Assembly (NCBI RefSeq): GCF_039535095.1
Contig: NZ_BAAAWN010000001.1
Location: 4,774,001-4,838,000 of the forward strand
Source of the DNA: Arthrobacter ramosus
GTDB taxonomy: Bacteria; Actinomycetota; Actinomycetes; Actinomycetales; Micrococcaceae
Reading direction: 5' to 3'
Length of the DNA stretch: 64,000 nucleotides
Within the stretch, counting starts at the first letter, position 1; each line of letters begins with the position of its first letter. Made by a program: the position numbers and the translations under genes. Below, in pieces: positions 1-64,000 of this stretch. The notes beneath the pieces were generated by a model, which had not been told where the DNA came from, searched no databases, and saw only the letters and a program-made list of their open reading frames with translations.

Positions 1-405
1 GTACCGCATGGGATGGTTGCCTGCATTCCGGGCCTTTTCGGCAAGCGCGCTGTTTCCGTGGACCACAAACGTTGCTGGCCGCCGTCCCGTGATTCGCTCC
101 GAGGAAGTAGCTAGATCGACGAACTCCGGGGGGCGAAGTGTCGGGACGCCGAGCACGACAGCCGCGGACTCACCGCAAAAGACCGGCTGGTCGAATGCCA
201 GACCGACCGCCGCTGCGGACCACTCGAACCTCTGGGCAGGTGTCGCTTCCACCCAGGTGGAGGTTTTCACGTAGTACCCGCGCCTCAGCCGGACGAGGCG
301 GCCTGCCCTGAACGGCCGGTGAATCACAGCTGTGGAGCCGGTGAGAGCCAGCCGCTCGGCGGAGACAATGAGCTGCGGAGGGATGTCCATGGAATTACTA
401 TCCAT
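1..405 (-). CDS. AbiEi-like antitoxin-type protein, N-terminal part (runs off the window)
   Basis: An uninterrupted minus-strand frame of 135 codons starts at ATG 403-405 (a second in-frame ATG is at 388-390) and continues past base 1. The visible protein has a small N-terminal region, a basic turn RLVRLRRGYYV, and then a stretch around GESAAVVLGVPTL. This resembles the N-terminal region of actinobacterial AbiEi-type (type IV antitoxin) or DUF559-like proteins, which pair a winged-helix region with a C-terminal domain. The C-terminus is outside the window, so neither a nuclease domain nor a toxin partner can be judged. It lies downstream of serS on the same strand, 86 bases after the serS stop. 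Family assignment is by pattern only. Confidence 0.6.
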   Translation of the reverse strand, partial: MDSNSMDIPPQLIVSAERLALTGSTAVIHRPFRAGRLVRLRRGYYVKTSTWVEATPAQRFEWSAAAVGLAFDQPVFCGESAAVVLGVPTLRPPEFVDLATSSERITGRRPATFVVHGNSALAEKARNAGNHPMRY

Positions 406-474
406 GGATCGTTCCGCAGAGTCAGCCGTGCTTTGGCTCTATGTGGACAAAGCCGGGCTGTGGAGGACGAGTGC

Positions 475-492
475 GCCCCGGCATTCCGGGGC
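475..492 (-). terminator. GC-rich hairpin at serS 3' end
   Basis: Seven base pairs (gccccgg / ccggggc) around a 4-nt loop begin in the serS stop codon on the minus strand. There is no T-run, so it is a weak or factor-assisted terminator at best. Confidence 0.4.
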
Positions 493-1772
493 TACAGAAC
501 GGGCAGGACCTCAAGGCCGCCGATGTACTTCTGGAGTGCCTTGGGGACGTTGACCGAGCCATCGGGGTTCTGGTGGTGCTCCAGGATGGCCACGATCCAG
601 CGGGTAGTGGCCAGCGTGCCATTCAGGGTCGCGACGGCGCGGGTGCCTTTTGCTACGCCGTCCTCATTGACCGCCCGCTCACGGATGTTGAGGCGGCGGG
701 CCTGGAAGGTGGTGCAGTTGGACGTAGAGGTGAGTTCGCGGTATGCGTTCTGGGTGGGGACCCAGGCTTCGCAGTCGAACTTCCGGGCCGCGGACATGCC
801 GAGATCGCCCGCCGCGGTGTCGATCACGCGGTACGGGAGCTCGACCTTGGCCAGCATTTCCTCTTCCCAGGCCAGGAGTCGCTCGTGCTCGGCAGCGGCT
901 TCTTCAACCGTGGTGTAGCTGAACATCTCCACCTTGTTGAACTGGTGGACGCGGATGATGCCGCGGGTGTCCTTGCCGTGCGAACCGGCTTCGCGGCGGT
1001 AGCAGGAACTCTGCCCGGCGTAGCGGATGGGGCCGGCGGAAAGGTCCAGGATCTCGTCCGAGTGGTAGCCGGCGAGGGCCACTTCCGAGGTTCCCACGAG
1101 GTAGAGGTCGTCTTCGGCGAGACGGTAGATCTCGGCGTCGTGCTTTACATCGAAACCGGTGCCCTGCATGATCTCCGGACGCACCAAAGTGGGGGTGATC
1201 ATCGGTACGAAGCCGGCCTCGATGGCTTGGTCCATGGCCATCTGCAGCAGTGCCATCTCCAGGCGGGCACCGACGCCGCGGAGGAAGTAGAAGCGCGCAC
1301 CGGACACCTTGGCGCCGCGTTCCATGTCGATCGCGCCGATGAGTTCGCCGATTTCCAGGTGGTCCCGTGGCTCGAAATCAGGGAATTCGCGTGGGGTGCC
1401 GACCGTCTTGACCACCACGAAGTCGTCCTCGCCACCCTCGGGCACACCGTCCACAATCAGGTTGGGGATGACACGGAGCAGCTCTTCCTGCTTGGCCTGC
1501 GCGGCGTCGGCTTCGGCAGAGGCGGCCTTGACCGAGTTGGCCAGTTCCTTGACCTCGGCCAACAGCGCCTGCTTTTCCTCGCCCTTGGCCTGTGCCACCT
1601 TCTTGCCGAAGACGTTCTGCTCCGCACGGAGGTTCTCGTAGCGGATCAGTGCCGCGCGGCGGTCTGCGTCGGCGGAAATGATCGCGTCCACCACGGACTC
1701 GTCGGCGCCGCGGGCGCGCTGGCTGGCACGGAACTTGTCCGGGTTTTCGCTGAGGTCTTTTACGTCGATCAC
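492..1772 (-). CDS. serS: Serine--tRNA ligase
   Basis: Charges tRNA-Ser with serine in the cytoplasm (class II aminoacyl-tRNA synthetase). The protein is 426 aa, the normal bacterial length. The N-terminus [14 protein letters not shown] is typical of the family and fixes a GTG start at 1770-1772. Residues about 30-105 form the long charged coiled-coil arm that binds tRNA. Class II motif 2 is seen around [14 protein letters not shown] and motif 3 around [11 protein letters not shown] near the C-terminus. The frame stays open upstream of the GTG, but that extension has no family similarity and runs antisense to the next gene. Transcribed divergently from the diacylglycerol kinase gene, with 111 bases between them. 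Confidence 0.95.
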
Positions 1773-1883
1773 CAGACAAGAGTATCGAATGAGCGAGCAG
1801 CTCCGCGGCCAGCGCCCGACGGCGGCAGGCACCCCCTGCCGCCGTGCACGGCCGCACCTGTAGCGGGATAGGGTTGAAGCACC

Positions 1884-2930
1884 ATGAGCGACTGGATCCT
1901 GTACGTGATTCTGGCTGGGGGCGTGGTCTTCGCCGTCTCCAGTTGGTGGGGCGTGCGCCGCCTCAGGGCCAGGCATACCCGCAGCGCTGTACGCGAAGAC
2001 GCTCACAAGCCCGAAGCCGGCTTGCAAAGGGTGGCCGTGATCCTCAACCCGGTGAAGGCGAAGGCCGAGGACGCGCGGAGGATCATCCGGGGAGCCTGCC
2101 ATCTTGCGGGCTGGGACGAACCCCGTTTCTTCGACACCACCGCGGAGGACCCCGGCCATTCGCAGACCAAGGCGGCACTCGCATATAAGCCCGACGTCGT
2201 ACTCGTCGGCGGCGGCGACGGTACCGTGCGCGTCGTGGCAGAGACCCTCGCGCACACCGATGTCGCGATGGGCTTGATTCCCCTCGGAACCGGAAACCTG
2301 CTGGCACGCAACGTGAATCTGGATGTCAACGATCTGCGGGGCAACGTCCACACAGCGCTCTTCGGTCACCAGCGCTACATCGACACCGCCCGAATGGCGA
2401 TCCACAACGAGCGGACAGGCGCCTCTTCCGAGCATGCTTTCCTGGTGATCGCGGGCATGGGACTGGATGCCGAGGTTGTGGGCGATACCAATGACGGCCT
2501 CAAGAAGGCAGTCGGCTGGCTGGCCTACACCGAGGCGGGCGTCCGCCACCTACCGGGTCGGCGCAAAAGGGTCTCCATTGCAATGGACGACGAGCCCGAG
2601 CAATCCCGGAAAATCCGAAGCGTCCTGTTCGCCAACTGCGGCCTGATTCCAGGGGGCATCGACTTCATCCCCGGGGCGATGATCGACGACGGCGTCCTGG
2701 ACGTTGTGGTCATGAGCCCCCGCAGCGCCATCGGCTGGATCGCGGTGTACGCCAAAATCTTGTTCAAGCACAACCGGAACCTGCCGGTCATGAATTACTA
2801 CCGTTCGGGCAAGGTGGTCATCAGCAGCAGCGAACCGATGGCCACGCAACTTGACGGTGATCCCTCGGGCGAAGCCACAAAAGTCACCGTCAAGGTGGAG
2901 CCGCGTTCTCTCTTGGTACGCGTGCAATAA
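1884..2930 (+). CDS. Diacylglycerol kinase-family lipid kinase (DagK/YegS type)
   Basis: Probably phosphorylates a lipid such as diacylglycerol with ATP at the membrane. The protein is 348 aa. Residues 5-30 form a hydrophobic N-terminal segment ([17 protein letters not shown]), followed by the catalytic domain. The nucleotide-binding signature [13 protein letters not shown] lies near residue 110 and the motif [11 protein letters not shown] follows. The C-terminal half has the YegS/LCB5-type beta-sandwich pattern ending in a PRSLLVRV strand. Many actinobacterial members of this family lack a defined substrate, so lipid specificity is inferred from family only. It is monocistronic as far as can be seen. 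Confidence 0.85.
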
Positions 2931-2957
2931 GCGGTGCGCGTGCGATAGCGCAACGCG

Positions 2958-3206
2958 CTATTTGGCGTTCTTCGCCGCTTCCGTTGCTTTTTGTTCTGCC
3001 AACTTGCGTTCTGCCAACTTGTGTTCTGCCAAGGCTTTGGCGGCCGCGCGCGCTTCCGATTGCTCGCGAATCATAGCCTGTTCTTCCTCAAAGCGCAGCC
3101 GATCGGCCCGGTCGGCGTCGTCGCCGTCCCAGTCCTGGTTGTCCGCCTTGGGCTTGGGGTTGACGATCATTCCCTGGCCGCTGGTGTCATTGCTATTTCC
3201 TGACAT
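2958..3206 (-). CDS. Small charged protein of unknown function
   Basis: 82 aa, not recognised. The N-terminal half is polar and acidic (DNQDWDGDDADRADR). From about residue 38 the rest is a continuous Ala/Glu/Lys-rich helix with the repeated pattern KLAERKLAEQKATEA, likely a coiled coil. There is no signal peptide or membrane segment. ATG 3204-3206 is preceded by a purine-rich ggagggagcgg ribosome-binding site. The neighbours are a convergent DagK-type gene and pheA upstream; neither suggests a function. Confidence 0.6.
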   Translation of the reverse strand: MSGNSNDTSGQGMIVNPKPKADNQDWDGDDADRADRLRFEEEQAMIREQSEARAAAKALAEHKLAERKLAEQKATEAAKNAK

Positions 3207-3335
3207 GGCCCGCTCCCTCCGTTAGGGGCATGCGTCCATCAATTGTGGATCAAGCAAGCATACGCACAGTTTTATCCACGCGATAGGGGTTGAAGAGTCA
3301 ATTATCCAACGCTTTGCGGAGCGGATTCGGGCCGG

Positions 3336-4283
3336 TCAAGCGCCCGGTTCCCCACCCAGAATGCCCCGAACCCAGGCATGGGCGGATGCGAACGCGGCGT
3401 CGGAGGTATGCGGAGCAACCAAGGCTTTCTGCTCGTCCGCCCGTGCATAGGACCCCAGGAAGCGGGTGGCCGGGCTGATCCGGTGCAAGCCCGCCAAAGC
3501 ATCGGCTACCCGGGCGTCCGAGGCATGGCCGTCGGCGTCGATACTGAAGAAGTAGTGACCCAGATACTGGCCGGTGGGCCGGGACTCGATGCGGCTGAGG
3601 TTGACTCCGCGGGTGGCAAACTGGTCCAGGATTTCCATCAGGGCGCCTGGACGGTCTTCGGGAAGGGGCACGACGACGGTGGTCTTGTCCGCGCCGGTGC
3701 GTTCAGTCAGTGCACCGGGACGGCTGACGAGGACGAAGCGGGTAACTGCGCCGGGGTTGTCGCCGATGTTCTCTGCGAGGATATTCAGGCCGGGCCGTTC
3801 AGCCGCGACAAGGGGGGCGCAGATGGCGGCGTCATAGTGCGCCTCGCCTTCGAGAAGGCCGACGGCGGCAGCCGCCGTGGAGGAGCCCGGCACGTATTCC
3901 GCATTCGGGATATTTTCGTCGACCCACAGCCGGCACTGGGCCCAGGCATGGCCGTGGGTGGATATCCGGCGGATGTCCGAGATCTTAACTCCAGGCCGGG
4001 CAACCAGCACGAACGTGATGGGAACGAGGGCTTCACGGATGATCCGCAGTTCGGTTCCGGTGGCAATAGCATCCAGGGTGGCGGTCACGCCGCCCTCCAC
4101 CGAATTCTCGATCGGCACCATGGCCGCATCCGCCTCGCCTCGGCGAACCCTTTCCAATGCCGTGTTCACATTGGTGCAAGGCACCCTGTTGGCATCGGCC
4201 GCGCCGGGGACCTGCAGGAGGGCAGCCTCGGTGAAGGTGCCTTCCGGACCGAGGAAGGTGTAGGTGAGCGCGGACGCCGACAT
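3336..4283 (-). CDS. pheA: Prephenate dehydratase
   Basis: Converts prephenate to phenylpyruvate, the committed step to phenylalanine, in the cytoplasm. The protein is 315 aa. It starts with the family signature YTFLGPEGTFTEAAL. The catalytic TRF motif is seen in AVTRFVLVSRPG near residue 185. The C-terminal third is an ACT domain (from about residue 202) with GALMEILDQFATRGVNLSRIE and the ESRPTG phenylalanine-binding motif, so feedback inhibition by phenylalanine is expected. There is no chorismate mutase domain, which is usual for the monofunctional actinobacterial enzyme. The rhodanese gene lies 30 bases upstream and may be co-transcribed. Confidence 0.93.
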   Translation of the reverse strand: MSASALTYTFLGPEGTFTEAALLQVPGAADANRVPCTNVNTALERVRRGEADAAMVPIENSVEGGVTATLDAIATGTELRIIREALVPITFVLVARPGVKISDIRRISTHGHAWAQCRLWVDENIPNAEYVPGSSTAAAAVGLLEGEAHYDAAICAPLVAAERPGLNILAENIGDNPGAVTRFVLVSRPGALTERTGADKTTVVVPLPEDRPGALMEILDQFATRGVNLSRIESRPTGQYLGHYFFSIDADGHASDARVADALAGLHRISPATRFLGSYARADEQKALVAPHTSDAAFASAHAWVRGILGGEPGA

Positions 4284-4313
4284 TGAATATTCCTTAGGTA
4301 TTATGCGTCGTGA

Positions 4314-4640
4314 CTAGAGGACAACCGGCTTGAGGCCGTTCTCCGAAACCATCGGGCGGCCGGACTCGAACCACATGTCCATGCCTCCGGCGATGTTGGT
4401 GGCGGTGTAGCCCTGCCCCACCAGCCACTGAACCGCCCGGTAGGACCGTCCGCCCGTACGGCAGATGACATACAGGTCATCGTCAGGGTCAAGTTCGTCA
4501 AGCCGGGCCGGGATCTGGTCAAGGGGAATATGCAATGCACCCTCGGCGTGGCCCGCTACCCATTCGTAATCCTCCCGGACATCCAGGATTTTCGCGTCCG
4601 CCGGAACATCGCCGACAGGCACGGTCTCGAAATCGCTCAC
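4314..4640 (-). CDS. Rhodanese-like domain protein
   Basis: A single-domain rhodanese of 108 aa, presumably a sulfurtransferase or persulfide carrier. The active-site loop CRTGGRS has the catalytic Cys, so it should be competent. The motif ILDVREDYEWVAGHAEGALHIP marks the start of the fold. GTG 4638-4640 is preferred because a ggaaggg Shine-Dalgarno sequence precedes it; an upstream TTG would add 12 unconserved residues. It lies just upstream of pheA on the same strand. The substrate is unknown. Confidence 0.85.
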   Translation of the reverse strand: MSDFETVPVGDVPADAKILDVREDYEWVAGHAEGALHIPLDQIPARLDELDPDDDLYVICRTGGRSYRAVQWLVGQGYTATNIAGGMDMWFESGRPMVSENGLKPVVL

Positions 4641-4844
4641 GTGGGTCCCTTCCAGTTGATTCAGATCTCCAATCAAGCCTAGTCCCCGCCGCTACCCTTA
4701 CCTCGCTTCGCTACGGCAAGGGAACCCTCGCGGCGTGGGCCCAGCCACCGCTACTTCCTCACTCCGCCGCCGCGGCACTAGTGTTGGCGCTAAATGTTCG
4801 CCGTTGTGGGATATCGAGACCACTCAAGGCAGGGAGGAGGCACC

Positions 4845-5594
4845 ATGGCTGCTCGCGAGACCACTATCCTGGCAACCTCCGGCGGCTATAAGTCCGGTCA
4901 TCGCACCAGGATGGAGTTCGACCTCCTGGTTCACCATGCCGTCGAACTCTCCGGAGTCGCCGGACGCGCGCCGCGAGTTGCGCATATCGGCACAGCTTCC
5001 GGTGACCAGCGTTGGTTCGCCGCGGAATTGGACCAAGCCGCACGGGTTTCGGGCTTCGATTTCAGCCACCTCAACCTTTTCACTATGCCTAATTACAGCG
5101 ATCCCGAGGCGTACCTTTTGGAACAGGACGTGGTGTGGGTCAACGGTGGCTCCGTGGTCAATATGCTGGCCGTATGGCGTGCGCATGGACTGGACGGAAT
5201 TCTGAGGCGCGTCTGGGAACAGGGTGTGGTGCTGGCCGGAGTGTCCGCGGGCTCGATTTGTTGGTTCGAAGGCGGCACCACGGATTCCTACGGCCCTGAG
5301 TTGCGCGCAGTGACCAACGGACTGGGCTTCCTCCCCTACGCCAATGGTGTCCACTATGACTCCGAACCGGGCCGCCGCCCGCTGGTTCACCGGTTGGTGG
5401 CAGAGGGTGTGCTGGGCGAAACGCACTGCACCGACGACGGCGTCGGGCTCGTTTACAAGGGCACGGAACTTGTGGACGTGGTTGCCGAAGTCAGGGGCAA
5501 GGCTGCTTATCGCGTCACCGCGGCACCCGGCGATTCGGCCGACGCCGTTCCCGTTGCCGTGGAGGAGCGTTTGGAGTCCCGCTTCCTTGGCTGA
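4845..5594 (+). CDS. Peptidase E-like (S51 family) peptidase
   Basis: A 249-aa cytoplasmic Ser peptidase of the S51 family, whose Salmonella member cleaves N-terminal Asp dipeptides. The nucleophile elbow GVSAGSICWF has the family GxSAGS pattern. Conserved VAHIGTASGD and WVNGGSVVNMLAVW segments form the class I glutamine amidotransferase-like fold. ATG 4845 is chosen because agggaggagg lies 5 bases upstream; an earlier ATG at 4794 lacks a comparable site. Its last codons overlap the TTG start of the amidase gene, so the two are probably translationally coupled and may act together on small peptides or amides. Confidence 0.85.
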   Translation: MAARETTILATSGGYKSGHRTRMEFDLLVHHAVELSGVAGRAPRVAHIGTASGDQRWFAAELDQAARVSGFDFSHLNLFTMPNYSDPEAYLLEQDVVWVNGGSVVNMLAVWRAHGLDGILRRVWEQGVVLAGVSAGSICWFEGGTTDSYGPELRAVTNGLGFLPYANGVHYDSEPGRRPLVHRLVAEGVLGETHCTDDGVGLVYKGTELVDVVAEVRGKAAYRVTAAPGDSADAVPVAVEERLESRFLG

Positions 5595-7044
5595 TATCCA
5601 CGAACTCGGCGCGGTCGAGTTGCGCCAAGCCCTGGCCGCCGGTCAGCTCTCTGCAGCTGAGGTGGCGGAACACTTCCTTGCGAGGATCGGCCAGCTGAAC
5701 CATACGCTGGGCGCCTTCGTCACGGTGACGCCAGACCAAGCCATGCTCGATGCCCGAGCCGCTGACGCAGCGTACGTTCGCCGGCGCAACGGAGGTCCCG
5801 AGCTTCCCCTCCTGCACGGTGTGCCGCTGGCTTTCAAAGACCTCAGCGATGTTGCGGGAGTCGTGACCACTCACGGCAGTGGTGCCCTGGACCGTAAGCC
5901 TGCTCCGGAGGACGGAGCCCTTGCCGCGACACTTAAAGGCGCCGGTGCCATCTCACTGGGCAAGACTCAGGTTCCGGAGTTCGGACTCACGGCTTATAGC
6001 GAAAACCGCATCGCACCGCCGTCGCGCAACCCACACGCATTAAGCCGCAGCTCCGGCGGGTCTTCGGGAGGCAGCGCTGCTGCAGTTGCCGCGGGCTTGG
6101 TTCCCTTCGCGCCCGGGAGCGACGGCGGCGGGTCGATACGTATTCCCGCTGCGGCATGTGGGCTGCTGGGGCTGAAGCCGGGCCGGGGCTTGGTGCCGGC
6201 CGGGGAAAGCGTCGGGGACGCGGCACGACTCGTGGTGGCCGGTCCCTTGGCGCGCTCCGCCGCCGACGCCGCGCTCATGATGGATGCCCTCGTCCCGCAC
6301 GGAATCCGGCCGGAAGGGGGCTACCTCGCGGGCCTTGAGGAAGCGCCCGCGGCCTTGCGCATCGGCGCGAGCCTGGACAGCCCGTGGTCCGCAACCTTCC
6401 CCTTCGCCCCGGAGCAAGAAGCCCTGGGTGCCCTCGCCAAGGGCATCGAACTGCTGACGGAAGCGGGCCATTCAGTGCTCGACGCCGAGATCCGCTACGA
6501 CAATCGCTATCCGGAAGCGTTCACGACCGCCTGGACCGCCGGCGTCGGGAGCGCCCGGATCCTGCCCCAGCGCGAAGCCCTGCTTACCCCGCTGACCCGG
6601 ACCTTCCGGCGTCGGGCGCAACAGCGGAGCGCGGGTAAGGTCAACGAAGCGCTCGGCTTCCTGCGGCAGTTCACCCACGACACCGTCGCCCAGTACGCCC
6701 AGTGGGACCTCATCCTGACGCCGTCGCTGGCACAGACGCCACGGCCCGTGGGCTGGTTCACCGGGACAATGCCCGGAGGCGAGCAATGGCCGGCCCCCGA
6801 TTGGCCCGGCGACGCAGACGACGACTACCGCAAGCAATGCGAGTTTGCGCCCTGGTCCTCCATGGTGAACGTGTGCGGACTGCCGGCGATCACCGTGCCC
6901 GTTCATTGGACCGGCCCAACCCCTGGAACGGGGTTTCCGATGGGAATCCAGCTCATCGGAAAACAGGGATCCGAGCTCCTGCTCCTGCGGCTCGCGAGGC
7001 AGCTTGAGCGGCAGCAAAAACCAGCGCTCCACCCCGGCGAATAG
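5587..7044 (+). CDS. Amidase (amidase-signature family)
   Basis: Hydrolyses an amide bond, substrate unknown. The protein is 485 aa. The Ser-cisSer-Lys triad is visible: Lys84 in LAFKDLS, the SSGGSSGGSAAA cis-Ser region near residue 158, and nucleophile Ser183 in GSDGGGSIRIPA. These mark the amidase-signature core shared with GatA. The downstream domain differs from GatA and no gatB/gatC is nearby, so a tRNA amidotransferase role is unlikely. The start is TTG 5587, which overlaps the end of the peptidase gene by 8 bases; no ATG or GTG lies closer to the first conserved segment. The operon context points to peptide or amide catabolism. Confidence 0.85.
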   Translation: MADIHELGAVELRQALAAGQLSAAEVAEHFLARIGQLNHTLGAFVTVTPDQAMLDARAADAAYVRRRNGGPELPLLHGVPLAFKDLSDVAGVVTTHGSGALDRKPAPEDGALAATLKGAGAISLGKTQVPEFGLTAYSENRIAPPSRNPHALSRSSGGSSGGSAAAVAAGLVPFAPGSDGGGSIRIPAAACGLLGLKPGRGLVPAGESVGDAARLVVAGPLARSAADAALMMDALVPHGIRPEGGYLAGLEEAPAALRIGASLDSPWSATFPFAPEQEALGALAKGIELLTEAGHSVLDAEIRYDNRYPEAFTTAWTAGVGSARILPQREALLTPLTRTFRRRAQQRSAGKVNEALGFLRQFTHDTVAQYAQWDLILTPSLAQTPRPVGWFTGTMPGGEQWPAPDWPGDADDDYRKQCEFAPWSSMVNVCGLPAITVPVHWTGPTPGTGFPMGIQLIGKQGSELLLLRLARQLERQQKPALHPGE

Positions 7045-7102
7045 TTGCCCTAGGCACCTAAATGATATGACAATGCGCCCAGTCAATGTCACCATGGATT
7101 AG

Positions 7103-8572
<1,470 letters not shown>

Positions 8573-8593
8573 TCACGTAGCCGACTTAAACCG

Positions 8594-8652
8594 CGACGGC
8601 GGCCGGTGCGTTGGGCGGGTTACCGCCAGACGCACCGGCCGCCGTCGTTTTT
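8594..8652 (+). terminator. Strong rho-independent terminator
   Basis: A perfect 17-bp stem (8594-8610 with 8631-8647) around a 20-nt loop is followed by TTTTT. It sits between the convergent POT transporter and DUF4190 genes, and the T-run serves the plus-strand transcript. Confidence 0.92.
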
Positions 8653-8653
8653 G

Positions 8654-9262
8654 CTAGTAGTTGTAGTTGTAACGCGAAGCGGTCGCAGCAAAAATCGCGA
8701 TAAAGACCCAGAATATGATCACGCCAACAATGCCGAGGTACCCCATGACTAGGCCCGCAATGGCCATGCCTTTGCCGGCCGGTTCCTTCTTGAGGGCCAT
8801 GTGGCCGAGGATCACGGCGGCAATCTGGGGCAGGACGAAGATGCCAAGGCCCACGAATACCGCGATCCCGCAGCACATGCTCGCAATACTCAGGCCCTTG
8901 GGCTCGACGGGCATGCCATAGTAAGCCGGCTGCCCGTAAGGGCTGGCCGGCTGCCCGTACGCGGGCGGCCCTTGGGGAGGTTGCCCATACGGCGAAGCGG
9001 GCTGTCCGTAGGGGCTGGCCGGCTGCTGTCCGTAGGCGGGCTGGCCAAATTGAGCCGGACCGCCCTGGGGCTGGCCGTACGGTTCCTGCGGCTGCTGCGC
9101 TTGCGGCTGGGGCTGGGGCTGGCCGTAGGGTCCAGAAGCCGCCGGCGAGGCAAACGGCTGCTCGCCGTACGGGATTTCGCCGGGTTGGGGTGCGGGCGGA
9201 ATGTACGACGGCGGTTCGTCGCCCTCGGGAGCGCTCTCGGGTTTGGCTGGCTGGTCGGTCAT
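8654..9262 (-). CDS. DUF4190-domain membrane protein with Pro/Gln/Tyr-rich N-terminus
   Basis: 202 aa, function unknown. Residues 1-115 are low-complexity with repeated YGQPASPYGQP units. Residues about 118-190 hold two hydrophobic segments typical of DUF4190 (LSIASMCCGIAVFVGLGIF and GMAIAGLVMGYLGIVGVIIF) joined by a basic loop that contains LGHMALKK. The arrangement suggests a small two-helix membrane anchor displaying a disordered cytoplasmic tail. The C-terminus ends RYNYNY. Such proteins are common in actinobacteria. ATG 9260-9262 has a gcaaggggga site upstream. Confidence 0.85.
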   Translation of the reverse strand: MTDQPAKPESAPEGDEPPSYIPPAPQPGEIPYGEQPFASPAASGPYGQPQPQPQAQQPQEPYGQPQGGPAQFGQPAYGQQPASPYGQPASPYGQPPQGPPAYGQPASPYGQPAYYGMPVEPKGLSIASMCCGIAVFVGLGIFVLPQIAAVILGHMALKKEPAGKGMAIAGLVMGYLGIVGVIIFWVFIAIFAATASRYNYNY

Positions 9263-9469
9263 GGTAAATCCCCCTTGCGAGTCTTTGTGCCCAGCCTACC
9301 GCCGAGCGAAGGCGCACATAAGCTCCGGTGCCCCAGCTCCCCAAGCCCATGCCGCACTCCGGTAAACGGGCAGTGAATCTTCGTCGGTCAAGCGGAAATA
9401 CGAAGTCACAGGTACCGCAATAGTGGGTTTTCTCTTCATGCGCACCGGACGGTCTGGCATGCTGGGTCA

Positions 9470-11146
9470 ATGGCTAGCCGTGCGGGCACTGTTGCCCTTC
9501 CCCAGGACCTTGTAGACATCACCGCTCTTCTTGACGCGTACTACGACGTGACGCCGGATCTGAGTGATCCCGCGCAGCGCGTTGCCTTCGGCACCTCCGG
9601 GCACCGGGGGTCGAGCCTCAGGGCCTCATTCAATGAAGGGCATATCCTCGCCATCACCCAGGCGATCGTGGAATACCGCACCGGGCAGGGCATTACCGGC
9701 CCTCTCTTCCTGGCCAAGGACACCCACGGACTCAGCGAACCAGCGCAGAATTCCGCACTTGAAGTCCTCGCCGCCAACGGCGTCAACGTACTGATCGACG
9801 CGCGGCACGGCTACACACCCACCCCGGCCCTGAGCCACGCGATCCTCAAGTACAACAACGAAGCCGGCCCCGGCCAGCCCCAGGCGGACGGCATCGTGGT
9901 CACCCCGAGCCACAACCCTCCGGCCGACGGCGGTTTCAAGTACAACCCCCCGCACGGCGGCCCTGCTGACACGGACGCCACCGGCTGGATCGCCAACCGC
10001 GCCAACGAGCTCCTGGAAAACGGCCTGCGCGGCGTCAAGCGGATTCCTTTGAACGACGCTCTCAAAGCGGATGGCACGGGCAAGTTCGATTTCCTGAGCA
10101 GCTACGTGGACGACCTCCCATCCGTCCTGGACCTCGATGCGATCCGCACGGCGGGCGTCCGCATCGGCGCGGACCCCATGGGCGGCGCCTCCGTGGACTA
10201 CTGGGGTGAAATCGGCGAGCGTCACCAGCTCGACCTGACCGTGGTCAACCCCACCGTGGACCCGCAGTGGGCTTTCATGACCCTCGACTGGGATGAGAAG
10301 ATCCGCATGGACTGCTCCTCGCCGTCGGCCATGGCCTCACTCATCAAGCGCATGTCCGACAGCGCTTCGGCCGGCACCGGTGCCTTCGACGTCGCTACCG
10401 GAAACGACGCCGACGCCGACCGCCACGGCATCGTGACGCCCTTTGTTGATGGGCAGGGCGGCTTGATGAACCCGAACCACTACCTCGCCGTCGCGATCGA
10501 CTACCTTTACCGCAACCGCACAGGCTGGAACCCGGAGTCCGTGGTCGGCAAGACCCTCGTCTCATCGTCCATCATTGACCGCGTAGCCGCTGGACTGGGC
10601 CGCAAGCTCGTGGAAGTTCCCGTGGGCTTCAAGTGGTTCGTCCCCGGCCTGCTCTCCGGCGAGGGCGCCTTCGGTGGCGAAGAATCCGCGGGCGCCTCGT
10701 TCAACAAGCGCGACGGAAGCGTCTGGACCACCGACAAGGACGGCATCCTGCTGGCTCTCCTGGCATCGGAGATCACGGCGGTCACCGGCAAGTCGCCGTC
10801 CCAGCTGTACAAGGGCCTCACGGACCAGTTCGGCGCGCCCGTCTATGCCCGGATCGACGCCGCTGCCACGCGTGAGCAGAAGGCCAAGCTCGGCAAGCTC
10901 TCCGCCGCGGATGTCACGGCCACCACGCTTGCGGGCGAGGAAATCACCGCCAAGCTGACCGAGGCTCCGGGCAATGGTGCCCCAATCGGCGGCCTCAAGG
11001 TTGTCACGGAGAACGCCTGGTTCGCGGCCCGCCCGTCGGGAACCGAGGACGTCTACAAGATCTACGCCGAGTCCTTCAAGGGTGCCGAGCACCTCAAGCA
11101 GGTCCAGGAAGAGGCCAAGGCGCTCGTGGACGGCGTGATCTCCTAG
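9470..11146 (+). CDS. pgm: Phosphoglucomutase (alpha-D-glucose-phosphate specific)
   Basis: Interconverts glucose 1-phosphate and glucose 6-phosphate. The protein is 558 aa, the length of the PgmA-type enzymes. The N-terminus has the substrate contact FGTSGHRG. The catalytic phosphoserine loop is [13 protein letters not shown], the metal-binding loop is [11 protein letters not shown], and the phosphate-binding C-terminal loop is [17 protein letters not shown]. All four active-site regions are present. It links central metabolism with glycogen and cell-wall sugar synthesis. The ATG at 9470 follows an unremarkable 200-base spacer upstream of the divergent DUF4190 gene. Confidence 0.95.
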
Positions 11147-11152
11147 CCCTCG

Positions 11153-11656
11153 CTAGTTTGGCTCCGCCGGGAGGCGCCACAGCTTGAGGATTCGGCGAAT
11201 GGTGTGGTTGCCTTCCGGCGCCATGTCCACCAGCGCGATCTGGTCGAGCACGACGGCGTCACCCGGCTTGGGGCGCTTGCCGTCGTGATGCGAAATATGC
11301 GGGCGGTAGTGCTCCATGACGTAGCGCGGGGTTGCCACGCGCCCTCCGACGCTTGCCACAGCGTCGAACAACTCCTCGTGCAGGCCCTGCAAAACGGGAT
11401 GGTGTTCCACGAGGCTGACCGGGATGGACCCTTGGTGACCGAATCCGGCGTCGGGCCCTACCGTGAGATCCGCCCCTAAGGCGCCCATCGCGGGCGCCGT
11501 GACGAGCTCGCCGAGGCGCGCGGCGACGTCGTCATCATCATCGGAGGGATCGACGTCGAACCTCAACAATGTGATGTGCAGCGGCCAGTCACTACGCGGG
11601 AAGACCAGCCCGTCAGCCACGGCTTCGACGAACGCCACCAGAATCAGGTTCCGCAT
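11153..11656 (-). CDS. 2'-5' RNA ligase-family (2H phosphoesterase) protein
   Basis: 167 aa with the two histidine motifs of the 2H phosphoesterase superfamily: HITLLRF near residue 29 and HYRPHISHH near residue 128. The family includes ThpR, which handles 2',3'-cyclic or 2'-5' RNA ends, but substrates vary. ATG 11654-11656 is preferred; a GTG 33 bases upstream would add eleven unconserved residues. It is convergent with pgm, six bases apart. The cellular role is not evident from the neighbours. Confidence 0.75.
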   Translation of the reverse strand: MRNLILVAFVEAVADGLVFPRSDWPLHITLLRFDVDPSDDDDDVAARLGELVTAPAMGALGADLTVGPDAGFGHQGSIPVSLVEHHPVLQGLHEELFDAVASVGGRVATPRYVMEHYRPHISHHDGKRPKPGDAVVLDQIALVDMAPEGNHTIRRILKLWRLPAEPN

Positions 11657-11698
11657 AAGGAAATTTTGCCACCGCAGCGCCACTCCCACTCACCAGAC

Positions 11699-11844
11699 GT
11701 GAGCGAGCGTTGTCGGAAAAGGCCCTAAAAGTGAGCGAGGGTCGGTCGAGGAAAACGCTCGCTCAGATATACGGCCTCACGGACCGACGCTCGCTCAGAT
11801 ATACCGCCATAAGCGCGAACGCCCGCTCACAAGAGTGAGCGGGC
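11699..11844. repeat. Cluster of GTGAGCGAG / CTCGCTCAC repeat motifs
   Basis: This intergenic block holds the motif GTGAGCGAG directly (11699, 11731) and its complement in an 18-bp exact direct repeat (11755-11772 and 11787-11804, ending gatatac). It ends in a 10-bp perfect hairpin gcccgctcac / gtgagcgggc (11821-11844, 4-nt loop). A related copy of the 11715-11743 portion reappears on the far side of the insertion sequence at 13368-13398, so the insertion sequence has probably split this repeat block. Confidence 0.8.
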
Positions 11845-11902
11845 CCCTCATCGTCAAGCTGGTTGTGAGTCATTCATGACCTGTTGATTGAAGGAGCCGG
11901 CG

Positions 11903-12307
11903 ATGGCCGTTGATAACAAGGGTTTCACGCGTGAAGAGATCCGTGAGTTCATGCATGAGTACTATTTGCAGCCGCACGGGTCGAGGAAGGTGTGGCTTGC
12001 CTCGACGTCTGTTTCCGAGTGGACGTTCCGCCGGTGGCGCAAGATGATGGTCCAGGGCGATATCGACCGTGGCCTGATTCCGCGGGAGCATGGAGGCATG
12101 GTCCCTACAAATCGTGAGCTCTCCGCGTTTGAAAAAGCACGCGCGAAGGAAATGGCTGCCCACCGTGCCGAAGTCGAAAGACTCCAGAAGCGGGTGCGGG
12201 AGCTGGAGGATACGAATTCCGCGCTGGGAAAAGCTATCGGGCTCTTGCACGACTTGAGCGTGCCAGAGCCCGATACAACCCCGACGAGCGCTCAGAACGG
12301 TTCGTAG
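11903..12307 (+). CDS. IS3-type transposase OrfA
   Basis: 134 aa, the DNA-binding subunit of the element. The N-terminal 55 residues form a helix-turn-helix-like region (STSVSEWTFRRWRKMM). Residues about 75-115 form a coiled coil (VERLQKRVRELEDTNSALGK) that probably mediates multimerisation, as in other IS3 OrfA proteins. ATG 11903 is set by the aaggag site 7 bases upstream. The heptamer GGGAAAA at 12226-12232, in frame as G GGA AAA, allows -1 slippage into OrfB before the OrfA stop at 12305. Confidence 0.85.
   Translation: MAVDNKGFTREEIREFMHEYYLQPHGSRKVWLASTSVSEWTFRRWRKMMVQGDIDRGLIPREHGGMVPTNRELSAFEKARAKEMAAHRAEVERLQKRVRELEDTNSALGKAIGLLHDLSVPEPDTTPTSAQNGS
12226..12232 (+). promoter_or_regulatory. 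Candidate -1 programmed frameshift site
   Basis: GGGAAAA is positioned as G GGA AAA in the orfA frame, fitting the X XXY YYZ rule. The orfB frame is -1 relative to orfA and is open from well before this point to its stop, so slippage would give an OrfAB fusion, as in IS3 elements generally. Confidence 0.6.
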
Positions 12308-12333
12308 CGGCCGAGAACAGCCTGGTCCTGGAG

Positions 12334-13329
12334 TTGCGTGTGATCATCGGCTCCCAGCGGACAGCGCTCGAGCTGGCGGGCGTGTCGCGCGGGACCTGGC
12401 ATTACCGGTCCAATCCCCGTCCGGCGGTGCAGGACCCGATCCACCAGGCCGACCGGGCCTACGAATGCCGGATCAGCACCGCGCATCACGACCGGATCCT
12501 GGGGCTCATCCTGGCCGGCTGGGAGAAGGGCAACTCCGTCGACCATGCCTTCGCCACCGCTTGGGACAACGGCGTGCTGCTCGCCTCCAACCGCACGTGG
12601 TGGCGGATCGCGGCAGGGCACGAGGATCAGCAGGCCCGCCCCATCATCCCGCGCAAGCGTGGGGTCAAGCGCGGCTCCTCTGAGATGCCGGTGGTCAAGG
12701 CCACCGGACCCTGCCAGGTCTGGTCCTGGGACATCACGGACATCTATTCAAAGTGGCAGGGGAAGGTTTTCAAGGTGTACTCCATCATGGACATCTTCTC
12801 CCGGGAGATCGTCGGCTGGCGGGCGGAGGAACGCGAGTCCGACCACCTCGCCGCGGAGATGTTCACGACAGCCATCGCCCGGCACGGCGCCCCGCTCATC
12901 GTGCATGCCGATTCAGGCCCGGCCATGAGATCAAACCTGCTCCGTGACACCCTCACCGTCCACGGCGTGGAACTCAGCCATAACCGCCCCTACGTCTCCA
13001 ACGACAATCCCTTCTCGGAGTCAGGCTTTCGCACGATGAAATACCGGCCCCGCTACCCCCGGATCTTTGACGATCTCGATACCGCCAGGGAATACCTCAC
13101 CGGCTATGTGCACTGGTACAGCACCGATCACAAACACTCCGGTATCGCGCTGTTCTCACCATCACAAGTCCACGACGGCTCGTGGAAAGAGCTCTGGGAC
13201 AAACGCGACAAAGTCCACCAGGACTACTACGAACGACACCCAGGAAGGTTCCGCCAACGACCCACCACACCGGCCCCCGCCACATACGTCGGGATCAACC
13301 TCCCCCAGACCAAACACCCCACAAAATAG
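12334..13329 (+). CDS. IS3-type transposase OrfB (DDE integrase domain)
   Basis: The catalytic part of the transposase, 331 aa if counted from TTG 12334. The DDE triad is intact: Asp133 in WSWDITDI, Asp193 in HADSGP and Glu229 in NPFSESGF, with the classical 35-residue spacing between the last two. The region SNDNPFSESGFRTMKYRP is characteristic of IS3-family OrfB. No stop or frameshift is seen, so the element may be active. The TTG has no clear ribosome-binding site, and the frame is open upstream to the slippage site at 12226. The natural product is therefore probably the OrfAB fusion. Confidence 0.88.
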   Translation: MRVIIGSQRTALELAGVSRGTWHYRSNPRPAVQDPIHQADRAYECRISTAHHDRILGLILAGWEKGNSVDHAFATAWDNGVLLASNRTWWRIAAGHEDQQARPIIPRKRGVKRGSSEMPVVKATGPCQVWSWDITDIYSKWQGKVFKVYSIMDIFSREIVGWRAEERESDHLAAEMFTTAIARHGAPLIVHADSGPAMRSNLLRDTLTVHGVELSHNRPYVSNDNPFSESGFRTMKYRPRYPRIFDDLDTAREYLTGYVHWYSTDHKHSGIALFSPSQVHDGSWKELWDKRDKVHQDYYERHPGRFRQRPTTPAPATYVGINLPQTKHPTK

Positions 13330-13367
13330 CCCAGTGACTCCACACAGCTTGACAATTCTCGGGCGTT

Positions 13368-13398
13368 GGCGAAAAGGACGTCAAAAGTGAGCGAGGGT
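13368..13398. repeat. Second copy of the GTGAGCGAGGGT repeat, right of the IS
   Basis: The segment from gcgaaaagg to agtgagcgagggt repeats, with a few differences, the segment at 11715-11743 left of the insertion sequence. It touches the stop codon of the nitroreductase gene. Confidence 0.7.
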
Positions 13399-14003
13399 TA
13401 GACGGTGCGGACGACGTCCTCGTAGGCGAACTTCGGCTTGGCTTCGCCGAAGGCGTCCGGACCCGGCTGGCCGATGTTGACCACGAGGAAGCTCTTCTGG
13501 TCCCCGGCCGGGAAGAACTCGGTGTCGATCGCAGCGAAGTCGGCACCGGTCATGGGGCCGGCAGCGAAGCCGAGCGAGCGGACGGCGATGATGAAGTAGC
13601 CGGCCTGCAGGTGGGCGTTGTTGTTGCCCGTGGTTGCGGTGAACTCGGGGTTGGCGTCGTACATGGCCTTCGGGGCGGAGTAGACCGGGAGGAACTTGTC
13701 CCACTGCTCGTGCCAAGCGGTGTCGTAGGAGAGCACGGCAACGAGCGGAGCAGAAGCGGTCTTGGCCTTGTTGCCCGGAGAGAGGGTCTCGACGAGCTTG
13801 GCGCGGGCCTCGTCCGAACGGACGTAAGTGACGCGCAGCGGCTGGGAGTTGAACGCCGTCGGTCCGAACTTGGTCAGTTCGTAAATGGCCCGTGCCTGCT
13901 CCTCGGAGACCTCACCGGCAAAGGAGTTGGCAGTGCGGGCTTCGGCAAAGATGGCGTCGACTGCTGCGGCGTCAATCACTGCTTCTTCGTGGGCGATCGT
14001 CAT
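13398..14003 (-). CDS. Nitroreductase-family protein, RutE/HadB-like (malonic semialdehyde reductase type)
   Basis: 201-aa FMN-dependent oxidoreductase of the nitroreductase fold. It contains the family segments YELTKFGPTAFNSQPLRVTYV (flavin and substrate side), ETLSPGNKAKTASAPL and LQAGYFIIAVRSLGFAAGPMTG. These match the RutE/HadB subgroup rather than classical NfsB. RutE reduces malonic semialdehyde in pyrimidine breakdown; the divergent uracil permease supports, but does not prove, such a role. ATG 14001-14003 is set by a gaaagg site; longer in-frame extensions exist but have no conserved residues. Confidence 0.8.
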   Translation of the reverse strand: MTIAHEEAVIDAAAVDAIFAEARTANSFAGEVSEEQARAIYELTKFGPTAFNSQPLRVTYVRSDEARAKLVETLSPGNKAKTASAPLVAVLSYDTAWHEQWDKFLPVYSAPKAMYDANPEFTATTGNNNAHLQAGYFIIAVRSLGFAAGPMTGADFAAIDTEFFPAGDQKSFLVVNIGQPGPDAFGEAKPKFAYEDVVRTV

Positions 14004-14190
14004 TCGCGTACCTTTCGCTGTGCCCGCAGCCGTGGACGGCCGGGCGCTTATGCTTTCCATGGTTGCAACTTCAACTTCGCCGCGCCTCTTCCCGTGAAGC
14101 CACGTGACGTTCCACACAGCGGAATCGGCAGGTCGTCCGGGCGGTAAGGTTGCACCCGGACAATCACAACTTCAGGGAAGGCTCCCGTCG

Positions 14191-15543
14191 ATGAGCATGC
14201 TCGGAACCAAATGGAAGCTGCACGGCAACGGCAAGACGATCCGGCCGGGACACGTGGTGGCACCCGAGGAGCGGCTGGCGTGGCCGTTGACCATCGGCGT
14301 CGGCATGCAGCACGTCGTCGCGATGTTCGGAGCCACCTTCCTGGTGCCCATCATCACGGGCATGCCACCGGCCACCACACTGCTCTTTTCCGGCATCGGC
14401 ACTCTGTTGTTCCTGATCATCACCAAGGGCCGGGTACCCAGCTACCTTGGTTCGAGCTTTGCTTTCATCGCCCCTATCCTGGCGTCCCAGCAGCAGTTCG
14501 GCGTTCCCGGCGCGCTGGGCGGAGTGGTGCTTGCCGGCGTCGTACTGGCGCTTGTCGGCGCGGTGGTGCAGAAGTTCGGCGCTGAGTGGATCAACCGGAC
14601 GATGCCGCCTATTGTCACGGGCGCAATCGTCGCCCTGATCGGCCTGAATTTGGCGCCGGCCGCAAAGGCGAACTTCGACAAGGCCCCGGTCACCGCCCTC
14701 GTGACGCTGGTGACGATCATCCTGGTGAGCGTCTTGTTCCGCGGCATTCTGGGCCGTTTGAGCATCCTGGTTGGCGTGGTGGTGGGTTACCTTACCGCCA
14801 TGGCGGGCGGCGAAGTGGACTACTCCAAGATGGACTCGGCCTCGTGGATCGGCCTGCCGCACTTCCAGACTCCCGAGTTCCACCTCGGCGTCGTGGGCTT
14901 GTTCGTGCCGGTTGTCTTGGTGCTCGTGGCCGAGAACGTGGGGCACGTGAAGTCCGTGGCCGCGATGACTGGCCGAAACCTCGATGACGTCTCCGGCCGC
15001 GCGTTGATCGCAGACGGTGTCGCGACGGTCCTCGCCGGATTCGGCGGCGGCTCAGGCACCACCACCTATGCCGAGAACATCGGCGTCATGGCGGCCACGA
15101 AGGTCTACTCGACGGCGGCCTACTGGGTTGCCGGTGCCTTCGCCATCCTCCTGAGTTTCTCGCCCAAGTTCGGCGAACTGATTGCCACCGTTCCCGCTGG
15201 GGTGCTCGGCGGTGCCGCGACCATGCTCTACGGGATGATCGGCGTCCTGGGCGTGAAGATCTGGGTGCAGAACAAGGTCAACTTTTCCAACCCCATCAAC
15301 CTGACCACGGCCGCGGTTGCTTTGATTGTCGGGATCGCGGATTACACGTGGACCATCGGCGAACTCAAGTTCACGGGCATCGCACTGGGCTCGGCCGCTG
15401 CTTTGGTGGTCTACCACGGCATGAAGGGCATAGCCCGTTGGCGCGGGACGGTCGCCGAGCCGGAGATGGAGATGGCAGGGCTGCCGCCGGCGGCGAAGGC
15501 AGCGATGAACGCGGCGGCAAAGAGGAGCGGGAAGAAGAAGTAG
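14191..15543 (+). CDS. Uracil/xanthine-type nucleobase permease (NCS2 family)
   Basis: 450-aa membrane transporter, probably a uracil:proton symporter. Signatures are PLTIGVGMQHVVAMFGATFLVP at the N-terminus, the substrate-side motif VAENVGHVKSVAAMTGR and GSGTTTYAENIGVMAATKVYS, which match UraA. About 12-14 hydrophobic segments are seen, and the C-terminus is Lys/Arg-rich. ATG 14191 has agggaagg 9 bases upstream; an earlier start at 14104 would add a polar 29-residue leader and is less likely. The gene is divergent from the RutE-like reductase with 187 bases between, a sensible place for shared control. Confidence 0.88.
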   Translation: MSMLGTKWKLHGNGKTIRPGHVVAPEERLAWPLTIGVGMQHVVAMFGATFLVPIITGMPPATTLLFSGIGTLLFLIITKGRVPSYLGSSFAFIAPILASQQQFGVPGALGGVVLAGVVLALVGAVVQKFGAEWINRTMPPIVTGAIVALIGLNLAPAAKANFDKAPVTALVTLVTIILVSVLFRGILGRLSILVGVVVGYLTAMAGGEVDYSKMDSASWIGLPHFQTPEFHLGVVGLFVPVVLVLVAENVGHVKSVAAMTGRNLDDVSGRALIADGVATVLAGFGGGSGTTTYAENIGVMAATKVYSTAAYWVAGAFAILLSFSPKFGELIATVPAGVLGGAATMLYGMIGVLGVKIWVQNKVNFSNPINLTTAAVALIVGIADYTWTIGELKFTGIALGSAAALVVYHGMKGIARWRGTVAEPEMEMAGLPPAAKAAMNAAAKRSGKKK

Positions 15544-15555
15544 GGGCTTCCATAA

Positions 15556-15588
15556 GTTCGGCGGGGAGGGTAGCCCTCCCCGCCGAAC
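15556..15588 (+). terminator. Hairpin between uracil permease and yqeY
   Basis: A perfect 15-bp stem (15556-15570 with 15574-15588) has a 3-nt loop and lies between two convergent genes. There is little T after it, so it probably acts on both transcripts with limited efficiency. Confidence 0.75.
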
Positions 15589-15594
15589 ACTTAG

Positions 15595-16059
15595 CTATGA
15601 CAGGCGCGCGCGGACAATCTCACTGACAGCCTTGCCGTCGAAGCGGCCAGCGACTTTTTCGGTGACCGGCTTCATGACGTAGCCCATGTGCATCAGGCTC
15701 AACTCCACGCCGTCGGCCTTCAGTGAGGCGATGGTCTCGTCAACAATGGACTCGACTTCTTCGGCGGTCAGTGGTTCCGGCAGGTAGGCCTCGATTACCT
15801 CGGCGTCCGCGATCTCCGTGGCTGCCCGCTCGGACTCTCCGGCCTCCTCGTAGAGGCGGGCGACCTCGTGATACTGGGAAGCCTCCTTTTGCAGCATGGC
15901 CGTGATCTGGGTGTCGTCCAGGTGGATCGGCGCCTGTCCGGCCTTCTCACGGGTGTCGATCTCACTCAGGACGTTGCGCGTGGCGTTCAGGGCGACGCGG
16001 TTGCCATCCTTCATATGGCTGACGACGTCTGCGTGCAGCCGCTCTTTCAAGGTGGACAT
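15595..16059 (-). CDS. yqeY: GatB/YqeY-domain protein
   Basis: 154 aa, the full length of the stand-alone YqeY family. It begins MSTLKERLHADVVSHMKDGN and contains the conserved TRNVLSEID segment, a helical bundle and the C-terminal DGKAVSEIVRARL tail. The domain resembles the tRNA-binding tail of GatB, but the function of YqeY itself is not established. ATG 16057-16059 has a gaggag ribosome-binding site. A large palindrome lies upstream of the gene, between it and glycerate kinase. Confidence 0.88.
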   Translation of the reverse strand: MSTLKERLHADVVSHMKDGNRVALNATRNVLSEIDTREKAGQAPIHLDDTQITAMLQKEASQYHEVARLYEEAGESERAATEIADAEVIEAYLPEPLTAEEVESIVDETIASLKADGVELSLMHMGYVMKPVTEKVAGRFDGKAVSEIVRARLS

Positions 16060-16221
16060 GGTGTGCTCCTCGATTCGATTTACCATGCTGGCCGGCTGCC
16101 AGCCCGGCAGGCGGTGACGGCGTCCCGGGCGGGGCCGTCGCATCGTAGGTGCATGGCAAAAGTCAGAGCCATGCTTTTGTACGTTAATTATCTGCCCGGT
16201 GACGCCGAGTAACCCAGTTGA

Positions 16222-16296
16222 ACATGCCCCCTCTTGGCACTCAGGAATGGACATATTCGCACTATGTCCATTCCTCGTTGCCAACGGGGGGCATGT
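16222..16296. repeat. 75-bp imperfect palindrome (ATGTCCATTCC type)
   Basis: The left arm from acatgccccc through aggaatggacata and the right arm from tatgtccattcct through gggggcatgt are reverse complements with a few mismatches. The palindrome fills the spacer between glycerate kinase and yqeY, both on the minus strand. Only one copy is in the window. It could form a long hairpin in RNA or a cruciform in DNA. Confidence 0.85.
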
Positions 16297-16314
16297 CCCT
16301 TGATGGACCGGAAC

Positions 16315-17457
16315 TTAGACCCCTTCAAGCACCTGACTCGTAGCCCATGCAAGGTACTTGGCGGCGTTCGCTATGGCGTCCGCGGCGTCGGGCACGCCAT
16401 CCCGACGTTGTGCAATGTCGAGCAACTGCGCCGCGGCCACCACGCCGTGGCCGGCTAGTTCCTCGGGGGTCACCAGGATCCTGCCGGCCACCACAATCAC
16501 CGGAATGCCTTGCCCGTGGGCCGAATCCGCGAGAGCAATGGGTGCCTTGCCTGTCAGCGACTGCGAGTCCATGGATCCTTCGCCGGTGATCACCAGGTCC
16601 GCGCCGCCGAGCTGTTCGGGAAGCCCCGTCAGTCCCGCTACGAGGGCGAACCCGCCTTCCAGCGTCGCCTGGGTGAAGGCCAAGAACGACGCCGGGAATC
16701 CGCCGGCCGCTCCGGCACCGGGAACGTTGACGTCCTGTCCGCCCGCCTCCCGCAGCAGGGAAGCCCAGTTGCGCAGGCCGGCGTCGAGCAGTTCCACCGC
16801 CTCCTCGTCCGCGCCCTTTTGCGGGCCGAAAACATGCGCGGCGCCGTCGCTGCCGAAGAGGGGATTCTGGACGTCGACGGCGATCCGGAACCTCACCGCG
16901 GTCAGGCGCGGATCCAGCCCGGAGACGTCGAGGGACACGACGTCGGCGAGCGAGCCACCGCCGAGCGGAACCACATTTCCGGCCGCGTCCAGGGGCTTGA
17001 GTCCGAGCGCACGCAACGCGCCGCTGCCGCCGTCGGACATCGCGGAACCGCCCACACCGAGCACAATCTCGGTGGCTCCGGCGTCGAGCGCCGCGGCGAT
17101 GAGCTGGCCGCAACCGTAGCTGTGGGCGCGCAAGGCGTTCTCCGGCGTCGGCTCCATGTGTGCCAATCCGGACGCCTGTGCGGTTTCGATCACCGCGATG
17201 GCTCCGCCGAAAGCATTTTGCCGGATGGCCCACGCAGCGCCCACCGGTTTGAGAATGGGGCCGACGACGGCATTGATCCGCTCTTCGTAGCCTGCCGCCA
17301 CAGCTGCTTCCAGTGTTCCTTCGCCCCCGTCGGCTATGGGAAATTGCGTCACCACGGCATCCGGATACACGCGCAATGCCCCTTCGGCCATCGCCGAAGC
17401 CGCTTCTGCGGCGGTGAGGGAACCTTTGAACTTGTCCGGGGCAATCAGGATGCGCAT
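16315..17457 (-). CDS. Glycerate kinase
   Basis: Phosphorylates D-glycerate with ATP; family members make 2- or 3-phosphoglycerate. The protein is 380 aa, the full length of the GarK/GlxK family. The N-terminus MRILIAPDKFKGSLTAAEAA and the downstream IADGGEGTLEA are family hallmarks, as are GVGGSAMSDGGSGAL and ITGEGSMDSQSLTGKAP. No glyoxylate-pathway genes adjoin it, so its source of glycerate is not shown here. It runs divergently from the DGPF gene. Confidence 0.92.
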   Translation of the reverse strand: MRILIAPDKFKGSLTAAEAASAMAEGALRVYPDAVVTQFPIADGGEGTLEAAVAAGYEERINAVVGPILKPVGAAWAIRQNAFGGAIAVIETAQASGLAHMEPTPENALRAHSYGCGQLIAAALDAGATEIVLGVGGSAMSDGGSGALRALGLKPLDAAGNVVPLGGGSLADVVSLDVSGLDPRLTAVRFRIAVDVQNPLFGSDGAAHVFGPQKGADEEAVELLDAGLRNWASLLREAGGQDVNVPGAGAAGGFPASFLAFTQATLEGGFALVAGLTGLPEQLGGADLVITGEGSMDSQSLTGKAPIALADSAHGQGIPVIVVAGRILVTPEELAGHGVVAAAQLLDIAQRRDGVPDAADAIANAAKYLAWATSQVLEGV

Positions 17458-17589
17458 GCTCCCATCCTGCCAGCGGGGCTAAGCTTTTCGCAGATTCGTA
17501 CGTGGAGATGTCGAAAACAGCTCACGCCGTTCGTGTAGAGGGTGAGACGCGGGCAAGGTGCCGGCGCCACATCCCAAGGAGGAACAGTC

Positions 17590-17940
17590 ATGTCACGCTA
17601 TCTGCTCAGCATCTACCAGCCCGACGGCCCCGCCCCGGAGCCCGAAGTCCTCAACAAAATCATGGCCGATCTTGACGTCCTGAACCAGGAAATGCGAGAC
17701 GCCGGCGCCTGGGTTTTCACGGGCGGCCTGCACCCCGCCAGCACCTCCACGGTGGTACGTGTGAACGACGGCGAAGTACTCACCACCGACGGCCCCTTCG
17801 CCGAGGCCAAGGAACACGTGGGCGGCCTGTGGGTGATCGAAGCCCCGGACCTGGACGTGGCACTTGGCTGGGGGCGCAAAGCCGCCCAAGCCACCACGCT
17901 GCCAATCGAGGTCCGGCCGTTCGCGGGCTACCGGGAATAG
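17590..17940 (+). CDS. YCII-related DGPF-domain protein
   Basis: 116-aa small cytoplasmic protein of the YCII-related superfamily. It has the eponymous DGPF motif in LTTDGPFAEAKEHVGGLWV, and a DLDVALGW helix follows. ATG 17590 is preceded by aaggagg with good spacing. Eight bases downstream begins an ECF42-type sigma factor. DGPF proteins are characteristically encoded next to ECF42 sigma factors and are probably regulated by them or part of their signalling. The biochemical activity of DGPF proteins is unproven. Confidence 0.85.
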   Translation: MSRYLLSIYQPDGPAPEPEVLNKIMADLDVLNQEMRDAGAWVFTGGLHPASTSTVVRVNDGEVLTTDGPFAEAKEHVGGLWVIEAPDLDVALGWGRKAAQATTLPIEVRPFAGYRE

Positions 17941-17947
17941 TTTCCCC

Positions 17948-19225
17948 ATGGTCCATATTTCTGAGATCGGACAAATATTCCGCGAAGAGTATGGACGCTC
18001 CGTGGCTGTCCTGGTCCGCGTTTTGGGCAGCATCGATGCCGCCGAAGACGCGGTCCAGGACGCCTTCACCGAAGCCGTTGCACGTTGGCCCGACGCCGGG
18101 CTGCCGCCAAGCCCCGCGGGCTGGATCATCACCACGGCCCGCAACCGCGCCATCGACCGGCTCCGCCGCGAGGCCTCCGGCAGGGAGAAACTCGCCCAGG
18201 CCGCGCTCCTGCACGGCGATGAACGCGGCGATGAACCCGAAGGAATCGAGGTGGACACCGTGGAAGACGACCAGCTCCGGCTGATCTTTACGTGTTGCCA
18301 CCCCGCACTCAACGGGGCCGCGCAGGTGGCCCTGACACTCAAGCTCCTGGGCGGGCTCAGCACCGCCGAAATCGCCCACGCTTTCCTCGTCCCCGAGCCA
18401 ACCATGGCACAGCGCCTGGTGCGGGCGAAAGGAAAGATCCGCGACGCCCATATCCCCTACCGGGTACCGAGCGGGGCCGAGCTGCCGGAGCGGTTGAAGT
18501 CGGTGCTGGCGGTGGTCTACCTGGTCTTCAACGAGGGCTACGCGGCAAGTTCAGGGGCCGGGCTGGTGCGCGAAGACCTCTGCCGCGAGGCTATACGCCT
18601 CGGCCGGCTCATCATGGAACTCATGCCTGATGAGCCCGAAGCCAAAGGGCTCCTGGCACTCATGCTTCTGCTAAATGCCCGCCGCACAGCACGGACAAGT
18701 TCCGACGGCGGCATGGTGCTCCTCGCGGACCAGGACCGCAGCCTCTGGGATTCCGACCTAATAGCGGAAGGGCAACTGCTGGTGCGGCAATGCCTGAAGA
18801 GGAACCAGCCCGGACCGTACCAATTGCAAGCTGCCATCAACGCTGTGCACAGCGATACCGCACAACCCGCGGACACGGATTGGCGCCAAATCCTGGCGCT
18901 GTACGGGCAACTCCTGGCCATGGAGCCGACCCCGGTGATCGCCTTGAACAGGGCCATTGCCCTCGCGGAGGTGGAAGGACCCGCCGCGGGGCTTGCCGCC
19001 GTCGACGTGCTTGAACTGGGCAACTACTACCTGTTCCACGCCGTGCGGGCGGATCTCCTCCGACGCTTGGGCCGTGACGACGAAGCTGTCGCCGCCTACC
19101 GGGCAGCGCGGGAGCGCACCGATAACGACGCCGAGCGGGACTTCCTGGCGGCACGCGCCCGGGCGCTCACCACCATTGGCCCCGGCGCTGCAGCACCGAC
19201 TTCAGATGATCCGCCCGGTCGGTGA
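17948..19225 (+). CDS. ECF42-type RNA polymerase sigma factor
   Basis: 425 aa, far longer than a minimal ECF sigma factor. The sigma-2 region is GSIDAAEDAVQDAFTEAVARWP with the linker RNRAIDRLRREAS. Sigma-4 is GLSTAEIAHAFLVPEPTMAQRLVRAK. Residues 190-425 form the long helical TPR-like C-terminal extension (DUF6596 type) that defines ECF42 and replaces a separate anti-sigma factor. No anti-sigma gene is present. It follows the DGPF gene by seven bases, the usual arrangement. The 3' end overlaps the convergent gdpD gene by 59 bases. Confidence 0.88.
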   Translation: MVHISEIGQIFREEYGRSVAVLVRVLGSIDAAEDAVQDAFTEAVARWPDAGLPPSPAGWIITTARNRAIDRLRREASGREKLAQAALLHGDERGDEPEGIEVDTVEDDQLRLIFTCCHPALNGAAQVALTLKLLGGLSTAEIAHAFLVPEPTMAQRLVRAKGKIRDAHIPYRVPSGAELPERLKSVLAVVYLVFNEGYAASSGAGLVREDLCREAIRLGRLIMELMPDEPEAKGLLALMLLLNARRTARTSSDGGMVLLADQDRSLWDSDLIAEGQLLVRQCLKRNQPGPYQLQAAINAVHSDTAQPADTDWRQILALYGQLLAMEPTPVIALNRAIALAEVEGPAAGLAAVDVLELGNYYLFHAVRADLLRRLGRDDEAVAAYRAARERTDNDAERDFLAARARALTTIGPGAAAPTSDDPPGR

Positions 19226-19952
19226 CCAGGCCGTCCACGCCCATCTCCAGCAGCCTGGCCATCTCGGCGGGATCGTTGACTGTCCAGACGTGAACCTGCA
19301 GCCCAAACCGATGCGCGCGCCGCAGGAAACCGGGCGTCACTACCGTCACGGGGCCGTAGCGGACCGGCACCTGGAGGGCATCGACGTCGTGCAGGATCTT
19401 CCGCAGCCAGCGGTCCGGAAGAAGCGGTCCCAAAAGAGTAAAGGCAGCGTTGCAGGCGATTCCAGCTGAAGACGCCGTGCGGCGGCTGAGCAGGCGCAGG
19501 ACCGCCCGACGACGTCGGTCGGAGAAGCTCGCGATCAGCACCCGGTCATGGGCATCGAGTTGTTCAATGACTCCGGCGAGGGGTTTGACGGTATGCCAAT
19601 CCTTGACGTCGACGTTCAGCCGCGCCTCGGGGAATTCCGTCAGGACGTCTGCCAAGTGGGGAATTGCTTCGCGGCCCCCGATGCGGGCCTTGGCAATCTC
19701 GGCAGCGCTGAGGCTGGAGATGGGGCCGTGGGCATCGGTGACACGGTCGAGGGTGTCGTCGTGAAAAAGGAGCACCACGCCGTCGGCAGTGGTGCGGGCA
19801 TCGGTTTCAAGATGCGTGATGCCAAGCTCAAGCGCGGCCCTGAATGCTGCGGCCGAGTTCTCAAAGCCATCCGGCGAAAACCCGCGGTGCGCGAAGGCAA
19901 GCGGAGCGGATTGTCCGTCCGGGCGACTGAAGAAGGGCAAATGCGAGCTCAC
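19167..19952 (-). CDS. Glycerophosphodiester phosphodiesterase
   Basis: Cleaves glycerophosphodiesters to glycerol 3-phosphate and an alcohol. 261 aa. The GDPD motifs are [18 protein letters not shown] (catalytic His and Glu/Asn), [23 protein letters not shown] (metal-binding acid and second His) and the C-terminal [26 protein letters not shown]. No signal peptide is seen, so it is probably cytoplasmic. The start is a GTG at 19950-19952. Its last 59 bases overlap the 3' end of the convergent ECF42 gene. Confidence 0.9.
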   Translation of the reverse strand: [261 protein letters not shown]

Positions 19953-19990
19953 ACGGGTAGCGTAACCCGGCCGTGCCGCCCGCGACCCCG

Positions 19991-20239
19991 TCAGGATTCC
20001 TGCCGGACGATCTCCACGCCGTCGCCGCAGTGCACCAGCGTGCGGCCGCGGCCGCCGTCGAGGTTTACCCAGACCACGCTGTGGTCGCTCGAAACGGCGT
20101 CCACTTGGCCGGGGTTCTCAAACCCCGGCGCGAGCTTGACGCTCACGCGGTCTCCGCGGCGCAACTGCTTCCAATGTTCGGCCGGCACTGCGCGGCGAAC
20201 GGGGGCCTCGGGCCACCCCGTCGTCTTTCTCTTGGCCAT
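19991..20239 (-). CDS. Small protein of unknown function
   Basis: 82 aa, not recognised. It starts MAKRKTTGWPEAP and is dominated by short beta-like segments (GDRVSVKLAPGFENPGQVDAV and SVVWVNLDGGRGRTLVH), suggesting a small beta-barrel. ATG 20237-20239 lies five bases after cagggg; another ATG three bases upstream is too close to it. It precedes gdpD on the same strand and follows the first copy of a 66-bp palindrome. Confidence 0.6.
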   Translation of the reverse strand: MAKRKTTGWPEAPVRRAVPAEHWKQLRRGDRVSVKLAPGFENPGQVDAVSSDHSVVWVNLDGGRGRTLVHCGDGVEIVRQES

Positions 20240-20331
20240 CATGTCCCCTGTGATCGGCATCGAATACGGCAAGAGCATACGGGGACTAGTTGAACGGCAG
20301 TTGGACTGAAGCTGTGTAATGGGTGAGCGCT

Positions 20332-20397
20332 CCCAACTAACCAGCAATTGTTGTCGTTTAGAGGCCTGAAAACGACATTAACTGTTGGCTAGTTGGG
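20332..20397. repeat. 66-bp palindromic intergenic repeat, copy A
   Basis: It begins cccaact and ends agttggg, with the inner motif ttgttgtcgttt facing aaaacgac. The outer stem extends to a perfect 13-bp arm, 20327-20339 with 20390-20402. It lies 23 bases after the hxlA stop. Same length and layout as copies B and C, but the most diverged of the three. Probably also acts as the hxlA terminator. Confidence 0.85.
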
Positions 20398-20420
20398 AGC
20401 GCCCGGTCGGAAAGGGATCC

Positions 20421-21044
20421 CTAGATGATCGCGGCGCGGAGTTGCTTCGCGGCCAGCGCGGGGTCGTCGGCTCCGTAAATGGAGCCGCCGACGACGGCGA
20501 CATCCGCTCCGGCGCGCTGGACGGCTCCGATGGTGGACAGGTTCACGCCGCCGGCCACGGAGAACGGCACGCGGGCTTCCTCGCCGGCGCTCAGCAGGAC
20601 ATCCAGGTTGTAGCCCGGCTTTGCCTGCTCGTCGAGGCCGGCGTGGAACTCGATGAACTTGGCACCGAGGGCGCGGGCCTCCTTGGCACGGGTCACTTTG
20701 TCCGCCACGCCGATCAGGTCCACCACGATGCCCTTGTTGTGGGCCTTGGCTGCCTTGACTGCACCCGCGATGGTGGAGTCGTCTGCGCCGCCGAGCACTG
20801 AGACGAGGTCCGCGCCGGCTTTGAAAGCGATGTCGGCTTCGAGTTCGCCGGCATCCATGGTCTTGAGGTCGGCGAACACGATCTTGTCCGGGTGGGCTTC
20901 CTTGATGGCGGTCACGGCGGACAGGCCTTCGCTTTTCACGAGCGGAGTGCCGAGTTCGATGATGTCAACGTATTCGGCCACCTTGCCCGCAATTTCGAGG
21001 GCAGCTTCGGTGGTGAGGACGTCGATGGCGACTTGCAGCTTCAT
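20421..21044 (-). CDS. hxlA: 3-hexulose-6-phosphate synthase
   Basis: Condenses formaldehyde with ribulose 5-phosphate to hexulose 6-phosphate, the fixation step of the ribulose monophosphate pathway. 207 aa, a one-domain TIM barrel of the orotidine-decarboxylase superfamily. The active-site stretch VFADLKTMDAGELEADIAF has the family DxKxxD pattern. Other signatures are the N-terminal LQVAIDVLTTEAAL and the phosphate-binding VAGGVNLSTI. hxlB lies 54 bases upstream on the same strand. Together they detoxify or assimilate formaldehyde released, for example, from methylated or C1 compounds. Confidence 0.93.
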   Translation of the reverse strand: MKLQVAIDVLTTEAALEIAGKVAEYVDIIELGTPLVKSEGLSAVTAIKEAHPDKIVFADLKTMDAGELEADIAFKAGADLVSVLGGADDSTIAGAVKAAKAHNKGIVVDLIGVADKVTRAKEARALGAKFIEFHAGLDEQAKPGYNLDVLLSAGEEARVPFSVAGGVNLSTIGAVQRAGADVAVVGGSIYGADDPALAAKQLRAAII

Positions 21045-21098
21045 GGAGGGGTTCTCTTTCCGTAATTTGTTGTGCTGTCGGTGCGATGGAATCAGGGG

Positions 21099-21701
21099 CT
21101 ATTCGAGGTTGGCGTGGCGGAGCCAGAGTTCCTCGGCCGGGGTTGCGTCGTTGTCCCACAGGGTCTGGAACACTGCTTCGGCAACGAGGAAGAGGACCTG
21201 CTCGAATAGACTGCCGGAGTACTGGCGGGACACTGTGGACCCGTGGTCTGTCTTCTGCGCCGCAGGAATGATGACGACGACGTCGGCCAGTTCCGCGAGC
21301 CGGGACGTTGCGTTCGTGGTGTAAACGGCGATCCTGGCGCCGGCTTTGGACGCCGTCTCAGCGGCGCGCACGACACCGGAGGTCGTCCCGGAGCCCGAGG
21401 CAAGCAGCAGGAGGTCGCCCGAGCGGATGGCCGGCGTCGTGGTGTCCCCCGCGATGTGCACGTCGAAGCCGAGGTGCATCAGCCGCATCGCGGCCATCCG
21501 CAGGACAAGGCCGCTGCGGCCTACTCCTGCAACAAAGATCCGGCCGGTGGCCGAGTTCCCAGCGGTCTGGACTTCCGTGGCCAAGCGGGACAGTTGCCGC
21601 AGGTCCACTTCAGCGGCCGTTTCCGCGATCTCGCTGCCCACGAGGGCCAGGCTTAGCTCGACATCCGATGCGGCGTGGACAGTCTCGGCGGTGGTGGTCA
21701 T
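21099..21701 (-). CDS. hxlB: 6-phospho-3-hexuloisomerase
   Basis: Converts hexulose 6-phosphate to fructose 6-phosphate, completing formaldehyde fixation. 200-aa SIS-domain protein with GRIFVAGVGRSGLVLRMAAMRLMHLG (phosphosugar-binding loop), LLLASGSGTTSGVVRAAETA and the C-terminal dimer segment SLFEQVLFLVAEAVFQTLW. ATG 21699-21701 has a strong aggaggt site. It is first in the hxlBA operon and divergent from an ATPase-LuxR regulator; the 139-base gap between the genes holds a 16-bp palindrome that may be the operator. Confidence 0.93.
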   Translation of the reverse strand: MTTTAETVHAASDVELSLALVGSEIAETAAEVDLRQLSRLATEVQTAGNSATGRIFVAGVGRSGLVLRMAAMRLMHLGFDVHIAGDTTTPAIRSGDLLLLASGSGTTSGVVRAAETASKAGARIAVYTTNATSRLAELADVVVIIPAAQKTDHGSTVSRQYSGSLFEQVLFLVAEAVFQTLWDNDATPAEELWLRHANLE

Positions 21702-21742
21702 GCGTTACCTCCTGCTCAGGTGAATGCTCCGTTTGAATCAAT

Positions 21743-21758
21743 CGTTCAGGACTGAACG
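21743..21758. promoter_or_regulatory. Candidate operator between hxlB and the LuxR-type regulator
   Basis: cgttcag-ga-ctgaacg is a perfect inverted repeat with 7-bp arms and a 2-bp spacer in the shared 139-base promoter region. A second, widely spaced inverted pair (gcgttac at 21702, gtaacgc at 21766) flanks it. Binding by the adjacent LuxR protein is an inference. Confidence 0.5.
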
Positions 21759-21840
21759 GATAGGCGTAACGCTGTGCATGGGCAGTCTTAGCTACTCGTT
21801 TGGGTAGTAGGCGCGGGACGTGGGGCGCTACAGTGGCGGG

Positions 21841-23115
21841 ATGACTCCAAGCACCTGGACACTCCTCGAAGCGGTTGCCGCACTCGCGAACGCCCCGTTG
21901 ATGAGTATCGCCGAGCGACTTCGTGAAGCGTCGCTGCCCTACGTGGGCAGCAGCGCGCTCGTCATTTTCACCGAAGACTGCACTGGCCGGCCCCAGAAGA
22001 AGGCCGGGGCGGAAGGCATCATCAGCCGTGTCTCCATTCCCGAACTGGACCAGTTGCGCTCCCATGTGGCGGAAGGCGAGGCCTGGCAGGGAGAAGCGAC
22101 CATCGCCGGAGGCCAGCTTCCGGTTCTTGCCTTGACGTCCGAGACCAGTGCGCTGCTGACCCTGACTGAGCCGGTCCTGCCCGAGGAACCGCTGGAGCGT
22201 GAGTCGGCGCTGCGGATGCTTGACTACCTGTGGCAACTGGCGGCGCGGCGCATCCAGGAGAAGGTGGCGGACGCTCCGCCGTCGTACCTCTTGGAATCCC
22301 GGGCGGCGTCCGCCGAGCGGCTCCGCGTCACTGCCGAACTCGTGGACAGGCATTCCACCACGCTCGAGACGATGTTGGCGGCGCTACGATCAAGCTCCCT
22401 CGACGACGCCGCGGCCCGCAAGACCGTCACGGATCTTGCCGCGACCTCGCTCGTCAATCTGCGGACCTTCAGCGACCGCACATCGGATCTCGTGGAAGAG
22501 CCTGTGGCCACGGCGTTTGAAAGGCTGCGGGAGGACCTGCGGCCACTCATGCACTTCAGCGGACTCGACGTCCAGTTCATCGAACCGCCGGTGAACGGGC
22601 GCGCCTTGCCCGGCGAAGTCGCGCACGCCGCCCGGGCGATCGTGCGGGGTCTGGTACTGGCCATCGTGGACCAGCCTGCGGTGAGGCGCGTCCGGGTGCA
22701 GTGGGATTGTGACGGCGTGAACCTGCTCATCAATGTGCGCGACGACGGCCTGGGTGAACTGACTGCGGATTCGCCCAACATTGCCCGGCTCAACAGCAGA
22801 GTGGCAGCGCTGGACGGCCGGATGAACGTCGAGGTCATGGCCGGCTGGGGAGCGGACGTGCAGGTGGTCATGCCGCTGGACCCACCATCAGCCCCCGTGG
22901 GCGATATCGGTGGATGGGGCCTGGCCGAGCGCGAAATGGAAGTTCTTCAACTGTTGGCGGCCGGACAGCGCAACCGTGCCATCTCCGCCAAGCTACACAT
23001 CAGCGAAAACACCGTTAAATTCCATGTCAGGAATATCTTCAGGAAGCTCGGCGTCGGTTCACGAACAGAGGCCATTGCACTGGCGCACAGCCACGGGCTA
23101 CGGGCGCCGAACTAG
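21841..23115 (+). CDS. Transcriptional regulator with GHKL-type ATPase-like domain and LuxR HTH
   Basis: 424 aa. The N-terminal 150 residues look like a GAF-type sensory domain (weakly supported). A helical stretch with DRHSTTLETMLAALR resembles a histidine-kinase dimerisation region but lacks an obvious phosphoacceptor context. Residues about 260-345 resemble a HATPase lid and core (LLINVRDDGLGEL, LNSRVAALDGRMNVEVMAGWGADVQVVMPL). The C-terminus is a full LuxR HTH (LAEREMEVLQLLAAGQRNRAISAKLHISENTVKFHV...). Kinase-like and DNA-binding domains in one chain suggest a one-component sensor. Divergent from hxlBA, so it probably controls formaldehyde fixation. Confidence 0.82.
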   Translation: MTPSTWTLLEAVAALANAPLMSIAERLREASLPYVGSSALVIFTEDCTGRPQKKAGAEGIISRVSIPELDQLRSHVAEGEAWQGEATIAGGQLPVLALTSETSALLTLTEPVLPEEPLERESALRMLDYLWQLAARRIQEKVADAPPSYLLESRAASAERLRVTAELVDRHSTTLETMLAALRSSSLDDAAARKTVTDLAATSLVNLRTFSDRTSDLVEEPVATAFERLREDLRPLMHFSGLDVQFIEPPVNGRALPGEVAHAARAIVRGLVLAIVDQPAVRRVRVQWDCDGVNLLINVRDDGLGELTADSPNIARLNSRVAALDGRMNVEVMAGWGADVQVVMPLDPPSAPVGDIGGWGLAEREMEVLQLLAAGQRNRAISAKLHISENTVKFHVRNIFRKLGVGSRTEAIALAHSHGLRAPN

Positions 23116-23117
23116 CG

Positions 23118-23176
23118 GCCGTCGCGCGCCGGCCGGTGCGCGCCGGCCGGTGCGCGACGGCCGGTGCGCGACGGCC
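23118..23176. repeat. 14-bp GC-rich tandem repeat and hairpin after the LuxR gene
   Basis: Three adjoining 14-bp units (ccggtgcgcgccgg then ccggtgcgcgacgg twice, 23133-23174) sit inside an inverted pair ggccgtcgcgc / gcgcgacggcc. It lies between the convergent regulator and HAD genes and may terminate both. Confidence 0.7.
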
Positions 23177-23190
23177 CGGTACAGGACTGA

Positions 23191-24000
23191 CTAGACCCGC
23201 AGGGAAGCGAGCTTTGCCTCGAGGATCTGGGCCACGCCGTCGTCGTCGAAATGGGGGGCTTGCTGGCCGGCGGCGCTGATCGCCTCAGGGTGGCCACTGG
23301 CCATCGCGTACCCGTCGCCCGCCCAGCGCAGCATCTCGACGTCGTTGGGCATGTCACCGAAAGCCACCACCTCAGCGGCCTCGATGCCCCGGGACGCCGC
23401 ATATTCAGCGAGCGTGACGGCCTTATTGATACCGGGCGCAGACATTTCCAGGAGTGCGGTCCGCGGCGCCGAGTGGGTGGTCTCCACGAGATGCGCGACC
23501 GCGGGCTGGACCTTTGCCAGGAAATCATCCGGCGTGCCGCTGCGCGTCACCGCAAGGAACTTCACGACGGCGTCATCCGCGGTGAGCGTTTCATCCAACC
23601 GAGCGGGCGTGAACTCGGCCAGGAGCTCACTGGTTGGGTTCTCGACGAAACCCGGCTCAAGGTGGAATCCCGTGAGGGTTTCGGCCGCGAACAAGGCGTC
23701 GGGCCGGAGCTGCTTGATGATCCGGCGGGCCTCCAGCACGGAGTCGATGCTCAAGGCATTGGCCGAAATCAGCTTGTCCGCCTCAAGGTCCCACACCACG
23801 GCCCCGTTGGAGCAAATAACGATCCCGCTGTGGCCGATCTGCTCGCGGAGGGGGTAAAGCCAGCGCGGCGGCCGCCCTGTCACGAACACCACCTCGATGC
23901 CCGCGTCACGGCAGGCATGGAAAGCGCGGATGGTGCGGCTGCTGATCTTGCCGTCATGGCCGAGGATGGTGCCGTCAATGTCACTTGCTACGAGCCGCAT
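23191..24000 (-). CDS. HAD-family hydrolase (Cof type)
   Basis: 269-aa phosphatase of the Cof subfamily, substrate unknown. HAD motif I is LVASDIDGTILGHDGKIS, motif II is VFVTGRPPRW, and motifs III and IV are in VTLAEYAASRGIEAAEVVAFGDMPNDVEML (Lys replaced, metal acids present). A C2-type cap lies between motifs II and III. Members act on sugar phosphates, FMN or similar small molecules. The next gene upstream on the same strand is 46 bases away. The predicted product has no signal peptide. Confidence 0.88.
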   Translation of the reverse strand: MRLVASDIDGTILGHDGKISSRTIRAFHACRDAGIEVVFVTGRPPRWLYPLREQIGHSGIVICSNGAVVWDLEADKLISANALSIDSVLEARRIIKQLRPDALFAAETLTGFHLEPGFVENPTSELLAEFTPARLDETLTADDAVVKFLAVTRSGTPDDFLAKVQPAVAHLVETTHSAPRTALLEMSAPGINKAVTLAEYAASRGIEAAEVVAFGDMPNDVEMLRWAGDGYAMASGHPEAISAAGQQAPHFDDDGVAQILEAKLASLRV

Positions 24001-24046
24001 TATGTCAGTCTACGTGGGGGCAACCGCCGTCGACCTCGCCCCAAAG

Positions 24047-24571
24047 CTAGCGCCGCTCGAAGTGGCCCGTGATGACGGCCCGGCCCAACGTGTGTGCTGC
24101 CAGCTTGCGGACGAGCGCATCCGTGGAGGCACCGGCGTCGAGACCCAGCTCTTCGACGTCGACGGCGTGCACGGCCACGATGTACCGGTGCGGGCCATGC
24201 CCAGGCGGAGGCGCCGCACCCAGATATCCAGGGAACCCGCCGTCGTTCTTTAGTTGAAACGCGCCCGCCGGCAAGTGCGAGCCACCCTGAACGCCGGCGC
24301 CGGCCGGCAAGGAGTTCGTACCGGCCGGTATGTTGACCACGGCCCAGTGCCAGTAGCCACCGGCCCTGGGGGCATCGGGGTCGAAGACGGTGACGACGTA
24401 ACCCTTGGTGCCCGCCGGGGCTCCGTTCCAGCTCAACTGTGGGGATTCGTCCTTGCCGCCCGCCACGCCAAAGCGCTTGCTCGTCTGGGCGCTGCTGAGC
24501 GCTTCACCGTCCTTGAGCGACTCGCTGGTGACCTCGAAGGAAGGGACCTGCGGAAGGTCGGCGTAACTCAT
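24047..24571 (-). CDS. YbhB/YbcL-family (PEBP, Raf-kinase-inhibitor-like) protein
   Basis: 174 aa, phosphatidylethanolamine-binding-protein fold. Signatures are SPQLSWNGAPAGTKGYVVTVFDPDAPRAGGYWHWAVVNIP, containing the DPDAP and HW(A/V)V ligand-site motifs, and GHGPHRYIVAVHAVDV. There is no signal peptide, so cytoplasmic. The bacterial function is not established. The ATG overlaps the stop of the upstream PfkB kinase gene by 4 bases, so the two are co-translated. Confidence 0.88.
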   Translation of the reverse strand: MSYADLPQVPSFEVTSESLKDGEALSSAQTSKRFGVAGGKDESPQLSWNGAPAGTKGYVVTVFDPDAPRAGGYWHWAVVNIPAGTNSLPAGAGVQGGSHLPAGAFQLKNDGGFPGYLGAAPPPGHGPHRYIVAVHAVDVEELGLDAGASTDALVRKLAAHTLGRAVITGHFERR

Positions 24572-25536
24572 GGCTGCCTTTCGACGCTTGCCCTGGACTC
24601 CGGGACGCCCAGGGCATTGAGTTCCGCGCGCGTGGGCGGGTTCGCGCCCGGCCGGGAGACCGTGATTGCCGCGGCGCGCGCTGCATGGTTGAGGATCCCT
24701 TCGAGCACTTCGGCGGGCATGGCGTGCAGCTCTTCCCGGTTTTGGGCCCCTGCCAGTCCGCGGTCAACGATCCCCGAGAGCAGCGCGGCCATGAAGGAAT
24801 CGCCCGCACCCACCGTATCCGCCACGTCTACCTTTGGGGCGTCCACCTGGGCCTCGCCCGCGGCCGTGACGCCCCAGGGGCCGTCTGCACCCCGCGTGAC
24901 CACCACGACGGCGGGTCCCCCACTGCCGCCCAGGCCCAGCCAACGCCTGGCCGATTCCAAGACGTCGACGCCGGGATAGAGCCACTCGAGGTCCTCGTCG
25001 GATGCCTTGACCACGTCGGCAAGCGCCACGAAACGCTCTACTTGGGCGCGCGCATAGTCGCGATCCTTGATGATGCTGGGCCGGCAGTTGGGATCGAAGC
25101 TAACGGTCGCGTTCGGATGGGCATGCTCGACGGCGGCAAGGACGTCCGCTGCGCCCGGCTCCAACATGGTGGCAATGGAGCCCGTGTGCAGGAGTGACGT
25201 CCCCTGAAGCATGAACGGGAGGTGATCGGCGAGGCCGGGGAGCTCCCAGGCGAGGTCGAAGGTGTAGCTGGCCGCGCCGTCGTCGTCGATCAGGGCGGTG
25301 GCCACGCTGGTGGGACTCTCGTCCGGCGGCAGCGGAACCATGACGGAACTGGAGCGCAGATGGGCCGCTATCGATTCCCCGTAGGCGTCCTTGCCGAAGC
25401 GGCCGATGAACTGGACTGCGTGGTCCAGCCTGGCCAGACCCACGGCAACGTTTAGCGGACTTCCGCCCACGTGGGCTTCGACTCCCGAGGAACGCTGGAC
25501 GACATCAACCAGCGCTTCACCTATGACTGTCAGCAT
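24568..25536 (-). CDS. PfkB-family carbohydrate kinase (fructokinase-like)
   Basis: 322 aa; phosphorylates a sugar or nucleoside with ATP. The N-terminal PfkB signature is GGSPLNVAVGLARLDHAVQFIGRFGKDAYG, and the second, with catalytic Asp, is DTVGAGDSFMAALLSGI. The VSFDPNCRPSI segment is typical of fructokinases and related sugar kinases. The exact sugar cannot be told. First gene of a two-gene unit with the YbhB-like gene, joined by a 4-base overlap. No transport genes are adjacent to identify the substrate. Confidence 0.88.
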   Translation of the reverse strand: MLTVIGEALVDVVQRSSGVEAHVGGSPLNVAVGLARLDHAVQFIGRFGKDAYGESIAAHLRSSSVMVPLPPDESPTSVATALIDDDGAASYTFDLAWELPGLADHLPFMLQGTSLLHTGSIATMLEPGAADVLAAVEHAHPNATVSFDPNCRPSIIKDRDYARAQVERFVALADVVKASDEDLEWLYPGVDVLESARRWLGLGGSGGPAVVVVTRGADGPWGVTAAGEAQVDAPKVDVADTVGAGDSFMAALLSGIVDRGLAGAQNREELHAMPAEVLEGILNHAARAAAITVSRPGANPPTRAELNALGVPESRASVERQP

Positions 25537-25605
25537 GGGACAACTCTGCCACGCGGATGTGGTGCGCGTCTCGCGGTGACAGCCGGTGACTTTGTCGGCA
25601 ATCCG

Positions 25606-26415
25606 TCACACCAGCAGCCGCTGCACCAACTCCCGGCACTTCTTGTACGCAACGGCCCTGGGGTCGATCAGGTCGAAATGGTCGCCGGGCACCTTGAGGA
25701 ACTGGGCCGCGCCCCCGGAAGCCGTGGCTGCGGCAACATAAGCCTCGGACTGGCTGCACGGGACATCCTCGTCCGATGCGGCGTGGACTGCGAAGACGGG
25801 AACGGCGAGAGGCAGCGACCTCATGGGGTCCGCATAGATATGCCGTTTGGGGTATCTCACCGAGTCGCCACCCATGAGGTTGTCGACGGCGCCGTTGCTC
25901 AGGTTGAGCCGCTCGGCGTCGGCCAGGTTCAGCAGACCGGATTGGCTCACGACGCCGGTCAGCCGGACTGCCGCGCCGTTGTCATGCCGATGGAGCTGCC
26001 GGTCGGCGTCCGGGGCGCCGATCTTGGAGAGTTTTTCCCGCCCCGCTGCCCAGACCGCGAGATGGCCGCCTGCGGAGTGTCCCAGCGCCACCACTTTGTT
26101 CAGATTGAGTTCATGCTTGCCGGCAATCTCGCCCAGATGGTCGATCCCGTCGAGGACATCTTCGAACGTATGCGGCCAGCCGCCACCGTTTCCTGCCCTC
26201 CGGTATTCAAGGTTCCAGGCGGCTATTCCATGCGCAGCGAGGTCCCTGGCAATCGGCTCACCGAGTTCCGCGCCGTACTGGGAGCGCCAATAGCCTCCGT
26301 GGATCACCACCACCACTCCGTCGGGTCGAGTGCGGTGTGGCTGCAGCGAATCTGGTACGAACAGCTCGCCCCATTGGCTGGAGTGCTGGCCGTAGTAGTA
26401 CTTGTGCCGCTTCAT
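25606..26415 (-). CDS. Alpha/beta hydrolase (kynurenine formamidase / BD-FAE-like)
   Basis: 269 aa, no signal peptide. The oxyanion-hole motif is VVVIHGGYWRSQYG, the nucleophile elbow is ALGHSAGGHLAVWAAGR with Ser in GHSAG, and the catalytic His lies in PGDHFDLIDP near the C-terminus. HGGxW and GHSAGG are the features of the esterase/formamidase subgroup. No tryptophan-catabolism genes are adjacent, so a formamidase role is unproven; a general carboxylesterase is the alternative. A 70-base gap separates it from the PfkB gene downstream. Confidence 0.82.
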   Translation of the reverse strand: MKRHKYYYGQHSSQWGELFVPDSLQPHRTRPDGVVVVIHGGYWRSQYGAELGEPIARDLAAHGIAAWNLEYRRAGNGGGWPHTFEDVLDGIDHLGEIAGKHELNLNKVVALGHSAGGHLAVWAAGREKLSKIGAPDADRQLHRHDNGAAVRLTGVVSQSGLLNLADAERLNLSNGAVDNLMGGDSVRYPKRHIYADPMRSLPLAVPVFAVHAASDEDVPCSQSEAYVAAATASGGAAQFLKVPGDHFDLIDPRAVAYKKCRELVQRLLV

Positions 26416-26596
26416 CGTGTCCTCCTTTGTGCCGAGCCTATCGCGGAGGAGCGCCGCGGAGCGGGAGCAATGGTCTGAGGGTCAACGCGGAGCCTTCCTG
26501 AAGCCGCTGCCCGAGCGTACCCTCAGGGGTGAAGCGCTACCCGCGCTTCATTCCTGTATTTTTGCGGGAACGCTTCTTTACCCGGAGGTGATTTCA

Positions 26597-26872
26597 ATGA
26601 TCCGTCGTATCTCCGCGTCGGTTCTTGTGGCATTGACTTTGAGCGTGCTGGCTGTGGCTTCGCCGGCTTCGGCGGCAAACCCGCCTGGAACTGGAAAGCC
26701 TAATCAGTCCTGTCAATCCCTCGAACCGAACACGCCCGGCAACGCCGCCAACAGCACAGGATCGCCCTTCAACGAGCCGGGCATCAACAGCGTCAACGGC
26801 GGCGTGGGAGGACAGCACTACTCTCCCACTTCCCAATACGATGTTGCCTGCTTCCAGGTGTCGCAGCGATAA
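26597..26872 (+). CDS. Small secreted protein of unknown function
   Basis: 91 aa with a clear Sec signal peptide: MIRR, a hydrophobic core VLVALTLSVLAVASP, and cleavage expected after ASA in SPASAANPPG. The mature part is about 64 residues, rich in Asn, Gly, Ser and Pro (NTPGNAANSTGSPFNEPG), with two cysteines that could form one disulfide. ATG 26597 follows ggaggtg at good spacing. Not recognised. It is transcribed in the same direction as the RelA/SpoT gene 54 bases downstream. Confidence 0.75.
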   Translation: MIRRISASVLVALTLSVLAVASPASAANPPGTGKPNQSCQSLEPNTPGNAANSTGSPFNEPGINSVNGGVGGQHYSPTSQYDVACFQVSQR

Positions 26873-26926
26873 CGCCAGCGGGTCCGGCTCCGCTTCACTG
26901 TCGGCCCTCCCCCGTAAGCTGGAGGC

Positions 26927-28030
26927 ATGGCTAGCAATTGGGACAGCTTGGATCCTCAGCTGCGCGAATCAGTACAGGCAAACGTTGAGCTTTACGAGCG
27001 CGTCCGTCCTGCGCTGAAACTCGTCACCCGCGACGTCCTGTTGACCCTGCGGGACATGCTCAAGAACAGCGAGTCCGTGCCCCTCTTCGTCACGGGACGC
27101 ACCAAGACGGTCGAATCTTTCCGAGAGAAGATTTCCCGCACCGAGGTGCCCCTGGAGGGGGGTCCGCGGGTGCTGAAGTTCCCCGACCCGTTCCGGACCC
27201 TGAACGACATGGTGGGGCTGCGCGTCATCACCAAGCTTCCGGCCGAGAACGCCGCGGTTGCCAACCTGATCAAGCGCCAGCGCCAGCTTTTCGATTGCCG
27301 CGGCGACCTTGAGAAGGACATCGGCTCCATCGAGTCCGGCACCTACGGATACTCGAGCCGCCACCTTATCCTCCGCACCATCCAGAACGAGTCCGTGAAG
27401 GCATACCAGCAGGTCTTCAATCCGGACATTCCGCCAAACGGCAGCTACTTCTTCGAATGCCAGATCCGTACGGTCTTTGCGCACGCCTGGAGCGAGATCG
27501 AACACGACATCCGCTTCAAGGCTGAGGATCCGCGCGCCTGGACGCCGCATTTCGACCGCCAGTTCACCGCCACGGCGGCAATGCTCGAAACCGTGGAGAG
27601 CGCCTTCGCCGACCTCCACGAGCGCTACGAGGAAGTCCGCGGCTACTGGGATCTCGATGGCGAGGGTTCCATGCCCCTCACCCCAAATCGCGTGCGGGAC
27701 GTTTGGCGGACGCTGCTTCCCCACGTTGACCGTAAAGTTGATGACGACTGGGGTTGGGCTGCGGAGCTCCTTGCGGCCCACGGACTGAACAAGACCGTGG
27801 AACTCGCCGGACTCCTCAGCGCCAACCGGATCACCGAGGTCCGCAAAGCCCTGGACCACCGTTACTCCCCTGGACCGGACCGCCTCCTGGATGACCTCCT
27901 GCTGTGGCAGTACGGCACTGAACACATCGACCTCACCGCTGAGGCGCCCGACGTCGCCCCCCACCCCCGGCGGGACAGCCTCCAGCGGCGTCTCAAGCAG
28001 ATTGAGCGGTACCGCCTGACCAACAGCTAA
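26927..28030 (+). CDS. RelA/SpoT-domain (alarmone synthetase-like) protein
   Basis: 367 aa. Residues about 40-215 form a RelA_SpoT nucleotidyltransferase domain: FVTGRTKTVESFREKI (the R-K-S-K substrate motif), TLNDMVGLRVIT, GYSSRHLIL and FFECQIRTVFAHAWSEIEHD. The main synthetase residues appear conserved, so (p)ppGpp or a related nucleotide could be made. There is no HD hydrolase, TGS or ACT domain, so it is not the full-length Rel. The C-terminal 150 residues are helical and unrecognised, making it longer than the typical 200-250-aa small alarmone synthetase. A sulP gene begins seven bases after its stop. Confidence 0.8.
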   Translation: MASNWDSLDPQLRESVQANVELYERVRPALKLVTRDVLLTLRDMLKNSESVPLFVTGRTKTVESFREKISRTEVPLEGGPRVLKFPDPFRTLNDMVGLRVITKLPAENAAVANLIKRQRQLFDCRGDLEKDIGSIESGTYGYSSRHLILRTIQNESVKAYQQVFNPDIPPNGSYFFECQIRTVFAHAWSEIEHDIRFKAEDPRAWTPHFDRQFTATAAMLETVESAFADLHERYEEVRGYWDLDGEGSMPLTPNRVRDVWRTLLPHVDRKVDDDWGWAAELLAAHGLNKTVELAGLLSANRITEVRKALDHRYSPGPDRLLDDLLLWQYGTEHIDLTAEAPDVAPHPRRDSLQRRLKQIERYRLTNS

Positions 28031-28036
28031 GGACCC

Positions 28037-29536
28037 ATGACACCCGAGCAGCTCCAGTCCCTCCGTTACACCCTGCGCTCGCCCCGGAGGCTCAAGACGG
28101 AAGCACTGGCCGGCTTAGTGGTGGCACTTGCGCTCATTCCAGAGGCCATCGCGTTCTCCGTGATCGCCGGCGTGGATCCACGGATCGGGCTCTTCGCGTC
28201 TTTCACCATGGGAGTCACCACGGCGATCGTAGGTGGCCGGCCCGCCATGATTTCCGCGGCCACCGGCGCCGTCGCGCTCGTGATTGCCCCGGTCATGAAG
28301 GATCACGGGATCAACTACTTGATCGCAACGGTCATCCTGGCCGGGGTCTTCCAAATCGTCCTGGCAGTCCTGGGTGTCACGCGGCTCATGCGCTTCATTC
28401 CGCGTTCGGTCATGGTCGGATTCGTGAACGCCTTGGCCATTCTGGTGTTCATGGCCCAGTTGCCCGAGCTGATCGGGGTTCCCTGGATGGTCTACCCGAT
28501 TGTGGCTGTGGGGCTACTGATCGTCTTCGGTCTGCCCAGAATCACGACGGCGGTGCCCGCGCCGTTGGTGGCGGTCGTCGCCCTCACCCTCGTCACGGCG
28601 CTGTCCGGGATCCGCGTCCCGACGGTGCATGACAAGGGCGAACTCCCGAACAGCCTTCCCGGTTTCTTCCTGCCTAACGTGCCTTTGACCTGGGAGACCT
28701 TCCAGACGATTGCCCCGTTCGCTTTGTCCATGGCGCTCGTGGGCCTCCTGGAGTCCCTCATGACGGCCAAGCTCGTGGACGACATCACGGACACCCGCTC
28801 CAACAAGACCCGGGTCTCATGGGGCCAGGGCATTGCCAACATCGTCACTGGTTTCCTGGGTGGTTTGGGCGGCTGCGCCGTGATTGGCCAGACCATGATC
28901 AACGTGAAGGGTTCGGGTGCCCGCAGCCGGCTGTCGACGTTCCTGGCCGGAGCGTTCCTGCTGGTGCTTGTGGTGGTACTCGGGGACGTGGTCGGCATGA
29001 TTCCCATGGCCGCTCTGGTGGCTGTGATGATCTTCGTTTCCCTCATCACCTTTGACTGGCATTCGATCCGGCCCACGACGTTCAGGCGACTCCCGAAGTC
29101 CGAGACCGGCGTCATGCTCGTGACGGTGATTGTGGTGGTGGCGACGCACAACCTGGCCATCGGAGTAGGAGCCGGCGTTCTCACGGCCATGGTGCTGTTT
29201 GCCCGCCGAGTGGCGCATTTCGCCACGGTGGAACGGAGCGAAGTCGAGCTCAACGGCAGGACCGTGGCGAGCTACACGGTTGATGGCGAGTTGTTCTTCG
29301 CTTCCTCCAACGACCTCTACACGCAGTTCGACTATGCGAAGGATTCCTTGGAGGGAATCGATCGCGTGGTCATCGATCTGCACGCTTCGCATATCTGGGA
29401 TGCCTCCACCGTTGCCGTACTGGATTCCGTTACCGAAAAATACCGCCGGCACGGCCGGGAGGTGGAGCTGATTGGCCTCAACGCCGCGAGCGTCCGGATG
29501 CGCGAACGGCTCGCGGGCAAGCTCAACGCAGGCTAA
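28037..29536 (+). CDS. SulP-family inorganic anion transporter with STAS domain
   Basis: 499-aa membrane transporter, probably for sulfate, bicarbonate or another anion. The N-terminal SulP signature is AGLVVALALIPEAIAFSVIAGVDPRIGLFAS. About ten hydrophobic segments follow to residue 400. Residues about 410-495 form a STAS domain (LEGIDRVVIDLHASHIWDASTVAVLDSV). The conserved GxxxGGLGGCAVIGQTMIN loop is present. Substrate cannot be read from the sequence. It overlaps no neighbour but starts 6 bases after the RelA/SpoT gene, so co-transcription is likely. A 66-bp palindrome follows its 3' end. Confidence 0.9.
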   Translation: MTPEQLQSLRYTLRSPRRLKTEALAGLVVALALIPEAIAFSVIAGVDPRIGLFASFTMGVTTAIVGGRPAMISAATGAVALVIAPVMKDHGINYLIATVILAGVFQIVLAVLGVTRLMRFIPRSVMVGFVNALAILVFMAQLPELIGVPWMVYPIVAVGLLIVFGLPRITTAVPAPLVAVVALTLVTALSGIRVPTVHDKGELPNSLPGFFLPNVPLTWETFQTIAPFALSMALVGLLESLMTAKLVDDITDTRSNKTRVSWGQGIANIVTGFLGGLGGCAVIGQTMINVKGSGARSRLSTFLAGAFLLVLVVVLGDVVGMIPMAALVAVMIFVSLITFDWHSIRPTTFRRLPKSETGVMLVTVIVVVATHNLAIGVGAGVLTAMVLFARRVAHFATVERSEVELNGRTVASYTVDGELFFASSNDLYTQFDYAKDSLEGIDRVVIDLHASHIWDASTVAVLDSVTEKYRRHGREVELIGLNAASVRMRERLAGKLNAG

Positions 29537-29563
29537 CGTCCCCGAGCCCAACCAGCTCCGCCC

Positions 29564-29629
29564 CCCAACTGACTCGCATTTGTTGTCGTTATGAGCCGCC
29601 AAAACGACAACAAGTGCGAGCTAGTTGGG
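29564..29629. repeat. 66-bp palindromic intergenic repeat, copy B
   Basis: It begins cccaact and ends agttggg, with ctcgcatttgttgtcgtt on the left facing aacgacaacaagtgcgag on the right. It differs from copy C at only four of 66 positions. It lies between the convergent sulP and lacI-type genes, 27 bases after one stop and 2 bases after the other, fitting a two-way terminator. Confidence 0.92.
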
Positions 29630-29631
29630 CG

Positions 29632-30252
29632 CTACGGAGTCTTGAACTCCCAAGGCGCGGCCATCGTGGTCCCCGTTCCAATGGTGCGTCCGGCGAGCCG
29701 GTCCAGAAGCAGGGTGACAGCGCCTTCGAGGGCTTCGGGCTCCGGGGTACCGCCCGCGGATCCGGGGGCCAGGACATCGAATCCGGCAGGCTGCATGGTG
29801 TCCGAAATGATGACTTGTGCTACTCCGCGCCGGGCCAGCTCGCCCACCGTGAGGTCAAGAAGGGTGCCGGGCGGGAGAGCCCCGATGATGGCGCCGTCGG
29901 CACCGCCGGAGAGCATGAACCGCCGCCACCCTTCGCCGATGAGGATCACGGGCTGGTAGCCATGCTGGGGCAAAATGCGTGCGGCGGCCGTTGCCAGGGC
30001 CCGGTCCCACGGCCATTCCAGGTCTCCGATGGCAATCGCCACGAGGTCGGTCTTGCCGCGGCGCATTCCGCGGGCCGCCTGGTTCGGTACGTAACCAAGT
30101 TCCTTGGCCGCGGCCTGGACGCGCTCTTGTGTTGCTTCGCTGATGCGGGTGGTGCCACCGAGTCGCCCGGACAAGACATAGGACACGGTAGTGAGGGAAA
30201 CGCCGGCGCTCTTGGCGACGTCCCGGATGGTCGGCTTCGCTCCAAGTCCCAT
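29632..30252 (-). CDS. Short LacI-family regulator
   Basis: 206 aa, whereas typical LacI-family proteins are about 330-350 aa. The N-terminal HTH and hinge are complete (TIRDVAKSAGVSLTTVSYVLSGR, ELGYVPNQAARGMRRGKTDLVAIAIG). Of the periplasmic-binding-like effector domain only about 120 residues remain, with the central parts apparently missing. The frame is clean and both ends look natural, so this may be a genuine compact form and not a recent fragment. It starts 3 bases after the stop of the LysR-like effector-domain gene, suggesting the two work together. Confidence 0.75.
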   Translation of the reverse strand: MGLGAKPTIRDVAKSAGVSLTTVSYVLSGRLGGTTRISEATQERVQAAAKELGYVPNQAARGMRRGKTDLVAIAIGDLEWPWDRALATAAARILPQHGYQPVILIGEGWRRFMLSGGADGAIIGALPPGTLLDLTVGELARRGVAQVIISDTMQPAGFDVLAPGSAGGTPEPEALEGAVTLLLDRLAGRTIGTGTTMAAPWEFKTP

Positions 30253-30255
30253 TGC

Positions 30256-31011
30256 CTACCGCTTCCCTTTCTTGCGGGAGCCCTTGCCCCGGCCCTTGTC
30301 GGGGTTCGGAGCGTAGCGCTGAGCCACCGCCGGCTTTTTGGCGCCGGTGCCGCGCCGGTCCGGCTTGGGTGCCTTCTTGGGCTTCTCTTGCTGTGCCGAA
30401 GGCTGCCGCGAGCTCTGCGCGGTCCGGCCACGGACAATGCCAATGAATTCCTCGATGACCTCGCTGGTGGAGTCGCTCGGCCAGGCAAGCGCGATCTGCG
30501 TCCCTTCGGCCCCTGTCAGGCGCCGCGCCACGGTGTCCTTGACGTTGAAATGCCGGGCAACAGACATCGGCAGGATCACGAGACCGGCACCCGAGGCCAC
30601 CACCTGCATGGCCATCTCCGGCCCGCCCATACCGGCGACATCCAGGAAGTTCTCCTCCGCGAGATCGTCCAGCGCCACCTCTTCGAACACCGAGATTTCG
30701 TGACCCTTCGGGGCCACCACCGCTGGCTGCTCTTCGTAGAGCGGAATGACGTGGAGTCCATCGCGATCCACCGGCAAGCGCACAAAGCTGAGATCCGCGG
30801 AACCATCGCGCAGAACGTCCAGCTGCGCGCCGTCGTCGGACATGAACGAGTGCAGCGGAACATCGGGCATGCGCTCTTCCCAGCGCCGGATCCATTTCCC
30901 GGGCGTCACGCCGGCGACATAGGCGAAAGTGAGCTCCCGGGGACCGCTGTTTTCAGCGTCGGAGGGGTCGGGGGCGCCGACGGCGGGCAGGGATTCTTGA
31001 TCGGATGGCAC
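30256..31011 (-). CDS. LysR-type substrate-binding domain protein without HTH
   Basis: 251 aa. Residues about 27-200 match a LysR substrate-binding fold (LTFAYVAGVTPGKWIRRWEERMPDVPL, DLSFVRLPVD, VVASGAGLVILPMSVARHF). There is no LysR helix-turn-helix at the N-terminus, which is only a 25-residue polar leader. The C-terminal 50 residues are Lys/Arg/Pro-rich (KPKKAPKPDRRGTGAKK...KGKR), possibly binding nucleic acid. The gene lies between modC and the short lacI gene on the same strand. This family is often found near DUF5997 in actinobacteria, as here. Confidence 0.78.
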   Translation of the reverse strand: MPSDQESLPAVGAPDPSDAENSGPRELTFAYVAGVTPGKWIRRWEERMPDVPLHSFMSDDGAQLDVLRDGSADLSFVRLPVDRDGLHVIPLYEEQPAVVAPKGHEISVFEEVALDDLAEENFLDVAGMGGPEMAMQVVASGAGLVILPMSVARHFNVKDTVARRLTGAEGTQIALAWPSDSTSEVIEEFIGIVRGRTAQSSRQPSAQQEKPKKAPKPDRRGTGAKKPAVAQRYAPNPDKGRGKGSRKKGKR

Positions 31012-31059
31012 CAGTTCACAGTACCGCGCACCCGATAGCCAACGCAGCGCCGGACCAAG

Positions 31060-32124
31060 CTACGACGCGTACACCTGGACCGCCGTGGCCTTGACCACGA
31101 AGTAGACGCGGGAGCCGGGTTCCAGTCCCAGCTCGGCGGAGGCAGAGGGCGTGATGTCCGCTGCCAGATCGCCGGCCCGGACCCTGATGTGGTCCCCGTG
31201 CGGTTCAAGATCCGTGATTGCAACCGGGAAAGAGTTGCGCGGGCTGCCGTGGGCGGCGTTCAGGAAGATGGAAACGGCCGACGGCGGGAAGGCGGCGACG
31301 CCGGGTTCGCCCGGTTCCGCTTCGTCATCGAGGTGTCCCGCCACGTGCAGGCCGGGAAGCTCGTCGGTGGCGAACGTCCTGAGTCCGTCCTCCGTGACCG
31401 TGCCAGCCATGAGGTTCACCCCGGCCAGGCCGGCGGCGAACTGGCTTCGCGGACGCCGGAACACCTCACGGGTGGCGCCTTCCTCCACAATCCTGCCCTT
31501 GTCCATGACGATCACGCGGTCCGCGAGCATGAGGGCATCCAGGACATCGTGGGTAATGATCAGGGCGCGACGTCCGGACAAGACGCGTTTGAGGAGCCGG
31601 CGCAAGTGCGGGGCGGCGTGGATGTCCAGCGCGGACATCGGCTCGTCAAGGAGCAGCAACTCGGGACTGGCCGCCAGCGCGCGGGCCACCGCAACACGCT
31701 GGGCCTGTCCCCCGGACAACTGCCCGGGCTTCCGCCCGGCGAACTCCGTGGCGTCGACTTCGGCGAGCCAGTGCCGCGCAGTTTCGCGTGATTCCGCCCG
31801 GGAAGCCCCTGCGCTGCGCGGGCCGAAAGCCACGTTGTCGAGGACGCTCAGGTGCGGGAAAAGCAGCGGCTCCTGAGCCAACAGTGCCGTACCGCGAAGG
31901 TGCGGAGGAGTCCATACCCGGCTGCCGCCGTCGAGGTTGAAGAGGATCTGCTCACCCAGGCGGGCAGAGCCGGCGTCCGGCCGCACGAGTCCCGCCGCGA
32001 CGGAAAGCAGCGTCGACTTTCCGGCCCCGTTGGGTCCGAGGATCGCCACGGTTTCCGCCTGTCCGAGGCTCAATGACACGTCCAGGTTGCGGGCGCGGAC
32101 TGTGGCGTCGATGTGGAAACTCAT
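31060..32124 (-). CDS. modC: Molybdate ABC transporter ATP-binding protein
   Basis: 354-aa ATPase that energises molybdate uptake. Walker A is GPNGAGKST, the signature is [15 protein letters not shown], Walker B is [12 protein letters not shown] and the switch His is in [12 protein letters not shown]. The C-terminal region (from about residue 235) is a split TOBE/MOP-like domain typical of ModC and related importers. Its ATG overlaps the modB stop by 4 bases. No modA follows or precedes, so the binding protein must be encoded elsewhere, or the system may have another substrate such as sulfate or tungstate. Confidence 0.85.
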
Positions 32125-32924
32125 GCGGCCGCTTCCGCGGGAATGTCCGCGCGGTGCGGACGCCGGTAGGACAGCCCGACGACAATCACGGCCACGGCGA
32201 CGAGCACGAGTGAAAGGGCGACGGCGGCGTCCGCGTCGGTTTCGCGCTGCAGGTAGATTTCCAGGGGCAGGGTCCGAGTGACACCTTGCAGGCTCCCTGC
32301 GAAAGTCAGTGTCGCCCCGAACTCGCCCAGGCTTCGGGCAAAGGACAGCACCGCCCCGGACGCGAGCCCGGGGAGGACCATGGGTACGGTCACGCGCCGC
32401 AGGATGGTGGTGGGGCGGGCGCCGAGCGTCGCGGCAACAGCTTCGTAGCGGTTGCCGGCCGTCCGCAAGGCGCCTTCGAGGCTGACTACCAGGAACGGCA
32501 GGGCGACGAATGTCTGGGCCAGGACGACCGCCGTCGTCGAAAAGGCGATCTGGATGCCTGCGAGCTCAAGGCTCTTCCCCAGAAGACCCTGCCGCCCGAA
32601 CGTGTAGAGCAGCGCGATGCCGCCCACCACCGGCGGCAACACCAACGGCAGGAGGACGAAGGCGCGGAGGAGCCGCTGCCCGCGGAAGGGCTGGCGGGCA
32701 AGGACAAGCGCCAGGGGGATGCCCAGGAGAACGCAGAGCGCGGTGCTCGCGGCGGAGGTACGGAGGCTCAGCCCGAGCGCCGTCAGCGAGGAATCGGAGG
32801 TCACAAGCGGGATGAACTGTGCCCAATTGACCTTTGCGACCATGGCGGCCAGCGGCAACAGGACGAACAAACCGCCAACTACCGCAAGGCCATAAACCCA
32901 CCGTGGAATCCCGCTGAAGTTCAT
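32121..32924 (-). CDS. modB: Molybdate ABC transporter permease
   Basis: 267-aa membrane subunit with about six hydrophobic segments. The ABC-permease EAA loop is seen in [46 protein letters not shown]; the SLGEFGAT ending is typical of ModB/CysT. ATG 32922-32924 is preferred; a TTG immediately before it adds one residue. It is the first gene of modB-modC, which are coupled by a 4-base overlap. The 133 bases upstream, up to the divergent DUF5997 gene, contain no modA or modA remnant. Confidence 0.87.
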
Positions 32925-33057
32925 CAACGCCTACGGTACGCCAGGGCTTGCGTCACCAGGACTTTCCGGGCGGCCCCGGCGACTCTTATGTGCGGCATGG
33001 ATTCATCCTAGAACAGCGGCTGTGCCACTTCCCTGCGGTGGCGGATACCCTTGAACC

Positions 33058-33507
33058 ATGACCTCTGCAAACTCCCAGTCCATGAAGCCGGCCACCGTTG
33101 CCAAGAAACTTGGCATCTACCTGCCTGCAACACCCCAGGAGTTCCAGGATTCGGAAATCACCCGCGCCGATTTCGCCGAGCTCCTGGCCAATGCCCCGGA
33201 GTGGCTCGCCGAGCTCCGCCGGACGGGTCCGCACCCGCGTCCCGTGGTGGCACAGAAGCTGAATATCTCCATCAGCGGCCTCGCCCGCGGCGGAATCACG
33301 GAAGCCCTGACGACGGCGGAAATCACCGAACTGCTGGCAGCTCCCCCGCAGTGGCTCGTCGTCGAGCGCGCCACGCACGCGGCCGTACGCTCCGAGGCAA
33401 AGCGCATCAAGGAAGAAGCTGTCAAGAAGGAAGCTACGAAGGAAGCCAAGACCAACGCCACTGCCAAGCGGGACGCGCCCAAGGCATCCAAGCGGGACCA
33501 CGCTTAA
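33058..33507 (+). CDS. DUF5997-family protein
   Basis: 149 aa, function unknown. Conserved opening MKPATVAKKLGIYLPATPQEFQDSEITRADFAEL, followed by two repeated helical units that each end in a PxW motif (NAPEWLAELRRTGPHPRP and APPQWLVVERATHA). The C-terminal 40 residues are Lys/Ala/Glu-rich. DUF5997 genes often lie beside the LysR-type effector-domain gene, as in this window where modBC separates them. It is divergent from modB. A stem-loop terminator follows. Confidence 0.85.
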   Translation: MTSANSQSMKPATVAKKLGIYLPATPQEFQDSEITRADFAELLANAPEWLAELRRTGPHPRPVVAQKLNISISGLARGGITEALTTAEITELLAAPPQWLVVERATHAAVRSEAKRIKEEAVKKEATKEAKTNATAKRDAPKASKRDHA

Positions 33508-33530
33508 GCAGCAACCGGACTTCCGCAGGG

Positions 33531-33566
33531 AGGCAGGTCACCCCGGCCGGGGTGTCCTGCCTTCCC
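33531..33566 (+). terminator. Terminator after the DUF5997 gene
   Basis: aggcagg-t-caccccgg faces ccggggtg-t-cctgcct in a long stem with one T/T mismatch, followed shortly by cttttaa. Confidence 0.8.
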
Positions 33567-33657
33567 GCTTTTAAGCGCAAATCGGGCTCTCGCCTCCAGG
33601 TCTTCCTCGGCGCATACTGAATTCAAAGCGGTGCGCATTCGCGTGGAGGTGGTCCGA

Positions 33658-34275
33658 TTGCCCGCCACAACTGGAATCCAGCTGACGGTCTGGGAGATCG
33701 GGCTGTGGGCGATTTTGCTCATGTGCGCGGTGGCCTTTACGGTCAATGCCGTACGCAAAGGGGTCATCCACGGAGCCCCCGACGGCGGCCACCTCGCCTT
33801 GCAGGGGCCCCTCGGGCACCGCGACCGGGACTTCGTCAAAGAGCCGGACGCCATCTTCTGGAACATCTTCGCCGGACTCGTGGTGATTGTCCCGGCAGTC
33901 GTCATCCCCGCGTTGGCCTCACCCGCCGTCGGGCTCTTGATGCTGTTCCTCGGCATAGGTGCCGCCGTTGCCGCATTCGCCGTCGGCCGGAGACTGGAGC
34001 AGAGGCGTCAAAACCGCAGCGGTTTCACGGAAGCTGCAGCCCGTCACGACGCCCTCCTGGCTCGCTGGCAAAGGTATGAACTGGATCCCGCCAAGGGCAT
34101 CGACTTCCCCGGCATGAGCGACGTCAACGTTCCGCAAACCGCCGCCTTGGTCCGCGCGCTGCAGGAAGCACAGCGCTGCCGCGTCACCGCGGGGACGGAC
34201 TACGCCCGCGCCGTCGAGCAGTTGGGTGTTGCGATGGCCGAAGCCGAAGCCGCGGCGGGCATTTCTGCTCCGTAG
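33658..34275 (+). CDS. Membrane protein of unknown function
   Basis: 205 aa. Three hydrophobic segments are seen: GLWAILLMCAVAFTVNAV, IFAGLVVIVPAVVIPALAS and VGLLMLFLGIGAAVAAFAVG. A soluble C-terminal helical region with basic and acidic residues follows from about residue 115 (LLARWQRYELDPAKGIDFPGM). TTG 33658 is the chosen start because ggaggtgg lies 8 bases upstream; an in-frame GTG at 33631 lacks such a site. Not recognised. It is convergent with the gntR-type gene. Confidence 0.72.
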   Translation: MPATTGIQLTVWEIGLWAILLMCAVAFTVNAVRKGVIHGAPDGGHLALQGPLGHRDRDFVKEPDAIFWNIFAGLVVIVPAVVIPALASPAVGLLMLFLGIGAAVAAFAVGRRLEQRRQNRSGFTEAAARHDALLARWQRYELDPAKGIDFPGMSDVNVPQTAALVRALQEAQRCRVTAGTDYARAVEQLGVAMAEAEAAAGISAP

Positions 34276-34303
34276 CTGGATCACACCCCTGCATGCCCAC
34301 GCC

Positions 34304-34990
34304 CTACGGAATTGCCCCGATGTGCACCAGGAGTTCGTGTTCGGCACCGTCGAGGTAGCGGCGCAACTCGGCTGCGGCCTCTTCGCGCTGTCCGTGACGG
34401 ATCTGGGCGACCAAGGCGGCGTTGCGTTCCACGTAATGTCCGTGGAAGTCGGGGGTCGTGGCCATCGCGTGGAAGACCAATCGCATCTCGGCCAGCACTT
34501 TCTCCATCAATGCGTCCAGGGAGGCGCTTCCGGACAACGACACCAACGCCTTGTGCAGCTCCTGGTTGGCGTCCGCCATGCCGGCCACCGATCCCTCGGC
34601 GAGGGCAGCCCTGGCTTTGTCGACGATGACGTCCATGGCGTCGAGGGCTCCGGCCGGGACATCGCCCCACAACACGGCCGCCGGCTCGATCAGGCGGCGC
34701 ACCCGGTAGATTTCGCGGACGTCGTCGGCTCCGGGGGCGGCTACGAACACGCCGCGGTTGGGGATGCGCTGGACCACGGATTCACCAGCAAGCACGGTGA
34801 ACGCCTCCCGCAGGGTGTTCCTGGAAACGCCAAGCGCCTCGGACAAGGCCTGCTCGGAGAGCTTCGTGCCTGGCGGCAACAGGCCATCGGAGATGCGCTG
34901 GCGAAGCTGGGCGGCAACCCACGCTCCAGTATGGGCGTGGGTGGCGTGGCCGGCGTCGGCGATTCCTTGAAGCGCAGCGTTCATGGGCAT
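34304..34990 (-). CDS. GntR-family (FadR/FCD) regulator of the pxp operon
   Basis: 228 aa. Residues 20-90 are a GntR winged helix (LRQRISDGLLPPGTKLSEQALSEALGVSRNTLREAF, then VVQRIPNRGVFVA). Residues 95-220 are an all-helical FCD effector domain with metal-binding-type His residues (NQELHKALVSL, RLVFHAM). It begins 35 bases after the stop of the biotin carboxylase fusion and is probably the last gene of the pxp operon, hence its likely local repressor. The ligand may be 5-oxoproline or a related acid, but this is inference. Confidence 0.88.
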   Translation of the reverse strand: MPMNAALQGIADAGHATHAHTGAWVAAQLRQRISDGLLPPGTKLSEQALSEALGVSRNTLREAFTVLAGESVVQRIPNRGVFVAAPGADDVREIYRVRRLIEPAAVLWGDVPAGALDAMDVIVDKARAALAEGSVAGMADANQELHKALVSLSGSASLDALMEKVLAEMRLVFHAMATTPDFHGHYVERNAALVAQIRHGQREEAAAELRRYLDGAEHELLVHIGAIP

Positions 34991-35025
34991 GCCCCAAATC
35001 TACCGAACGGCGATACCCTCGGACC

Positions 35026-36759
35026 TCAGCCGATGCTCGCGAGCACGTCTCCGCGCCCGACGGCGGTGCCCGGCCCGTGCGGACCAAGCGCCAGGGTGCC
35101 GGAACGGTGGGCAGGGACGGTGGTTTCCATCTTCATGGCCTCCAGTACGGCCACGGGCTGTCCAACTTCCACGACGGCACCGTCCTCAACGAGCCACTTC
35201 ACCAGCGAGCCGGACATCGGCGAGGCCAGCCCGGCGTCGTCGGCCACTACCCGAGCCGAAACAGCAACCTCGGAACCGCCGCCTCCGCTCATCAGCGCCT
35301 CGAACAAGCGAAGGGGGAGGCCAAGTTGTACTGCCTTGCCATCCAGCTCCACCGTGAACGTACTGCGTTCGGAGCCGGGGGCCACGCGGGCGATCTCCGG
35401 AGACGCGGCCAGCTCTTCGGCGAACTCAGTCTCGATCCACGTGGTGTACACGCCGAGCTTGTCCTCCGAGGTGAAAGCCTCGTGGCGGACCACGGCCCGG
35501 TGGAAGGGCAGGACGGTGGGCAAACCCTTGATCTGCATCTCGTCCAGGGCAACCCTTGCGCGGCGCAGGGCCTGCTGCCGGTCCTCGCCCCGGACGATCA
35601 GCTTGGCCAGGAGGGAGTCGTATTCTCCGGGAACCACTGAGCCGGAGCGAACCCCGGAGTCAACGCGGATACCGGGACCTGTGGGCGCTTCGAAGACATC
35701 CACCGTGCCAGGGCCCGGCAGGAAGCCGCGCGCGGGATCCTCGGAGTTGAGGCGGAACTCGAATGCGTGTCCGTTGGGCTCAGGGTCTTCCGTGAGGGAG
35801 AGGGTGCCGCCTGCGGCAATCCGGAATTGTTCGCGGACCAGGTCCACCCCGGAGGTTTCTTCGGTGACGGGATGCTCCACCTGCAGCCGTGTGTTGACCT
35901 CCAGGAAGGAGATGTTGCCATCTACAGCCACGAGGTATTCGACGGTTCCGGCACCGTAGTATCCGGCCTCGCGGCAAATAGCCTTGGCCGATTCGTGGAT
36001 GAGGGTGCGCTGTTCAGGGCTCAGGAAGGGTGCGGGGGCCTCTTCCACGAGCTTCTGGTTGCGACGCTGCAAGGAGCAATCGCGGGTTCCGAGGACCACG
36101 ACGTTGCCGTGCATATCCGCCAGGATCTGGGCCTCGACGTGCCGTGGCTGGTCCAGGAAACGTTCCACGAAGCATTCGTCGCGTCCGAAGGCCGCCTTGG
36201 ATTCACGCACGGCCGATTCGAACGCGTCCTCGATGTCCTCCAGGCGCCGCGCAATCTTGAGCCCGCGGCCTCCCCCGCCGAAAGCAGCCTTGATCGCCAC
36301 TGGCATGCCGTATTCCAAGGCGAAGGCAAGTACTTCAGCGGCGTTGGCCACGGGACCGTCGCTGCCAGGAACGAGCGGAGCTCCGGCGCGGACGGCGATC
36401 TCGCGAGCCGTCACCTTATTGCCCAGCTCCCGTATGGACTGCGGCGCGGGCCCGATCCATGTGAGGCCCGCGTCAATCACGGCCTGCGCGAAGTCGGCGT
36501 TCTCCGACAGGAAGCCGTATCCGGGATGTACGGCGTCGGCACCGGCACGGCGGGCGACGTCGATCAGCTTGGCGATGTCCAGGTATGTCTCGGCGCCGGT
36601 GGAACCGCCCAGTGCGTAGGCTTCGTCGGCAAACCGCACGTGGAGGGAATCGGCGTCGGGGTCCGAGTACACGGCAACAGACTCCAGGCCCTCATCGGAG
36701 CAGGCGCGGGCAATCCGCACGGCGATCTCGCCGCGGTTGGCGATCAGGACCTTTTTCAT
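35026..36759 (-). CDS. Biotin carboxylase fused to biotin carboxyl carrier domain
   Basis: 577 aa. Residues 1-450 are a complete biotin carboxylase: [21 protein letters not shown]-grasp loop [11 protein letters not shown], the [18 protein letters not shown] segment and [28 protein letters not shown]. The C-terminal 75 residues are a biotinyl domain with the biotinylation motif EAMKMET. This matches AccC/AccA-type alpha subunits used with various carboxyltransferases. The ATG overlaps the stop of the pxpBC fusion gene by 4 bases. No acyl-CoA carboxyltransferase beta subunit is adjacent, which suggests the KipI/KipA-type protein next to it is the partner. Confidence 0.92.
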
Positions 36760-38381
36760 GGCTGGGTTCCTTCGGGGACAGCGCCGGTAGCGGCAGGTTC
36801 AAGGGGTTCAAGGGTTGCGGGGTCCACGATCGTGAACCGCACGCGGTGGCCGGGCGGCAATTGCGCCGCCGTCGGCAGGTCTTCGGGTACGACGACGGCA
36901 ATCACCGGATACCCGCCCGTCACCGGGTGGTCGGCCAGGAAAAGGACGGGGTGGCCGCTGGGTGGCACTTGGAGTGCGCCGGCAACGGCACCTTCGCTGG
37001 GGAGCTCGCCGGCGCCGCGGTCGGGGTTTCGTTCGAGTGCACGGTCGCTTCCAGGCCTGAGCCGCACACCGATCCTGTTGGACTGCTCGGTAGTGACCCA
37101 TTCCTCCCCCGTGAGCGCATCCAGGGCTCCGGCGACGAACCAGTCGTCCCGCGGGCCCAAGGTGATGCGGAGTTCCGCGGACGCCACTCCTAGCCGCAGC
37201 GTGGATTCCTCGGGAGCGCCGACCATCTGGAACAGCGGCGCCTTTCCCACGGGGAGGCGGGTCCCGGCGGACAACGGTGCGGGCCCGATTCCGGACATCG
37301 AGTCGCTCGAGCGGCTGCCGAGCACCGGATGCACATCAATTCCGCCGCGGACGGCAAGGTAGCTTCGGGCTCCGAGCGTCGGTTCCCGCAGGCTGAGGGT
37401 TTCACCGTCGAGGAGAGCGAAGGGCGCGCACATCGCAGCGCGGCGGGCTGGAGCCCCCGATGCATCGCGGATTTCCAAGGGGACCACCGCTCCGGCGAGA
37501 GCGAGCACCTGGTCGCCGACGGCCTGAACCGAGAGTCCGCCCAGCACCGTTTCCACAACCGCGGCACCGGGTTCGTTGCCCACCAAACGGTTTGCCTGGC
37601 GGGCCGATTGCTGGTCCACGGCGCCCGCGGCCGACACTCCCAGGTCCCCCAGTCCGGGGCGGCCGAGGTCCTGGACCAGCGATTGCAGTCCGGGTGAGTC
37701 CACCACCAAGGCCGGACCGGTGACCTCGCGGGCCGCGGGCAGTGCTGACGTCAGGGCAACGGCCTCGCGGGCGGCCACATACCGGACCTTGTCTCCCGGT
37801 CGAACCAGCGCCGGTGACTCCCGCTCGAGATCCCAGAGGACCGCCGTCGTGCGTCCGATCAGTTGCCAACCACCCGGGGATTGCCGCGGGTAGACGGCGG
37901 AGAACGTCCCGCCGAGCGCGACGGAACCGTCCGGAACGGCGGTGCGTGGCGAGCTGCGGCGCGGAACGTCGAGGCTGTGGTTCTCGCCGAGCAAATACGT
38001 GAAGCCCGGGGCGAAGCCGCCGAAAGCCGCGGTCCAGAGCTGTCCAGTGTGGGCGGCCACGACGCCGTCCCGGCCCAGACCGGTGAGCATGCCCACCTCG
38101 GCGAGGTCCTCGCCGTCGTACACCACTTCGATGGTGACGTGGCGGGAAACGTCGCGTGGAACGGCACCCAGGTCAACATGCCCGACGGCGGTGCGTGCCG
38201 CGAGTGCCTCGGCGTGCGTGCCGAACTTAAGGAGTACGGTGGCTGCCGCGGCGACCGCATCGAGCTGGCCGGGCAGGGGCTCGGCCAAGAGACGGGAATG
38301 AAACGCCAGCACGGAAGGGAGGTCGGAAAGTTCCACCAGCAGTGCACGCGGGCCCACCCAGCGTACTCCCGTGAGGCTCAC
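36756..38381 (-). CDS. pxpBC: 5-oxoprolinase subunits B and C as one fused protein (KipI-KipA)
   Basis: 541 aa. Residues about 1-215 are the KipI/AHS1 domain ([49 protein letters not shown]). Residues about 225-541 are the KipA/AHS2 domain ([50 protein letters not shown]). PxpB and PxpC with PxpA hydrolyse 5-oxoproline with ATP. In most bacteria the two are separate genes; here they are one. The GTG start at 38379-38381 overlaps the pxpA stop; the frame is open further upstream, but that part is antisense-like and unconserved. Confidence 0.9.
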
Positions 38382-39136
38382 GCGAAGCTCCGTACGGTGA
38401 CGCCGGCGGCTTCGAGCCCCGCGCGGACGGCGGCTGCCATGGCCACGGCGCCGGGAGTGTCTCCGTGGACGCAGATGCTTTCGGCGTGGACGTTCAGGAC
38501 GGAACCGTCGCGGGCCACGATTTTGCCCTCGGTTGCAAGGCGGACCATGTTCTCGGTGATGGCAGCGTGATCGTGCAGCACAGCGCCTTCTTCGCGGCGC
38601 GATACGAGGGTGCCGTCCGCGTTGTAGGCCCGGTCGGCGAACGCCTCGACTACTCCGCGGAGCCCCTTCGCCTCGGCTTTGGCGAGCGCGACGGAGCCCG
38701 GCAGGAGAAGGAGCGGGAGTCCGGGACTGAAGGCATGGACGGCGTCGACCACTGCCTGGGCGTGGACCTCGTGGTGGACGATCGTGTTGTAAAGGGCGCC
38801 GTGCGGCTTGACGTACTTGATCTCGGAGCCGGCCGCGTGGGCCAACGCCTGGAGCGCGCCGAGTTGGTAGAGAACGTCGTCGGCCAGTTCTGTTGCGGAG
38901 CAGTCCAAGAAGCGGCGGCCGAATCCCGCGAGGTCCCGATAACCCACGTGGGCACCGATGGTCACTCCTGCGGCGACGGCTTCGCGGCACGTGCCGGCGA
39001 TGGTGCTGGGATCTCCGGCGTGGAATCCGCAGGCGACATTGGCACTCGACACGTAGCGGAAGACGGCAGCGTCGTCGCCCATGGTCCAGTTGCCGAACGA
39101 TTCTCCGACGTCGCTGTTGAGGTCAATAGAAGGCAT
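38378..39136 (-). CDS. pxpA: 5-oxoprolinase subunit A (LamB/YcsF family)
   Basis: 252 aa. The family N-terminus is exact: [19 protein letters not shown], then [14 protein letters not shown] and [16 protein letters not shown]. The remaining fold includes KPHGALYN and the C-terminal [16 protein letters not shown]. PxpA is the catalytic partner in ATP-dependent 5-oxoproline ring opening to glutamate. It is the first gene of an operon pxpA-pxpBC-biotin carboxylase-gntR, all coupled by 4-base overlaps or a short gap. ATG 39134-39136 follows ggggatcaca. Confidence 0.92.
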
Positions 39137-39235
39137 TGTGATCCCCGTCTCAGGTTGAATACCTCACCATCATGCCTGAAACGCCAAGATTGTTCAACAA
39201 TCCTGCTGATGGGACCAGCCGCCCGGATTCCAAAA

Positions 39236-39280
39236 GTGAGGTCTCGGCTCTTTCGCCGAGTGAAAGAGCCGAGACCTCAC
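39236..39280 (-). terminator. Intrinsic terminator of the putrescine oxidase gene
   Basis: A perfect 19-bp stem (39236-39254 with 39262-39280) and 7-nt loop is followed on the minus strand by tttt. It lies just downstream of the amine oxidase stop at 39301. Confidence 0.92.
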
Positions 39281-39300
39281 GTGTGGATTAGTACCTGTTC

Positions 39301-40692
39301 TTAGGCCACCGGTACCGCAGCGACGCGGTTGTTGGCGGTGACGATCCGGGCGGCCGTTGCCTGGCCCATCCGGACTGCTCCGTCAACGTGCTGGTAGCCT
39401 TCCGCAGCCAAATCGGAGGAGGACCAGTAGATGGGTCCTACGTTGGCGTGCTGGTCCTTGCCGTAGCGGTGCAGACCACCCAGGTCGTAGCTGGACGCGT
39501 AGGCGCCACGGGTCCATTCCTCGGAACCCCAGTCGGATTCGTAGTAGACCTCGGCATCCAGGGCCTTTTCGCCCAGGAAGCTCGCGATGGACTCAAGGAC
39601 CTTCTTCTTGCGGTCCTCCGCGCTGAGCTCGAAGACGGCGTCTGCCTTCTCGTCCGAGATGAAGCCCACCAGGGTCCCGCGGGTGTCTCCGTGGTTGGTG
39701 TTGTCGTAGACCTCCTGGACCAGGGCGTCGGCGCCGAAGCCAGTGCCGGACAGTCCGTCTTCGCGCCAGAACGGCGTGCTGTAGACAGCGTGGACCTTGA
39801 TGACCAAGCCCAGGGACTGGTGCTGGTGCATCTGGTGCTGGCGGCGTGGCAGCGGCGGATTGAAGGACACGCGGGAGTACAGGTTCGGCGGGACAGCCAT
39901 GATCACGAATCGTGCATTGACTGTTGCACGCTCGGATTCAACGGTGACGCGATGGCCTTCGCCGGCCGGCTCCCAATTAATGGTGCGGACCGGGCTGTTA
40001 AGTACGACGTCGTCACCCAGTTCCGCGGCGATCAGCAGGGAGACCTGCTGCATGCCGCCGATAACCCGCTTGTCCAGGATGAAGTCTTCGTCCGTCAGGT
40101 TGGAGAAGGAGCCTGCCGAAGCTGCCATCAGCACCGCTTGCAGCGCGGAGAATGCATGGGCCGGCTTGGTCAGCATGCCGCCGGCGATGAAGAGGCCGAT
40201 GTTATTGCAGGCCTCCTCGTCCGTCGAGTTCTGGCGCAGCCAGTGGTGGAAGGAGATGGTGTCCAGTTCGCGGGCCTTGGGGTGGGCCCAGGGCTCCTCC
40301 GGGCCGATCTCGGCGGCGAGGCCGTCCAGGATGGCAGTGAGCTTGTCCATTTCGGCTGCGGTGGTTTCGCTCACCGGGAAGGAAGCCCCGGTATAGCGGG
40401 TACGGCTGCCGTCCGGCGCCAAGTACACAGATTCTCCGGCGCGGTAGCGGGAGTACATCTTGAGGCCGAGTTCATCGAGGAGCCCCATGAGGGCGGTCTG
40501 GTCGGGCGACACCCACTGTCCGCCGATTTCCAGCATGGCCCCGTCAATGGTGTCGGTCCACGTGCGCCCACCGACGCGGTCGCGTGCTTCGAGCACGGCA
40601 ACGCTGAGTCCGGCCTTCTTCAATTCGCGGGCGGCCGTCAACCCTGACGGACCAGCACCGACAATTACGACGTCGCGATCAAGATTCAACAT
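39301..40692 (-). CDS. Flavin amine oxidase (putrescine oxidase-like)
   Basis: 463 aa; oxidises a primary amine, probably putrescine, to the aldehyde with ammonia and peroxide. The FAD dinucleotide-binding motif is DVVIVGAGPSGLTAARELKKAGL with the EARDRVGGRTWTD ribose-contact segment. The C-terminal flavin motif is HVDGAVRMGQATAARIV. The ISFHHWLRQN, GGMQQVSLLIA and SYDLGGLHRYG segments match actinobacterial putrescine oxidases. No signal peptide. Divergent from a TetR regulator across a 23-bp operator, the usual control of catabolic oxidases. No aldehyde dehydrogenase is adjacent, which is unusual for complete putrescine use. Confidence 0.88.
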   Translation of the reverse strand: MLNLDRDVVIVGAGPSGLTAARELKKAGLSVAVLEARDRVGGRTWTDTIDGAMLEIGGQWVSPDQTALMGLLDELGLKMYSRYRAGESVYLAPDGSRTRYTGASFPVSETTAAEMDKLTAILDGLAAEIGPEEPWAHPKARELDTISFHHWLRQNSTDEEACNNIGLFIAGGMLTKPAHAFSALQAVLMAASAGSFSNLTDEDFILDKRVIGGMQQVSLLIAAELGDDVVLNSPVRTINWEPAGEGHRVTVESERATVNARFVIMAVPPNLYSRVSFNPPLPRRQHQMHQHQSLGLVIKVHAVYSTPFWREDGLSGTGFGADALVQEVYDNTNHGDTRGTLVGFISDEKADAVFELSAEDRKKKVLESIASFLGEKALDAEVYYESDWGSEEWTRGAYASSYDLGGLHRYGKDQHANVGPIYWSSSDLAAEGYQHVDGAVRMGQATAARIVTANNRVAAVPVA

Positions 40693-40728
40693 GATGTCCT
40701 TTCTGTGGCCGTCCCCGTTGGCTGACCA

Positions 40729-40751
40729 ATAAATGAATGACGTTCATTTAT
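40729..40751. promoter_or_regulatory. TetR-type operator between amine oxidase and tetR
   Basis: ataaatgaa and ttcatttat form 9-bp perfect inverted arms around a 5-bp spacer. The site lies 37 bases upstream of the oxidase ATG and about 80 bases upstream of the regulator ATG, a typical place for one operator repressing both genes. Confidence 0.8.
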
Positions 40752-40831
40752 CTCAACTGTAGCTGTCTTGGCCCCGGCTGTGAAGACCCGAATGGAATAA
40801 TGCTTTGACACAGCCTCCAGAAAGGTCAGCG

Positions 40832-41515
40832 ATGCCTGAACCCACCCCCGCTCCCGGCGAGACTAAAGCGCGTCGCAGGGCAGGTCGGCCAATGGCGGCG
40901 GTCCTGGACCAGGACGGCATCACTGCAGCGGCGCTGGAATTGATCAGCAAGAAGGGCTACGACGGGCTCACGATGGCCGCACTCGCGCGCTCCCTGGGTG
41001 TGGCGCCGTCGGCCCTTTACAACCATGTGTCCTCCAAGGATGAAGTCCTCAAGCTTGTGGAAGAGGATCTGATGTCCAAGGTCGACTTCGGCGGTTTCAG
41101 CAAGCTCGCCTGGGAGGAGGCCGTCCGGCAATGGGCATATTCCTACCGCGGCATCTTCGCAAGGCACACCCCGCTGATCTCGGTGATCGCGGTCCTTCCC
41201 GTGACGGACGCCCCACAAACGCTCGCCATGTACGAAGCCGTCACGGAGGGATTCCTCCGCGCGGGTTTCCCGGAGAAGCAGATCATCCCGAGCATCGTGG
41301 CCCTCGAGGCCTACATTTTCGGCGCCGCTTTCGACGCGAACGCGCCGGCGGACATTTTCGATTCCGGCCGCCTGGCCGACTCCACGCCGCACTTTACTTC
41401 GGCGGTCCGCAGCCTGGGACCCGAACGGAACAACTACCCGTCCGATCTCGCGTTCAGCATGGGCTTGGATGCACTGATCACCGGGCTCGGGGCGCTCCGG
41501 ACCCAGCCCAACTGA
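40832..41515 (+). CDS. TetR-family regulator
   Basis: 227 aa. The HTH is GITAAALELISKKGYDGLTMAALARSLGVAPSALYNHVSSKDEVL, residues about 28-70. The C-terminal domain is of the TetR_C type (LITGLGALR). ATG 40832 is set by gaaagg; an upstream in-frame TTG at 40805 would add 9 residues. Divergent from the amine oxidase with an obvious operator between, so it is probably a polyamine- or amine-responsive repressor. Its stop codon lies inside the left arm of the third 66-bp palindrome. Confidence 0.9.
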   Translation: MPEPTPAPGETKARRRAGRPMAAVLDQDGITAAALELISKKGYDGLTMAALARSLGVAPSALYNHVSSKDEVLKLVEEDLMSKVDFGGFSKLAWEEAVRQWAYSYRGIFARHTPLISVIAVLPVTDAPQTLAMYEAVTEGFLRAGFPEKQIIPSIVALEAYIFGAAFDANAPADIFDSGRLADSTPHFTSAVRSLGPERNNYPSDLAFSMGLDALITGLGALRTQPN

Positions 41516-41572
41516 CTCGCATTTGTTGTCGTTATGAGCCGTCATAGCGACAACAAATGCGAGCTAGTTGGG
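41507..41572. repeat. 66-bp palindromic intergenic repeat, copy C
   Basis: It begins cccaact and ends agttggg, with gactcgcatttgttgtcgtt facing gcgacaacaaatgcgag. It is close to copy B (four differences). It overlaps the tetR stop codon and lies between two convergent units, tetR and tRNA-Leu. Confidence 0.92.
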
Positions 41573-41580
41573 TGTTAAAC

Positions 41581-41612
41581 AAAGGAACCCCGGTCAGAGA
41601 CCGGGGTTCCTT
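41581..41612 (-). terminator. Terminator of tRNA-Leu
   Basis: A 14-bp stem from aaggaaccccggtc facing gaccggggttcctt with a 3-nt loop. On the minus strand it is followed by a T-rich run (tttgttt). It lies 9 bases after the tRNA 3' end. Confidence 0.9.
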
Positions 41613-41620
41613 GAATTGCG

Positions 41621-41703
41621 TGCGCGAGGGGGGATTTGAACCCCCACACCCTTTCGGATACTGGCACCTGAAGCCAGCGCGTCTGCCGTTCCGCCACTCG
41701 CGC
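41621..41703 (-). tRNA. tRNA-Leu (anticodon CAG)
   Basis: 83 nt without encoded CCA, on the minus strand. The acceptor stem pairs gcgcgag at the 5' end with ctcgcgc at the 3' end. The anticodon arm is ctggc-ttcaggt-gccag, giving CAG. The long variable arm (atccgaaaggg region) marks a class II tRNA, and the T arm is gggggttcaaatccccc. In mycobacteria a leucine tRNA occupies the same place beside fhaA, so this position is conserved. Confidence 0.96.
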
Positions 41704-42065
41704 GCAACTTCTTTCGCCCGGGCCGTACCAGGTTTCCCCGGCCTCACCCCTGCGAAAGCAGCGAGATCAAGCATAACGGACAACCTGTTGAAAACACCAA
41801 TCGACCAAGGACGGGGCCGTAAAACCCCGGGGCGCCATGGATTGCCGGTCCCCCACATGATGCGGAAATCACGCGAGAAGCGTCCCGAAATGATGCAGGC
41901 CGGCGAACTTTTCCGGCGTTCCAGCCGTTGTGGAATAAGGCCATTCACAGTCTTGCCCAGTAGTATCGGGGTTGAAGACAGGCTTCTCGCGTGCGCTCCA
42001 GCCACTGCGGGGATTCGTCTTGGCTACTGATACTGCAGGGTCAACGAAACGGAAGGAGAAGGACC
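41704..42065. other. 362-base spacer between tRNA-Leu and fhaA
   Basis: No convincing coding frame. It should hold promoters of the tRNA (minus) and of the fhaA operon (plus). A tagtat at 41961-41966 could be a -10 element for fhaA, but no good -35 is seen. Confidence 0.5.
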
Positions 42066-42809
42066 ATGGGCTTGCTTGACAGGGTTGAGCGTGGCATCGA
42101 AAAGGCCGTCCGCGGCGTCTTCTCTACAGGGTCGAGGGCACGGGTGGAGCCGGTGGAGATAGCCAGTAAGCTTCGCCGTGAACTGGACAACAAGTCCATC
42201 ACTATTTCGGCCGGCCGTACCTTGGCACCCAACGTCTTCGATGTGCTCTTGAGCGATGAAGACTTCGCGCGCGCCCAAGACTGGGGAACTCCCCTGGCCG
42301 AAGAATTGTGCGACGTCGTCATCCAGCACGTGCGCAGCCAGGGTTATATCCTGCAGGGTCCGGTACGGATCTCCTTCCGTCACGACGATGCCCAACGCGA
42401 AGGCCATTTCGAAATCACGTCCCGCACGGAGAAATCCGACGGGGCTGCCGCGCCTGCGGCTCCTCGGCCCGTTGTCCCCGCCGCACCGAGCCGCGAGCCC
42501 ACACGGCTCCAGCCTGTCCTGGACATTGCCGGACAACGCTATTCCCTCAACGCGCCTTCCATCGTGCTGGGCAGGTCATCCGAGGCCGACATCCTGGTCG
42601 ACGATACCGGCGTCTCTCGCAAGCACTTGGAAATCCAGACGGCGGACGGAGTCATCCGCGCCGTCGACCTCGGTTCCACCAACGGAAGCTACGTCAACGG
42701 CCACAAAGTGGACGGCAGTGTGGAACTTACTGACGGATCCACCATCACCATGGGACGGACCAAGATCATCTTCAGACTTCTCCCCCAGCCCTCTGGTGGG
42801 CGCCCGTGA
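42066..42809 (+). CDS. fhaA: FHA-domain protein FhaA (DUF3662 plus FHA)
   Basis: 247 aa. Residues 1-115 are the DUF3662 domain (MGLLDRVERGIEKAVRGVFS). Residues about 155-240 are a forkhead-associated domain with the phosphothreonine-binding residues GRSSEADILVDDTGVSRKHLEI and LGSTNGSYVNG. A Pro/Ala linker joins them. FhaA binds phosphorylated substrates of the Ser/Thr kinases and helps regulate peptidoglycan synthesis. ATG 42066 follows ggaaggagaagg. First gene of an operon of seven genes to pknB, with most junctions overlapping by 4 bases. Confidence 0.95.
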   Translation: MGLLDRVERGIEKAVRGVFSTGSRARVEPVEIASKLRRELDNKSITISAGRTLAPNVFDVLLSDEDFARAQDWGTPLAEELCDVVIQHVRSQGYILQGPVRISFRHDDAQREGHFEITSRTEKSDGAAAPAAPRPVVPAAPSREPTRLQPVLDIAGQRYSLNAPSIVLGRSSEADILVDDTGVSRKHLEIQTADGVIRAVDLGSTNGSYVNGHKVDGSVELTDGSTITMGRTKIIFRLLPQPSGGRP

Positions 42810-43297
42810 GCGACATCAGCGAACTGACCATCACCGCGCTCCGCTTCGGCTTCCTGCTGTTGCTGTGGATACTGATCTTCAGCATCGTCTCGACCATGCG
42901 TCGCGATCTGGTGGTCGGCCGCAAAGCAGCCATGGGAACTCCGACGGCGCGCGAAGTACGCAAGCATCCGGAACTCGCCCCCGCGCCACCCCAGCCCGTG
43001 AAGCAGCAGGCGCACCAGCTCGTCGTCGTCGAAGGGCCGCTCAAGGGGACCACGCTTCCTTTGGCCGCGAGCCCCATTCTGCTGGGCCGCGCACAAGAGG
43101 CCACGTTGGTCCTCGAGGATGATTATGCTTCGGGCAGGCACGCGCGCTTGTTCCCCCAGGGCAGCCGATGGTTCATCGAAGATCTTGGCTCCACCAACGG
43201 CACCTACCTCGCCGATCAGCAGTTGACCCGCGCCCTGCCGGTGGAGCTTGGTGTCCCCGTGAGGATCGGCAAGACGGTCATCGAATTGAGGGCGTAG
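42806..43297 (+). CDS. fhaB: FHA-domain protein FhaB/FipA
   Basis: 163 aa. It starts with a single hydrophobic segment (FGFLLLLWILIFSIV), then a basic linker, then an FHA domain in residues 78-160 (GRAQEATLVLEDDYASGRHARL and LGSTNGTYLAD). So it is membrane-anchored with its FHA domain in the cytoplasm. In mycobacteria the homologue recruits divisome partners in a phosphorylation-dependent way. The GTG start overlaps the fhaA stop by 4 bases. Confidence 0.95.
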   Translation: MSDISELTITALRFGFLLLLWILIFSIVSTMRRDLVVGRKAAMGTPTAREVRKHPELAPAPPQPVKQQAHQLVVVEGPLKGTTLPLAASPILLGRAQEATLVLEDDYASGRHARLFPQGSRWFIEDLGSTNGTYLADQQLTRALPVELGVPVRIGKTVIELRA

Positions 43298-43300
43298 CCC

Positions 43301-45031
43301 ATGGCTTCCCCCCAGGCTTCCGAGGGCAAGGCCCTGCCTCCGGAACTCCCCCTCATCATGCGTTACGCGGCGCGGTCCGACGTCGGGCGTGTCCGCTCGA
43401 AGAACGACGACTCCGCGTATGCCGGCCGGCACCTTGCCGTCGTCGCGGACGGCATGGGCGGGCACGCGGGCGGGGACGTCGCCTCAGCCTCCACCGTGCT
43501 GGACATGATCCACCTCGATCACGATTCCTACCCGGACGGCGCGGAAACAGTCCTGGCAGACGAAATCCAGACCGCCAATTCCCTCCTCTCCGAGCTCGTC
43601 CACGTAGACCCGAAGCTCGCAGGCATGGGCACCACGGTCACGGCCCTGCTGCTCGAAGGCAGGCGGCTGCACTTCGCGCACATCGGCGATTCCCGCGCCT
43701 ACCGCCTGCGCAATGGCAAATTCGAGCAAATCAGCGTGGACCACACTTTCGTCCAGAGGCTGATCGATGAAGGCCGGCTGCGCCCGGAAGAAGCCGAAAC
43801 ACATCCGCACAAGAACGTCCTCATGCGCGTTCTGGGCGACGTGGACGCCAGCCCCGAACTGGACCTGGACGAGCTCGACGTCGAACCGGGCGAACGCTGG
43901 CTCCTCTGCTCCGATGGCCTGAACTACGTCCAAGGGGCGGTCGTTGAGCAAGTAGTCCGCGAAACCAAGGACCTTGCCGAATGCGCAGAGCTCCTCGTTG
44001 AGCTCACGCTCGCCAACGGCGCTCCGGATAACGTCACCGTGGTGCTGTTGGAAATCGTCGAAGATACCGGCGACAACCTCAGCACGGCCGCCGTCGACGT
44101 CGTCCAGGAAGCGCCAGCGCTGCCGAAAGCGGCCGAGGCGGGAACGGCCGCGCCGGGCACGGACGATCACGGCAGCGAAGCGAACGCCCCGGCCAAAGAG
44201 TCCGGATCCAACGGCCCCACAGCGGGCCGGGTCACGCGGCCGGAAACACCGTCCGACGCCCGGCCTTCCGCCGCCGCGGCAAGACCCACTGCCGCCACCG
44301 AGCCCGCAGCGGCGGGTCCTGGAAAACCCGCCGGGACTACTGAGCCTCCGACGGCGACAGACCCGCACCTTGGCGAGCACTTGTCGGCGGAGATCCTTCG
44401 CGAAGAACTCGCAAGCCGTCCGCACGAACTGGTCGGCGCGGCCGCGACCGCGGCCGATACGGGTTCGATCCCGACCATAGCCGGACGCAGCGTTGCGCGC
44501 CGGGCTGCCACGGTGCTGACCCACAAGGCTGAACAGGACCGCCAGGATACACAACCGCTTGTCGCGCGGAAGCGGCGCTGGTTGACGCCGGCCATTGCTG
44601 CCGTCCTGGCCATTTTCGTGGTTGCCGGGCTGTGGCTCGGCTATGCGTGGACCCAGACACGCTACTACGTCGGTGAGTCCGACCAGCACGTCGCAATTTT
44701 CAACGGCATTTCCCAGAGCCTTGGCCCGTTCCAGCTCTCGAAGGTAGAGGCCACGACGAACATCCGCATGGACTCTTTGCCTCAATACACGCAACAAACC
44801 CTTCGCCAGACCGTTCCGGCACGGGATCTCGCCGATGCCCAGCAGATCGTGAAAAGCCTGCAGGAGAACGGCACCACCGGGCTGCCGGCAAATTGCCCCA
44901 CAGGCTCAGCCAAGCCGACGGCAAGCGCCAGCCCCACGGCAAGCCCCACGCCGGCAAGCGCGACCCCTTCGAACCCGCCAACATCGTCACCCACGTCAAC
45001 GGCGGTCCCTACGTGCGCGGTGTCCCCATGA
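43301..45031 (+). CDS. pstP: PP2C-type Ser/Thr phosphatase PstP
   Basis: 576 aa. Residues about 15-255 are a PPM-family phosphatase with the metal-binding motifs SDVGRVRSKNDDSAYAGRHLAVVADGMGGHAGG, HIGDSRAY and GAPDNVTVVLLEI. Residues 260-415 are a Pro/Ala/Thr-rich linker. One hydrophobic helix (TPAIAAVLAIFVVAGLWLGYAW) lies near residue 440, and the C-terminal part is extracellular, ending in Ser/Thr/Pro repeats. PstP dephosphorylates PknA and PknB and so opposes them. Longer than the mycobacterial protein because of its linker. rodA overlaps its stop. Confidence 0.95.
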   Translation: MASPQASEGKALPPELPLIMRYAARSDVGRVRSKNDDSAYAGRHLAVVADGMGGHAGGDVASASTVLDMIHLDHDSYPDGAETVLADEIQTANSLLSELVHVDPKLAGMGTTVTALLLEGRRLHFAHIGDSRAYRLRNGKFEQISVDHTFVQRLIDEGRLRPEEAETHPHKNVLMRVLGDVDASPELDLDELDVEPGERWLLCSDGLNYVQGAVVEQVVRETKDLAECAELLVELTLANGAPDNVTVVLLEIVEDTGDNLSTAAVDVVQEAPALPKAAEAGTAAPGTDDHGSEANAPAKESGSNGPTAGRVTRPETPSDARPSAAAARPTAATEPAAAGPGKPAGTTEPPTATDPHLGEHLSAEILREELASRPHELVGAAATAADTGSIPTIAGRSVARRAATVLTHKAEQDRQDTQPLVARKRRWLTPAIAAVLAIFVVAGLWLGYAWTQTRYYVGESDQHVAIFNGISQSLGPFQLSKVEATTNIRMDSLPQYTQQTLRQTVPARDLADAQQIVKSLQENGTTGLPANCPTGSAKPTASASPTASPTPASATPSNPPTSSPTSTAVPTCAVSP

Positions 45032-46395
45032 TTCTGGCCATAACCACACCCAAGCCGCGCCGGAACGTCGAGCTCGTCCTGCTGGTCCTTGCCCTTGCCG
45101 TGGGAATCGGCGCCAGCGCCATGGTCGGGCTCAACAGTCCGGCTGCTTTCGACGGCGATTTCTGGTTCCAGTCGAGTCTCTTGATCGTGGCGGCATTCGC
45201 TTTCCACATGATCCTCAGGTTCCGCGCAAAATATGCCGATCCGATCATCCTTCCGATCGTCGTTGCCCTCAACGGCTTGGGACTGGCCCTCATCCATCGC
45301 ATGGACCAGCCAGGCGAGGATACGGGTAATAACCAGTTGCGCTGGACCCTCCTGGCCATGGCCGTCTCAATTGTCGTGATCTGGTTCCTCAAGGACCACC
45401 GCCTCCTTCGCCGCTTCACTTTTATCTCGCTGGCGGCCAGCGCAGTCCTCCTTGTACTGCCGATCGTTCCCGGTATCTCCGCCGGCGAGGTGCTGGGTGC
45501 CAGCGTCTGGATCCGGATCGGTCCCATGACTTTCCAGCCAGGCGAAATCGCCAAGATCACCCTGGCTATATTCTTCGCAGGTTATCTTTCCTCCAACCGG
45601 GACCTCATCCTGCTTGCCGGCCGCAAAATCGGCCCCATGCAATTGCCGCGCTTCAAGGATCTTGGCCCCATGATCACCGCTTGGCTCGTGAGCATCGGCA
45701 TCCTCGTGTTCCAGCGGGACCTTGGCACCTCGATCCTTTTCTTCGGCTTGTTCATCGTGATCATTTACGTGGCAACAAGCCGAATCAGCTGGGTGGTCAT
45801 CGGCGTCATACTGATCCTTGGTGGCGGATTCCTGGCGTCCAGGTTCTTCTCGCACGTCGCATTCCGCCTGGACAGTTGGTGGAACGCCTTCACCCCGGAA
45901 GTCTTCGACCGGTCCCCGGGCGGCAGCGGACAGATCGTCCAAGGCCTCTTCGGCATGGCCGACGGCGGCCTCGGAGGCACAGGGCTCGGACAAGGCAGGC
46001 CGGATCTGGTGCCGTTCGCCAACAGCGACATGATCGTAGCCCTCATCGGTGAGGAACTGGGACTGATCGGTCTCTTTGCCGTCGTGATGCTCTACATGCT
46101 GCTTTTCACCCGCGGGTTCCGGGCGGCTCTTGGCGCGCGGGACGCGTTCGGCAAGCTCTTGGCTTGTGGCCTTTCCTTTGCCATAGCGTTGCAGTGCTTC
46201 GTGGTGATCGGCGGCGTCACGCGGCTGATCCCGTTGACGGGGCTCACCACTCCGTTCCTTGCGGCAGGCGGTTCTTCCTTGCTTGCCAACTGGATCATCG
46301 TGGGCTTGCTGCTCATGATCTCGAACACCGCGCGCGGCCCGGTGGACACTACGCCCAGTACCCATGCCCCCACAGAGGCGGTGCAGACCTCATGA
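45028..46395 (+). CDS. rodA: FtsW/RodA/SpoVE-family peptidoglycan polymerase (RodA)
   Basis: 455-aa SEDS glycosyltransferase that polymerises lipid II with a class B PBP during elongation. About ten hydrophobic helices are seen. SEDS signatures are IRIGPMTFQPGEIAKITLAIFFAGYLS, FQRDLGTSILFFGLF, GLFGMADGGLGGTGLGQGRPDLVPFANSDMIVALIGEELGLIG and RLIPLTGLTTPFLAAGGSSLLANW. The ATG overlaps the pstP stop, and pbpA overlaps its own stop; so RodA and PbpA are made in step. A paralogue of high similarity lies at 58632 in this window. Confidence 0.95.
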   Translation: MILAITTPKPRRNVELVLLVLALAVGIGASAMVGLNSPAAFDGDFWFQSSLLIVAAFAFHMILRFRAKYADPIILPIVVALNGLGLALIHRMDQPGEDTGNNQLRWTLLAMAVSIVVIWFLKDHRLLRRFTFISLAASAVLLVLPIVPGISAGEVLGASVWIRIGPMTFQPGEIAKITLAIFFAGYLSSNRDLILLAGRKIGPMQLPRFKDLGPMITAWLVSIGILVFQRDLGTSILFFGLFIVIIYVATSRISWVVIGVILILGGGFLASRFFSHVAFRLDSWWNAFTPEVFDRSPGGSGQIVQGLFGMADGGLGGTGLGQGRPDLVPFANSDMIVALIGEELGLIGLFAVVMLYMLLFTRGFRAALGARDAFGKLLACGLSFAIALQCFVVIGGVTRLIPLTGLTTPFLAAGGSSLLANWIIVGLLLMISNTARGPVDTTPSTHAPTEAVQTS

Positions 46396-47849
46396 ACCAT
46401 TCCATACGCAATTCGTGGATGGCCGCAGTTGCCATGTTCGCCCTACTCTTTGGCGCGATCAGCTATGTCCAGGTCATCGGCGCCGGCGACCTCAATGACA
46501 ATCCGTGGAACCAGCGCGCCGTCCTGGCGAACTACTGCAACGACCGCGGTGCCATCATCGTGGGCGGCAAGCCAATTGCCGAATCCGTTGCCGGAGACGA
46601 AACCTGCAAGTACCAGCGCAGTTATGCCCAGCCGGAGCTCTATGCGGGGATCACGGGCTACTTCTCCAGGACCTACGGGTCCACCGGGCTTGAGCAGCAG
46701 CTCCGGGATGAGTTGGCCGGCAGCTCCGACCAACTCTTCCTGGACCGTGTGAGCCAGATTTTCCTCGGCAGCCAGCCGAAGGGCGCCTCGGTGGAACTGA
46801 CCCTCGATCCCGTGATCCAGAAGCTCGCCTACGACCTCATTCCCGACGGTCAGCGTGGCTCGATTGTCGTCACCAACCCGAAGACGGGCGCTATCATCGC
46901 CATGGTTTCCAAGCCGTCCTATAATCCCAACCTGATCGCCACGCATGATCCCGCCAAGGAAAAGGCCGGTTACGACCAAATCAACCAGGTCCCCGGCATC
47001 AACCTCAACCAGTCCGTGAGCGGACCCACCGGCGAGCTGTTGGCGCCCGGTTCCGTGTTCAAGCTCGTCGATACCGCGGCTGCCTTGAGCTCCGGGAAGT
47101 ACAACAAGGACAGTGTCTTGCCGAACCCGGACAGCCTGCCCTTGCCCGGTTCGAGCGCCTCGCTGCCCAACTATGCCGGCGGCAACTGCTCAACCCGCAA
47201 CACCGCCGATTTCCCTTTTGCCTTGGAGCAGTCGTGCAACACGCCCTTCGCCAGCATCGCCCTGGACCTGGGCCAGCAAGCCATCGCGGACCAGGCCAGC
47301 AAGTTTGGCTTCGGACAGGATTTCGGGGACCAGCTCAAGCTTCAATCCGCGGTCAGTATCTTCCCCAAGAATCTGGACCAGGCAGCGCTGGCCCAGTCCG
47401 CCGTCGGGCAGCGTGATGTCAGGGCCACTCCGCTGCAAATCGCCATGATGACCGCCGCTATTGCCAATAAGGGCGTCCAGATGAAGCCGAACCTCATCAA
47501 GACTGTGCGGGCACCTGACCTGCGTGTCATCAGCGAGCCCAAGGCCGAGGCGCTGCGTACTTCCACCAGCCCTGATATCGCCAGCCAGATCACACAATGG
47601 ATGACCGACGTCGTATCCAAAGGCATTGCGAGCGGCGCCGCGGTACCGGGAGTCCAGGTGGCAGGCAAGACCGGCACGGCGCAACTCGGCGATTCAGGTT
47701 TGAACAACTCATGGTTTACCGGGTTCGCCCCGGCCGACGACCCGCAGGTAGCCGTCACCATTGTCATGGAAGGCGTTGATGTGTCTACCGGCGCAAAGCT
47801 AACCAGTCCGAACGCGAAGAAGATTTTTGAGGCGGTGTTGAACAAGTGA
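46392..47849 (+). CDS. pbpA: Class B penicillin-binding protein PbpA
   Basis: 485-aa D,D-transpeptidase that cross-links peptidoglycan. It has a single N-terminal membrane anchor ([19 protein letters not shown]), a pedestal domain, and a transpeptidase domain. The active site is complete: Ser221 and Lys224 in GSVFK, SCN in LEQSCNTPF, and Lys426 in KTGTAQ. In mycobacteria PbpA is regulated by PknB. The ATG overlaps the rodA stop by 4 bases. It is the cognate partner of RodA in this operon. Confidence 0.95.
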
Positions 47850-49651
47850 GGCCTACGTCAGGAATCACCCTCGGCGGCAGGTTCCAGCTGACCAGTCGCA
47901 TTGCGATTGGCGGCATGGGAGAGGTCTGGAGGGCCAAGGACCAGATCCTTGGCCGGATCGTCGCCATCAAGGTACTCAAAGAGGAATACACGGGTGACCC
48001 CGGGTTCCTCCAGCGGTTCCGCGCCGAAGCCCGCCACACCGCGTTGCTTAATCACGTGGGGATCGCCAACGTCTTCGACTACGGAGAGGAAGACGGCTCC
48101 GCCTACCTGGTCATGGAATTGGTGCCAGGTCAGCCGCTGAGCAGCATCCTGGAACACGAGCAGGTCCTTTCCCCGGACCGCACCCTGTCCATCATTTCCC
48201 AGACCGCCCGGGCGCTGGCCCCCGCGCATGCCCAGGGCCTGGTGCACCGGGACATCAAACCGGGCAACCTCCTGATCACGCCGGACTTCCGTGTCAAGAT
48301 CACCGACTTCGGTATCGCCCGCCTCGCGGACCAAGTTCCGCTCACGCAGACCGGCCAGGTCATGGGCACGGCCCAGTACCTGGCTCCGGAGCAGGCCACG
48401 GGACAAACGGCCACAGGCGCCTCGGACATATATTCCCTGGGGATTATCGGCTACGAGTGCCTTACAGGGCATCGTCCGTTCTCCGGTGAATCCCAGATCG
48501 CCATTGCGCTGGCCCAGGTCAACGACGCCCCGCCGCCGCTGCCTGAAACCCTGCCCACCCCGATACGCGCCCTGCTGATGTCCATGCTGGCCAAGGATCC
48601 GAAGAACCGTCCTGCAAGTGCCATCAAGCTGGCTGAAGCCGCGGAAGCGATCCGCGCCGGCGATATCGCGACGGCACACGCGGCCGTGCCGGGGATGTTG
48701 CTGTTCGAATCCACCACGGGCCCCATCACTGCGCCTACGGACATTGCCACCGCGCCCACTGGCATTGTCACCTCGCCGTACGGCAGGGAAGCACGGTCGA
48801 CGTCGACGTCGGCGCTCCCGGTGATCGGCGCCGCCGCTGCGGGAGCCGCTGCTGTAGGGGCCGCAGCCGAGGGTGGAAATCCGCTGTCCCGTGCCAATGC
48901 CCTGGCCGCCGAACGCAGTTTGGATCAGGCCGACGAGCACAACCAGTACATCCATGAAGAAGAGGAGTACCAGGAGGAGCCGCAGCGGAAGAAACGCAGC
49001 CCGTGGAGATGGCCGCTCATTGCGCTGATCGTGCTCGTGCTGCTCGCCGTCGTGGGGGCGATCCTGACCCAGTCCGGGCTGTTCTCACCCAGCAGTCCAG
49101 CGCCGGCGAGCAGCACTTCTCCGTCCCAGGTCTCAAGCGCGCCGCCAACCTCGGCAAGTCCGAGCCCCACGGAGACCTCGGCCACCCCGACGCCCACCAC
49201 GCCCACCCCCGAGACCATCAACCTGATCCCGGAGCAGTACAAGGGACAGCCGTACGACAAGGTGCGCTCGGACCTCAATGCACTCGGCCTCGTGGTCAGC
49301 GGTGTCCAGGTCTTCGATCCATCCACGCCCGGGACTGTCATCGACATCAATCCTTCGGGCCCCGTGGCCAAGGGATCGACCATCACGGTGAGCTACTCCA
49401 AGGGACCGCAGATGGTCACAGTGCCGACCATCGGCAAGGGAGCCACCGAATCACAAGTGCAGGCTGCCATCGAAGGTGCGGGCCTGCGCTGGGTGACCGG
49501 AGCCCCCGTTGACGGAGCAACGGGCCAGGCCCCGGGAACATTCGTCAGTTCCGATCCTGCGGCCGGGCAGAAGATCCCCGCCGGGTCCGTCGTGACCTAT
49601 CACCTGTCCAAGTCGGCCACGAACCCGTCTGCTTCTCCTAAGACACCGTAG
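47846..49651 (+). CDS. pknA: Ser/Thr protein kinase PknA with PASTA domains
   Basis: 601 aa. The kinase domain (residues 10-270) has the Gly loop [12 protein letters not shown], the VAIKVLK lysine, Asp136 in [11 protein letters not shown] and an APE-type motif APEQA. A transmembrane helix ([19 protein letters not shown]) lies near residue 395. The outer part has two PASTA units ([20 protein letters not shown] and [20 protein letters not shown]), which bind peptidoglycan fragments. Mycobacterial PknA lacks PASTA domains, so this form is longer. The GTG start overlaps the pbpA stop. Confidence 0.93.
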
Positions 49652-49705
49652 GACACCATGCCAACCGGACGCTCCACCCCCGCCCACAGAGAGGACAGCA
49701 CTCCA

Positions 49706-51628
49706 ATGACATCCCAGCGCGTCCTCAACGGGCGGTACGAACTCGGTGAATTGCTCGGTCGTGGCGGCATGGCCGATGTCTACAAGGGCATCGACACGGT
49801 GCTCGGACGAACCGTAGCGGTGAAGCTGCTCCGTGCCGATCTTGCCCGCGATCCGCAGTTCCATGCCCGCTTCAAGCGCGAGGCACAGGCAGTGGCGGCC
49901 CTGAACCACTCCTCGATCGTTGCCATCTATGACACCGGCGAGTACACGGTGTCCGGTGGACCGGGCGAGGACGTCCGCGTCCCGTACATCGTGATGGAAT
50001 ACGTGTCCGGCCGGACTGTCCGCGACCTGATCCGTGCCAAGGAACTGGACATCGATCAAGCCATCGAGTTCATCCTTGGCGTCCTTGCCGCGCTGGAGTA
50101 CAGCCACAAGGCCGGGATCGTGCATCGCGACATCAAACCGGCCAACGTCATGGTGACCGGGGAGTCAAACGATGTGAAGGTCATGGACTTCGGAATCGCC
50201 CGGGCGATGGCCGATTCCGCGGCAACCATGACCCAGACGCAGGCCGTCGTTGGTACTGCCCAGTACCTGTCGCCCGAGCAGGCCCTCGGCGAGACCGTGG
50301 ATGCCCGCAGCGATCTGTACTCTGCGGCGTGCCTCCTGTTTGAAATGCTGACGTCCCGCCCCCCGTTCACGGGCGACAGCCCTGTCTCGGTGGCCTACCA
50401 GCACGTCCGCGAGATCCCGGAGCCCGCCAGCACCTTCAATCCGGCCGTTTCGGAGGCACTGGACAGTGTCCTGGCCAAGGGCCTGCAGAAGAATCGGGCC
50501 GATCGTTTCCAGGATGCGGCCGCCTTCCGGCGTGCCTTGCGTGCGGCCAAGAACGGCATTGCAGTCCCGGCCCTTGCTTCCGGAACGCCCACGGACGTCC
50601 AGGACGTGGTGCCGTCGACACGGCAGATTCCCGAACATGGCTTGGTGCGCGGCCTGACGGGCGCCGAATTCCTGGACAGCACTCTGAGCCTAGGATCGGG
50701 CAACGGCCAGGCCGCCGGCGACCAGGACATGCTGGCCCTCCAGGCCGGCGAACCGGAACCTGAAGCAGACCACGACGGCGCCATGCCGCTTGGTTTCGCC
50801 CCTGAACGCGAGCGGACCGCCCGGCAGAAGTCCCGCCGTCGTGCGTGGACCGCGGTGGTGGTTATTTTGGTGCTGCTGGTCTTGGCCGGCGGCGGATTCT
50901 GGGTCTACAGCACGGTGAACCAGAAGCCGGCTCCGCCCGCGTTGATCGCGGTACCGCAGGTCGTCGGTATGAGCGAGGCCACGGCATTGCAGACGCTTTA
51001 CGGCGCCAATCTCAGCCCGGAGTCGCACCATGTCCCGGATGACAAGGTCCCCAAGGGGGCGGTGATCAGCACCGACCCCGGCGTGGGGTCCCAAGTGGCG
51101 CCGAAATCGCAAGTCATGCTGAACGTTTCAGACGGGCCGCTCTCGGCGACTGTCCCGGCAGGCCTGAGCGGCCTCACCGAAGCCGCGGCCCGCGACCTCC
51201 TGCGTCAGGCCGGCCTCGTAGGCGGGTCAAGTACCTTGGCCAATAGTGCGACGGTTCCCGCGGGCTCCGTCATCAGCACCAAACCGGCTTCCGGGGCTGT
51301 GGTTGGGGTGGGCAGCACGGTTGACTTGGTGGTGTCCACGGGCAAGGTATCCGTGCCTCAACTCGTTGGTTTGAGCGAGGCCGATGCCGAAGCGCTGCTC
51401 AAAACGAACGGTCTGGCCATCGCGGTCACCGAACAGGAGAATTCGCAAGTAACCCCAGGCAAGGTGACGAGCCAGGGCGATGCTTTCAATTCCCTCGTGG
51501 AGCAGGGCAAGACCATCAGCGTGATTGTCGCGAAGGCTCCCGTCCCGTCACCGAGTCCCACTCCGACGCCTACGCCGTCTCCGAGCGACACCAAGGGCGG
51601 CGGAGGCTTGGGCGGATTAGGCGGCTAG
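49706..51628 (+). CDS. pknB: Ser/Thr protein kinase PknB with PASTA domains
   Basis: 640 aa. The kinase domain has LGRGGMADVYKG, VAVKLLR, Asp142 in HRDIKPANV, DFG in VMDFGIARA and SPEQALG. A transmembrane helix (RAWTAVVVILVLLVLAGGGFWV) lies near residue 380. Three PASTA units follow (PQVVGMSEATALQTL, PAGLSGLTEAAARDL, PQLVGLSEADAEALL). It senses muropeptides and phosphorylates FHA and division proteins. ATG 49706 follows gaggac; an upstream ATG at 49658 has no clear site. Its TAG stop overlaps the stop of convergent trpG. Confidence 0.94.
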   Translation: MTSQRVLNGRYELGELLGRGGMADVYKGIDTVLGRTVAVKLLRADLARDPQFHARFKREAQAVAALNHSSIVAIYDTGEYTVSGGPGEDVRVPYIVMEYVSGRTVRDLIRAKELDIDQAIEFILGVLAALEYSHKAGIVHRDIKPANVMVTGESNDVKVMDFGIARAMADSAATMTQTQAVVGTAQYLSPEQALGETVDARSDLYSAACLLFEMLTSRPPFTGDSPVSVAYQHVREIPEPASTFNPAVSEALDSVLAKGLQKNRADRFQDAAAFRRALRAAKNGIAVPALASGTPTDVQDVVPSTRQIPEHGLVRGLTGAEFLDSTLSLGSGNGQAAGDQDMLALQAGEPEPEADHDGAMPLGFAPERERTARQKSRRRAWTAVVVILVLLVLAGGGFWVYSTVNQKPAPPALIAVPQVVGMSEATALQTLYGANLSPESHHVPDDKVPKGAVISTDPGVGSQVAPKSQVMLNVSDGPLSATVPAGLSGLTEAAARDLLRQAGLVGGSSTLANSATVPAGSVISTKPASGAVVGVGSTVDLVVSTGKVSVPQLVGLSEADAEALLKTNGLAIAVTEQENSQVTPGKVTSQGDAFNSLVEQGKTISVIVAKAPVPSPSPTPTPTPSPSDTKGGGGLGGLGG

Positions 51629-52266
51629 CGCTGGATCAGGGGGCTCAGGGTGGCTGCACGGGCGGCCGCCCCGGACATCCCGAGTGATTCGAGCCAGTTG
51701 CCGAGCATGAGGTAGCCACCTTCGGTGAGCACCGATTCCGGGTGGAACTGCACACCGCACAGCGGAGCCGAACGGTGCTGCAGGCCCATGACAACCCCGC
51801 TGGCGGTTTCGGCCGTGATTTCCAGAACGTCGGGAATGCTTTCCCGGACAGCCGCCAGGGAGTGGTAGCGGGTGGCCGTCATCGGCGAGGGCAGACCGGC
51901 GAAAACGCTCTTGCCGTCATGCTGCACAGGTGATGTCTTGCCGTGCATCAGCTCTGGTGCGTGGGTGACAGTCCCGCCGTAGGCTTCGGCCAGCGCCTGG
52001 TGTCCGAGGCAGACCCCGAACATCGGCTTGTTGTTGTCTCCGCACCACTTGATCAGCTCAATGCAGACGCCGGCTTCGGCTGGGGTGCCTGGGCCGGGGG
52101 AGATCAGCACGCCGTCGCGCGCGTCCGCCAGTTCGATCGCCTCGGCGAGGGTGACGTCGTCGTTCCGGACCACTGTGGTTTCCGCACCGAGTTCCTGCAA
52201 GTAGCCGACCAGGGTGTAGACGAAGCTGTCGTAGTTGTCCACGACGAGGATTTTTGTTGTGCTCAT
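51625..52266 (-). CDS. trpG: Glutamine amidotransferase of anthranilate/aminodeoxychorismate synthase (TrpG/PabA)
   Basis: 213 aa; supplies ammonia from glutamine to chorismate-using synthases for tryptophan or folate. The triad is present: Cys in GVCLGHQALAE, and His-Glu in CGVQFHPESVL. The N-terminal oxyanion segment is GVLISPGPGTP. In this conserved neighbourhood a single trpG/pabA may serve both pathways. The stop overlaps the pknB stop, and the ATG overlaps the stop of a 56-aa membrane protein by 4 bases, so it belongs to the sortase unit. Confidence 0.93.
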   Translation of the reverse strand: MSTTKILVVDNYDSFVYTLVGYLQELGAETTVVRNDDVTLAEAIELADARDGVLISPGPGTPAEAGVCIELIKWCGDNNKPMFGVCLGHQALAEAYGGTVTHAPELMHGKTSPVQHDGKSVFAGLPSPMTATRYHSLAAVRESIPDVLEITAETASGVVMGLQHRSAPLCGVQFHPESVLTEGGYLMLGNWLESLGMSGAAARAATLSPLIQR

Positions 52267-52433
52267 GGCTGCTTTGCTGAACCAATCGTTGAGTCGGTGA
52301 AGGTAGTGAACTGTGACATCCAGGGGAAGAGGAACTGGACCATCAGGACAAGCGCGCATGCCACGAGGGCCGCTGATGTCAGGATACGCACCCAAAGGGG
52401 TCCCGGAAGGTGGCGAAAAATCCATCCGTACAT
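52263..52433 (-). CDS. 56-aa single-helix membrane protein between sortase and trpG
   Basis: An open frame of 57 codons with ATG 52431-52433. It encodes a short basic N-terminus (MYGWIFRHLPGP), a single hydrophobic helix (ILTSAALVACALVLMVQFLFPW) and a polar tail (TTFTDSTIGSAKQP). gggaaggg lies 6 bases upstream, inside the 3' end of the sortase gene. The start is 4 bases after the sortase stop, and the stop overlaps the trpG ATG by 4 bases. This tight fit and the hydrophobic profile argue for a real gene. Function unknown; it may be a partner of the sortase or the divisome. Confidence 0.8.
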   Translation of the reverse strand: MYGWIFRHLPGPLWVRILTSAALVACALVLMVQFLFPWMSQFTTFTDSTIGSAKQP

Positions 52434-52436
52434 GGC

Positions 52437-53285
52437 TTAACCCTTCCCGCGCGTCTGGGCGACTTGCTTGGCGATCTCCTGCGGTGGGCCGGCGGAGGCG
52501 GGTTGCCAGCTTTCCAGCAAGGAGTACGCGATGATGCGTTCTTCCGCACCGAAGCGCGGATTGCAGCTGGTCATGGTCAGGTAGCTTTCGGTAGGCGTCG
52601 CGCCGGGCTGTGTGGGGACCGGAAGAAGGACGTCCGTCCGCGAAGGCAGCACGATCTGGTTGTTACGGAAAACGTACGTGTAGTAACCGTCTTTGGTCTG
52701 CACATAGATCTTGTCGCCCGGTACCAGGAGATGGATGTTGTCCAGCACCGCGCCATGGGTCTGGCGGTGTCCCGCGACGGCGAAGTTGCCCGGGGCTCCG
52801 GGCATGCTGGTGGTCCCGTAGTGGCCGAGGCCCAGCGTGTCCAGAATGTCTGAGCCGGTTCCCTCGATGATGGGCCGCGAATAGTCCGGGCCGAACCGCG
52901 GAATGTACATGATGCCGATCATGCCGCCGTGCTCGGGAGCCTCGGCAACCACGGGCTTCCCGTAGTCGGGCGGTGCAGCAGGGTTGGCAGGGGCAACCGG
53001 CGCCACAGGTCCCGCAAAACTCTTCGCAAAACCCTGGACGGCCTGGCTTTGCTTGGCATCGGCTTCGACGTTGGTCCACCACAGCTCCCAGGCCACGAAG
53101 AGCAACAGGATGAGTCCCGCGGTGAGGAGCAGCTCGCCCACGATCTGGACGACCTTGCGCACTATGTCGCCCGTGCTGGGCCGCCCCGTGCGCCTCGCCG
53201 AGCGCGGCCGGCGGGGACCCTCCGCGCCGGTTCCTGTGCCGTCGTCCGGCACGGCAGCGGCTTGCTGCGTCTGCTGCTGCGCCAC
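52437..53285 (-). CDS. Class E sortase
   Basis: 282-aa transpeptidase that attaches proteins to the cell wall. The N-terminus is basic and cytoplasmic (RRPRSARRTGRPST), followed by one hydrophobic anchor (LLLTAGLILLLFVAWELWW). The catalytic His is in AGHRQTH and the catalytic Cys in LTMTSCNP. The essential Arg lies in GAEERIIAY. Class E sortases prefer LAxTG signals; no such substrate gene lies in the window. First gene of a minus-strand unit sortase-56 aa protein-trpG, divergent from crgA. In Mycobacterium a different gene (DUF881) occupies this place. Confidence 0.92.
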   Translation of the reverse strand: MAQQQTQQAAAVPDDGTGTGAEGPRRPRSARRTGRPSTGDIVRKVVQIVGELLLTAGLILLLFVAWELWWTNVEADAKQSQAVQGFAKSFAGPVAPVAPANPAAPPDYGKPVVAEAPEHGGMIGIMYIPRFGPDYSRPIIEGTGSDILDTLGLGHYGTTSMPGAPGNFAVAGHRQTHGAVLDNIHLLVPGDKIYVQTKDGYYTYVFRNNQIVLPSRTDVLLPVPTQPGATPTESYLTMTSCNPRFGAEERIIAYSLLESWQPASAGPPQEIAKQVAQTRGKG

Positions 53286-53461
53286 TGGATCTCCTCTTTA
53301 CAGGCGCGGATGCCCGACGACGAGCAGTCTCCGAAATCCGGCTAGACTTGACTGCTAGAACGAACCCCGGAATTGCCGCGCGCGTTGACCGCTGGAATTT
53401 TCCTTCCTGCAGGATATCAAGCTGGCGCGTGGCCTTTCATTCAGCCGGCCAAGGAGGATCC

Positions 53462-53713
53462 GTGCCCGAGTCCAAGCCCCGCAAGAGGGCCGCCCGCCCC
53501 ACCGAAGCGGCCACCGCACAGCAGTACAAGCCGAACCCCATCTGGTACAAGCCAGTCATGTTCGGTCTCATGATCATCGGCCTGCTGTGGATCATCACGT
53601 TCTACATCACGAGCGGCCAGCTTCCCGTGCCCGCATGGGCGTCCTGGAACATCGTGGCAGGCTTCGGCATCGCGATTATCGGCTTCCTTATGACTACCCG
53701 CTGGCGCTCCTGA
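53462..53713 (+). CDS. crgA: Cell division protein CrgA
   Basis: 83-aa small septation protein of actinobacteria. It has a basic cytoplasmic N-terminus (PESKPRKRAARPTEA), the conserved NPIWYKPVMFGLMIIGLLWIITFYIT segment, and a second hydrophobic helix (WNIVAGFGIAIIGFLMTTRW). CrgA interacts with FtsZ and PBPs and times septation. GTG 53462 is set by aaggagg at 6-base spacing. Divergent from the sortase unit. Downstream the conserved gene order is interrupted by the alkylation-repair genes. Confidence 0.95.
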   Translation: MPESKPRKRAARPTEAATAQQYKPNPIWYKPVMFGLMIIGLLWIITFYITSGQLPVPAWASWNIVAGFGIAIIGFLMTTRWRS

Positions 53714-53755
53714 GCGGCGACCTCACATTTCGGCCGCCTGCAGCGTCTACTAGAC

Positions 53756-54265
53756 ATGACCACCAGGCACACAACCATTGATTCCCCGCTGGGCCGGCTC
53801 ACGCTGACTGCCCGGGAGGAGCTTCTCACGGGCATTTTCTTCGAGGGTCATTGGCATATGCCACCTTCGGAATTCTTCGGTGAAGCCGTCACCGCCGAGG
53901 ATCCCTTGTTCCAGCAAACTGCCGTTGAACTCGGCGAATACCTGGCTGGCGAGCGAACGGTGTTCGACGTCCCTTTCAAAGCTTCAGGGAATCCGTTCCA
54001 GCAGCGGGTCTGGGCAAGACTGAAAGAAATTCCGTACGGGGAAACCGTCAGCTACGGAGAACTGGCCACCGAACTGGGCGATCGCAACCTTTCCCAGGCC
54101 GTCGGCTCGGCAGTTGGCCGCAATCCACTGAGTATCGTCATCCCGTGCCATCGGGTTGTGGGGCGCGACGGGAAGCTCACCGGATACGCCGGCGGCCTCG
54201 ATAACAAGCGATTCCTCCTGGAACTCGAAGAACCAGTGGCGGCGAAGGAAAGCAAGCTCTTCTAA
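53756..54265 (+). CDS. Methylated-DNA--protein-cysteine methyltransferase (first copy)
   Basis: 169-aa suicidal repair protein that moves O6-alkyl groups from guanine to itself. The acceptor is Cys131 in the canonical IPCHRVV motif. The helix-turn-helix wing segment GNPFQQRVWARLKEIPYGETVSYGELA and the conserved NPLSIVIPCHR context are complete. First gene of a five-gene run (MGMT, sigma, MGMT, alkB, tag), all joined by 1-4-base overlaps except the last. The stop overlaps the sigma-factor ATG by 1 base. Confidence 0.93.
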   Translation: MTTRHTTIDSPLGRLTLTAREELLTGIFFEGHWHMPPSEFFGEAVTAEDPLFQQTAVELGEYLAGERTVFDVPFKASGNPFQQRVWARLKEIPYGETVSYGELATELGDRNLSQAVGSAVGRNPLSIVIPCHRVVGRDGKLTGYAGGLDNKRFLLELEEPVAAKESKLF

Positions 54266-54771
54266 TGGAGCCCAAGAAGCCGTTCGAGCTGGTCGTCCGG
54301 GAGCACGGACCCACGGTTCTGCGCGTGTGCCGCGCGGTTCTCGGCGCCCACGACGCGGAAGACGGCTGGTCCGAGACCTTCCTCTCCGCACTGAAGGCCT
54401 ACCCCGAACTTCCGGCCGGTGCCAACGTCCAGGCCTGGCTCGTCACCATCGCCCACCGCAAATCCATCGACATTGTCCGCGCCAGGAGCCGCCAGCCGCT
54501 TCCCGTGGACGAACTGCCTGTGCGGCCTTCCGGAATCGGAATCCCCGGCGACGGTCACCGGGAGGTGCTCGACGCCGTCGGGCAGCTTCCGCCGAAGCAG
54601 CGCCAGGCGGTGGCTTACCACTACCTCGCCGGGCTCCCCTACAAGGACGTCGCCGGGCTTCTCGGCGGGACCCCCGACGCCGCGCGTCGAGCGGGAGCCG
54701 ACGGCGTCAAGGCGCTGCGCACCATTCTCCTCGACAGCTCCTTGAGCTACGTGAAAGAAGAAACCCGATGA
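54265..54771 (+). CDS. ECF-type sigma factor inside the alkylation-repair operon
   Basis: 168-aa sigma-70 family factor. Sigma-2 is GAHDAEDGWSETFLSALKAYP followed by WLVTIAHRKSIDIVRA, and sigma-4 is LPPKQRQAVAYHYLAGLPYKDVAGLLGG with the TPDAARRAGADGVKAL helix. There is no anti-sigma gene. Its ATG overlaps the first MGMT stop by 1 base, and its stop overlaps the second MGMT ATG by 4 bases. Its position suggests it transcribes or boosts this operon in response to alkylation, possibly with an MGMT as sensor. That is inference. Confidence 0.85.
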   Translation: MEPKKPFELVVREHGPTVLRVCRAVLGAHDAEDGWSETFLSALKAYPELPAGANVQAWLVTIAHRKSIDIVRARSRQPLPVDELPVRPSGIGIPGDGHREVLDAVGQLPPKQRQAVAYHYLAGLPYKDVAGLLGGTPDAARRAGADGVKALRTILLDSSLSYVKEETR

Positions 54772-55388
54772 CCGTCGACCACCACGAACCGGACGTCTCC
54801 GAACTCCTCGCACCCCTCGACTCCGTGGAACCGGCTGTCATGCAGCGGCTCCACGACCGCCTCGCAACGGCGGCCGCGCAGCAGCACACCCTCGATATTG
54901 CCTACCGCACGGTGGATTCCCCGATAGGCAAACTGCTGCTTGCGGCCACGGAACGCGGCATAGTGCGCGTGGCATTCGAAGTGGAAAACCACGACGCCGT
55001 ATTGCAGCTGCTCGCGGAAAAGCTCAGTCCGCGGATCCTCTTCTCAACGAGCCGCCTCGATCCCGCGGCCCGCGAACTGGACGAATACTTTTCCGGGACC
55101 CGGCACCGGTTCGACCTGCCCCTGGATTTCAGCCTTTCACGCGGGTTCCGGCTCAGCGTCCTGGAACATTTACCGCAGATCGCCTACGGCCATACGGAAA
55201 GCTACGCGCAAGTGGCCTTGGCGGCTGGAAGCCCTGGAGCCGTGCGCGCCGTCGGCACTGCTTGCGCCACCAACCCACTGCCGGTGATTGTTCCTTGCCA
55301 CCGGGTGGTGAAATCCGATGGATCGTTTGGCAACTACCTCGGCGGCACGGAAGCCAAACGAACCTTGTTGGCTCTCGAGGCAGCATGA
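54768..55388 (+). CDS. Methylated-DNA--protein-cysteine methyltransferase (second copy, N-terminally extended)
   Basis: 206 aa. Acceptor Cys177 in IVPCHRVVKSDGS. The MGMT core (TVDSPIGKLLLAATERGIVRVAFE, then SRGFRLSVLEHLPQIAYGHTESYAQVALAAG) is complete. Residues 1-45 are an acidic helical extension (DVSELLAPLDSVEPAVMQRLHDRLATAAAQQ) not seen in the first copy. It resembles the leader of bacterial proteins that pair with sigma factors, but no function is known for it. The ATG overlaps the sigma-factor stop, and the alkB ATG overlaps its stop. Confidence 0.9.
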   Translation: MTVDHHEPDVSELLAPLDSVEPAVMQRLHDRLATAAAQQHTLDIAYRTVDSPIGKLLLAATERGIVRVAFEVENHDAVLQLLAEKLSPRILFSTSRLDPAARELDEYFSGTRHRFDLPLDFSLSRGFRLSVLEHLPQIAYGHTESYAQVALAAGSPGAVRAVGTACATNPLPVIVPCHRVVKSDGSFGNYLGGTEAKRTLLALEAA

Positions 55389-56080
55389 GCTCAGGATGGA
55401 CGGAACCGCTGTTTCCGCTTGAGTTGCCGCACGCGCCCGACGCCGGTCCACGGGAGATCGCGCCCGGCGCGGTGCACGTTCCGGGCTGGTTAAGCCTTGA
55501 GCAGCAGCAGTGGATCGCGGCCCGTTTCGAAGAGTGGACGCGCGGTCCCGTCCCCTTGCGCGCCGCCGTCCTTCCGGGCGGGCACCCGATGTCCGTCCGG
55601 ACAGTGTGCCTTGGCTGGCACTGGCAGCCCTATAGGTACACGCGCGAGGCCTTTGACGTCAATGGGCGGCGGGTGCTCGACTTTCCTGACTGGATGGTTC
55701 GGCTGGGCCGCAAAGCACTGTTCGAGGCGTACGGTGACGCCACCGAAGCCGCCGGCTACACGCCGGACACTGCGCTGGTGAATTTCTACGACGAAGCCGC
55801 CAAGATGGGGATGCACCAGGACAGGGACGAAAAGTCCCGGGCCCCTGTGGTGTCGCTCAGCATCGGAGACAGTTGCGTCTTCCGCTTCGGAAACACGGAG
55901 ACGCGCACCAAGCCGTATACCGACGTCGAACTGTCTTCAGGGGACCTGTTCGTCTTCGGAGGCGCATCCCGTTTTGCGTACCACGGCATCACCAAAGTGC
56001 TCCCCGGAACGGCTCCTGAAGGCTACGGGCTGCCGAGGGGGCGGATCAACATCACCATGCGCGTCACTGGAATGTCGTAG
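55385..56080 (+). CDS. alkB: AlkB-like 2-oxoglutarate/Fe(II) dioxygenase
   Basis: 231 aa; removes 1-methyladenine and 3-methylcytosine oxidatively from DNA. The iron-binding triad is visible: His144 and Asp146 in MHQDRDE and His200 in AYHGITK. The 2-oxoglutarate-binding Arg lies in GRINITMRVTG near the C-terminus. The segment ALVNFYDEAAKMG matches AlkB. Its ATG overlaps the second MGMT stop by 4 bases. Together with the MGMTs and tag it covers O6-guanine, N1-adenine/N3-cytosine and N3-adenine damage. Confidence 0.93.
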   Translation: MSSGWTEPLFPLELPHAPDAGPREIAPGAVHVPGWLSLEQQQWIAARFEEWTRGPVPLRAAVLPGGHPMSVRTVCLGWHWQPYRYTREAFDVNGRRVLDFPDWMVRLGRKALFEAYGDATEAAGYTPDTALVNFYDEAAKMGMHQDRDEKSRAPVVSLSIGDSCVFRFGNTETRTKPYTDVELSSGDLFVFGGASRFAYHGITKVLPGTAPEGYGLPRGRINITMRVTGMS

Positions 56081-56136
56081 CACCGGGGCACAATGTCAAC
56101 AACAGCTTCTGCCCGGCTCCCTGTGGAGGAACACCT

Positions 56137-56739
56137 ATGAACCCGCCCGAGAACGGCACCATCATCGGCGACGACGGCCTTGCGCGTCCGCCCTGGGCAT
56201 CCGTTGACCCGCTCATGCGCGAGTACTACGACCACGAGTGGGGCATGCCTGTACGGGACGAACGGGGCTTGTATGAGCGCATCAGCCTCGAGGGATTCCA
56301 AGCGGGCTTGTCCTGGGCCACCATCTTGCGCAAGCGCGACGCGTTCCGGTCCGCTTTCCTGGACTTCCACCCTGAAAGCGTCGCGGCTTTCACGGAGGCG
56401 GACGTCGAACGGCTGATGCAGGATTCGGGAATTGTGCGCAACCGCCTCAAGATCCGCGCAACCATCACCAACGCCAAAGCCACGATCGCATTGCGGAGCG
56501 AAGGCGGATTGGTGGACTTCGTGTGGTCGTTCCAACCGGAGTCGACGCCGGAACCGCGTACGTTTGCCGACGTCGCTACCCAATCGCCGGAGTCGATTGC
56601 TCTGTCCAAAGCCCTGCGGAAGAAGGGCTTCGCTTTCGTGGGCCCCACCACCATGTACGCGCTGATGGAGGCGATCGGGATGATCGATACCCATCTTCTT
56701 GACAGCCATCGTCGGGGCAGCTCCGGAGTTTGGCTCTGA
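56137..56739 (+). CDS. tag: DNA-3-methyladenine glycosylase I
   Basis: 200 aa; excises 3-methyladenine. The N-terminus GDDGLARPPWASVDPLMREYYDHEWGMPVRDERGLYERISLEGFQAGLSW is the Tag signature. The Tag zinc-snap is not complete: the N-terminal Cys of E. coli Tag is replaced here (sequence starts MNPPENGTIIGDDG), while the C-terminal HLLDSHRR remains. It lies 56 bases after alkB and is probably the last gene of the alkylation-repair operon. ATG 56137 follows gtggagga. Confidence 0.92.
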   Translation: MNPPENGTIIGDDGLARPPWASVDPLMREYYDHEWGMPVRDERGLYERISLEGFQAGLSWATILRKRDAFRSAFLDFHPESVAAFTEADVERLMQDSGIVRNRLKIRATITNAKATIALRSEGGLVDFVWSFQPESTPEPRTFADVATQSPESIALSKALRKKGFAFVGPTTMYALMEAIGMIDTHLLDSHRRGSSGVWL

Positions 56740-56749
56740 TACCAACCCT

Positions 56750-56910
56750 CTTTCCACAGAAGTGCGTAACTTTATCCACAGCTGTGGACAATTCATGTGG
56801 ACATCCACGTACATGAAGCCGGGATCCCCGACATTCAGGTGATAATCAGGACCTCGCGCCCTGGACCCGTGGTTTTACCCAATGTGCACAAGGCTGTGGA
56901 TAGTGTCCGC
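56750..56910. promoter_or_regulatory. Cluster of DnaA-box-like sites (smaller)
   Basis: Two perfect DnaA-type boxes, ttatccaca at 56772 and tgtggacaa (reverse) at 56783, face each other across two bases. Near matches lie at 56796 (tgtggacat) and 56895 (tgtggatag). They sit in the 309-base gap between tag and an arsR gene, which has no convincing coding frame. Confidence 0.65.
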
Positions 56911-57048
56911 GGGTTCACTGAGAGTTCACTCCCGGGGCATTGAGAACTTCATTCAGGCCCCCACTGATCGTGGCGCCTGATCGAATTCCAGTTCACTATC
57001 CCGAGTCCTCGATGTGTGTTTGGCCCGGATCTGTGAAAGAATCTGCGT

Positions 57049-57407
57049 ATGAATGCAGATAAGAAGGCCTGCGCACTGGGGGTCGACAGCCAATACGTTG
57101 AATTGGCTGTGGAAGTGTTCGCGATGCTCGCCGATGCCACGAGGGTCCGGATCGTCCTCGCGCTCCGGAACGGCGAAATGGCCGTCGGAGCGTTGGCGGA
57201 ACTCGTTGGGAAATCCCCGGCGGCAGTATCGCAGCACCTTGCCAAAATGCGCTTGGCGAGAATGGTTTCCACGCGGCAGGACGGAACCAGAGTCATGTAC
57301 CGTCTCGAGAACGAGCATGCCCGCCAGTTGGTCGCGGATGCAATATTCCAAGCAGAACACGCCTTGGGCGGTACCCCTGCACACCACCGCGCAGAACAGG
57401 AATCGGC

Positions 57408-57411
<4 letters not shown>
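57049..57411 (+). CDS. ArsR-family metal-responsive regulator
   Basis: 120 aa. The winged helix is MLADATRVRIVLALRNGEMAVGALAELVGKSPAAVSQHLAKMRLARMVSTRQDGTRVMYRL. The C-terminus has histidines (EHARQLVADAIFQAEHALGGTPAHHRAE) in the position of the alpha-5 metal site of the Zn/Ni/Co-sensing subgroup. It is translated just before a CDF exporter whose ATG overlaps its stop, so it probably represses this pair and is released by the exported metal. Metal identity is inferred, not shown. Confidence 0.9.
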
Positions 57412-58490
<1,079 letters not shown>

Positions 58491-58539
58491 TCGACCGGAT
58501 CCTGTTCCCAACCGCTGCCCAGCCGCTGCGGCTATGATG

Positions 58540-58596
58540 GCCCACTGAACCTTATGTTGAGCCACTGACCCGATCTTGAGCCACCGAACCGGACCC
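58540..58596. repeat. Imperfect tandem repeat upstream of the second rodA
   Basis: Three units resembling gcc(c)actgaacc..at..ttga start at 58540, 58561 and 58580, 17-21 bases long. A tatgat lies just upstream at 58533. They fall in the 141-base gap before rodA2, between its possible promoter and its ATG. Confidence 0.55.
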
Positions 58597-58631
58597 GTCC
58601 GGCCGTCCGGGATCCACGAAAGAAGATGCCC

Positions 58632-59987
58632 ATGAGCCAGCAAGCGATTCTGGCGAAGCCTCGCCGAAACGTGGAGATGGTGCTGTTGGTGCTGGCACTT
58701 GGCGTAGGCATTGGTGCCCTTGCAATGACCAGCGTGGACAAGAAAGAGGCCCTTGACGTTGGATTCTGGCTTCAGGCCGGTACCCTGACCGCGCTGGCCG
58801 GGATCTTCCACGTTGTCCTGCGGTTCAAGGCAAGGTATGCGGATCCGGTGATCCTCCCGATTGTGGTGGCTTTGAACGGCCTCGGCATCGCCATGATCCG
58901 ACGCCTGGACGCGTCAAACGGCACTACTGCCGGGACTAATCAGCTCACATGGACGATCGTCTCGGTCCTGGTCGCGGCCGCCGTGCTGTGGCTTTTGAAG
59001 GACCACCGGCTCTTACGCCGGTACACCTTCATCGCACTCGCAGTCAGCGCCGCCCTCCTCATCCTTCCCCTCATTCCGGGCATTTCCGCCGGAGACATCA
59101 ACGGCGCGAATGTCTGGATACGCCTCGGTTCCCTGCAGTTCCAGCCTGGCGAGATCGTGAAGATTACACTCGCCGTCTTCTTCGCGGGCTACTTGTCCTC
59201 CAATCGGGACTTGATCCTGCTGGCCGGCAGGAAATTCGGGCGCCTTCAGTTCCCCAGGATCAAGGACACAGGGCCGATGATCACTGCCTGGGCCGCGAGC
59301 GTGGGCGTACTGGTCTTCCAGCACGATCTCGGCATGTCCATACTGCTGTTCGGCCTGTTCATCGTGATGATCTACGTTGCCACGAGCCGGGCCAGCTGGC
59401 TCGTCCTCGGCGTCGTGCTCATGCTTTTAGGCGGATACGCCGCAGCCAAGATCTTTTCCCATGTCGGCTTGCGCATTGACGCGTGGATCAACGCATTCGA
59501 CCCCCAGGTCTTCACCCGCTTCCCCGGAGGTAGCGCCCAGATCGTCCAGGGCCTCTTCGGAATGGCCGACGGCGGCCTGATCGGCAAAGGCCTGGGGCTC
59601 GGAAGCCCGGACCTTGTGCCTTTCGCGAACAGCGACATGATCATCGCTTCCCTCGGTGAAGAACTCGGCCTGATCGGGCTGTTCGCGATCGTTCTCCTCT
59701 ATTTGCTGCTTTTCACCAGGGGATTCCGGGCCGCCCTGGGCATCCGGGATGCCTTCGGGAAGCTCCTTGCCTGCGGGCTGGCCTTCTCCATGGCCCTTCA
59801 GTGCTTCATCATTATCGGCGGCGTCACCCGCCTTATTCCCCTCACTGGGCTGACGACGCCGTTCCTCTCCGCGGGCGGATCCTCCCTCCTTGCCAACTGG
59901 ATCATCGTCGCCCTGCTGTTGCGGATCAGTGACGCAGCCCGCAGGCCCCAAACAGTTGCTTCGCAGACCGAACACGTTCCGGTCTGA
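58632..59987 (+). CDS. Second FtsW/RodA/SpoVE-family protein (RodA paralogue)
   Basis: 451 aa, a paralogue of rodA at 45028; most of the length is nearly the same, including the SEDS signatures VWIRLGSLQFQPGEIVKITLAVFFAGYLSS, RFPGGSAQIVQGLFGMADGGLIGKGLG, VPFANSDMIIASLGEELGLIG and RLIPLTGLTTPFLSAGGSSLLANW. One visible change is QHDLGMSILL where the first copy has QRDLGTSILF. It stands alone, without a PBP. ATG 58632 aligns with the start of the first copy (AKPRRNVE); an ATG 6 bases upstream is also possible. It may be a backup or specialised polymerase. Confidence 0.9.
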   Translation: MSQQAILAKPRRNVEMVLLVLALGVGIGALAMTSVDKKEALDVGFWLQAGTLTALAGIFHVVLRFKARYADPVILPIVVALNGLGIAMIRRLDASNGTTAGTNQLTWTIVSVLVAAAVLWLLKDHRLLRRYTFIALAVSAALLILPLIPGISAGDINGANVWIRLGSLQFQPGEIVKITLAVFFAGYLSSNRDLILLAGRKFGRLQFPRIKDTGPMITAWAASVGVLVFQHDLGMSILLFGLFIVMIYVATSRASWLVLGVVLMLLGGYAAAKIFSHVGLRIDAWINAFDPQVFTRFPGGSAQIVQGLFGMADGGLIGKGLGLGSPDLVPFANSDMIIASLGEELGLIGLFAIVLLYLLLFTRGFRAALGIRDAFGKLLACGLAFSMALQCFIIIGGVTRLIPLTGLTTPFLSAGGSSLLANWIIVALLLRISDAARRPQTVASQTEHVPV

Positions 59988-60034
59988 CGATCCCGGGCGC
60001 TGTTCCGGTTTCCGAGCCACCAATCCAGGGCACT

Positions 60035-60178
60035 CAGACGGTCGTAAACCCGCCGTCGATCAGGACGTTCGTACCGGTGATCATAGCGGCCGTGTCACCG
60101 CAAAGGTAGGCGATGAGCGACGCCACTTCTTCCGGCTGGGCGAAGCGGCCAACGGGAATGTCGCGGCTTTCAGCCATC
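60035..60178 (-). pseudogene. SDR-family dehydrogenase, C-terminal remnant
   Basis: About 47 codons in a minus-strand frame encode SRDIPVGRFAQPEEVASLIAYLCGDTAAMITGTNVLIDGGFTTV, shown here in part as PVGRFAQPEEVASLI and GTNVLIDGGFTTV, the classical C-terminal end of a short-chain dehydrogenase. The NAD-binding GxxxGxG and YxxxK parts are absent. The coding sequence stops abruptly at about 60180, where a xylulokinase remnant begins on the other strand. The 5' parts of both genes are missing. Confidence 0.85.
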
Positions 60179-60180
60179 AG

Positions 60181-60671
60181 CTATCGGTGCCCAGCTACCT
60201 ATAGTCAACGGCGCCCGAATCCTCAACTCAGCGGCCCATATGCTGCGCCTCAGCCTCGGCGAGCTCGACGAACTTGCGTCCCAAGGGCCGCCTGACGCCC
60301 AAGGGCTCTGCTTCCTCCCATACCTGGACGGGGAACGTACCCCGCTATTGCCCGCGTCCCAAGGAGCACTGATCGGTCTCACGAGGTTCTCGATGACGCC
60401 CCAAAACCTCGGGCGCGCCGCCATACTCGGCTTGGCATGCGCGATCGCTGATGCCATCGATGATTTGTCCCGGGCCGGCCTTGAGATTGAAAGGGTCACT
60501 CTGGTGGGCGGCGGATCGCGGTCTGCGGCGCTTCGCCAAGCAGTAGCCGACCTCACGGGATGCACCGTGGCATGGCCGGAATCCCGGGAATATGCCGCAC
60601 TGGGAGCCGCCCGCCAAGCAGCATGGGCGCTGAACTTACATAGCGAGCCCATCCTGGCCGTAGCACCGTAG
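60181..60671 (+). pseudogene. Xylulokinase-like FGGY kinase, C-terminal remnant
   Basis: About 160 codons encode the C-terminal third of an FGGY-family kinase: VNGARILNSAAHMLRLSLGELDELA, LCFLPYLDGERTPLLP, GLTRFSMTPQNLGRA, RVTLVGGGSRSAALRQAVADLTG and AALGAARQAAWAL. These match xylulokinase; the N-terminal two-thirds with the substrate site is missing. An ATG at 60240 could start a 143-aa product, but it would not be an active kinase. Head-to-head with the SDR remnant, it suggests an internal deletion in a divergent sugar or polyol locus. Confidence 0.85.
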
Positions 60672-60696
60672 TTACACACTTAACAACAGGCAGCTA

Positions 60697-61060
60697 CCCA
60701 CAAGTTATCCACAGTTGGGGAAAAACTGTGCCCACAACGTGGAAAACTCCCAGAACGGCGGGCCTCAAGGGGCAGCAAGGACGCCGAACTACAGTCTTGT
60801 GAGTTATTAACAATGTTGATAACTCTGTTGATATTGCGCTCTTGCGGCTGCCAAGGGTGAGGTTGTCCACACGCACCCGGAAAACGCACTCCTTATCCAC
60901 ATACCCACAGGCGTGTGAGCAAAAGTTATCCACAGGTGTGGACGTTAATCCCCAGAGAAAAGCGCAGCCCCTGCCATCTCGCTCCACAGAGTCCATTCAT
61001 CATCGAACTACACCCTTGTAAGTTACGCACATTGTGGATAACCCCTGTGGAAAACATATC
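60697..61060. promoter_or_regulatory. DnaA-box cluster with an AT-rich core
   Basis: Five perfect DnaA-type boxes lie in 340 bases: ttatccaca at 60705, 60893 and 60926, ttgtccaca at 60863, and tgtggataa (reverse) at 61033. Relaxed boxes (tgtggaaaa type) are at 60739 and 61046. An AT-rich stretch, about 60797-60835 (gttattaacaatgttgataa), lies between the first and second boxes. The 527-base gap from 60672 to 61198 has no convincing gene. It resembles an origin-type or DnaA-titration region but is not next to dnaA in this window. Confidence 0.7.
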
Positions 61061-61198
61061 CAAGGGGTCTTGACGGACTCAGTGCACAGTTTTAGCATGG
61101 TTTTATTCAATGAATTAGTTGATAAACCACTTGCTTGAGTACTGCGGAAGACTCGGAAATCCGAAACACTTGAGCCTGGAGCCGGGCAGGGGAGACGT

Positions 61199-61603
61199 AT
61201 GCCGGACACAATGGGTACAGCAGTGCTGGATCCGGAAGACCAGCTCAACCGGGCGTTCATGGCCCTCGCCGATCCTGTCCGCCGCAAGATCCTGGCGCGG
61301 TTGGCCTTGGGCGATGCCACCGTCAATGAGATCGCCCAGCCCTTCACCGTTACCCTCCAAGCCATCTCCAAGCATCTTCAAGTGCTCGAGGGCGCAGGGC
61401 TCATCACGAGGAGCAGGGAAGCGCAGCGCCGTCCCTGCCACTTGAACACGACGGCGCTGGGCCCCTTGGCCGAGTGGATCGAGAACTACCGTCTTCAGGC
61501 CGAGGAGCGTTTCGCCCGGTTGGACGAACTATTGGCCAGAACAGCCCATCAGGACAATCCGGAAAAGGAGAAGAACAATGAGCACCAACACAACAACCAT
61601 TGA
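61199..61603 (+). CDS. ArsR-family regulator of the SRPBCC gene
   Basis: 134 aa. The winged HTH is MALADPVRRKILARLALGDATVNEIAQPFTVTLQAISKHLQVLEGAGLITRSREAQRRPC. The C-terminus is a charged helix ending with a His/Asn-rich tail (EKEKNNEHQHNNH). Such ArsR proteins commonly pair with AHSA1/SRPBCC genes, as here. No metal-binding ELCVC-type motif is seen, so the signal is unlikely to be a metal. It overlaps the downstream gene by 26 bases. The DnaA-box region is upstream. Confidence 0.88.
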   Translation: MPDTMGTAVLDPEDQLNRAFMALADPVRRKILARLALGDATVNEIAQPFTVTLQAISKHLQVLEGAGLITRSREAQRRPCHLNTTALGPLAEWIENYRLQAEERFARLDELLARTAHQDNPEKEKNNEHQHNNH

Positions 61604-62048
61604 CGTCGCGGCGGGCACGCCGTTCATCGACACGAGCCGCGACTTCGACGCCGCACCGGAGCGCGTATTCCAGGCTTTCACGGATCCCGAACTCGTCGTC
61701 AAATGGTTGGGTCCGCGTCGCCTGGAAATGCGCCTCGAGTCCTACGACGCACACACGGGCGGCAGCTACCGCTACACACATTTGGACGGCCAGGGCAATG
61801 AGTTCGGTTTCCGCGGGGTCTTCCACGAGGTCCAGGAGCCATTCCGGATCATCCAGACCTTCGAGTTCGACGGCGCCCCGGGGCAAGTCACGTTGGACAC
61901 CACCAGGTTTGAAGACCTCGGAGGCCGCACACGCGTGGTGCAGCATTCCGTGTTTCCCTCGGTGGAGGCCCGTGACATGGCAGTAGCCAGCGGCATGGAT
62001 TCGGGCATCAAAGAGTCGATGGACCGCTTAGAGGAACTCCTAGCGTAA
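61578..62048 (+). CDS. SRPBCC/AHSA1-family protein
   Basis: 156 aa, a START-like hydrophobic ligand-binding fold. The family signatures are FIDTSRDFDAAPERVFQAFTDPELVVKWLGPRRLEMRLESYDAHTGGSYRY and FRGVFHEVQEPFRIIQTFEF. The C-terminus is AVASGMDSGIKESMDRLEELLA. The ligand is unknown. It overlaps the 3' end of the ArsR gene by 26 bases, so translation is coupled. Its ATG is at 61578, with aaaaggagaagaac upstream. Confidence 0.9.
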   Translation: MSTNTTTIDVAAGTPFIDTSRDFDAAPERVFQAFTDPELVVKWLGPRRLEMRLESYDAHTGGSYRYTHLDGQGNEFGFRGVFHEVQEPFRIIQTFEFDGAPGQVTLDTTRFEDLGGRTRVVQHSVFPSVEARDMAVASGMDSGIKESMDRLEELLA

Positions 62049-62063
62049 AAAGCTAAGGAGTTG

Positions 62064-62933
62064 TTAGCCCGCAGTGGCCCGAAGGACGGTGGCCAGGACC
62101 AGGATTCCGGCCACCAGGGCCATCCCGGCAGTCTGCAACAGCGCCTGGCGGGGTCCACGCGGAGCAAAGGCAATCACGGCGGCACACAGGCCTCCCGTGA
62201 TAAGGCCGCCCAAGTGGGCCTGCCAGGCGATTCCCGGGACAACAAAGCCAATCACGCCGTTGATGACGATAAGGATCCACAGCTGCCGGGTGTCTCCGCC
62301 GCGCCGGCTTTGGATCACCAACAGTGCGCCAAAGAGACCGAAGATCGCACCTGACGCACCTTCAACAGCGGTTACAGGGAAGACAGGCGTCAGCAGCAGG
62401 AAACCGACAGAGCCGCCAATGGCGGACAGGAGGTAGACGGCGAGGAAGCGGATGCGTCCGAGAACGGGCTCCAGCACCTGGCCGAAGATCCAGAGCATGT
62501 ACATATTGAGCACGATGTGCAGGACAAAGCCCTGTGAGTGGACAAAAGCGCTCGTCAGCATCCGCCATGGCTCGAAGGCCCCGTATTGGGGGGAGGCATA
62601 GGCGGACGCGAAGGCAAGCTGACCCTCCACGACATCACCGGGAATCAGCCATTGCAGCACGTACACCAGGGCGCACAGCCCGATAAGCAGGTACGTCGCC
62701 AAAGGACGTCCGGTCGCAACGGCGCCGCCATAGGCGGAACGCACTGCCGGCGTCGAACGCTTCATTTCATTGACGCAGTCAATGCATTGGAACCCGACGG
62801 CGGCCGCCCGCTGGCACTCGGGGCATGCAGGACGCCCGCAACGCTGGCACCGCACATAGGAGGGCCTGTCCGGGTGCCTGGGGCACACCGGAATGTCAGC
62901 TGACGGCTCTGCCGCCGGGATTCCGTAACTCAT
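62064..62933 (-). CDS. Rhomboid-family intramembrane serine protease with N-terminal zinc ribbon
   Basis: 289 aa. Residues 15-60 hold Cys pairs (CPRHPDRPSYVRCQRCGRPACPEC, CIDC) of a small zinc-binding motif. Six or seven hydrophobic segments follow. The catalytic Ser is in VEGASGAIFGLFGAL (GASG) and the catalytic His in AWQAHLGGLITGG; the N-terminal loop has the HIVLNMYMLWIFG motif. This gene is next to ppiA in the conserved actinobacterial order (mycobacterial Rv0010c/Rv0009 region analogue by position). It ends 16 bases from the SRPBCC stop. Confidence 0.9.
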   Translation of the reverse strand: MSYGIPAAEPSADIPVCPRHPDRPSYVRCQRCGRPACPECQRAAAVGFQCIDCVNEMKRSTPAVRSAYGGAVATGRPLATYLLIGLCALVYVLQWLIPGDVVEGQLAFASAYASPQYGAFEPWRMLTSAFVHSQGFVLHIVLNMYMLWIFGQVLEPVLGRIRFLAVYLLSAIGGSVGFLLLTPVFPVTAVEGASGAIFGLFGALLVIQSRRGGDTRQLWILIVINGVIGFVVPGIAWQAHLGGLITGGLCAAVIAFAPRGPRQALLQTAGMALVAGILVLATVLRATAG

Positions 62934-62954
62934 ATGCTGCTCAGGTTCCGGGGA

Positions 62955-63497
62955 TCAGAGCTGGACGATGTCAATGCTGTTGATGACGACGTCTTCAACA
63001 GGGCGGTCGCCCATACCCGTGCGGACAGCCTCGATGGCGTCTACAACCTTCTTGGACTCTTCGTCTGCAACCTCACCGAAGATGGAGTGCTTGCCGAAAA
63101 GCCAGTCGGTGTTGACCGTGGTGATGAAGAACTGGGAACCGTTGGTGCCCTTGCCCATCTGGACGCCGGCGTTGGCCATGGCCAGCTTGTAAGGGGCGTT
63201 GAAGTTGAGTTCCGGGTGGATCTCGTCGTCGAACTTGTAGCCCGGTCCGCCGATGCCGCGACCAAGGGGATCGCCGCCCTGGATCATGAAGTCTTTGATG
63301 ATGCGGTGGAAAATTGTGCCGTCGTACAGCGGGGTACCGGTCTTGTCTTCACCGGTCTCCGGGTGCGTCCAGGACTTTTCTCCTGTGGCCAGGCCAACGA
63401 AGTTGGCGACCGTCTTGGGCGCGTGGTTGCCGAAGAGGTCAACCACGATGTCACCGAGGCTCGTGTGGAAAGTTGCTTTTGCGGTTGCGATGGTCAT
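62955..63497 (-). CDS. ppiA: Cyclophilin-type peptidyl-prolyl cis-trans isomerase
   Basis: 180 aa; speeds proline isomerisation during folding. The fold has the active-site FHRIIKDFMIQGGDPLGRGIGGPG and GTNGSQFFITT and the WLFGKHSIFGEV loop, so the catalytic Arg, Phe and His positions are present. No signal peptide, so cytoplasmic. ATG 63495-63497 is clear. It lies 21 bases upstream of the rhomboid gene, in the order known from other actinobacteria near the origin. Confidence 0.95.
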   Translation of the reverse strand: MTIATAKATFHTSLGDIVVDLFGNHAPKTVANFVGLATGEKSWTHPETGEDKTGTPLYDGTIFHRIIKDFMIQGGDPLGRGIGGPGYKFDDEIHPELNFNAPYKLAMANAGVQMGKGTNGSQFFITTVNTDWLFGKHSIFGEVADEESKKVVDAIEAVRTGMGDRPVEDVVINSIDIVQL

Positions 63498-63650
63498 ATC
63501 GCCATTGTTTCACGCAGGGTCAACGCCGAGGCGGCCAGGAAGGCGGTTCCGCGCTCGGTGAAATCTTCCATGAATCCGCTGGATGAATAGCCGGTGCCGA
63601 ACAAGCGACGTAGGCTAACAACAAACGAGCATGTTGATCGGGAGGTAGTT

Positions 63651-64000
63651 GTGAAGAAATCGGACCGGATTGCCCGCGAACTTGAACACACCGTTGTGAG
63701 TGGCGTCGAAAATGCCAAGGACTGGGCGACACCGCGCGTCGAAGCAGCTGTGAACTGGGCGGTTCCCCGCATCCAGCACGGAATCGACACCGCCTCGCCG
63801 AAGCTTCAGGAAGGCCTGAAGTCGGCGGCGTACAACCTCGCCGACGGCGTTGCAACCGTCACGCCGAAGCTCCAGGAAGGCCTGGCGAACCTCGCACCGA
63901 AGATCCACGACGTCGTCGAGGACGCCTCCCCCAAGATCCAGGAAGCCCTTAACAAAGCCACTCCGGCGCTCAGCCACGCCCGGGACAAAGTTGTTGAGGA
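63651..64000 (+). CDS. Repeat-containing protein of unknown function, N-terminal part (runs off the window)
   Basis: GTG 63651 follows ggaggtag, and the frame is open to the window end (116 codons). The visible part is built of repeated amphipathic helices about 11-14 residues long, with related phrases TPRVEAAVNWAVPRIQ, ASPKLQEGLKSA, TPKLQEGLANL and ASPKIQEALNKA. This pattern resembles long, membrane- or surface-associated helical proteins. The C-terminus is not visible. It is divergent from ppiA. Not recognised. Confidence 0.75.
   Translation, partial: MKKSDRIARELEHTVVSGVENAKDWATPRVEAAVNWAVPRIQHGIDTASPKLQEGLKSAAYNLADGVATVTPKLQEGLANLAPKIHDVVEDASPKIQEALNKATPALSHARDKVVE

Follow-up and report, generated by a model that had tools for sequence, protein, structure and literature searches.

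A genus-wide family of 66-bp palindromes at gene 3′ ends in Arthrobacter, with a possible role as a two-way gene boundary

Three 66-bp palindromes, copies A, B and C, lie at or near the 3′ ends of predicted genes in a 64,000-nt stretch of the Arthrobacter ramosus genome (the window; Table 1), each beginning with CCCAACT and ending with AGTTGGG. A palindrome of this length in three copies with conserved arms had been described in the initial annotation of the window, and the description holds: none of 100 dinucleotide shuffles of the window contained a match, and the three palindromes are real, exact and well above chance. Copies B and C are near-perfect and differ from each other at 4 of 66 positions; copy A is the most diverged of the three, with more mismatches between its arms. 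Folding of either strand gives a strong hairpin for all three, at −31 to −49 kcal/mol (z −6.7 to −12.5). At the gathering score, Rfam returned no family match to the palindromes and, in the window, only a tRNA. The stop codon of the TetR-family gene (TGA, 41513-41515) forms bases 7-9 of copy C. The terminator-like hairpin that adjoins copy C is kept in 10 of 10 aligned genomes, including two without the element, so the palindrome is not the sole such signal at this gene end.

Table 1. Positions of the palindromes and of associated features (first four rows, window coordinates; last row, genome coordinates).
Feature	Position	Strand	Context
Copy A	20332..20397		3′ of minus-strand hxlA-like gene, predicted end 20421
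Copy B	29564..29629		between convergent gene ends: sulfate-permease/STAS (plus, ends 29536) and LacI-family (minus, predicted end 29632)
Copy C	41507..41572		3′ end of TetR-family gene 40892-41515 (plus)
Terminator-like hairpin AAAGGAACCCCGGTC...GACCGGGGTTCCTT	41581..41612		separate from copy C, adjoins it
CCCCACCGCCACCC...GGCGGCGTGGGCCC repeat	own genome near 4446433, 4537425, 4561526		also at loci L184, L233, L138, L229, L247 and L248, and at site B of G212 (adjoining the element end)

The complete A. ramosus genome (G000, 5.25 Mb) contains 55 exact CCCAACT-N44-58-AGTTGGG sites, and those among the matches listed are all 66 bp long; the reversed pattern, used as a control, gave none. A covariance model built from 34 own-genome copies, and not tied to a length of 66 bp, found at least 78 distinct places among 150 candidates scored on both strands; 76 of those listed have a length of 66 bp and two a length of 59 bp. 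The places listed by the model do not include copy A or a copy at 4849784, which bring the total to at least 80. The earlier proposal of a dispersed family, as opposed to chance terminators, had been set against a threshold of about five genomic copies and is thus well supported; the family is also tied to gene 3′ ends.

Exact strict arms were found in three of eight genus genomes of one draw (3/149 of the family), with 50, 2 and 3 copies; this exact version is not genus-wide, and the A. ramosus genome is rich in it. Covariance-model matches, by comparison, are present in 204 of 206 genus genomes (E<=0.001), and it is on these and not on the exact arms that we call the family genus-wide; at most 25 candidates were scored per genome, so that the number of matches in each is a lower bound. 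The record titles of the contig rows listed by a pattern scan (at least 80) name Arthrobacter, Pseudarthrobacter and Paenarthrobacter. The two genomes with zero matches, G152 and G332, may carry another sequence version of the element and need not lack it. In the family scan 33 of 149 genomes matched (E<=0.01), and these belong to 13 of 32 genera, own genus included; in the order scan 21 of 248 genomes matched (E<=0.001), eight of them from the own genus. Across the class the core pattern occurred in 8 of 394 genomes, three of the own genus with at least five copies and five others with one, and the reversed control also matched in one genome; we therefore claim nothing beyond the order. Among the best-scoring places in other genera (sets of 40 and 13), the palindromes are mostly near-perfect, 60-68 or 76 bp long, and have arm sequences of their own, with an inner GTCGTT common to several. 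Four of the set of 13 pair poorly as cut, probably because the model ends lie off the dyad. The own genus also has a 60-bp palindrome of the type ATCGA...TGTCGTTTTG and other long palindromes. Long near-perfect palindromes of the types GCGAGCTGGCAGCAGATGACC, ATCGATTGCTGAGTAACTG and GTGAGATCTCGCC were noted in the A. ramosus genome around 4385091, 4389932, 4573833 and 4690320, and have counterparts in G159.

With one own-genome copy as query (E<=0.01), none of 50,697 phage records matched and 2 of 72,556 plasmid records did, both of them megareplicons of one Arthrobacter strain. At this sensitivity the element is almost wholly chromosomal, and a phage or plasmid origin was rejected.

The length of the element is strict. 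Of 204 left half-sites in 1.197 Mb of fetched loci, 201 have a right partner that gives a length of exactly 66 bp, two have one at 67 bp and one is unpaired. This count is biased, since a 66-bp pattern had served to fetch many of the loci. A further 968 kb, from G000 and G159, contained one unpaired strong half-site, of the 60-bp type. Among 191 unique copies, constancy reaches 95% or more at positions 1-7, 11, 13-14 and 22-27 of each half and falls below 80% at positions 8-10, 12, 16, 18-20, 28 and 31-33. Conservation is also periodic along the half, with 10.25 bp the best of the periods from 4 to 16 (permutation p 0.011), in a test that spans only three periods.

The same 191 copies show that the two arms change together. 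Positions 1-7 pair with positions 60-66 in 96-99% of copies, the mean copy has 26.5 pairs, and 17 copies are perfect over 30 pairs. Of the first 30 positions, 17 covary between the arms (p 0.003 to 0.017); for example, position 10 is complementary in 94% of copies against 58% expected, and position 20 in 73% against 34%. Loop positions 31 and 32 show no covariation, and at the central position 33 complementarity falls short of expectation (39% against 48%). For the 34 own-genome copies, 89.9% of cells are paired compared with 87.9% in shuffles, and there are 34 doubly changed cells compared with 23.0, neither value being reached in any of 500 shuffles; doubly changed pairs and further pair types, two of the five covariation measures applied to this set, are not unusual. 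Between the gene-side and far-side arms of 109 copies in tandem gene pairs, no position differs at p<0.05. At site A of one relative, G201, the outermost 28 bases of the two arms are exactly complementary to each other, a base found in 11 of 382 half-sites included, and the left arm differs from that of the other relatives. These exactly complementary arms suggest why the arms of the family agree: they may be kept alike by template switching within the palindrome.

Genes in the fetched loci were called with a simple codon-based caller, which gave 1197 genes covering 85% of the DNA. The 203 places classified comprise 121 in tandem, 59 in convergent and 10 in divergent gaps, four over a predicted gene and nine at a locus edge. 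The initial annotation had placed the element always at gene 3′ ends, which is true of most copies but not of all. Places over a predicted gene are few given how much of the DNA is genic, and copies inside genes at the chance rate, which would have refuted the earlier proposal, were not found. Per gap of at least 60 bp, elements number 121 in 375 tandem, 59 in 95 convergent and 10 in 133 divergent gaps. These rates are inflated, since the loci were fetched for their elements, and the rate per gap tracks the number of gene 3′ ends. Over 235 gene ends, with duplicate loci removed, the median distance from stop codon to element start is 11 bp (quartiles 2 and 20.5), and in 31 of them a stop codon (TGA, TAG or TAA) occupies element bases 7-9 (32 of 239 before removal of four duplicates). 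The leader between stop codon and element is rich in C, at 48.7% in 129 leaders of 8-60 nt compared with 35.6% in the first 15 nt after 314 other stops.

On the scale of the chromosome, 56 of 80 own-genome copies lie in the half centred on 5.0 Mb, an origin guessed from the skew of 20 samples (guesses from 5.15 to 4.85 Mb give 54 to 61 copies), and none of the 80, from a total of at least 80, lies between 0.735 and 1.477 Mb. Both this distribution and the almost wholly chromosomal occurrence would suit a chromosome-organising or gyrase site that lies at gene ends by coincidence. However, such a role does not require a tie to stop codons within a few bases, divergent gaps are avoided, and the origin bias may only track core-gene density; we consider this explanation very improbable.

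Standing copies are under selection. Between G000 and G159, which are 93.1% identical over 381 kb, seven orthologous copies show 3 changes in 224 core cells against 38 in 168 variable cells (Fisher p 2e-12); dropping one pair that was placed by the left flank alone gives 3/192 and 32/144. The comparison takes in intact pairs and excludes three shared sites with one interrupted copy as well as sites lacking flanks. Over the same two genomes, 1373 of 7753 four-fold sites in window genes (17.7%) and 717 of 9718 sites outside predicted genes and elements (7.4%) have changed. The core is therefore held, the variable positions drift at about the four-fold rate, and selection acts on about 16 core bases per half. 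Relative to G000, core changes amount to 25/224 at site A (seven relatives), 5/192 at site B and 8/192 at site C (six relatives each), so that the core constraint is weaker at site A than at B and C.

Most compared copies have been inherited in place. In the syntenic stretches of nine relatives (568 kb), each of the 20 elements has at least one flank that maps to the place of A, B or C. Copy A has orthologues in G201, G159, G190, G169, G212, G192 and G226 (in G192 and G226 it was placed by the left flank, the right flank mapping further off), and copy B in G159, G190, G212 and G192, as well as in G201 and G226 by one flank only. Copy C is intact in G159, G190, G169, G212, G192 and G226, interrupted in G201 and absent from G237.

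Four sites that differ between G000 and G159 (S1-S4) were traced into the relatives. S1 is found in seven of eight further relatives and is absent from G237, and has thus been lost from G000. At S2, G159 and G201 carry identical 66-mers and eight other genomes, G000 among them, carry a different hairpin, flanked in G000 by an A-run and a T-run; this swap suggests that the 66-bp element can stand in for a terminator. S3 is a recent gain in G159 and the only site at which the direction of a gain is clear: neither G000 nor any of the eight others has an element there, most having a short similar sequence, and in G159 about 12 bases are replaced by about 75, with no target duplication. S4 is filled in G000, G212 and G226 and not in G159, G201, G190 or G169, with no flank match in G192, G198 or G237.

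Two lineages stand out for loss. In G198, copy A and S1 are decayed relics, copy C is gone and copy B was not found, one flank being missing, whereas G169 and G226, at similar or greater distance, keep A, C and S1. The decay in G198 is partial, since 21 of 25 candidates scored there still match, the best at 5e-19 compared with 1e-21 to 1e-22 in close relatives. In G237, 66 kb contained no element and 25 candidates scored gave four weak matches. Decay in the one and scarcity in the other are suggestive of a lineage-wide loss of whatever maintains the copies.

Some copies are associated with other repeats. A second repeat of about 60-120 bp with inner hairpins, CCCCACCGCCACCC...GGCGGCGTGGGCCC, accompanies several copies of the 66-bp element, either interrupting one of its arms at about position 10-12 or adjoining its end (Table 1). 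A segment of at least 4.7 kb is present twice, in duplicates that are 99.8% identical and lie about 33 kb from each other across the contig ends (22500-28500, L247; 5240500-5246500, L248), and each duplicate carries a shortened, 59-bp element fused to this second repeat. In the 3′ flank of the own-genome copy at 4646142, the outer end of the element recurs as short tandem repeats (AGCTAGTTGGGTGGGG), and extra outer ends of this kind also occur near copy B and in relatives.

A rival explanation is a miniature mobile element, MITE-like or REP-like with a putative transposase. The 33-bp halves would then be terminal inverted repeats joined directly to each other, with CCCAACT on the outside and TGTCGTT on the inside as transposase contacts, and gene ends would be places that tolerate insertion. 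A dispersed family with co-resident related palindromes (the 60-bp ATCGA type and others), the genus-specific sequences of these palindromes, the filled S3 of G159 and the identical 66-mers at S2 all speak for this explanation. The element does resemble a MITE in having terminal inverted repeats, the whole of it being one inverted repeat, but S3 lacks the expected target-site duplication. Unpaired strong half-sites are nearly absent from the stretches scanned, phage and plasmid records are almost devoid of the element, and the constraint on the core is present in orthologous copies, although that constraint could itself serve mobility and not a host function. Pairs of elements spaced about 1.06 kb from each other might have enclosed an autonomous mobile gene, but this was set aside, as the intervening ORFs look by eye like ordinary host genes. 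A search for the Y1 transposase family (PF01797), positive in 5 of 14 known genomes used as a control, E. coli included, gave no match in the A. ramosus genome and a match in 1 of 61 genomes of the genus. On balance we hold a miniature mobile element to be possible but rather doubtful.

REP sequences are the closest described parallel. GTAG- and CGTC-tagged REPs are presented by Di Nocera et al. (2013, PMC3733652) as dispersed extragenic palindromes of 20-40 bp, located for the most part 3′ of coding regions and in the gaps of tandem or convergent gene pairs; some genomes hold several tagged families, and CGTC REPs apparently lack a dedicated transposase. The 66-bp family resembles them as a many-copied, dispersed extragenic palindrome placed mainly 3′ of genes, with several palindrome families side by side, and shares with the CGTC type the apparent lack of a transposase. 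It differs in being longer and symmetric, in having no unpaired GTAG or CGTC tag (both ends are alike in the 191 copies) and in the near absence of Y1. A REP-like element moved by a RAYT had been proposed for the window: REP-like is fair as a description, and membership of the REP/RAYT system was rejected on length, tag and the missing transposase. A term search of the main text of PMC3733652 found no mention of Arthrobacter, Actinobacteria or Streptomyces. A table of the RepRanger survey (PMC12306157) has a row for Arthrobacter livingstonensis, made up of numbers without headings, in which no family, sequence, length or position is seen. Neither in the passages of these two papers nor among other publications judged by title or the start of the abstract, with subscription papers outside the scope, did we find a description of the 66-bp family. 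Integron attC sites are also palindromic, lie at gene 3′ ends and have outer boxes YYYAAC and GTTRRR, which the CCCAAC and GTTGGG of the element fit. Unlike attC sites, the 66-bp elements are scattered singly and not in cassette arrays, and their arms have no left/right asymmetry; the base before CCCAAC varies among the copies shown.

Alternatively, the palindrome could act once transcribed, as a 3′ hairpin that is either a two-way terminator without a T-tract or a protector of mRNA 3′ ends. The position at gene ends, the strength of the hairpins (mean −43 to −45 kcal/mol), the replacement of a terminator-like hairpin at S2 and the C-rich leader are in keeping with such an RNA device. Rho-independent terminators likewise form hairpins at gene 3′ ends and can be two-way, but the element differs from them in its fixed length, its fixed sequence and the absence of a T-rich stretch after it (T 0.13-0.20 in 5-base bins 3′ of tandem copies), and a separate terminator-like hairpin adjoins copy C. 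A role of structure alone leaves the fixed sequence unexplained, and a stop codon placed at the base of the hairpin, as in the 31 gene ends above, also tells against an RNA device. G.T and A.C mismatches on the transcribed strand are unbiased (111 against 116), a comparison of no demonstrated power, as the T-tailed hairpin control gave 12 against 13. We consider the RNA device unlikely.

Whether elements take the place of ordinary terminators depends on the comparison. In size-matched convergent gaps, T-tailed hairpins occur in 7 of 59 with an element and 10 of 37 without (p 0.097, not significant); a looser convergent comparison gave a significant difference (3/104 beside an element against 18/93 without), and tandem gaps gave none (3/108 against 10/242). 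A general replacement of terminators by the element is not supported by the gap-matched and tandem comparisons. The initial suggestion of a two-way terminator that spreads is possible: the element is symmetric and bound to gene ends, one terminator-like hairpin has been replaced and one copy gained, but no T-tract follows it and copy C has a separate, conserved terminator-like hairpin beside it.

The reading that we prefer, tentatively, is of an old, slowly spreading, genus-wide family of 66-bp REP-like palindromes, about twice the length of REPs and without tag or RAYT, that serves as a two-way boundary at gene ends. The strict length, the symmetric core, the helical period, the selection and the position at gene ends together suggest a two-way, double-stranded site at gene boundaries, and the 10.25-bp period, the covariation of the arms and the lack of a favoured arm suggest the same. 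A putative sequence-specific protein would bind the dyad in its double-stranded form, with contacts along one face for about three helical turns in each half; as a roadblock or insulator, the complex would limit read-through from both sides. New copies would arise rarely. Against a common helical phase, the palindromes of other genera (60 to 76 bp) differ by 3 to 5 bp per half and do not keep to one phase. Where the element starts 0-11 bp after the stop codon or contains it, a block at the outer edge would halt RNA polymerase inside the gene, and a block at the inner core is needed.

More speculatively, and in our view improbable as a whole, a dedicated putative DNA-binding protein may mark gene ends throughout the chromosome in Arthrobacter, in other Micrococcaceae and in some other families of the order, using lineage-specific sequences. 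By occupying the 66-bp dyad directly behind stop codons, it would act in both directions as a roadblock terminator or an insulator, the bacterial equivalent of the protein-based terminators of eukaryotes. In a lineage that lost the protein the copies would be free to decay, as may be the case at two sites of G198 and with the scarcity in G237.

A family that is present in almost all species of a large soil genus, lacks a RAYT and has measurable selection on its core separates what REP-like palindromes do from what moves them. Among close relatives a given site may be filled, empty, swapped or in decay, which provides natural deletions, alongside constructed ones, for tests of function. If the boundary reading is true, bacteria would gain a protein-on-DNA way of ending genes.
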